From Deltaproteobacteria bacterium (GTDB taxonomy: Bacteria; Bdellovibrionota; JACOXK01; 2-02-FULL-40-11), in NCBI GenBank assembly GCA_023248265.1, contig JAHFEZ010000001.1, forward strand, positions 25,411 through 61,567: a stretch of 36,157 nt of DNA, in the 5' to 3' direction. The notes under the pieces are model-generated. The model made no database searches, had not been told where the DNA came from, and saw only the letters and a program-made list of their open reading frames with translations. The translations under genes and the position numbers were made by a program. Shown piece after piece: positions 1 through 36,157 of this stretch. Each line of letters starts with the position of its first letter. The first letter of the stretch is position 1.

Positions 1-974
1 TTTTCTTCATCGAAGAAATAAATTTTCTCTAAGGGAACATATAACGTTACAGGTTGGTCCATTTGGAAAGAAGAAGCTTGATTTGTTCTCACCACAAAAG
101 AAGTCCCTTTCACATCAAAGTGGAGTAGAAACTCAGAGCCCAAGGGTTCCACCATTTGAAACACCGCTTGAATCTCCCAAAAGTCTTGAGATGGTTTTTG
201 AAGCAAAATTTCTTCAGGGCGAACGCCAATGGTCAACGTTCCGCGTTCTAAAAAGTTCATGGGTGGAGAACCCATAAATCCAGCCACGAATCGATTTTGA
301 GGATTGTGATAAATTTCATGTGGAGTTCCAATTTGCTGAATTTTTCCTTCATTTAAAACCACAATGCGATCCCCCATCGTCATGGCTTCCACCTGATCAT
401 GCGTCACATAAATGGTGGTTGTCTTGAGTCTTTTTTGCAAATGCAAGAGCTCTGCTCTCATGTGAACTCTTAATTTTGCGTCAAGATTAGAAAGAGGCTC
501 ATCCATCAAAAATACTTTGGGATTTCGAATGACCGCACGCCCCAAGGCCACTCTTTGTCTTTGGCCCCCCGAAAGCTCTTTGGGCTTTCGAAGTAAAAGA
601 GGCTCAATTTCAAGCATGTGAGCAATGGCTTTGACACGGTGATCTATCTCTGCTTTTGGAACTTTTTTAAGTCTTAAACTAAATGCCAAATTCTCATAGA
701 CATTATAATGAGGATACAAAGCATAATTTTGGAACACCATGGCGATGTCTCTATCTTTGGGATCGATTCGATTGACAAGCGTATCTCCAATATAAATTTC
801 ACCCGAAGAAATATCTTCAAGCCCAGCCAAAAGTCTTAGGGTGGTTGACTTCCCACATCCTGAAGGCCCCACCAATACCAAAAACTCTTGATCGCCGACT
901 TCCAGGTCAAAATTATCCAAAATGGTCTTGCCATCAAAAACCTTCGCTACCTGTTTAAAACACACCTTTGCCAT
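1..974 (-). CDS. ABC transporter ATP-binding protein, MalK/UgpC/MsmX-like (C-terminus runs off the window)
   Basis: Reverse-strand reading from ATG at 974: MAKVCFKQVAKVFDGKTILDNFDLEV...GPSGCGKSTTLRLLAG (Walker A), LSGGQRQRVALGRA (signature), FLMDEPLSNLDAKLR (Walker B), THDQ (H-loop), then start of a TOBE-like region (LTIGVRPEEIL). Absent from the ORF track because it is open at position 1. Confidence 0.95.
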   Translation of the reverse strand, partial: MAKVCFKQVAKVFDGKTILDNFDLEVGDQEFLVLVGPSGCGKSTTLRLLAGLEDISSGEIYIGDTLVNRIDPKDRDIAMVFQNYALYPHYNVYENLAFSLRLKKVPKAEIDHRVKAIAHMLEIEPLLLRKPKELSGGQRQRVALGRAVIRNPKVFLMDEPLSNLDAKLRVHMRAELLHLQKRLKTTTIYVTHDQVEAMTMGDRIVVLNEGKIQQIGTPHEIYHNPQNRFVAGFMGSPPMNFLERGTLTIGVRPEEILLQKPSQDFWEIQAVFQMVEPLGSEFLLHFDVKGTSFVVRTNQASSFQMDQPVTLYVPLEKIYFFDEE

Positions 975-1031
975 GGATTTCCTCTCATTAAGCTTATCGG
1001 ATAGTTATAGAGAGGACATGAGCGAATAAAC

Positions 1032-1083
1032 AGGGACGTACCCTATTTAAAATAAATAAATAGGGTACGTCCCTATTTATTTA
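1032..1083. repeat. Palindromic repeat element, copy 1 (AGGGACGTACCCTATTTA...TAAATAGGGTACGTCCCT)
   Basis: Perfect 18-bp inverted repeat 1032-1049 / 1057-1074. A competing hairpin TAAATAAATAGGG-TACGT-CCCTATTTATTTA spans 1053-1083. The core TAAATAGGGTACGTCCCTATTTA recurs at about 5191-5213. Confidence 0.85.
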
Positions 1084-1503
1084 CTTAAGTTCTTCATTTA
1101 AGTTTTTTGAGAGGGGGTGGAATTTAAAATAGGTTTTGAAGTCCCCTTTACAAACAGTCAGGCTTTCTTTCAAATGATAGAGCTGAACTTGGAGCATGGG
1201 GTCACATTTGGATTGAACCCTCTGTGTCGATGGATGGCGTGCTTTTTCTTCTAACAAAGCTGATAAAAATGAGGTTTCAAACACATGATAGCGCTCCTTT
1301 GAAATCTTTTGTTTTTTGATGAGCTTATTGTTTTGAAACTGTTTTACTTCGTATTTTTTAGTTATTTCTAACCTTTGGCTTTTAAAATGCGGGGCCCACC
1401 TAAATTCCTCAAAAGAAAATAAGAGCGCTTCTTTTTGGGGAGATTTACTCCAACCAGGAGCATTTAAAAGCAAAATGGCAAGAATTAAAAGTGTCTTTTT
1501 CAT
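1081..1503 (-). CDS. Small secreted protein of unknown function (140 aa)
   Basis: Signal peptide MKKTLLILAILLLNAPGWS; start overlaps the stop of the upstream gene (ATGA-type overlap at 1500-1503). Confidence 0.75.
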   Translation of the reverse strand: MKKTLLILAILLLNAPGWSKSPQKEALLFSFEEFRWAPHFKSQRLEITKKYEVKQFQNNKLIKKQKISKERYHVFETSFLSALLEEKARHPSTQRVQSKCDPMLQVQLYHLKESLTVCKGDFKTYFKFHPLSKNLNEELK

Positions 1504-3446
1504 TGTACTACTCCATCAAGAGTACATTCGGAAAATTTATATTTTTTATTCTGATCACACCCCAAATGTTCTCGAATTTTAGAATTAGCTCCAAAAATAC
1601 CATTCACCCTGAGCGTTTCTTCAAGATGGCTATCTTCAAAATCCTCTCGTCGCATGGACTTATAAAGCTCCTCCTTCTCGGCTTCACAATAAAATCTTGC
1701 CATATTCAGTGTGGCTTGTTTTCTTTGTTCCTTGGGATAAAAAAGTTCAATCACTCGACCCATCACTTGAGAAGACAACCAATCTGCTGTTGTTTCCTCT
1801 TCTTGCCCTTCTTGTAATCCTACAGAGTCAGCTCGTCTTAAGCACCCCACCAATTTCTTGTAGGTGGCTCTAAGATCATAGCCATTGGCCTGACTACTTT
1901 CATAACTAATCTTGTGGCCCAGTTCATGTGCTAAGACTTCCATGACAGACAAAGGATTTCTCTCACTTAAAAGAGTAATGGCTGGCAAGATATTAACGGC
2001 CTCTTCTAACTCTAACTCTCCTTGCTGAGTGGGCAAATTATAATGCGCATTCAATGCCCTTAAATATTCTAAGTCAGGGTCTTGAAAACTTTGTATCATT
2101 TCATCTTGCGGTGGCACTTTTTCAAAATCTAAAACAGGGACAGCAAACCCTTCTTTTGTTTTATAAAGATCGGCAGAAGGTTTTTGGGGCCAACGCAATT
2201 TTAAAGATTTAAGCCCTTGCTTCATCTTTTGATATTTATCAGAGCCCTTCAATTCTGGCTTTGATCCAAACGTATCTTCCACAACTTCTAGAAGGGTTCC
2301 ATGGACTTGATCATACAGCGCTTGAACTCGCGTTCTTTGGGTCTCAGAAAAAGTTTGATCCATCAAGGCCTCAACTGTAGGTTTTGCTGCACTTAAATTT
2401 TTAAAAAATAAGTTTCGATAATTCTGAAGTGCATCCCGCGCTTGATCTGTGTAACTATAGCAAGCTTTCCGAGTCATATTGAATATAAATCTTACTTTTC
2501 TTTTAGCTTTTTCTAAGGAAGAGGCCGCTGCCTCCTCCTTCCCCATATCTTTTTCAACTTGATATGAAATCAACTCCACCAAGACAGCTAATTCTTTGGT
2601 AATAAATGCCGTTTTTGCTTTCTCTCCTTCTGGAGAATCTTTTTTTCTCAAAACATCCATCAAACGAGAACGCATTTGATACCGATACGCTTCAGAACAC
2701 GCAGTCGGTAAAGTAGCTGAATCACTCAAATTACTAGAATTGTTTTGCATATTTTCACACGTATTTACAATATCACTATAAAGCTGAACCACATTATCTT
2801 GATACCAAGCTGATTTTTTATTAAAAAATACTAAAGGAGCATCTTTATATTTTTTATAAAGCTTCTCATACAAAGGAATTGTCGCTTCTTCTCCCCCTTG
2901 CTCAGGAATAATATTCAAATCTTCTCTCAAATCATCACCCACCTCATAACAAAGCTCTGGAATATTTTTAAAATAAGCAAAAAAACTTTTGGAAGGCCAT
3001 GCTTTACCTAATAACTCCTGCTTTAACTCTTCAGATAAATCAGGCTTGACCTCCAGTCCCTTTTCTCCCAAATAATCAAAATAGGCTTTTTCAAGAGAGG
3101 GCTTTCCTAAAGCATGAATGGTTGCATCGTAAGCTGAATTTACTGTCCTATCTATATCCTCCTGAAGCTGAAAGTGTTCATCCACTTTTGCATTGGATTT
3201 TAAACAGGCTGCCCCAAACAGATCCTCACAGGCATTTGAAAATCCTTCAGCTTGAATCTGAAGAGGACAGTCATTAAAAATATGATGGACACGCTCTTCG
3301 ATTTCTTGAGAAAGACGGCCTGCATCTTGGGCAGCTTTTTTGAGATCTTTTTCCTCTTGCGCAAAAAGAAAACCACTCATCAAAAGAAAGGGGATCACCC
3401 CTATTATAAAGTGTCCCCTTTTCCCTTTTTTCAATGAAGTTATCAT
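1500..3446 (-). CDS. Secreted gluzincin-type zinc metallopeptidase candidate (648 aa)
   Basis: N-terminal hydrophobic signal (HFIIGVIPFLLMSGFLFAQ); SVMEVLAHELGHKISYE (HExxH, codons at 1914-1928) followed downstream by EETTADW (ExxxD). Confidence 0.75.
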   Translation of the reverse strand: MITSLKKGKRGHFIIGVIPFLLMSGFLFAQEEKDLKKAAQDAGRLSQEIEERVHHIFNDCPLQIQAEGFSNACEDLFGAACLKSNAKVDEHFQLQEDIDRTVNSAYDATIHALGKPSLEKAYFDYLGEKGLEVKPDLSEELKQELLGKAWPSKSFFAYFKNIPELCYEVGDDLREDLNIIPEQGGEEATIPLYEKLYKKYKDAPLVFFNKKSAWYQDNVVQLYSDIVNTCENMQNNSSNLSDSATLPTACSEAYRYQMRSRLMDVLRKKDSPEGEKAKTAFITKELAVLVELISYQVEKDMGKEEAAASSLEKAKRKVRFIFNMTRKACYSYTDQARDALQNYRNLFFKNLSAAKPTVEALMDQTFSETQRTRVQALYDQVHGTLLEVVEDTFGSKPELKGSDKYQKMKQGLKSLKLRWPQKPSADLYKTKEGFAVPVLDFEKVPPQDEMIQSFQDPDLEYLRALNAHYNLPTQQGELELEEAVNILPAITLLSERNPLSVMEVLAHELGHKISYESSQANGYDLRATYKKLVGCLRRADSVGLQEGQEEETTADWLSSQVMGRVIELFYPKEQRKQATLNMARFYCEAEKEELYKSMRREDFEDSHLEETLRVNGIFGANSKIREHLGCDQNKKYKFSECTLDGVVQ

Positions 3447-3450
3447 CTCA

Positions 3451-4713
3451 CTACTGAGAGTTTCGTCTAAAGACTACTCCTTGGTTAACCCACCGTTGAT
3501 CTCGGGCATGATAATACCCAGACCACACTTCAGCATCCGGAGTGATCCCCAGCATGTAGAAAACAGGTCTCTCATTTAAGGCTGTCACAGATAGCGTAGC
3601 AAGATCAACTGGCAACACCATGCCTCTGGATTGCCACGCCCCTCCAAGAATAGACTGCAATCCTCCATGGCCATCTTGATAATAATAGGCAATGCCTCGA
3701 TGGGTACTTCCGTCAGCTCGAATATCTTTATATTTCCCAATAATGTGGGCCTGAGGCACAGTTCCATACGAAAAACCATGGAGTTCATCGTGCATCAAAT
3801 TGGGCTGTTGATTCGGACGTGCATTATTGTCAAAGAGAAGATTCCACCCACTATTTGTCGCTGCAAGAGATCTCCCCTGCAAAGGATGGCGTGCCAAACT
3901 CAAAGTAATATAATTTTGCTTGAAAAAAGCCAAATCTACACCTTGTGAAGAGCGAAACACTGTAAAATCCCCTGTCTCAAAATTTTGAGGAAGTTCAGTT
4001 CTGGCCATTTGAAACGTCAAAGATTGCTGTACTTGCTCCTCGGGAGAAAGTTTATAATCGACCACGCGACTATAATCTTGATCCCACCGTTTTACACCGA
4101 AGAGATGGATATTATTGGCTGCATCAGCAACACATTGCATGGAATGGCCCATGTGATCTGCTAAGGGAGATGCAAGAAGTTTCACTTTATAATTACCTTG
4201 CGGTGTATAGCGAACATAAATAAGCCGATCATCCAATCCCTGAGGTGTCGCTTGAAACGTTTGGACGAAGATATGATAATTTTTTGCATCATCTTGACAT
4301 GCTGTCATGACATCGGCCGTGGTGTTGGCCAAAGATGACGCACGAAAATGCAAACTTTGAATACTCGCGATGTAATCTGTCAGCTCACGAAACACGCCTC
4401 GGGCATGCCAGTTTGCGTTGGTATCTTGCCATCCATACCAAAGCCCCATTTTGCTATTCTCTGAAAATTGAGCATTTTTTAAATGCCCTTTTCGAATAGC
4501 AAAAGCAACGTGGGCTGCATTGCCTGTCCCAGGCAAAATCGCCACATCTTGGAAATAGCTCCACTCATATGGATCTGGCATAGTCACAGCTGTTGCTGTG
4601 GGTTGCGTGGTCACCACTCTATATGCCCTTTCTTCAGCATTCCCATGGGAAACACCTAAAAAAGAGACAAAAAAACTAACCCCTAAAATAGTCATGAGAT
4701 ACTTGAGTTTCAT
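3451..4713 (-). CDS. Secreted protein, possibly beta-propeller (420 aa)
   Basis: Signal peptide MKLKYLMTILGVSFFVSFLGVSHGNA; recurring blade-like strands (AAHVAFAIRKG, NYHIFVQTF, NIHLFGVKRW, GVDLAFFKQN, RPVFYMLGIT); RBS AAGGGGGGGAATATG. Confidence 0.65.
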   Translation of the reverse strand: MKLKYLMTILGVSFFVSFLGVSHGNAEERAYRVVTTQPTATAVTMPDPYEWSYFQDVAILPGTGNAAHVAFAIRKGHLKNAQFSENSKMGLWYGWQDTNANWHARGVFRELTDYIASIQSLHFRASSLANTTADVMTACQDDAKNYHIFVQTFQATPQGLDDRLIYVRYTPQGNYKVKLLASPLADHMGHSMQCVADAANNIHLFGVKRWDQDYSRVVDYKLSPEEQVQQSLTFQMARTELPQNFETGDFTVFRSSQGVDLAFFKQNYITLSLARHPLQGRSLAATNSGWNLLFDNNARPNQQPNLMHDELHGFSYGTVPQAHIIGKYKDIRADGSTHRGIAYYYQDGHGGLQSILGGAWQSRGMVLPVDLATLSVTALNERPVFYMLGITPDAEVWSGYYHARDQRWVNQGVVFRRNSQ

Positions 4714-4727
4714 ATTCCCCCCCTTTT

Positions 4728-5099
4728 TTATAAGAAAAACTGATACCCTTTAACGATTTTTGGCATGCCTCTCTCCTGCGTCCACCAAATCAGGACACTT
4801 CTACATCGTGTTAAAAGCAATGAAAATGCCTCTGCCTCACTGAGGCTTGAGGTCGTAAAATATATGCTATCATTGCCAGCATTAAAGGTTGTTGTATAAT
4901 CATTATTTTCTGCAGCTTTTCCAACTGTGACTGAACTAATTTCTTCTCTGCGAAAATTTTTCATGTTTTGAGTGTTGTGATTTGAACTTTGACTCGCAGC
5001 ACCCATCCCTGAAGACCTTTTCATCATCTCTTGTCGAGCATCCAAAGCCTGTAGAAGCAACATATTCACCAATAAAACACCTAAAATAATTTTCTTCAT
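4728..5099 (-). CDS. Small secreted protein of unknown function (123 aa)
   Basis: Signal peptide MKKIILGVLLVNMLLLQALDA; RBS AAAGGGGGGAACATG; 14 nt upstream of the next gene in the same orientation. Confidence 0.65.
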   Translation of the reverse strand: MKKIILGVLLVNMLLLQALDARQEMMKRSSGMGAASQSSNHNTQNMKNFRREEISSVTVGKAAENNDYTTTFNAGNDSIYFTTSSLSEAEAFSLLLTRCRSVLIWWTQERGMPKIVKGYQFFL

Positions 5100-5185
5100 G
5101 TTCCCCCCTTTTGAAAAAACGTTCTACTGAGTATACCTTCTATTATATCCATTATTGGAATTAAAAAAAGTAAATTTAGGATTTT

Positions 5186-5218
5186 GGTAATAAATAGGGT
5201 ACGTCCCTATTTATTACC
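5186..5218. repeat. Palindromic repeat element, copy 2
   Basis: Perfect 14-bp stem GGTAATAAATAGGG / CCCTATTTATTACC with loop TACGT; same core as the 1053-1083 hairpin. Confidence 0.85.
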
Positions 5219-5283
5219 CTATTTTTCTAATGAGAACTTTAATGAGAAACTATACATGCCGATAAGAAGAGAGGAGATTCGAT

Positions 5284-5691
5284 ATGCCTTCTTATTTAAA
5301 AGGAAGCCTCTTAGGAAGTCTTATAATGTTCTTGGTAATTTTTCTGGGGCTTGCAACTTTCTGTGTTCAAGCTCAAGAGAGTCTTTACCCTTTAAAATGT
5401 GGCACATATCTTGTAACCGCCTTTGTGCAAAAAAGTACGAACCAAAACATGGAGCTTGGTGTAGCCAAAGGCACTGAAGCCCAAACCACATTAGACATAG
5501 CTTTCTCAAAAAAGATGCTTCCCAAAACATTTTTAGAATCTAAAAATATTTTTGTCACAGGAAAATTAAAACTCACACATCAAAAACATCCCTATGCTTT
5601 ACAAGGCACGTGGCTTTCTCTTCCCATGGTTGAAAAATATCGAAAAAGGGATTTTGTCACACTTAAGAAAGTAGAGCCATGCGAAAAATAG
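5284..5691 (+). CDS. Small secreted/membrane-anchored protein of unknown function (135 aa)
   Basis: N-terminal hydrophobic segment LLGSLIMFLVIFLGLATFCVQAQ; 3' end overlaps the start of the caspase-like gene. Confidence 0.7.
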   Translation: MPSYLKGSLLGSLIMFLVIFLGLATFCVQAQESLYPLKCGTYLVTAFVQKSTNQNMELGVAKGTEAQTTLDIAFSKKMLPKTFLESKNIFVTGKLKLTHQKHPYALQGTWLSLPMVEKYRKRDFVTLKKVEPCEK

Positions 5692-7157
5692 CTATTCTAT
5701 TTATTTTACTGATTGCCTGTTTCCAACCTTTGCAAGGATTGTGCAGAAATTTTGCTATCATTGCCGGGGGCACCCACGAGCCTCTCCCTGATAGCCCTTA
5801 TTCTCATAATATCTTTTCTCATAGTATGGGTGAATGGAGCCGAACATTAAAGGAAAGAAATTGGGATGTGTCTGTTTTATTTGATGGGGTCCAATACCTT
5901 GAAGACTGGAATGAATTTCACCGAGATGTAAGACCCTTAGATCAGAACACGATGGCCCAAGCCTCCTTTACCAAAGATAACCTCACTTCCAAAATAAATA
6001 AACTTCTAGAGCAGCACTTAACATCTGAAGACCAAGTAGAGCTTTCTATTTCTGCTCATGGCTCTGTACGTCATGACCAGTTTGGCATCAAAACAGAAAA
6101 TGGCAACATGGAAGCCGACAATTTAAAAGCAATATTAGAAAAACTTTTAGAAACAGGGGCCCGCGTACACATCAATTTAGACTCTTGCTACAGTGGCCAA
6201 TTTATTAAAAATGCTACAGATCTCCTCCGTCATCCTTCCTATGCAGACAAACTTTGTATTACAACACAGGCTTCTCAAGACGCTGAAGGTCAAGTCGAAG
6301 ATTCCATCCTTGCAGGTATGTCTAATTTTATAAATTTAGGACACACTCAAAATACATCTGCAGAAGAGTTGTTTTTGAAAGCACGTCGGCACCGCCCCTC
6401 ACTGACAGAAGATTTTTTAAGAGCTATCTACGAAAAGAAATTTTATCAAATTTCTTCTTTCCCCGAGTGGATGGACGGCCCCCTGCATCACACAGAAGCC
6501 ATTCTTTCCCTCCCGGATGTTGAGCAGCCTCGAGAAGTCACACAAACAGTGTGCTCTTTAGAACCCGATCTTTTCGAAGATATTCAAAACCGCATTCGAC
6601 CGGTTGCAGATATTTTTTCTCAGCTCACCAAAAAGTCTCTGAATGACCTCACCGCTCAAGAGCGTCTTCAAATAATATGTTCCAAAGACTATCAAGATCG
6701 CCTTTCCAATCGCTATTTTGACCAAAAAGATGCGTTTGAACATCGCTACGATCTTCCCCATAGTGCCATACTTTCTTCTGAAGCCTCTCAAGCCTTCTTA
6801 ACGCGCCGAAAAGATAAATGTACCTTAGACGGAAGTTCTTTTGCTTACCCCATCAAAGATAAAGAAGGAAATGTGTTGTGCCAGTTTGATACCGAAGAAT
6901 TACTGGCGTTTATCATCGATAACGAAACGCAGGATTCTAAAAAAACAACTCTCGTTACAAAAAATCTGTCTCAAGGACTGGGAGAAAAGAAACTCAATCA
7001 ACTGCTCGCGGACTACCGCCCCTTCTACACAGAATGGATGGAAGGACAGTGCGATGCCATTCGACTCTATGCCTTAGAACACGAACTTTTTGAAGAAAGC
7101 TACCGAAGATTACCTCAGACCTCCAACAAACGCGCCTGCCAAGAATTTCACTTTTAA
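5679..7157 (+). CDS. Secreted caspase-fold (clan CD) cysteine peptidase (492 aa)
   Basis: Signal peptide MRKIAILFILLIACFQPLQG; strand plus catalytic His VELSISAHGS (His codon 6057-6059); catalytic Cys VHINLDSCYSGQF (Cys codon 6186-6188); H-C spacing 43 residues. Confidence 0.8.
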   Translation: MRKIAILFILLIACFQPLQGLCRNFAIIAGGTHEPLPDSPYSHNIFSHSMGEWSRTLKERNWDVSVLFDGVQYLEDWNEFHRDVRPLDQNTMAQASFTKDNLTSKINKLLEQHLTSEDQVELSISAHGSVRHDQFGIKTENGNMEADNLKAILEKLLETGARVHINLDSCYSGQFIKNATDLLRHPSYADKLCITTQASQDAEGQVEDSILAGMSNFINLGHTQNTSAEELFLKARRHRPSLTEDFLRAIYEKKFYQISSFPEWMDGPLHHTEAILSLPDVEQPREVTQTVCSLEPDLFEDIQNRIRPVADIFSQLTKKSLNDLTAQERLQIICSKDYQDRLSNRYFDQKDAFEHRYDLPHSAILSSEASQAFLTRRKDKCTLDGSSFAYPIKDKEGNVLCQFDTEELLAFIIDNETQDSKKTTLVTKNLSQGLGEKKLNQLLADYRPFYTEWMEGQCDAIRLYALEHELFEESYRRLPQTSNKRACQEFHF

Positions 7158-7207
7158 GCTTATGTTTTTGCTGGGCTTTCCGAAAAGTCTAATGAGGGAG
7201 AGCTCTT

Positions 7208-7615
7208 ATGTCTGAATTTAAGGCTAAATTAGACATGTGCTGGCTTTCGAAAATAGCTGATTTCATTGAAGAAACAGCTAAAGCCATGGGGTGTAAAGAC
7301 TCCAATATCATCTATGATTTAAAGCTCGCTGTAGATGAGGCAAGCACCAATATCATGACACATGGCAAAAAAAGCCAAAGAAAAGATTACTTTATGATTC
7401 ACATGACCAAAGTAGGCAAAGAAATTGAAGTTGAAATTACGGATTTTGGAAAATCGTATCCCTTTGACCAAGTCAAACTTCCTCTTGAGAACTTACCTTT
7501 AGAGGAAAAACTAAAAAATGGATTTGGAATTGGACTGATCAAGAGCGTTACGGAGAAGGCGGAATATAAAAGTTTTCCAGACAAAAACGTACTTCGGTTT
7601 TACAAATATTTCTAA
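7208..7615 (+). CDS. RsbW/SpoIIAB-like serine-protein kinase (anti-sigma-factor family, GHKL ATPase)
   Basis: N-box LKLAVDEASTNIMTHG, G1 EVEITDFGKSYPF, G2 NGFGIGLIKSVTEKAEY; 135 aa. Confidence 0.9.
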   Translation: MSEFKAKLDMCWLSKIADFIEETAKAMGCKDSNIIYDLKLAVDEASTNIMTHGKKSQRKDYFMIHMTKVGKEIEVEITDFGKSYPFDQVKLPLENLPLEEKLKNGFGIGLIKSVTEKAEYKSFPDKNVLRFYKYF

Positions 7616-7662
7616 CAGGAATAGAACCCTGCTGTTGGCGGGGATGACAAGAGGGGGGAATT

Positions 7663-8034
7663 ATGGACATTCAAACAAAAAAAGCAGGCGAAGTTATCGT
7701 CTTAGAAATTGGGGGACGAATTGACGCGTTTACTTGTGAAAAACTAGAGTCAGAGCTTCATTCGATTATGAACGCAGGAAAACTCAAGTTCATTGTAAAT
7801 TTTGAAAAGGCAAACTACATCAGCAGCTCAGGACTGAGAGTCTTCTTGGGTGCATATAAAAAGCTTTCAGAAAACAAAGGCCAAATTAAATTTTCTAATA
7901 TGCCAGATCCTGTCCTCAAAGTTTTTGCACTGGCAGGCTTTGACAAAATTTTTGAGATTTATTCTACAGAAAAAGAAGCTTTGGAAGAATTTAACGAGAA
8001 GGTTGCTGAATCCAAAAAACAAAACTATGCCTGA
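7663..8034 (+). CDS. STAS-domain anti-sigma-factor antagonist (RsbV/SpoIIAA-like)
   Basis: VIVLEIGGRIDAFTCEKLE...FIVNFEKANYISSSGLRVFLGAYKKL; conserved Ser phospho-acceptor context; RBS GAGGGGGGAATTATG. Confidence 0.93.
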   Translation: MDIQTKKAGEVIVLEIGGRIDAFTCEKLESELHSIMNAGKLKFIVNFEKANYISSSGLRVFLGAYKKLSENKGQIKFSNMPDPVLKVFALAGFDKIFEIYSTEKEALEEFNEKVAESKKQNYA

Positions 8035-8854
8035 ATTTGCACCAAAACTTGGAAAATTATTTCGGATTTTTGAGAAACCTGGAGAACCGTCATTTACAGT
8101 CAGTGAACTAGAACTTGCCCGAGAAATCCAAGCACATCTTTTGCCTAAAGCTTTCCCCAGCGCAGACCACACCGAAATCGGAACTTTATATCAACCCTCT
8201 AAATACATTGGGGGAGACTTTTACGATGTCATTCAAATTGATGATAGAAAAATTGCTTTTGTCATTGGAGATGTGTCTGGAAAATCCTTACATGCGGCTC
8301 TTTTTATGACCCAATGCCTCACTCTTCTTAAAGTTTTTATTAAAATGGATCTCAATATTTTAAAAATTATTGAAAAAACAAACCAAATGCTTTTTGAACT
8401 GGCCAAAACAGATATGTTTGCCACTGTTTTTTTAGGCATCTATGACATACATTATCACCAGTTAAGTTATGTAAATGCAGGCCACAACCCTCCTTTGCTC
8501 ATGAGAACCTCTGTTGAAATTCCAGCCAAAGATTATCATCCCATGACGATGCTCACGGCCGAAGGCATGGCATTAAATTGCATTACCCACATGGTGTTAG
8601 AAGAAAAAAGAATTCAACTCTACGAGGGAGATATTCTTCTTTTGTATACAGATGGCCTCATTGAGGCTTGCAATGAATTTGAGGAAATTTTTGGGGAAGC
8701 CAAACTTAAAGGCTTGGTCACAGAACTCAAAGATCTTCCTTCTCAAGAAATGGCTCAAAAAATTTTAGAACGTATTCAAGGCTACTCTAAAAGCTCTCAA
8801 ATAGAACCTGATGATATGGCCGCCTTGGTCATTAAACTTAAGGAGGTAGCATGA
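8027..8854 (+). CDS. SpoIIE/RsbU-family PP2C serine phosphatase
   Basis: ELAREIQAHLLP, GGDFYDVI, VIGDVSGKS, YVNAGHNPPLL, LLYTDGLIEA, DDMAALVI. Start reassigned to ATG 8027 (residue 60 of the ORF-track entry), overlapping the STAS stop codon. Confidence 0.93.
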   Translation: MPEFAPKLGKLFRIFEKPGEPSFTVSELELAREIQAHLLPKAFPSADHTEIGTLYQPSKYIGGDFYDVIQIDDRKIAFVIGDVSGKSLHAALFMTQCLTLLKVFIKMDLNILKIIEKTNQMLFELAKTDMFATVFLGIYDIHYHQLSYVNAGHNPPLLMRTSVEIPAKDYHPMTMLTAEGMALNCITHMVLEEKRIQLYEGDILLLYTDGLIEACNEFEEIFGEAKLKGLVTELKDLPSQEMAQKILERIQGYSKSSQIEPDDMAALVIKLKEVA

Positions 8855-10182
8855 AAAGAATAATTCCAACCCTTTTTCTATGCGCTGTTTCACCTTTGGG
8901 ATTTGCAGAGTCAACCCTGACCTTGCAGTCTTCTCTTCAAGAAGCATTGGAAAAGAGTCCCTATTTAAAAGTTCAAGAACGAAATATAGATGCCAAATCC
9001 GCAGATGTGCAGATTGCCTGGTCTGCCTTCACTCCTCATGTTCAAGGAGAAGTTGGACGCGGCCGCCAAAGTAAAGACAATTATTACACCAAGCTTCAGA
9101 AAAAAAGATTTAATGATACGGGCAATGCCGCACTCATGAGCGTTAATACCAGCAATCCTCAAGATGCTGCCTTTTGGAACGTCACCGTCAAACAAGATAT
9201 TTTTAAAGGATTTGGGAACTATAATAACCTCAAAGAAAAAAAAGAAAGCCTATCCATAGCTGAGCTGGAACGTGCCACTGAAAAAAATAACCTTATCTTT
9301 GATGTGGTTTCTACCTACATCGAAGTTTTAAATCTTCAAAACAACTTAGATTTCTTGTCCAAAGCAAAAACCTCAGCTGAAGAACAAAAAAATAATCTCC
9401 AAAAACGATATGAACTTCAATCTGTGCCTAAAACAGATGTCGAAAAAGCCGAAGAAAAATATCTTGAGCTTGACTGGAAAGAACTCGAAGCCAAACAAGC
9501 GCTAGAACTTGCCCAAAACCAAATGAATCAACTTTTGGGAAGGGAGCTCATGCAAACCTTTAAAGTGGCCCCCCTAACAATCAAAACGCTGACGCTCAAG
9601 CCCCTGGATTTCTACCTCGAACAAATCCCTCAAAACTTAGACTTCAAAAAAGCAGAAACAGAAATCCAAAAAGATCTTTTTGAAAAAAAACGCACCTATG
9701 CTCAGCATCTTCTCATGCCCAATATTGGATTTGAATATAATTATGAAAAACGCGAAGAAAGATTCACTCGTCTTGAAGAAGGATGGAAATTTGGATTTGT
9801 AGCTCGTGCTCCACTTTTTGATGGACTCCAAAATTTTGGAGAACAACACAAAGCGTCAGCCCAATTGGCCGGCGCCAAACTTAAATCTCATCTGACCAAA
9901 CAATCCGCAGAAATTGGGATTAAAAAACATTACTACAGCTTCAAAGCTCTTGAAAAAAATATTATTCACCTCAAGAAAAAACGAGATCGCCAACAAAGAT
10001 TATTTGAGGACACTCTTAAAGCTCTCAAAGAAAAGGCAGCCACGCTCTCTCAACTTCATGCAACCGAAGTTTTGGTCTTAGAAACAGACACTCAGCTTTT
10101 AGAAAAAAAACGCAGCCAACTTTTAGAGGTTGTTTCCCTTCAAAAACTCATAGGAGAAATTGATATCCATGGACTTTTTTAA
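8851..10182 (+). CDS. TolC-family outer membrane efflux protein
   Basis: Signal peptide MKRIIPTLFLCAVSPLGFA; SLQEALEKSPYLKVQERNIDAKSADVQIAWSAFTPHVQGEVGRG; long coiled-coil repeats; ATGA overlap with the preceding gene. Confidence 0.92.
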   Translation: MKRIIPTLFLCAVSPLGFAESTLTLQSSLQEALEKSPYLKVQERNIDAKSADVQIAWSAFTPHVQGEVGRGRQSKDNYYTKLQKKRFNDTGNAALMSVNTSNPQDAAFWNVTVKQDIFKGFGNYNNLKEKKESLSIAELERATEKNNLIFDVVSTYIEVLNLQNNLDFLSKAKTSAEEQKNNLQKRYELQSVPKTDVEKAEEKYLELDWKELEAKQALELAQNQMNQLLGRELMQTFKVAPLTIKTLTLKPLDFYLEQIPQNLDFKKAETEIQKDLFEKKRTYAQHLLMPNIGFEYNYEKREERFTRLEEGWKFGFVARAPLFDGLQNFGEQHKASAQLAGAKLKSHLTKQSAEIGIKKHYYSFKALEKNIIHLKKKRDRQQRLFEDTLKALKEKAATLSQLHATEVLVLETDTQLLEKKRSQLLEVVSLQKLIGEIDIHGLF

Positions 10183-11299
10183 AGAACTTTTACAATTCTT
10201 GACTCAGCACAAAAAACAAAGTTTTATCGCTCTCCTTTGCTTCTGTGGCGTGCTCATCTTGGCCTGGATCGCTTATCAAGCCCAAGAAAATATTAAAAGC
10301 AAACCCGTCATTTATGTCGAGGTGACCTCCCCCACCCAAAAAGAAATGATGGAAATCATTTCTGCCACCGGAACAATTATGGCTGAAAAACAAACCACTC
10401 TGGCTTCTAAAATCCCAGGAAAAATTAAATCCATCCTGATTCAAGAAGGACAAGAAGTGGCAGCGGATCAAAAACTCATCCAGCTGGAATCTAAAGAATT
10501 AGAACTTCAAACAGAAATTGCAGAATCAGCTCATCGCTCGGCGGCCTCTGCCATTGATGAAGAAAATTATAAACGCCACAAAGCTCTCTATGAAGAAGGC
10601 GTTATTACCAAATCAGAGTTTGATAAAATTGAATCTGAATATAAAGCTGCCAAAGCAGACAAAGAGCGCCTTGAAAAAACAGTAAAACTCCAAGAAGAAC
10701 AAAAAACCTCTAGCGAAATTACAGCCCCCTTTCCTGCGCTGACCGCTCAAATCTTAGTACATGAAGGCGAAGTCATTGCAGCGGGACAACCTTTGGCCAT
10801 GCTGGTTAGCATGGATACCGTCAATGTGGAAGTCCCCATTGCTTCTCAAAATATTGAAAAAATTCAAAAGGGACTTCAGGCCCATGTCACCGTTGATAGC
10901 TCTTCTGAACCTTTTCAAGGAACCTTGGAAAATATTAGCCCCGTGGCAGATCCTGTCAGTCGAACATTCAATACTAAAATTAAAATCGAAAACAAAAATC
11001 GCATTCTAAAACCAGGGATGTTTGCCAAAGTATCCATTATTATCCAACGTCGCCCTCAAGCCATCACACTTCCTAAAACAGTCTTGGTTAAAAAAGAAGA
11101 TTTGCCTGGAAAATGGATCTACACCCTTAAAAATAAAAAAGCCCATCTTCAACAAATTCAAACAGGACTCGAAAGTAAAGACGACATTGAAGTGACCAGC
11201 TCTTTAGATCCCCTAGAAATGGTTGTTACGGCTGGCCAAAGCGAACTTTACGAAGGCGCTCCTGTTTCGATTGTGACCCCCTCCCATGTCATTCATTAA
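10169..11299 (+). CDS. RND efflux periplasmic adaptor (HlyD/AcrA family)
   Basis: SATGTIMAEKQTTLASKIPGKIKSILIQEGQEVAADQKLIQLES; EITAPFPALTAQILVHEGEVIAAGQPLAMLVSMD; FNTKIKIENKNRILKPGMFAKVSI. ATG 10169 preferred over TTG 10160. Confidence 0.93.
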   Translation: MDFFKELLQFLTQHKKQSFIALLCFCGVLILAWIAYQAQENIKSKPVIYVEVTSPTQKEMMEIISATGTIMAEKQTTLASKIPGKIKSILIQEGQEVAADQKLIQLESKELELQTEIAESAHRSAASAIDEENYKRHKALYEEGVITKSEFDKIESEYKAAKADKERLEKTVKLQEEQKTSSEITAPFPALTAQILVHEGEVIAAGQPLAMLVSMDTVNVEVPIASQNIEKIQKGLQAHVTVDSSSEPFQGTLENISPVADPVSRTFNTKIKIENKNRILKPGMFAKVSIIIQRRPQAITLPKTVLVKKEDLPGKWIYTLKNKKAHLQQIQTGLESKDDIEVTSSLDPLEMVVTAGQSELYEGAPVSIVTPSHVIH

Positions 11300-14200
11300 A
11301 TTTTTCATAGAAAGAAAAATAACAACCTTCATGCTGAGCTTGAGCATTTTGCTGCTGGGCCTTTTTTGCATGAACAAAACTTCCATTGACCTTTTTCCTC
11401 CCGTTCATTTGCCGACCCTCATGATTGTTATCCCCGCGCCAGGGCTTTCTTCTCAAGACATTGAACAAAAAATTACAACACCTCTAGAAGAAGTATTTAA
11501 TACGCTTTCCCGTTTAGAAAAATTACGATCCGAAAGTAGGTCCAATCAGGCACTCTTTCTTTTAAAATTTAAATGGGGAACATCCATTGACTTTGCCGCC
11601 ATGTCTGTCCGAGAAGTTTTAAAAACCATTGCCCTTCCCTCTGAAGCCCACACCCCTCTCATCCATCGCTGGGACCCTTCCGAAGAACCCATTTTAAGAG
11701 CTGATATTTCATCCCAAAGTGGGCTAGAAAAACTCACCACGCTCATTGAAAATAAAATTCGACCCAGGCTTGAGCGTTTAAAAGGAGTAGCTACGGTTGA
11801 AATCGGAGGAGGACTTCATGGCCAAGTTAAAGTTCAAATCGATCCAGAAAAATTAGCTTCGAGAGGCTTAAGCTTGTATCAATTATCTGAGCTCTTCAAA
11901 CAAGAAAATATTAAAAAACAAATTGGAACATTTGAAGAAGGCCACTATGAAATGGCCCTTAAATTAAACTCTGAATTTAAAGATATTGAAGACATCCAGA
12001 GTCTTCCGGTAGCTCTTTCCTCAAAACACACCCTTCTTTTAAAAGATATTGCAGACATCTCCCCTTCTTTTGAAGAAAGAAAAACACTGGCTCGCGTTTC
12101 CAATCAAGAAAGTGTCAGCCTCAGCATCAAAAAAGCACACAACGCTGCTACCTTGGATGTCATTGATGCAGTGAAAAAAGAACTCACACAAGTCGCAGAG
12201 GAAATTCCGGCCCTTCGAGTCACCTATTCTAAAGATGACTCCTTTTATATCAACACCAGCCGTTCCATTCTTTGGAATAATTTTTGGCAAGGATCCGTAT
12301 TGACGTTTATCGTTGTTTTACTCTTTTTAAAAAGCTGGATCACCACCCTCATTATCTCTACCACCATTCCTATCTCCATCATTGGGACATTTGCATTCAT
12401 GAAATATTTCGGTATCAGTCAAAATGTTTTTTCATTGGCTGGATTTTCACTGGCAGCTGGAATGGTTGTCGATAGCAGCACCGTCATTTTAGAAAACATC
12501 TACCGCCATTTTAAAGAAGAAGGAAAGTCGCCTTGGCGAGCCGCAGTCGAAGGAACCCAAGAAGTATGGATGGGGGTCATTGCTTCTTCTTTGACAACCA
12601 TGGCTATCTTTATTCCAGTCGTTTATTGTATCAAAGGAATTTTTGGAATTCTTTTTAAAGATATCGCATTTACTTTTGTGATTTCCATGGTTCTAGCACT
12701 CTTTATTGGATTTACGCTTATTCCTTGCCTTTCAGCATTACTTCTCAAACATGAAAAAAAACTTGAACCCTTCATGATTAAAATAAAGTGGATGGATCGC
12801 ATGGGTATTAAAATACAAAATTACTTTCTAAAGACCCTTTCTTATTTTTTAAACGCCCCCAAAAAAGCTGCTTTAGCCCTTTTAGGTATTTATGCTTTAT
12901 GTTTTGTCTGCATAGCACTCCTTCCGGGCTTTGATTTACTTCCGGCAGGAGAATTTAAAAACTTTTTAATCCGCATTAAAGGAAATCCTGGTTCTCATTT
13001 AGAGTATATCAATGAAAAAACATCTCTATTAGAGCACACCCTCCAAACACATCATCCAGAAATTGAAACGCTCGCTACTTCTGTCAAAGAAGAAGAATCC
13101 CAAATCTACACCATATTAAAAAAGAGTTTATTTTCAGAAAAAAAATCAGAGCGCTATTTGAAGTCTTTACGTCAGGAGCTCCATCTTCCGGACATGGAAC
13201 TTAAAATTTTAGACGTCCCAAAGCTGGACACAACCGAAGGCTATGGACAACCGTTCACACTGATTATCAAGCACCCCGATGTCCGTATCCGAAAAGATAT
13301 GATACTTCAACTTATGGAATCCTTAAAAACTATCCCCGATATCCTCTATCTTTCTTCGAGTGAAGAAAGAGCTCAACCCGAACTGCACGTCACCTTGGAT
13401 TTTCAAAAATTAAAAGATCATCATCTGACGGCAGACCAAATTTCTCATTTGATTTATGGTCATATGACAGGTGTCAAAGCCACTCAGCTAGGGGATGAAG
13501 ACATTTTCATTACGGAACAAGGTCCAACCAAGGCCTCTTTGGAAGATTTACAAAAATTACCGATCCTCACCCAAAATAAAATTCTCCCCCTAAGCACTTT
13601 TTCAGAGATCCATGAAACCACCCGCGAACAAACCATTGCTCATACGGATCGTATCCCTTCAACGGCCATTTATGGATATCTCAAAGCAGATCGTCGTTCT
13701 TTAAGCATGATCCTACGAGATATAGACTCCCTGATGGATCAAAAACCATCTTGGGCTTCTCACGTAAGTATAGAAAGTACGTTTAAGATCTTCAAAGAAA
13801 CGTTTTCTGATTTATTTATAGCCTTAGTCATTGCTATTATTCTCGTCTACATGATTTTGGCTGCTCAATTTGAATCCTTTGCTCAACCTATCACACTTAT
13901 TCTGTCACTTCCTTTGGCTGCCATCGGTGTTTTGATAGGCGTCACCCTGTGGGGGCTCTACCTCCACGTCATTGTCATGGTGGGAATTATTCTTTTGGTT
14001 GGAATTACGTGCGATTCTGGAATTCTCATCATTGAATATGTCAATATTTTGAGAGAACGAGGTATGGATCGAAATGAGGCTATTCTCACAGCCGTCAAAC
14101 ATCGCATGCGCCCTATTTTGATCACAGCCATCACAGATATTGTAGGCACCGCTCCCATGGCCTTTAGTACAGGCGCCGGCGCTGAAATGTATCAAGGATT

Positions 14201-14363
14201 TGGTGTCGTCACGATGTTTGGACTCACCACAGCTACTTTTTTAACCCTGCTTGTAACCCCACTCATGTACACCTGGATAGAAGATCTATATGAATTTTTT
14301 CAACTTAAACTTTTGTGGATGCAAGTAACCTTTTTTAAACAAAAAGAAGGAGGATCGCCATGA
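11286..14363 (+). CDS. RND efflux permease 1 (AcrB/HAE-like, 1025 aa)
   Basis: ITTFMLSLSILLLGLFCMNKTSIDLFPPVHLPTLMIVIPAPGLSSQDIEQKITTPLEE; TM4 GMVVDSSTVILENI; TM10 region GITCDSGILIIEYVNILRERGMDRNEAI...RMRPILITAITDIVGTAPMA. Confidence 0.95.
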   Translation: MSFIKFFIERKITTFMLSLSILLLGLFCMNKTSIDLFPPVHLPTLMIVIPAPGLSSQDIEQKITTPLEEVFNTLSRLEKLRSESRSNQALFLLKFKWGTSIDFAAMSVREVLKTIALPSEAHTPLIHRWDPSEEPILRADISSQSGLEKLTTLIENKIRPRLERLKGVATVEIGGGLHGQVKVQIDPEKLASRGLSLYQLSELFKQENIKKQIGTFEEGHYEMALKLNSEFKDIEDIQSLPVALSSKHTLLLKDIADISPSFEERKTLARVSNQESVSLSIKKAHNAATLDVIDAVKKELTQVAEEIPALRVTYSKDDSFYINTSRSILWNNFWQGSVLTFIVVLLFLKSWITTLIISTTIPISIIGTFAFMKYFGISQNVFSLAGFSLAAGMVVDSSTVILENIYRHFKEEGKSPWRAAVEGTQEVWMGVIASSLTTMAIFIPVVYCIKGIFGILFKDIAFTFVISMVLALFIGFTLIPCLSALLLKHEKKLEPFMIKIKWMDRMGIKIQNYFLKTLSYFLNAPKKAALALLGIYALCFVCIALLPGFDLLPAGEFKNFLIRIKGNPGSHLEYINEKTSLLEHTLQTHHPEIETLATSVKEEESQIYTILKKSLFSEKKSERYLKSLRQELHLPDMELKILDVPKLDTTEGYGQPFTLIIKHPDVRIRKDMILQLMESLKTIPDILYLSSSEERAQPELHVTLDFQKLKDHHLTADQISHLIYGHMTGVKATQLGDEDIFITEQGPTKASLEDLQKLPILTQNKILPLSTFSEIHETTREQTIAHTDRIPSTAIYGYLKADRRSLSMILRDIDSLMDQKPSWASHVSIESTFKIFKETFSDLFIALVIAIILVYMILAAQFESFAQPITLILSLPLAAIGVLIGVTLWGLYLHVIVMVGIILLVGITCDSGILIIEYVNILRERGMDRNEAILTAVKHRMRPILITAITDIVGTAPMAFSTGAGAEMYQGFGVVTMFGLTTATFLTLLVTPLMYTWIEDLYEFFQLKLLWMQVTFFKQKEGGSP

Positions 14364-14650
14364 AAGGATTTCTCATTATTTGTGATCAAGAGCTTCAGCC
14401 TGAAATGGATTTTTTACTCAGGGCCAATCAAATTGACCATTTTAGTCTCTTTCGAGATGTCCAGGGCAAAGGAGGGTCAGGCTTAAAACAAGGAGACTCC
14501 ATTGGCCCCGGGTTAAATCTTGCCTATTGGATTGTACTCGAAGACAAACGGGCAAATACATTTTTAAAAGAGCTTAAAGATTTTAAACAAAATAAATTAA
14601 AAAACAAAGGAGTTAAAGTTTTTTTACTCCCCATTGAGGAGACATTTTAA
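14360..14650 (+). CDS. PII-like (ferredoxin-fold) small protein associated with RND efflux (96 aa)
   Basis: beta-alpha-beta layout MKGFLIICDQELQPEMDFLLRANQIDHFSLFRDVQGKGGSG...NLAYWIVLEDKRANTFLKELKDF...GVKVFLLPIEE resembling PII-like efflux-associated proteins; position between two RND permeases. Confidence 0.6.
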   Translation: MKGFLIICDQELQPEMDFLLRANQIDHFSLFRDVQGKGGSGLKQGDSIGPGLNLAYWIVLEDKRANTFLKELKDFKQNKLKNKGVKVFLLPIEETF

Positions 14651-14659
14651 GGAAATAGT

Positions 14660-17600
14660 ATGAAACTGATTTCATTTTTTGTTCACCGTCCTATTGCAAC
14701 CATGATGATTCTATTTATTTTTTTATTTTTTGGGATCATCAGCCTTGTTAAAATTCCCATCGACCTTTTTCCCAATGTTTCCCATCCGCAACTCTCTATT
14801 GTCACAAAATATGAAAATGCCTCCGCAGAAGAAGTGGAAAAAAATATTACCAAACCCCTTGAAGATGAGCTTTCTTTCTTAAAAAATCTTTCTTATTTAA
14901 GTTCGGTCTCTGAAGAAGGAGTTTCTAGAATTCAACTGACGTTTCATTGGGAAACACATATGGATTTTGCAGCGCTTGAAGCGCGTGAAAAAATTGATGT
15001 GGTCAAATCCAAACTGCCTGAAGAAGCCAACGATCCTCTTGTGGAGCGCTATAATCCCAACGCACAACCCATTCTCATGGTCAATCTCTTAGGAAACGAA
15101 AATCAAAAAGAAGAAGATTTAAGATCCATTGCCGATGGGAAACTAAAACCCATTTTAGAAAGAATTTTAGGGGTTGCTCAAGTGAAGGTTTTTGGGGGTG
15201 CCGAAAAAATAATTGAAGTTTCTTTAAATCCCCATCAGCTCAAAGCCACTCAACTTTCCATCCAAAATGTCATTGACGCTCTGAAAAGTTCAAATGTCAG
15301 CAGCCGAGGCGGGACTCTTCGCGAAGGAAAAATTGACCTTTTGATTAAGACATCAGCAAAATTTAATTCACTCGATGATATTTTAGATACCATTATCGCA
15401 AAAAAGAATCAGGCTCCGATTTATTTAAAACAGCTGGCCACCGTTCAATCTGCACTTAAAATTAAAAAAGATTACGCTTTTTTAAATGGAAAACCCTCTG
15501 TTGCCCTTGCGGTCTATAAAGAACCTTCAGGCAATACGCTTTCTATTTCAAAATACTTCCAAGAAATAAAAAAATCATTAGAAACAGATTCTCACACCAC
15601 CTTAATCTCAACGTATGATCAATCAGACTATATCCAAAACTCTCTTTCTATGGTTCAAAGCAATGCTCTCCAGGGAGCCCTCCTGACCATTCTTATTCTT
15701 TTTATTTTCTTAAAAAACTTTGCCACAACTTTTATTATTGTTGTTTCTATCCCATTTTCCGTCGTATGTTCTTTTTTCCTTCTCTACTTAAATGGGGTCA
15801 CACTCAACATTTTTTCATTGGCTGGGATTGCCCTTGCTTTAGGAATGGTCGTGGATGCTTCCATTGTCATCTTAGAAAATATTTTTGAACACTTAAAAAC
15901 AGAAGAACGTCCCAAAACAGCTGCCATAAATGCGACCATTGAGGTGGCAGGAGCCGTCATTGCATCTACCTTAACCACCCTAGCTGTTTTTATTCCCATT
16001 TTATTTGTCAAAGGTCCCATTGGAATTATTTTTAAAGATTTATCCTTATCCATTATTTATGGACTTATTTTTTCGATGGTTATTGCTTTTTCTTTTGTCC
16101 CCATGATTGCCGCACAGCTTTTAAAACAACCCTCTGCAGAAGGTTTGAAAGAAAAAATAGATCGTTGGAAAGAAATTGTTCTTCAAGGACTCTGGATTTT
16201 GGATCGTATCTATAACCTTGGTACAAAAATGGCCCAAGCCTATGAAAATATTTTAAGACGCTTTACCCTAACCCCCAAGGAACTGTACAAAAAAGCCCTG
16301 GAACAAACAGAAGCAGGAGAAAAAAAGATCGAAGAAATTCAACTAACCGTTGAAAAACAGTACGAACGCACATTAAAAGAAGCCATTCAAAGTTGGAAAT
16401 CCAGAGTCAGTGTCATTACCGTTGTCTTTGTCATTTTTTTTCTTTCTTTATTTTTTATTCCTAAAACAGAATTTTTACCTGAGGCTCTTCAAAATCATTA
16501 CGAACTCACCCTCTACACTCCAGCTGGAACTTCTTTGCAAACTACTTCTGAACTGTGCCAAAAAATTGAAACTTTTATCCAATCCGTCCCAAATGTCGTA
16601 TCAACCCATCTCAAAGTGATCGCCAGTCAAGGAACCTTTCTTATAAAATTTTCTAAACCTAAAAAAGCTGCCAAAAGACTTGCTCAAATTCGCATGTATC
16701 TTGAAAAAATTCCAGACACCTATTTTACCCTTGCAGCATTAAGCCCTTTAAGCAGCATCACCTCAGGACTCGAAACCAGAGCCCTCGATCTTAAACTCAA
16801 AGGCCCAGACATGAAAGTTCTTCAAAAAAAGGGGAAATTTTTAGCTGAAGAATTTAAAAAAATTCGTGGCGTGAGTTCAACGTATCTCTCTTATGAGGAA
16901 TCTAAACCTGAAATTGAAATTAAAGTCGATCGTGACAAAGCTTCCGATGTAGGACTCACTTCCCAAGCCATTGCGGATAATCTTAAAAATCAACTCTATG
17001 GGGTCAAAGCAACAACGTTAAGTTCTACAGAAGGCACCGAATGGCCCATTATGGTTAAAAGTAAAACAGGAACTCTAGATACCTATCAAAAATTAGGAGA
17101 TTTGCTGATTCCCTCTCCCCTGGGTATTCATGTGCCTCTTCAAACGGTGGCTCACTTTGAAGAACAATTTTCTCCGACCGCTCTCCCTCGAGAAGAAAAA
17201 GAACGCACACTGACGATTCTGGCCACCTTAGATCCCAGCACTTCTCCTGAAACCATCCTTCGCGCCTTACCGAAATTTGATCTTCAAAAAGATATATCTC
17301 TTCAAATGGGCCCTCAGATTAAACTTTTTCAAAAATCTTTTTGGGATATGAAAATAGCCCTTATTGTTGCCATCGTGCTCATCTACATGGTCATGGCCGC
17401 TCAGTTTGAATCCCTCATGCATCCCTTTACTATTTTATTTTCTGTCCCGTTATCTTTGATCGGAGTCACTGCGTCTCTGCTCATCGCAGGGAAATTTTTA
17501 AGCATCTCTGCCTACATTGGAATTATTATTTTAGCTGGGATTGCCGTCAATAATGCCATTGTGCTCATTGACTACATCAACATTTTACGTCGAAGAGGCG

Positions 17601-17887
17601 TAGATAGGGAAGAAGCAATTATGATTGCTGGAAAACGAAGGCTTCGTCCCATTCTCATGACTTCTCTAACCACAATCCTTGGAATGATCCCCATGGCTCT
17701 TGGGATTGGCTCTGGAACTGAGCTCTATCAACCTTTGGCCATTGTCATGGTGGGCGGAATGATCAGTTCTACGTTTTTAACGCTGCTTTTTATTCCCACA
17801 ATTTATTGCTTTTTTGACGACATTGGCGATATACTTGGTTTTGGAATTTTGAAACTACAGGTTTCACTTTCCAAACCTAAAAAATGA
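14660..17887 (+). CDS. RND efflux permease 2 (AcrB/HAE-like, 1075 aa)
   Basis: RPIATMMILFIFLFFGIISLVKIPIDLFPNVSHPQLSIVTKYENASAEEVEKNITKPLEDEL; GMVVDASIVILENIFEHL; GIAVNNAIVLIDYINILRRRGVDREEAIMIAGKRRLRPILMTSLTTILGMIPMAL. Confidence 0.96.
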   Translation: MKLISFFVHRPIATMMILFIFLFFGIISLVKIPIDLFPNVSHPQLSIVTKYENASAEEVEKNITKPLEDELSFLKNLSYLSSVSEEGVSRIQLTFHWETHMDFAALEAREKIDVVKSKLPEEANDPLVERYNPNAQPILMVNLLGNENQKEEDLRSIADGKLKPILERILGVAQVKVFGGAEKIIEVSLNPHQLKATQLSIQNVIDALKSSNVSSRGGTLREGKIDLLIKTSAKFNSLDDILDTIIAKKNQAPIYLKQLATVQSALKIKKDYAFLNGKPSVALAVYKEPSGNTLSISKYFQEIKKSLETDSHTTLISTYDQSDYIQNSLSMVQSNALQGALLTILILFIFLKNFATTFIIVVSIPFSVVCSFFLLYLNGVTLNIFSLAGIALALGMVVDASIVILENIFEHLKTEERPKTAAINATIEVAGAVIASTLTTLAVFIPILFVKGPIGIIFKDLSLSIIYGLIFSMVIAFSFVPMIAAQLLKQPSAEGLKEKIDRWKEIVLQGLWILDRIYNLGTKMAQAYENILRRFTLTPKELYKKALEQTEAGEKKIEEIQLTVEKQYERTLKEAIQSWKSRVSVITVVFVIFFLSLFFIPKTEFLPEALQNHYELTLYTPAGTSLQTTSELCQKIETFIQSVPNVVSTHLKVIASQGTFLIKFSKPKKAAKRLAQIRMYLEKIPDTYFTLAALSPLSSITSGLETRALDLKLKGPDMKVLQKKGKFLAEEFKKIRGVSSTYLSYEESKPEIEIKVDRDKASDVGLTSQAIADNLKNQLYGVKATTLSSTEGTEWPIMVKSKTGTLDTYQKLGDLLIPSPLGIHVPLQTVAHFEEQFSPTALPREEKERTLTILATLDPSTSPETILRALPKFDLQKDISLQMGPQIKLFQKSFWDMKIALIVAIVLIYMVMAAQFESLMHPFTILFSVPLSLIGVTASLLIAGKFLSISAYIGIIILAGIAVNNAIVLIDYINILRRRGVDREEAIMIAGKRRLRPILMTSLTTILGMIPMALGIGSGTELYQPLAIVMVGGMISSTFLTLLFIPTIYCFFDDIGDILGFGILKLQVSLSKPKK

Positions 17888-18330
17888 ACCATAAACAAAC
17901 CTTGGTGTGGGCACTTTGTAGTCTGTTTGTAATCAGTTGTGCTTCCACTCCACCCACATCTCGTATCAAGCGAACCCCACTGCACCGAACACAAACAAAA
18001 GCGCCTTCTATTCCAGAACCCTTACCCATGAGTTTCGAGGAAGTGTGGGAAGCGATTTACCAAACTTCTATTTCTTATTCTCTCCACGATTTTTCAAAAG
18101 AAGAAGGAACTGTGCAATCCAATTGGATTTATGAAAACCCTCTTTCTCGCTATCGATTTTTTATTACCATCTCTTCTTCAGAGACTCCTATCGAATGGAC
18201 GATTGATGTTCAAGGACAAGAGCGCGCTGCTGAACAAAGTAATTGGAAATGGACAGAGCCTTCGCTAGATAAAGAAGAAAATATTCAAAATACTATTTAT
18301 GAAAACCTCCAAAAGAATCGAGCTTCCTAA
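17884..18330 (+). CDS. Lipoprotein of unknown function (148 aa)
   Basis: Lipobox LFVISC in MNHKQTLVWALCSLFVISCASTPPTS; start overlaps RND permease 2 stop. C-terminal part loosely BamC-like (weak). Confidence 0.75.
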   Translation: MNHKQTLVWALCSLFVISCASTPPTSRIKRTPLHRTQTKAPSIPEPLPMSFEEVWEAIYQTSISYSLHDFSKEEGTVQSNWIYENPLSRYRFFITISSSETPIEWTIDVQGQERAAEQSNWKWTEPSLDKEENIQNTIYENLQKNRAS

Positions 18331-18832
18331 AGTCGTTCTCATTTACTCTGTCATGTCGGCACTGGCGCTGATGTGGATTTATCTGGCTGGTTTAGATGCC
18401 ACGCTTTTGGGAATCAAAGGAATTCCAGAGGCAACATTTTTGGCTTTCTTTTTATTTGTGGCCTCAGCTTTGCTAACCACGCACACTCCATGGGCGCAAA
18501 AGCTAGAAGAATTTTTTGCTCAAATTGTCACACCTTTATCACTCCCAGTTATTTTTCTCATGGCTCTGTGCAGCAGCGTGGGTGAAGAATTTTTTTTCCG
18601 AGGGGCAGTGCAAAATCAATTTGGCTTGATCCCAGCCAGCATTACTTTTGGCTGTGTTCATATTCCTTGGAATAAACTCATGATTCCTTGGACGCTCATG
18701 GCTATTTTCATGGGCTTTGTGTTAGGCGGACTGTATATCTATGCAGGAAATCTTTTGGCCCCCATTCTACTTCACTTTATGATTAACTTCCTAAACCTCT
18801 GGGCCATTAATCAAAAGTATAGTGTATTTTAA
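18299..18832 (+). CDS. CPBP-family intramembrane metalloprotease (Rce1/Abi-like)
   Basis: SSVGEEFFFRGAVQNQFG (EExxxR), FGCVHIPW, HFMINFLNLW; multiple TM segments. Confidence 0.88.
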   Translation: MKTSKRIELPKVVLIYSVMSALALMWIYLAGLDATLLGIKGIPEATFLAFFLFVASALLTTHTPWAQKLEEFFAQIVTPLSLPVIFLMALCSSVGEEFFFRGAVQNQFGLIPASITFGCVHIPWNKLMIPWTLMAIFMGFVLGGLYIYAGNLLAPILLHFMINFLNLWAINQKYSVF

Positions 18833-20037
18833 TGCGCCAAGCTAAGTTCTTGTGGGCTTTGTGGGCCTATCATGAAAGGACGCAATCGCTTGAGTAAATC
18901 TTGATGTTCGTAGCTCATGACAGGCGTAAGCCAAAAAGCGTGTGTTAAAAAAGCGCTTTCTTCAGGTGTCTGTGGTACGGATTCTTGGGACTCATATCTT
19001 TGAATCCACTCTTTTCGTTCTTTTTGTTTTTTCTCTACTTCTGCTTGTGGCCAAATTCTTCTTTCCCAGCTTAAAATCTCTTTTGCACACACCCTATCCG
19101 TACATATTTCATATAGAACGTGAGGAACTAAAACAACACCGGTTACTTCTTCAAACGTAGCGCCTCCATTTCTAAAATGATGAGCCTTAACTAATTCTTT
19201 TCTAACTTCTATTGGCATTTGAATAGGCTCAACCAAAAGTCGTTTGATCTCTTTATCTGATAGAGATCGATCCAGGCGGGCTGCAGCATCCTTTGGCCAT
19301 TCTTTCCCAGCATAAAAATTGGCAAGAGAAAGCTCTAAAATAGACGCACCCTTTTCTAAGAGGGTCCAGAGAGCTTCAGAAACTAACTTAGGGTGAGGAA
19401 TAAGTCTTTTTTCAGAGAGAAACTCTGGAAATTCAATAGGCACGATGGGACATGCGTTATCCGAAGAAATGACTTGAGAGCCCTCAAAACACCGACCCAT
19501 GGCTCCTGCGCAATTATTGCTTAGAAAGGTATAAGACCCCAGTTTTTGGGGGTGCACGGCCCAGTCAGAAACCAACGCAATCATTTTTTGCCGCATGTCG
19601 GAAGTTGTGGGAATAATATATCGCTCAAGAGTACGTCCTTCTAATCGAATGTAGGTATTCCAGACCTCTTGAAACGCTTGCACCATGGCCAGCGTAGGAT
19701 ATCCACCCACCAATCCCTTCCAAGCACTCAAATGAGGTTCTTCAACCAACGCTACAAATGACAAAACAAAATCATTCGTCCAATCAGAATCATCATCTAC
19801 AAAACGCACCAGCACATGCCCCCATCGACTATAGAGCGCACGTGTGGAGGCGGCAGCCACAATCAATTCAAGACCTATAATATGATTTTCTTTTTCTTTG
19901 AGAGCCGAAATATTTTTCTGATTTTGAGCAAGAAAAGCTTCTTGAATCTTTTCCCATCGTTCAATGGCTTGGGCATATACATTCGAGGATAGAAAGATAA
20001 GTAGCGCTACCACAGAGAAAGAGAGCTGCTTCAGCAT
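18829..20037 (-). CDS. DUF4105-like secreted protein (402 aa)
   Basis: Signal peptide MLKQLSFSVVALLIFLSSNVYA; LYSRWGHVLVRFVDDD, GGYPTLAMVQAF, YIIPTTSDMRQKM, YTFLSNNCAGAM match the DUF4105 layout. Confidence 0.65.
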   Translation of the reverse strand: MLKQLSFSVVALLIFLSSNVYAQAIERWEKIQEAFLAQNQKNISALKEKENHIIGLELIVAAASTRALYSRWGHVLVRFVDDDSDWTNDFVLSFVALVEEPHLSAWKGLVGGYPTLAMVQAFQEVWNTYIRLEGRTLERYIIPTTSDMRQKMIALVSDWAVHPQKLGSYTFLSNNCAGAMGRCFEGSQVISSDNACPIVPIEFPEFLSEKRLIPHPKLVSEALWTLLEKGASILELSLANFYAGKEWPKDAAARLDRSLSDKEIKRLLVEPIQMPIEVRKELVKAHHFRNGGATFEEVTGVVLVPHVLYEICTDRVCAKEILSWERRIWPQAEVEKKQKERKEWIQRYESQESVPQTPEESAFLTHAFWLTPVMSYEHQDLLKRLRPFMIGPQSPQELSLAH

Positions 20038-20061
20038 AGTTTTGTAATTCTCCCTAAAACT

Positions 20062-20646
20062 TTATTTTTCTTTTCTCTTTTCCTCTAAAAGAACCGATTT
20101 AAACTCATTGTAAGGGAGAGTTCGGTCATCTTTGCAAAACACTAACTGACTATCTTGTGCCAAAATAAAATCAGCAAGATTTTCAATGGCGCTAAATTTC
20201 TGATCGTCCACAAGGCTTCCATTCATCTCATTAAATAAAGCTCTAAGATAAAAACCATCTCCCATTTTTGCCTCTGCAAGAACATGCCACACTTGTTCAT
20301 AGGCCTGATTTCCTTGAGCCTCTGAAAGTGCGACGGATGTTCCTACTGTAGTAAACATAAAAGGCATAGCCAGGGCTGCTCCAGCTAAAATTGGATCACC
20401 TAAGATACCATAATAATACCACCCTGCTCCTGTAGATGAAAAAGTCGAAAGTACCCCTTCTGGCCTTGTAACAAAGTCTATAACCCTATCATTAACTTCT
20501 TCAGCTAAACTATATTTTTCTAGGATGTGCTTCTTAAAATAAAGATCTTCACAACTTTTTTGGATTTCTTTATCCTCAGAAAAAAGAGGCTGAGAATACG
20601 CAAGTCCCAAAAAAAGAAGGCCTAATATGTAAAATGATTTATTCAT
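20062..20646 (-). CDS. Secreted protein of unknown function (194 aa from preferred start)
   Basis: Preferred ATG 20646 (MNKSFYILGLLFLGLAYSQPLFS) preceded by AAGGAGATACATAT; ORF-track start at 20688 is upstream of this RBS. Confidence 0.65.
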   Translation of the reverse strand: MNKSFYILGLLFLGLAYSQPLFSEDKEIQKSCEDLYFKKHILEKYSLAEEVNDRVIDFVTRPEGVLSTFSSTGAGWYYYGILGDPILAGAALAMPFMFTTVGTSVALSEAQGNQAYEQVWHVLAEAKMGDGFYLRALFNEMNGSLVDDQKFSAIENLADFILAQDSQLVFCKDDRTLPYNEFKSVLLEEKRKEK

Positions 20647-20880
20647 ATATGTATCTCCTTTTCTCATATAAAAACATACCTGCCCCAATGTACTGCAAGC
20701 CCTATGCCAATGATTTTACGCAGGAAAATCACAGTTTCGGTCTGCCTAACCATTTAAAAAATGCACACTTAAAGCAAGAAAGATTTGATATGTGCCTGAT
20801 TTAGTTTGAATTTTATGTTTTTAACACTTTTAGGTACTCAGTGACATTTTTTGGCATGACAAAAACTCAGCCCTGTTTTT

Positions 20881-21369
20881 CTAAGGACGGAAAAATAATT
20901 TATCAGCACATGAAAAGCTGAATTTTTCTGGCTCACCCGGAGGATTCCATTTCCACATGATCGGTATCCAAAGAGTCATACCTTCTAGACTATTGACCGT
21001 CACTCCCCCTCGGTAGTTATTACTGGACAAAGTCATAAACGAAGATAGGTCAATTTTTATTTTTCCATTTTCCAAGAGTTCTAGCTTGGCAACAAATTCG
21101 CGATTTCTTCCATCCGTATCTATAAAATGAATCTCCCCATTTTCATTCATATGCTTTTCTGTCACCACCACAGTTTTACTTTTTTCTTCAATATATGAAT
21201 GATAGGTTACCTTGCATTGTCCATCTGAAATAAGTTTCTTTATATTTTCTGGAGCATGCACGGATCCATCTAAAAGTTCAAACTCGGCAAATGCCGGTGC
21301 AGAAATCAATACAGAAAATACAAAGTACAAACTAAAAGATACCTCTTTTTTAATATTTTTTATTATCAT
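20881..21369 (-). CDS. Secreted protein of unknown function (162 aa)
   Basis: MIIKNIKKEVSFSLYFVFSVLISAPAFAEFELLDG signal peptide; RBS AAAAGGAGTACGCGATG. Confidence 0.65.
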   Translation of the reverse strand: MIIKNIKKEVSFSLYFVFSVLISAPAFAEFELLDGSVHAPENIKKLISDGQCKVTYHSYIEEKSKTVVVTEKHMNENGEIHFIDTDGRNREFVAKLELLENGKIKIDLSSFMTLSSNNYRGGVTVNSLEGMTLWIPIMWKWNPPGEPEKFSFSCADKLFFRP

Positions 21370-21700
21370 CGCGTACTCCTTTTCCTAAAAATTCGGAGGC
21401 AAGTCAGCGATATACTACATGATTAAAAAATATGCAATGTTGGCCGGAGATTAAAAATCAGAAAAATATTTTTAGGTAGTTTTTTGCAATGATTTACAAT
21501 GCCTTTCTGAACCAGCTCTTAAAGCCATTTAAATCCCTTTGTTTTTGTGAACTTCCCCTGTTTCACCACTTTTGATGAAACTCTGGAGATCGTTCGTTTA
21601 AGCCCAATATTTCACGTTTTAAAATAGAGTAACTCATTGAAATTACTTATGAATTAAGTATATCAAATTTGACTTATTTTGTGGTTTTAGTAAAGTAATT

Positions 21701-21753
21701 TGTCATCCTGAGCGAAGCGAAGGATCTAGATTCTTCACTAGCGTTCAGAATGA
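21701..21753. repeat. Putative dispersed intergenic repeat (TGTCATCCTGAGCGAAGCGAAGGATCTAGATTCTTCAC...GTTCAGAATGA)
   Basis: Sequence matches the widely seen TGTCATCCTGAGCGAAGCGAAGGATC type of intergenic repeat; ATCCT/AGGAT dyad inside. Only one full copy in this window. Confidence 0.55.
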
Positions 21754-21770
21754 AAAAATAGGAGGTTTTT

Positions 21771-22793
21771 GTGAATGAATTGGTGAAATTAAAAGATAGT
21801 CAGTTGTTAGAAAAGTTTTCGGTCTTGGTGAGACAAGAACGAGAAATTGTTTCTGAGGTGATTGTTCATTTATCTGAAATTGATCGAAGAAAGCTCTATG
21901 CCGGTGAAGGTTATTCGTCCTTGTTTAGTTATTGTGTAGAAAAATATCATTATTCTGAATCAGAAGCTTTTTTAAGAATACAAGCTTCCAGGCTTTCTCA
22001 AAGCTTTCCTGAAGTTTTAAAACTTTTGAGAGAAGGCAGATTAACTTTGACAACCCTCAAGATGATTTCTCCTTATCTCACCCAAGAAAATAAAAATGTA
22101 GTTTTTGAAAAAATCCAACAAAAATCAAAACGAGACATTGAACAGGTATTAGCCGATCTTTTTCCTCAAGAAGAAGAAATCTTAGATAGTATTAGAAACC
22201 TACCTCTACCTAAAGAAGTACAATCTGCACAAAATTTAACTCGTTCCGGAACGAGTACTTTGAGTAAAATAAGGGCAAAAGGAGTTGTAAAGCCCATCAC
22301 CTCTCAAAGAGTAAAGATTGAGCTCAGTGCTTCAGAAAGTTTAGCTAAAAAGATTCAGAGAGCCAAAGAACTGCTCAAGCATAAATATCCCGAAGGAAAG
22401 CTGGAAGATATTTTAAATGAAGCTCTTGAGCTGTTTCTCGAGAAGAAAGATCCAGAGAGAAAGATTCTAAAACAAGAAAAAAAAGAGATTCTTCGAACGG
22501 AGCCTGCCCCCGCGAAGGAGGGGGGCTCTCAGAATGCCACCCAAAACAAAACCCGATACATTCCCCAAGAAATGAAGCTGCAAGTTTGGAAGAGAGATGA
22601 GGGACAGTGTAGATATGAAAGTTCAGCAGGCAGAAGATGTGAGGAAAGGGCTGGGCTAGAGCTGGATCATATTGAACCGTTTGCGCTGGGTGGAAATTCT
22701 ACACCGGAAAATCTAAGATTGCTCTGTAGAGTCCACAATCAGTGGAGAGCAGAAAAAACTTTTGGGAAAAATTTTAGCGCTTTTTCATTTTGA
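21771..22793 (+). CDS. HNH endonuclease-domain protein (340 aa)
   Basis: GTG start after AGGAGG; C-terminal CRYESSAGRRCEERAGLELDHIEPFALGGNSTPENLRLLCRVHNQWRAEK (HNH); helical N-terminal region. Confidence 0.85.
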   Translation: MNELVKLKDSQLLEKFSVLVRQEREIVSEVIVHLSEIDRRKLYAGEGYSSLFSYCVEKYHYSESEAFLRIQASRLSQSFPEVLKLLREGRLTLTTLKMISPYLTQENKNVVFEKIQQKSKRDIEQVLADLFPQEEEILDSIRNLPLPKEVQSAQNLTRSGTSTLSKIRAKGVVKPITSQRVKIELSASESLAKKIQRAKELLKHKYPEGKLEDILNEALELFLEKKDPERKILKQEKKEILRTEPAPAKEGGSQNATQNKTRYIPQEMKLQVWKRDEGQCRYESSAGRRCEERAGLELDHIEPFALGGNSTPENLRLLCRVHNQWRAEKTFGKNFSAFSF

Positions 22794-22824
22794 TCTTCAT
22801 AGAAAATTATGTACACTCATATGC

Positions 22825-23421
22825 ATGTTGAAAAAAAATAAAATCCAAATTGGATATGAGTGGTATTCGGCGGTTCAAACTACAGAGCCTTTGCAAGTTT
22901 GTCAGAATCGTTTGATATTCCAGGCACGATTGAATTCGTTGCATCTTGAGCTTTTGAAAAAGCATTCTAAAAATACCATCGCACTTTTGGACGCGGTGAT
23001 TGCTGAAATAGGGATTAACTGTTTTGATCATAACCTGGGGAAGTGGAAAGATGTTCCAGGATGTTGGTTTGATTATGAATGCGAAAATAACAAAATAAAG
23101 ATTGTTATTTCAGATAGGGGACAAGGAATACTCTCTTCTCTTAAAAGGGTTATTCCTGAGTTAAAAAATGATCAAGAAGCTTTGGAAACAGCATTTCAAA
23201 AGAGAATATCTGGAAGAAGCCCTGAGCAGCGAGGGAATGGGCTTAAGTTTGTAAGAAATATTATCAATGCCCATAAAGATCGAGGATTGTTATATTATTC
23301 TGGTCAAGGTAAGATTTTACTAGGGGGGCTATCAGAGGAAGCAGATCAGATCTTAGATATAAAACAAAAAGTGCAGAGAGGCACATTTGCTCTTTTAATT
23401 TGGAATCTTTATGAAAATTGA
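22825..23421 (+). CDS. GHKL-type ATP-binding protein
   Basis: VIAEIGINCFDHN (N-box), IKIVISDRGQGILSSLK (G1), SPEQRGNGLKFVRNII (G2). ATG 22825 preferred; the ORF-track start overlaps the HNH gene out of frame. Confidence 0.75.
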   Translation: MLKKNKIQIGYEWYSAVQTTEPLQVCQNRLIFQARLNSLHLELLKKHSKNTIALLDAVIAEIGINCFDHNLGKWKDVPGCWFDYECENNKIKIVISDRGQGILSSLKRVIPELKNDQEALETAFQKRISGRSPEQRGNGLKFVRNIINAHKDRGLLYYSGQGKILLGGLSEEADQILDIKQKVQRGTFALLIWNLYEN

Positions 23422-23677
23422 ACTTAAAAAATTTGGAATTATTTTAATTTCTCGACCGGAGGGGAGAGAGGCTGCTTTAGCTATTAAGGCATATTCCAAA
23501 CCTGCCCCTTCCAAGTTGATCGAATTAGATTTTTTCGGAGTAGACGTTTTAACGCCCTCTTGGTTGGATGAATTTATTCAAACTTTAAAGCAAGGTTTTC
23601 CCTTACATGAGATTAAATATCTGCCTTGCAATAATCCTTCAGTGGTTGAATCTATCAAAGTTCTTGAGGAGAGTTAA
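23411..23677 (+). CDS. STAS-like DUF4325-family protein (88 aa)
   Basis: SKLIELDFFGVDVLTPSWLDEFIQTLKQGFP resembles the DUF4325 core; overlaps the 3' end of the ATPase gene. Confidence 0.65.
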   Translation: MKIELKKFGIILISRPEGREAALAIKAYSKPAPSKLIELDFFGVDVLTPSWLDEFIQTLKQGFPLHEIKYLPCNNPSVVESIKVLEES

Positions 23678-25191
23678 TTTCTTAAATAATGGATCAAAAA
23701 ACGAACGGCTGCTCCAAGACGTTTCAAGAGTGTCGGAGCGCCGACAAGCTGGGCAAAAGCTAAAGCCGTTTGATACGAATGAGATGTATAGGGGAACCAC
23801 CAGAAAGGCTTGATCGCAATGCGGTCGTAGTTGATGTGTTTGGGTTGGACAAATTCCAAAAGCCCTTGATCAGAATGCGTGCGGCCCATCCCACTTTTTT
23901 TAACTCCGCCCCAGGGCGTTTCTCCCAATGCATGTGTATACACACAATCATTAATGGTGATGGTTCCTGCTTGTATTTTTTTAGAAAGCTCTATCCCGCG
24001 CCCTACATCTTTCGTCCAAATCGAAGCACACAGTCCAAACGAAGAATCATTGGTCAATTGCACCGCTTCTTCTTCAGATTCTACCATCATGATCGGCAAA
24101 AGGGGGCCAAACGTTTCTTCTTTCATCACAGACATATCTTGGGTCACATTGATTAACACCGTGGGCAAAAAATAATTTCCTTGCGCTGAAGGGTGTTTAG
24201 CTCCTCCCACTAAAATTTTTGCGCCACCTCTTACCGCCTCTTCTAATTGTTTTTCATAATGAGTGATTTGTTTGGGAAGAGTAATGGCCCCAATGTCTGA
24301 CTTTATTTTTAATTTTTCTGTTTCTTGAACCACATGTTCTACGAATTCTTGAACCACAGCTTTGGCCACATAGACTCTTTGAACCGATGCGCACACTTGG
24401 CCCGCATTGCTAAAAGCCCCCCACACAATCCCGCGAGCGGCTTTTTTAAGATCCGCATCCTGACACACAATCGAGGCGTCTTTACCGCCCAGCTCCAAAA
24501 GACACGGTGTAAGATTTTGAGAAGCTTGTTCTAAAATTTTTTGACCCACCTGGGTGGATCCTGTAAAAGAAATTTTTCTCACTTTCGGTGAAGAAACCAA
24601 TGCAGCCCCTGTTTTTCCATCTCCAAATGCTACATTAACTACTCCTTTAGGGAAACTTGATACCCTGCAGATATCATTAATTATTTTTGAAACAGGTAAA
24701 GCGGCTTCTGAGGTTTTTAAAACCACGGTATTGCCCGCTAGCAGTGCCAATACCATTTCTCCCAGGGGAATAGAAAAAGGGTAATTCCAAGGAGAAAGAA
24801 TAGCCACCACCCCATAGGGCTCATAGGTGATAAAACTTTTTTTATTCATGAGTAAATGAAGGGGCAAAGATTTATCTTTTAAAACACGAGGGGCTCGTTT
24901 TACAAAATAAGGAATAAAATCTAATATTGGAATAATTTCTGCTGTGAGAGCTTCAAACTTGGGTTTGCCCGTTGTTTTTGAAATGATGTCTGCAATATCT
25001 TCCATATTTTGAAAAATATTTTTTTGAAGACAAAGAAGATATCGCCCTCTTTCTGGGATAGAACACTTTTGCCAAGAATCAAATGCACCCCAGGCTTGAT
25101 CCAAAAGCTCATTCACTTTGACATCGTCGTCGATTGGAAATGTTCCCAGAGATTCAAATGTGGCTGGACTGATGGCTTGAAGAGTGTTCAA
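23674..25191 (-). CDS. NAD(P)-dependent aldehyde dehydrogenase (505 aa)
   Basis: SPWNYPFSIPLGEMVLALLAGNTVVLKTSE; ISFTGSTQVGQKI; LLELGGKDASIV (Glu); AFSNAGQVCASVQRVYV (Cys); EETFGPLLPIM. Confidence 0.95.
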   Translation of the reverse strand: MNTLQAISPATFESLGTFPIDDDVKVNELLDQAWGAFDSWQKCSIPERGRYLLCLQKNIFQNMEDIADIISKTTGKPKFEALTAEIIPILDFIPYFVKRAPRVLKDKSLPLHLLMNKKSFITYEPYGVVAILSPWNYPFSIPLGEMVLALLAGNTVVLKTSEAALPVSKIINDICRVSSFPKGVVNVAFGDGKTGAALVSSPKVRKISFTGSTQVGQKILEQASQNLTPCLLELGGKDASIVCQDADLKKAARGIVWGAFSNAGQVCASVQRVYVAKAVVQEFVEHVVQETEKLKIKSDIGAITLPKQITHYEKQLEEAVRGGAKILVGGAKHPSAQGNYFLPTVLINVTQDMSVMKEETFGPLLPIMMVESEEEAVQLTNDSSFGLCASIWTKDVGRGIELSKKIQAGTITINDCVYTHALGETPWGGVKKSGMGRTHSDQGLLEFVQPKHINYDRIAIKPFWWFPYTSHSYQTALAFAQLVGAPTLLKRLGAAVRFLIHYLRN

Positions 25192-25909
25192 TGGTTGTTC
25201 CTATACATTGATTAAAACTGGAGGCCACATAAAGAGGTATCGAATATTTTTTTGCCAAGACCAGGGCTTCAGGATGTAATACTTTGGCTCCCTCATGCAC
25301 CAAACTTAAAACACGATCATAATCACAGCGCTCCATTTTTTGTGCATCCGCATCATGATTGGGATCTTTCGTATATACACCATCCACATCTTTATAAAAC
25401 TCACATTGTTTTGCACTCAAGGCAACAGACAAAGCCACTGCCGTCACATCGGATCCACCCCGCCCCAACGTCGTCACTTCTTTTTGCGTACTGACGCCTT
25501 GAAATCCTGCCACAATGACTACTTTTCCAAGACCCAATTGTTCTTTGATGCGATCTGCTCGGATTTCTAAAATTTTTGCATGAGTGTGAGATGTATCTGT
25601 CACAATCCCACTTTGCGATCCTGTAAAAGAAATCGAAGGCTCTCCAATCGTATGAAGCGCCATCGCCAAAAGAGACATTGAAATTCTTTCTCCGGCTGAA
25701 AGAAGCATGTCGAGTTCTCGTGCTGCAGGCTGCTCTGTAATTTCGTGGGCAAGTTTTAAAAGATCATTCGTAGCATTCCCCATCGCTGAGACCACAACGA
25801 CCAGATCGTTTCCTTCTTTCTTTCTCTGAGAAACTCTTCGGGCCACCTCTCGAATGCAGTCAAGGGTTGCTAAAGAACTGCCCCCATATTTTTGGACAAT
25901 CAAAGCCAT
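25154..25909 (-). CDS. lysC: Aspartate kinase, catalytic domain only (251 aa)
   Basis: VQKYGGSSLA, VVVVSAMGNATNDLL, LLSAGERISMSLLA, GFQGVSTQKEVTTLGRGGSDVTAVALSVAL, CEFYKDVDGVYTKDPN; stops right after PLYVASSFNQCIGTTIE, with no ACT domains. Confidence 0.9.
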   Translation of the reverse strand: MALIVQKYGGSSLATLDCIREVARRVSQRKKEGNDLVVVVSAMGNATNDLLKLAHEITEQPAARELDMLLSAGERISMSLLAMALHTIGEPSISFTGSQSGIVTDTSHTHAKILEIRADRIKEQLGLGKVVIVAGFQGVSTQKEVTTLGRGGSDVTAVALSVALSAKQCEFYKDVDGVYTKDPNHDADAQKMERCDYDRVLSLVHEGAKVLHPEALVLAKKYSIPLYVASSFNQCIGTTIEHSSSHQSSHI

Positions 25910-25916
25910 ACATTTT

Positions 25917-26339
25917 TTAAGGAAGTATCATATTGGAAGTTGTTTTATAAAACCGTCCCAAAAGCCATCCCGATAACATATATGAAATAAAACTAGAGAC
26001 CATGCCAGCTGCCGTATAAAGCTCGGGAGAATTTAAGGTCAAATAATACCAAAGTTCAGAAATAACGCCCCCTTGAATAAAAAGCAAAAGAGAAATAAAA
26101 AACGCATAGCGTCCTTCCTTGCCTCTGCGTCTTTCAATCACCATCAGAAAAATAAAAACTAAAATAAATGCTTCTGCTCCTTTAAGACTGGCCAATTGAT
26201 ACACCGCTGCTTGGGTCAGTTGTGCCGGAGGAACCATTCCTAAGAAACGTTGGAAAGAGGAATAAACAAAAACTGGAACACCAAAAAAAATTAAAAAAGT
26301 AACAAGAATACTGCCTAATGCTTTAAAAAAACGTGCCAT
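25917..26339 (-). CDS. Small integral membrane protein (140 aa, about 4 TM)
   Basis: Hydrophobic segments ILVTFLIFFGVPVFVYS, AFILVFIFLMVIE, YAFFISLLLFIQGGVIS, YTAAGMVSSFISYMLSGWLL; 7 nt upstream of the aspartokinase start. Confidence 0.65.
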   Translation of the reverse strand: MARFFKALGSILVTFLIFFGVPVFVYSSFQRFLGMVPPAQLTQAAVYQLASLKGAEAFILVFIFLMVIERRRGKEGRYAFFISLLLFIQGGVISELWYYLTLNSPELYTAAGMVSSFISYMLSGWLLGRFYKTTSNMILP

Positions 26340-26387
26340 AGACCTCAGAAATCATAGAAGATTTAAAATCACTTCGCAAGCGAATTA

Positions 26388-26417
26388 TTGACAATACATA
26401 TAGTGTGATATATGTAT
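26388..26417 (+). promoter_or_regulatory. Candidate promoter with embedded operator for the downstream RHH gene
   Basis: TTGACA at 26388-26393, 17-nt spacer, TATGTA at 26411-26416; perfect 9-bp inverted repeat ATACATATA (26394-26402) / TATATGTAT (26409-26417). Confidence 0.6.
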
Positions 26418-26423
26418 AACGTC

Positions 26424-26639
26424 ATGGCGAGAAAAAAAATATCTACAACAGTCTATATTACCGAGGAGCAAAATCAAAGGCTTAAGCTTTTGAATCAAAA
26501 AACAAAGGTCCCTATTGCCGAATATATTCGAGAAGGAATTGACCTTGTTTTAAAACTCCATCGTGAGCAGCTTCCAGGACAAATGTCTTTCGAGGAAGAC
26601 TCCTTTGGAGATCATCCAACACCTTCTGCCTCGGCTTAA
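26424..26639 (+). CDS. Ribbon-helix-helix (CopG/MetJ-type) small protein
   Basis: [51 protein letters not shown] beta-strand plus two helices. ATG 26424 preferred over 26412, which lies in the -10. Confidence 0.8.
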
Positions 26640-26671
26640 ACTGGATCTTTAAAAGATTTTTGGCCCCCTCT

Positions 26672-28468
26672 ATGAATCCAGAATTGATTCGAAATTTTTC
26701 GATTGTTGCGCACATTGATCATGGCAAATCCACCCTTTCTGATCGCTTAATTGAAAAAACCGGCACTCTTCCTCCCGAAAAAATCCAAGCCCAAATGTTG
26801 GACTCCATGGATATTGAACGAGAGCGCGGCATTACGATTAAAGCCCAAACGGTGCGCATGCACTACACGGCTAAAGATGGAAAAACCTATCAATTGAATC
26901 TCATTGATACGCCTGGCCACGTGGACTTTAGTTACGAAGTTTCAAGAAGCCTGGCTGCGTGTGAAGGAGCTGTATTGGTGGTCGATGTCACCCAAGGAGT
27001 TCAGGCCCAAACCATTGCCAATGCGTATCTTGCCATCAATAGCAACTTAGCCATTATTCCTGTCCTCAATAAAGTCGATCTGAAGACAGCTGATCCAGTG
27101 AAGGCGGCTTTAGAAATTGAAGAAGTCATTGGCATTGATTCCAGCGGGGCCATCGAAGCCAGCGCTAAAACAGGCCAAGGGGTTGAAGAAATTTTAGAAG
27201 CCATCGTCACAAAAGTTCCTCCTCCCAAAGGCTCTGTCACAAATCCCTTGAAAGCCCTTTTAATCGATAGCTGGTTTGATACTTTTCTGGGAGTTATTTG
27301 TGTCATTCGTGTATTTGAAGGAACCCTGAAAAAAGGAACATTCATTCAACTCATGTCGAATAAAAAAATATTTGAAATTCAAACTTTGGGAATCTTTGCA
27401 CCTCAACCCAAAGAAATTGGATCCTTGAGTGCCGGAGAAGTGGGGTTTTTCTCAGCTGCCATTAAAGATGTTCGAGATACTAAAATTGGAGATACCGTCA
27501 CCCAAAAAGATCATCCTGCAGACACAGCCCTTCCAGGATTTAAAGAAGTAAAACCCATGGTCTTTAGTGGATTTTTTCCAACGGAAAATCATGGCTACGA
27601 ACCTCTCAAAGATGCTTTAGAAAAATTAAGATTAAACGATGCAAGCTTCACCTATGAAGCAGATAGCTCTGTAGCGCTGGGTTTTGGATTTCGCTGTGGC
27701 TTTTTGGGACTGCTCCATATGGAAATCGTCAAAGAACGCTTGGAAAGACACTTTTCTTTAAGTTTGGTAACAACAGCTCCTTCGGTCATTTATAAAATGA
27801 CCATGAATGATGGCACCACTCTCACGATTGATAACCCAGCCAAACTCCCGGAGCCTCATCTTTTCCAAGAAATTCAAGAACCCTATATCAAAGCTGCCAT
27901 TCATACCCCGTCTCAGTATACAGGAGACATCATGAAACTCTGTGAGGAACGACGGGCACATCAAGTTAAGATGGAATACTTAAGCCCCCAACATTTGCTT
28001 TTAGAATACGAAATGCCTCTGAACGAAATGGTATTTGATTTTTATGACAAACTTAAAACCATTAGCCGAGGCTACGCTTCATTTGATTATGAGTTGATTG
28101 ACTTTAAACCCTCAAATCTTGTGAAACTCGATATTTTAATCAATGGAGATCCGGTCGATGCCCTCTCGCTCATTATCCACAAAGAAAAAGCCTATTATCG
28201 TGGCCGAGAACTGGCCAAAAAATTAAAAACTGTGATTCATCGACAAATGTTTGAGGTCGCCATTCAAGCAGCCATTGGCTCTCGAGTGATTGCACGAGAA
28301 ACGGTGGGGGCCATGAGGAAAGATGTCACAGCCAAATGTTATGGAGGAGACATCTCCCGCAAGCGAAAACTCCTAGAAAAACAAAAAGAAGGCAAAAAGA
28401 AGATGAAAATGATTGGAAGAGTGGAGCTTCCCCAGGAAGCCTTCTTAGCTGTGTTAAAGATTGATTAG
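26672..28468 (+). CDS. lepA: Elongation factor 4 (LepA)
   Basis: [81 protein letters not shown]-terminal [26 protein letters not shown]. Confidence 0.98.
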
Positions 28469-28517
28469 TAAAGCTACTTATGATAAGAATACAAAGATTT
28501 ATTTATGTCTAAATACT

Positions 28518-29348
28518 ATGCCAAATATTATGCCAAATACTATGGTTGAAACACTGAAAAAACTAAAGATCAAGGCATCTCCTTCCAGCTTTCAGGCCAA
28601 ATCCAAAAAGGGCCTTTTTCGGGAATATACCGAAGCCATTGTTGTTGCTGTCCTGATTGCCTTGGTTTTAAGGTCTTTTGTCATCGAAGCCTTTAAGATT
28701 CCCTCTGGTTCTATGATTCCTACCCTTAAAATTGGGGATCATATCTTTGTCAATAAATTCATTTATGGGCTCCGCTTGCCTTACACCAAGATTCGATTTT
28801 TTCAATTTTATACACCTAAGCGAGGTGAAATTATTGTCTTTATTTATCCTGTCGACAATAGCAAAGACTACATTAAAAGAGTCGTCGGCCTACCCGGCGA
28901 TATTCTAGAGATGAAACAAGGCACGGTCATCATCAACGGCCAACCTGTGGGAAAAACAATCCAAACTGCCAGAAACATTTTAAAAGATATCGATGGAAGC
29001 GATTCCATGGATCTCTATAAAGAATCTACAGGGACATTCACGCACTATACCCTCTATTACAATCCCAAATTTAAAGAACCGGATGATTTTGCACCGTTAA
29101 CCATTCCACCCAATAAACTCTTTGTCATGGGCGACAACCGAGATAACTCTTCAGATTCCAGAGCCTGGAGATTTGTGCCCATGGAAAATATCAAAGGACG
29201 AGCCATGTTTGTATGGCTTTCTTTAGATACTGACCACAGATTTTCATGGTTAAAATTTCCAATGATCCGACTGGAGCCCTCTGCACATATAGAATGGGAA
29301 GGATTGCCAAGCATACGATGGGAGCGATTTGGAAAGTTAATTAGGTGA
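28518..29348 (+). CDS. lepB: Signal peptidase I
   Basis: KIPSGSMIPTLKIGDHIFVNKF (catalytic Ser), KDYIKRVVGLPGDILEMK (Lys), MGDNRDNSSDSR; immediately after lepA. Exact start ambiguous among ATG 28518/28530/28542. Confidence 0.96.
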   Translation: MPNIMPNTMVETLKKLKIKASPSSFQAKSKKGLFREYTEAIVVAVLIALVLRSFVIEAFKIPSGSMIPTLKIGDHIFVNKFIYGLRLPYTKIRFFQFYTPKRGEIIVFIYPVDNSKDYIKRVVGLPGDILEMKQGTVIINGQPVGKTIQTARNILKDIDGSDSMDLYKESTGTFTHYTLYYNPKFKEPDDFAPLTIPPNKLFVMGDNRDNSSDSRAWRFVPMENIKGRAMFVWLSLDTDHRFSWLKFPMIRLEPSAHIEWEGLPSIRWERFGKLIR

Positions 29349-29353
29349 GATTC

Positions 29354-30280
29354 ATGGAGGCCTTTCACCCTCGACATATTTTGGGTATGGATGACCTCTC
29401 ACGCCAAGATATTTTCAAAATTCTAGCCCTCGCCAAAAAATTTAAAAGTTCTCAAAACACCGCACCTCTTCTCAAAGGAAAAACCATTGTTAATTTATTC
29501 TTTGAGCCCAGCACCCGCACACGCAGTTCCTTTGAAATTGCGGCCAAACGGCTGTCCGCCACGATCTTAAATATTACAGGACCTCAATCCAGCACGGTCA
29601 AAGGCGAAACACTCATCGACACAGCTAAAAATATTGAGGCCATGAATCCCGACGTCATTATTATCCGACATTCTTCTTCGGGAGCCCCGTATGTCCTTTC
29701 TCAAACACTCAAAACTCCCATCATCAATGCGGGAGATGGTTTTCACGAACATCCCACTCAAGCTTTGCTCGATATATTCACGATTGAAGAAGTAAAGGGG
29801 AAACTCTCCGGTCTCAAAGTCCTTATTGTAGGAGATATTGCCCACAGTCGTGTGGCCAGATCCAACATCACGGGACTTAAAAAAATGGGAGCCCAAGTTA
29901 TTGTGTGCGGCCCGCCCACGCTGATTCCTCCTGCGATCACACGCCTGGGCGTAGAAGTTTCCTACGATTTAAAAAAATGCGTTCAAAAAGCAGATGTCAT
30001 CATGATGCTTCGGATTCAAGAAGAAAGACAAGATCACATTCAATTCCCGTCGAAAAAAGAATATATTCAATATTTTGGATTAAATTCAGAAACTTTAAAG
30101 CTGGCCAAAAAAGATGTCATTATCATGCACCCGGGTCCTTTAAACCGAGGCATTGAAATTTCATCGGAAGTGGCCGATGGACCTTATTCTGTGATTTTAA
30201 ATCAGGTCACCAATGGCGTTGTGGTACGAATGGCCCTTTTGGTTTGGCTGATGGGGGAAAAACGTGCGTCTACTCATTAA
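29354..30280 (+). CDS. pyrB: Aspartate carbamoyltransferase catalytic subunit
   Basis: NLFFEPSTRTRSSFEIAAKRL; GDGFHEHPTQALLDIFTI; MLRIQEER; HPGPLNRGIEI. Confidence 0.97.
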   Translation: MEAFHPRHILGMDDLSRQDIFKILALAKKFKSSQNTAPLLKGKTIVNLFFEPSTRTRSSFEIAAKRLSATILNITGPQSSTVKGETLIDTAKNIEAMNPDVIIIRHSSSGAPYVLSQTLKTPIINAGDGFHEHPTQALLDIFTIEEVKGKLSGLKVLIVGDIAHSRVARSNITGLKKMGAQVIVCGPPTLIPPAITRLGVEVSYDLKKCVQKADVIMMLRIQEERQDHIQFPSKKEYIQYFGLNSETLKLAKKDVIIMHPGPLNRGIEISSEVADGPYSVILNQVTNGVVVRMALLVWLMGEKRASTH

Positions 30281-31547
30281 AAATGGAACGGTCGTAGATC
30301 CCTCTCAAAAGCTTCAGGCTAAAAAAGACCTTCTCATTGAAAATGGAAAAATTAAAAAAATTGCCCCACCAGGGTCGCTTGATAATCAGGATGACATACA
30401 GGTCATTGATGCAAAAAATTGCATTGTCGCTCCAGGATTTATCGATATGCACACCCACCTTCGAGAACCCGGCGAAGAACACAAAGAAACCATTCACTCA
30501 GGTGCCTTGGCAGCTGCTCGTGGAGGATTTACATCGATTGTGTGCATGGCCAACACCCAGCCTCCCAACGACAACCCTTTTATTACTCAATTTATAAAAC
30601 TCAAAGCTCAAGAACAGGCCTGCGTAAATGTCTATCCTGTGGGAGCCCTTTCTAAAGGCTTAAAAGGAGAAGAACTCGCAGAAATTGGGCTTCTCAAAGA
30701 AGCAGGCTGCGTGGCTATTTCTGACGATGGAAATCCCGTAATGAATAGCTATGTCATGAGAAAAGCCCTGGATTATTGCAAGCACTTTCGCCTTCCCATC
30801 ATCTCTCATTGTGAAGATAGTCATTTGGTTGGCAAGGGAATGATTAATGAAGGATTTCGCTCAACACTTTTGGGACTTCGAGGCAATCCCTCAGCCTCAG
30901 AAGAAATTATGGTGGCTCGAGACATTGCCTTGGCCGAACTCACAGGCTCTCATGTTCATATTGCCCACATCTCCACCGAAGCAGCTGTCAGGCTTGTCAG
31001 AGATGCCAAAAAAAGAAAAGTTTCTGTTTCCACAGAAGTGACTCCTCACCACTTGTTTCTCACGGATGAATCTGTGGCAACCTATGACACTCATTTTAAA
31101 ATGGCCCCTCCTTTACGAACTCCCAAAGATATTCGTGCGCTCAAAGAAGGACTAAAAGAAAACATCATTGATGCTCTAGCCACAGACCATGCTCCCCACA
31201 GTGTGCTTGAAAAAAATATTGAGTTTGAAGAAGCCGCCAATGGCGTCATGGGTCTTGAAACCGCTCTTCCTGTCACCTTAAAGCTTGTTGAAGAAAAAGT
31301 CCTGACACTTTCTCAATTTATAGAAAAATGGACATGGGCGCCTGCTAAAATTTTAAAGCTCCCTAAAGGCACATTAAAGGTAGGGGCCGATGCAGACATC
31401 ACTATTTTTGATCCCACAAAAAAAGTAAAAATTAATAAAGACACCTTTCAATCGAAAAGCAAAAACACACCCTTTCATGGCTGGACATGCAAAGGACATG
31501 TGCATACTACCGTTGTAGGAGGAAAAATTGTTTACCCATTTAAATAA
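30264..31547 (+). CDS. pyrC: Dihydroorotase
   Basis: GTG start, VVAPGFIDMHTHLREPGEEHKETI-type metal site, DDGNPVMNSYVMRKALDYC, SHCED, TEVTPHHLFLTDE, IDALATDHAPHS. Confidence 0.97.
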   Translation: MRLLIKNGTVVDPSQKLQAKKDLLIENGKIKKIAPPGSLDNQDDIQVIDAKNCIVAPGFIDMHTHLREPGEEHKETIHSGALAAARGGFTSIVCMANTQPPNDNPFITQFIKLKAQEQACVNVYPVGALSKGLKGEELAEIGLLKEAGCVAISDDGNPVMNSYVMRKALDYCKHFRLPIISHCEDSHLVGKGMINEGFRSTLLGLRGNPSASEEIMVARDIALAELTGSHVHIAHISTEAAVRLVRDAKKRKVSVSTEVTPHHLFLTDESVATYDTHFKMAPPLRTPKDIRALKEGLKENIIDALATDHAPHSVLEKNIEFEEAANGVMGLETALPVTLKLVEEKVLTLSQFIEKWTWAPAKILKLPKGTLKVGADADITIFDPTKKVKINKDTFQSKSKNTPFHGWTCKGHVHTTVVGGKIVYPFK

Positions 31548-32646
31548 AGGGGTCAACAAAGCGGTTTTAGCGTTGGAAAATGGAATTATTCTCGAAGGAA
31601 AGTCCTTTGGTGCCGAATCCGAACGAGGGGGAGAAGTCGTGTTTCATACGGGTATGACCGGCTATCAAGAAGTACTCACCGATCCTTCCTATAGAGGGCA
31701 AATGGTGGTTATGACCTATCCTCAAATTGGAAACACGGGGATCAATGCCTTAGACAATGAATCCGATCGCATTCATTTAGAAGGCCTGATTGTCAAAGAA
31801 TATTGTGACACCCCTTCTAATTGGCGAAGTGAAAAAACTCTGGCTCAATTTTTAAAAGAATTTGATGTCCCAGGAATTTCGGGTATCGACACGCGCTATC
31901 TCACGCGTATCCTTCGAAGCCAAGGATGTTTGCGGGCTGTTCTTTCCACCCAAGATTTTGATCCCCAAAGACTGGTTGAAAAAGCCAAAGCCATTCCTGT
32001 GATGACAGGGCAAAACCTAGCAAAATGTGTCAGCACCCCACAGCCCTATGAGTTTCAAGAAAAAGATGTTGTGAAAAAACCCAAATACCATGTCGTTGCT
32101 TTTGATTTGGGAATTAAAAAAACAATTTTAAAAAGATTAGCTTTGTGTGGTTGCAAAGTAACCGTGGTTCCCTCTTCAACATCTGCCCAAGAAGTTTTAA
32201 ATTTAAATCCTGATGGCATTTTTTTATCCAATGGCCCTGGAGATCCCGCCGCTGTTACAGATGTCATCCAAACTGTCCAGGCTTTGATGGGTAAAAAACC
32301 ACTCTTTGGAATTTGTTTGGGACACCAAATTTTAGCCAATGCCTTGGGAGGGAAAACCTCAAAACTTAAATTTGGACATCATGGGGCCAATCACCCTGTC
32401 TTAAACCAAAATACAAAAACCATCGAAATCACCTCTCAAAATCACAATTTTGTTGTAGATGGAACTTCTTTACAGGGAAAAGCAGACATCACTCACATAA
32501 ATCTCAACGACCAAACGGTTGAAGGATTTTGGAATCGCGAACGTAAGGTTTTTGCCGTTCAATATCACCCTGAAGCCGCTCCTGGCCCTCATGATTCATA
32601 TTATTTATTTAACCAGTTTTGCCAAATGATGGAGCAAGAATCATGA
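31528..32646 (+). CDS. carA: Carbamoyl-phosphate synthase small subunit
   Basis: LALENGIILEGKSFGAE...GEVVFHTGMTGYQEVLTDPSYRGQMVVMTYPQIGNTG; glutaminase GICLGHQILANALGG. Likely TTG start overlapping the pyrC 3' end. Confidence 0.96.
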   Translation: MFTHLNKGVNKAVLALENGIILEGKSFGAESERGGEVVFHTGMTGYQEVLTDPSYRGQMVVMTYPQIGNTGINALDNESDRIHLEGLIVKEYCDTPSNWRSEKTLAQFLKEFDVPGISGIDTRYLTRILRSQGCLRAVLSTQDFDPQRLVEKAKAIPVMTGQNLAKCVSTPQPYEFQEKDVVKKPKYHVVAFDLGIKKTILKRLALCGCKVTVVPSSTSAQEVLNLNPDGIFLSNGPGDPAAVTDVIQTVQALMGKKPLFGICLGHQILANALGGKTSKLKFGHHGANHPVLNQNTKTIEITSQNHNFVVDGTSLQGKADITHINLNDQTVEGFWNRERKVFAVQYHPEAAPGPHDSYYLFNQFCQMMEQES

Positions 32647-33293
32647 TAACATTCGAAGAATACTTAAGTCGGGTGACGGATCACTACACAAGCAAGGAGT
32701 ATGAAGCAGAGCTCATTAAGGCCAAAAAAGAATTTTTTGGATTTATCGGAAGCGTTCACGAAGAAGATCCCTTTTTTGAAAATTACATGACGGCTTTTAT
32801 TGAATGGTACATTTTTGCCCGAGACATGACCCATAAAGACCTACCCCCGATTCGTCTTTACTATCGTGAACAAGCCCAGGCGCTTTCTTCCGAAGAAAAA
32901 GCTATTTTTGAAGACTTTACTAAATTTAGACATTCTATTTTTATTTCTAAAAAAGTAAAACCTTCCCTTTTGGTCGTCTTGGACCTATACACCAATGAAA
33001 AAGTTACGATTGAACACAATTTCCCCGCAGCTGGATTTAATGTTGGAGATATTTTTGAAGCTATTTTAGTCCCTTTTCGAGGACAGCTCACATTTACCAA
33101 AACCTTCTTCTTTCATCCTCAAGAAGTAAAACGATTTATTGTCAAGGAGCTAAAAAAAATAAGAAAGCTTGAACAAAAAATTTTACTCAAAGTCATTATG
33201 CGATTTCGCAGACTTAGGCTTAAGTTCGACCGATATTCCCATGTAGATCCCTCTCAAATTTATACGGAAGAAGAATTTAATCGATATGCCTAA
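32643..33293 (+). CDS. Conserved-looking protein of unknown function encoded between carA and carB (216 aa)
   Basis: ATGA overlap with the carA stop and 3' overlap with the carB start; [62 protein letters not shown]... Confidence 0.85.
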
Positions 33294-36157
33294 ACGAACA
33301 GATATTGAAAAAATTTTAATTTTAGGCGCTGGCCCCATCGTGATTGGCCAAGCCTGCGAATTTGATTATTCAGGAACACAAGCCTGTAAAGTTTTAAAAG
33401 AAGAAGGCTACCAGGTCATTCTCATAAATTCTAATCCGGCTACGATTATGACCGATCCTGAGTTTGCAGATAAAACTTACATCGAACCTTTAACGGCAGA
33501 ATTTGTTGAAAAAGTTATTGAAAAAGAAAGACCGCATGCCCTTCTTCCCACGTTGGGGGGCCAAACAGCTCTAAATTTAGCAAAAGAAGTGGCAGAAAAT
33601 GGAATTTTAAAAAAATATAACGTAGAACTCATTGGCGCACGATTAGAATCCATTAAAAAAGCAGAAGATCGAGAACTATTTAAAGAAGCCATGGAAAAAA
33701 TTGGTCTAGAAGTACCCAAAAGTGGCGTTGCTTCTTCTTTGTTAGATGCCAAGATTATTGCCCAAGAGCTGGGATACCCTGTTATTATTCGTCCCTCCTT
33801 TACACTGGGAGGCCATGGGGGCAGTGTCGCCTATAACCAAGAAGAATTAAAAAGTGCTATGGACTGGGCTCTTTCTGCAAGCCCTGTCCATCAAGTTTTA
33901 ATTGAGCAATCGGTATTGGGTTGGAAAGAATATGAACTGGAAGTCATGAGAGATCTGAAAGACAATGTCGTTATTGTTTGCTCCATTGAAAATTTTGATC
34001 CCATGGGTGTTCATACCGGAGATAGCATCACGGTTGCTCCCATCCAAACGCTCACAGATAAAGAATATCAATACATGAGAGAAGCCGCTAAAAAAATAAT
34101 TCGAGAAATTGGCGTCGATACAGGGGGATCCAATATTCAATTTGCTGTGCACCCTCAAACAGGAAAACAAGTTGTGATTGAAATGAACCCTCGGGTTTCT
34201 CGAAGTTCAGCACTGGCGTCTAAGGCCACAGGGTTTCCTATTGCAAAAATTGCAGCCAAGCTGGCTGTGGGCTATACCTTGGATGAAATTCAAAACGATA
34301 TCACACGAGAAACGCCTGCGTGTTTTGAGCCCACCATTGATTATGTGGTTACAAAAATCCCTCGCTTTACCTTTGAAAAATTTCCCCAGTCTGAAAATAC
34401 ACTCTCAACACAAATGAAATCTGTGGGAGAAGTGATGGCCATCGGACGCACGTTTAAAGAATCTCTTCAAAAAGCAATGACCTCTTTAGAAATTAATCGC
34501 CCAGGGTTTACTTCTCTTCTTTCTAAGGATCATCCCAATCCCAAAGGTGAAATTGAAAATTATCTCAAGCGCCCCAATGCAGATCGCCTCTGGTATATTG
34601 GAGAAGCCTTTCGTCATGGTTTTACGATAGAAGAAATCCACACCCTCACTCACATTGATCCTTGGTTTTTGGGGCACATCCAAGAAATCATTGAGCTTGA
34701 AAAAAATATCAGCCCTTACCTTTTAAAAGAAGCCAAGGAACTTGGCTTTTCAGACCAAAGACTGGCCCAACTTTTACAAACCTCTGAAGAAGACATTCGC
34801 ACTCAAAGAAAAAATAAAAAAATCTTGGCTCACTTTAAAACGGTGGATACCTGCGGAGCTGAGTTTGAAGCCTATACGCCTTATTATTATTCTTCTTTTG
34901 ATCTTAAAGGCGATCTTGAAGATGAAAATAAATCCCCACTAACCCCTAAAAAGAAAATTATGATTTTAGGGGGCGGCCCCAATCGCATCGGCCAAGGCAT
35001 TGAGTTTGACACTTGCTGTGTTCATGCCAGCCTTGCTTTAAAAGAAGATGGATTTGAAACCATCATGGTCAATTGCAATCCTGAAACGGTCAGCACCGAC
35101 TATGATATTTCAGATAAACTTTATTTTGAACCTTTAACCGTCGAAAGCATTTTAGCGATTTGCGACAAAGAAAAACCAGATGGCGTCATTGTTCAATTCG
35201 GGGGACAAACCCCTCTAAAACTTTGCAAAGCCTTAGAGAAAGCCGGCATCCCCATGATTGGAACTTCACCCACATCCATTCATCTGGCAGAAGACCGAGA
35301 AGAATTTGGGAAATTAATAGAAAAATTAAATTTAAGACAACCTGCCCATGGAACAGCTCGCACACTTCAAGAAGCAAAATCGGTCGCCAAAACGTTAGGC
35401 TACCCTGTTTTGATCCGCCCTTCGTATGTCTTGGGGGGACGCGCCATGGCGATTGCTTATGATGATGAGTCTCTTGAAAAATTTATTTCTGAAGCCTTAA
35501 AAGAATCCCAAGAAGAACATCCCATTCTCCATCCCATCCTCCATCCCATTCTCATTGACAAATTTTTGAAAAATGCCCAAGAAGTCGATGTAGACATCAT
35601 TTGCGATGGAAAAGATACTTTTATTGGCGGCATCATGGAACACATTGAAGAAGCCGGCATACACTCGGGCGACAGCGCATGCTCCCTGCCTCCCTATACG
35701 TTAAGTCTGGCACAACAAGAAGAATTAAGTGAACAAGCCAAAAAATTAGCTTTTGCTTTGGATGTGCGAGGGCTGATGAATGTTCAATTTGCCATTCAAA
35801 ATGGGATTCCCTATGTGTTGGAGGTCAACCCCAGAGCCTCTAGAACAGTTCCCTTTGCAAGCAAAAGCACAGGCATTCCCTTGGCCAAAGTGGCTGCGCG
35901 CGTGATGGCTGGAAAAACACTCAAAGAATTAGGATATACAACTCATGCCCAACCCAAAAAAGTTTCTGTGAAAGAAGTTGTATTTCCCTTCATTAAATTT
36001 CCTGGCACAGATGTTTTGTTGGGCCCTGAGATGAAATCGACAGGAGAAGTCATGGGCTCTCATGAAACCTTTGCCTTGGCTTTTGCAAAAGCCTATTTGG
36101 CCACAGGCTCTTCGCTTCCTTTGAAAGGTACAGCTTTTTTAAGCGTCCAAGATGATG
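33286..36157 (+). CDS. carB: Carbamoyl-phosphate synthase large subunit (C-terminus runs off the window)
   Basis: [42 protein letters not shown]...[19 protein letters not shown]...[24 protein letters not shown]; second half [16 protein letters not shown]. Not in the ORF track because it is open at the right edge. Confidence 0.98.
35518..35553 (+). repeat. 12-bp tandem repeat x3 inside carB ([12 protein letters not shown])
   Basis: catcccattctc | catcccatcctc | catcccattctc, in frame. Confidence 0.95.

Follow-up and report, generated by a model that had tools for sequence, protein, structure and literature searches.

The gene cluster at positions 1081–7157 of the window (the whole 36,157-nucleotide stretch that was analysed) consists of two independent protease-partner cassettes that lie side by side in this genus. 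Each of its two apparently exported proteases, the caspase-like P0006 and the neprilysin-like P0002, has its own dedicated small exported partner, P0005 and P0001 respectively. This pairing is strongly conserved, and the natural units of the locus are therefore P0005–P0006 and P0002–P0001. Both pairs are found again in numerous relatives, which points to the partners as built-in protease inhibitors (or folding helpers), and we lean towards a reading in which each exported protease would be restrained by the product of its overlapping partner gene, an inhibitor or safety catch, in two separate cassettes.

The six ORFs have the coordinates, strands, lengths and divergent layout that the first-pass annotation had given them. 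The minus strand carries P0004 (4728–5099, 123 aa), P0003 (3451–4713, 420 aa), P0002 (1500–3446, 648 aa) and P0001 (1081–1503, 140 aa), separated by gaps of 14, 4 and –4 nt, while on the plus strand P0005 (5284–5691, 135 aa) and P0006 (5679–7157, 492 aa) overlap by 13 nt. By inspection all six begin with signal-peptide-like starts, consisting of a basic n-region and a hydrophobic stretch, and the N-terminal start of both P0005 and P0001 is a helix in their AF2 models. Pfam and NCBIfam returned nothing above cut-off for any of the six proteins, and families A7, A8 and A9 gave chance or sub-threshold matches only. The window's genome is incomplete (1.16 Mb, 62% complete), and our genome-wide distribution searches covered 291 genomes, all within the host phylum.

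The first hint of pairing came from two distant genomes in which P0005 homologues lie upstream of, and overlap, P0006 homologues. Genome-wide, the P0005 family profile matches in 60 of the 291 genomes, and a caspase-family gene is adjacent in 49 of 50 fetched P0005-family loci, the remaining one being cut off by a contig end. Among 63 distinct pairs the protease comes first in 38 and the partner in 25, and the two genes mostly overlap, by 4–22 nt. For the metallopeptidase, small exported ORFs overlap the 3′ end of P0002 homologues (by 4 nt for P0002–P0001). The P0001 family profile yields 45 matches at E<1e-12, about 16 of them outside the alignment behind the profile, and 44 adjoin an M13-like match by coordinates; the lone unpaired match starts at base 1 of its contig. 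An M13-like ORF stands beside the partner in all 30 fetched P0001-family loci, 29 of which were scored by script; the other (L193) was missed by it, as its ORF call runs long.

Partner sequences are very poorly conserved. With leave-one-out scoring at a within-locus threshold of E<1e-4, partners were recognised at 31 of 42 caspase loci. For the M13-like family the figures were 14 of 24 among loci of the long or other type and 20 of 30 among those of the short type, so that a recognised partner is absent at about a third of the M13-like loci under this scoring. As controls, neither partner profile found anything at canonical M13 loci (0/8 with each), and swapping the partner profiles gave 0/54 and 0/29. 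Partner and protease distances correlate with a Mantel r of 0.77, a value expected from joint inheritance alone.

The sequence of P0006 places it in clan CD, as a caspase/legumain-like cysteine peptidase with intact catalytic residues. The caspase-type motifs are present, namely the HG at residues 127–128 (catalytic His127 and Gly128, 6057–6062, plus strand) and the SCxxG at residues 169–173, within the DSCYSG around catalytic Cys170 (6180–6197, plus strand); they give the His-Gly plus Ser-Cys-x-x-Gly type of dyad of the clan. An alignment of 28 homologues shows no variation at H127, G128, C170, G173 or the C-terminal C487. The best PDB profile matches of the family are metacaspase-1 (4f6o, E=0.0027), metacaspase-4 and GSU0716, and Peptidase_C13 (PF01650) matches P0006 at E=3.5e-4 with 20.6 bits, under its 22.8-bit gathering score, and 4 of the 28 homologues at E<0.01. 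What P0006 has in common with metacaspases (C14) and legumains (C13) is thus the HG...SCxxG catalytic dyad region; in contrast to them it is exported, possesses a distinct C-terminal region with a conserved PCxxF-type motif at its end, and comes with a dedicated partner gene.

P0002 is by its sequence an exported neprilysin-like gluzincin, the long form of a divergent M13-like zinc metallopeptidase family rather than a filed M13 member. The HELGH...ExxxD signature noted on first inspection is genuine: the HELGH zinc site occupies codons 507–511 (1914–1928, minus strand) and the ExxxD, with E551 and D555, codons 551–555 (1782–1796, minus strand), followed by H607-x5-R613 (1608–1628, minus strand). 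Because these motifs are invariant in 17 long P0002 homologues, as those of P0006 are in its 28, they do not reflect chance. The full set of invariant residues comprises C73, C81, N466, A467, Y469, H507, E508, H511, C535, E551, D555, C587, H607, R613, C630 and C641.

M13 enzymes are described by the motifs HExxH, ENxxD and VNAxx (PMC4701951). The 17 long homologues all have the HExxH. The second motif is kept as ExxxD, not as ENxxD, the residue after the glutamate being T in P0002 and variable in its homologues; from the third, N466, A467 and, one residue on, Y469 are invariant and the preceding V is not. PF01431 gave no match above cut-off for P0002 or 10 relatives and finds separate canonical M13 genes only. 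We call the family divergent M13-like because it does not keep the ENxxD Asn or the VNAxx Val and has no PF01431 match. Its relation to M13 is nevertheless close in profile comparisons: hhalign of the P0002 family against seven canonical M13 enzymes of the same phylum gave probabilities of 97–98% (E of 1.7e-11 and 3.9e-14, each for a single comparison). In these alignments the zinc site is matched, as are the glutamate of the ExxxD and the His, Arg and Cys of the C-terminus. The invariant His607 and Arg613 fall on the conserved His and Arg of the canonical enzymes, and the six invariant cysteines are partly aligned to theirs. The two best PDB profile matches of the family are M13 enzymes, ECE-1 and another, the long set alone (A6) performing worse in this search than set A1. 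Compared with neprilysin, ECE-1, PepO and Zmp1, P0002 therefore has HExxH, ExxxD, NAxY, the C-terminal His/Arg and six Cys at matching places; it differs from M13 in the absent Asn of ENxxD, the missing Pfam M13 match, the partner gene and the existence of a short form. Long and short forms together make the family present in 161 of the 291 genomes. The short forms (~370 aa; L046–L075) are without the large helical region of neprilysin and keep all catalytic residues, and many of them have a lipobox-like partner.

The two partners differ in predicted fold. The AF2 model of P0005 (mean pLDDT 88) is a predicted OB-fold, and its top Foldseek matches are OB-folds, among them the protease inhibitor potempin A, which ranks 4th, 8th and 31st with probabilities of 0.97–0.99. 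This match (TM about 0.4, rmsd about 9) is a lead, not proof, as the OB-fold is generic and RPA and SSB proteins score equally well. A PDB sequence search with P0005 found no relative. P0001, with C100 and C118 invariant in its family alignment (n=29), is predicted to fold as beta4-alpha-beta2-alpha (mean pLDDT likewise 88) and resembles no known inhibitor in Foldseek, the PDB sequence search giving nothing useful. Its best Foldseek matches are to Mago nashi at a TM of about 0.45 which, being <0.5, we treated as an analogy only.

From the gene pairing we infer that the overlapping genes of each cassette would be co-translated and that the partner would bind and restrain its own protease in the producer's envelope, the enzyme then acting only once it has been released or diluted outside the cell. 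By analogy with known protease-inhibitor gene pairs, inhibition is the most likely step for both partners. The gene linkage fits a chaperone or a subunit equally well. The main rival, which we consider rather unlikely, is that the partners are folding chaperones or activators that aid periplasmic folding or maturation and are then released. Overlapping genes and near-constant linkage would be in keeping with such assistants, and this role has been suggested for staphostatin (PMC3462683). However, 38 of the 63 caspase pairs have the partner gene downstream, an uncommon order if the product is a helper that must be available first, and canonical M13 enzymes of the same phylum do without a partner. 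It is less probable still that the partners are permanent subunits or anchors setting substrate choice or membrane attachment. Several partners of short M13-like forms have a lipobox-like Cys after the hydrophobic stretch, which could tether the complex, and the OB-fold is a common binding module, but by inspection there is no clear lipobox in P0001 or P0005, and the very low conservation of the partners is more in keeping with an inhibitor that changes quickly than with a subunit for recognition.

The first-pass annotation had seen the six genes as a single co-regulated module, a reading that we rejected on the neighbourhood data, as the two protease families are apart across the 291 genomes of the phylum. 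Its further suggestion, an extracellular module with one protease processing the other or the small partners, is very improbable and largely refuted. In its favour, the arms are adjacent in the window's genome and probably also in a sister MAG; against it, each protease is accompanied across the phylum by its own partner, and the other protease is not next door. The check proposed for that module, co-occurrence of the arms in related genomes, largely fails for the arms as a unit and comes out strongly positive for the pairs within the arms. Of the small ORFs, P0001 and P0005 form families across the phylum and P0004 has no convincing homologue.

Of the 291 genomes, only that of the window and, most likely, one sister MAG have the two cassettes next to each other, and where both protease families are on one listed contig they lie 67–88 kb apart (G172, G073). 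The sister genome (G002) has a similar layout, except for an HNH-type ORF at the P0004 position. There P0005 is split over two contig ends (C97 and C198) that encode the same stretch and differ at several bases, so that two strains may be their source; that these contigs join is likely, not proven. In the third genome of the genus (G001, 71% complete) P0003 is kept, and the gene directly after it encodes the ABC ATPase that is otherwise located beyond P0001. This genome yielded no P0002, P0001, P0005 or P0006, the P0002/P0001 pair thus being missing as a unit.

The other two genes of the minus arm have a narrower distribution. P0003, which is exported, multicopy in the genus and of unassigned fold, has no Pfam, NCBIfam or PDB relative and matches only in the three genomes of the genus among 144 searched. 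Paralogues of P0003 occur elsewhere in the sister genome (L038, L039), one of them (L039) split into two ORFs. P0004 is an orphan ORF and a doubtful member of the locus: searches of 20 relatives gave no homologue below E = 0.02, and the sister genomes have none. For this reason, and because an HNH-type ORF occupies its position in the sister MAG, P0004 may be spurious or of recent origin. The window has an HNH-type ORF of its own (21771–22793) that resembles the ORF at the sister's P0004 position (L035, 13472–14455), as if this gene were mobile or multicopy.

A search for a sigma-70-like promoter in the divergent intergenic region (5100–5283) found none. This region contains the palindrome AAATAGGGTACGTCCCTATTT (5186–5218, plus strand), and a second palindrome with the same core lies at the 3′ end of the minus arm (1032–1074, plus strand). 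The core, AGGGTACGTCCCTATTT, has three sites in the window's genome, two of them bracketing the minus arm (P0001–P0004) and the third (L228, about 1735–1755) lying between signal-peptidase-II-like and isoleucyl-tRNA-synthetase-like genes. On the other side, 50 nt downstream of P0006, are HATPase_c_2, STAS and SpoIIE genes (a partner-switch set, 7208–8854) and an RND-type efflux set. The order from P0005–P0006 through HATPase_c_2/STAS/SpoIIE to the RND-type set is kept in the sister contig L036, and it may be in this neighbourhood that the plus arm is really transcribed. Further along the window, an Lnb_N domain protein (18829–20037) lies beside two small family-less exported ORFs (20062–20688 and 20881–21369).

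Small inhibitors encoded next to their proteases have precedents in other bacteria. Potempins are encoded directly before the KLIKK proteases of Tannerella forsythia (PMC7296668), staphostatin-like inhibitors on either side of C10 proteases (PMC3462683), and emfourin, a small 1:1 inhibitor, in one operon with the metalloprotease protealysin (PMC9505478). The potempin-KLIKK arrangement, in which the gene of a small exported inhibitor lies directly beside that of its own exported protease, has the layout of our pairs; P0005–P0006 differs in its clan CD cysteine peptidase as the putative target, in the lack of sequence similarity and in occurring in both gene orders. Staphostatin-staphopain, SpeB-Spi and the Bacteroides C10 pairs are all cysteine proteases co-transcribed with a small inhibitor, whose gene comes before or after that of the enzyme, but these proteases are papain-fold (C10, C47) whereas the P0006 family is caspase-like, and staphostatin is a barrel while P0005 is a predicted OB-fold. 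The emfourin-protealysin pair is like P0002–P0001 in joining a metalloprotease with a small partner gene; protealysin is an intracellular M4 enzyme, whereas P0002 is M13-like and exported, and no sequence link between emfourin and P0001 was found. A literature search on caspase-like or M13 peptidases in Bdellovibrio found nothing relevant among the papers covered.

Few protein inhibitors are known for enzymes of the caspase-fold and neprilysin types, and such inhibitors are useful. We propose tentatively, as something that may well prove otherwise, that P0005 and P0001 could represent two unrelated, previously undescribed families of exported inhibitors, with caspase-like and neprilysin-like targets, each inherited with its enzyme across one phylum and serving as self-protection for enzymes released onto other cells. 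The linkage is strong enough that a bench test would be cheap and decisive. If the partners do inhibit, they would provide dozens of ready enzyme-inhibitor pairs for study, supply families missing from Pfam and NCBIfam, and extend the principle of a protease with its own inhibitor to two new protease types.
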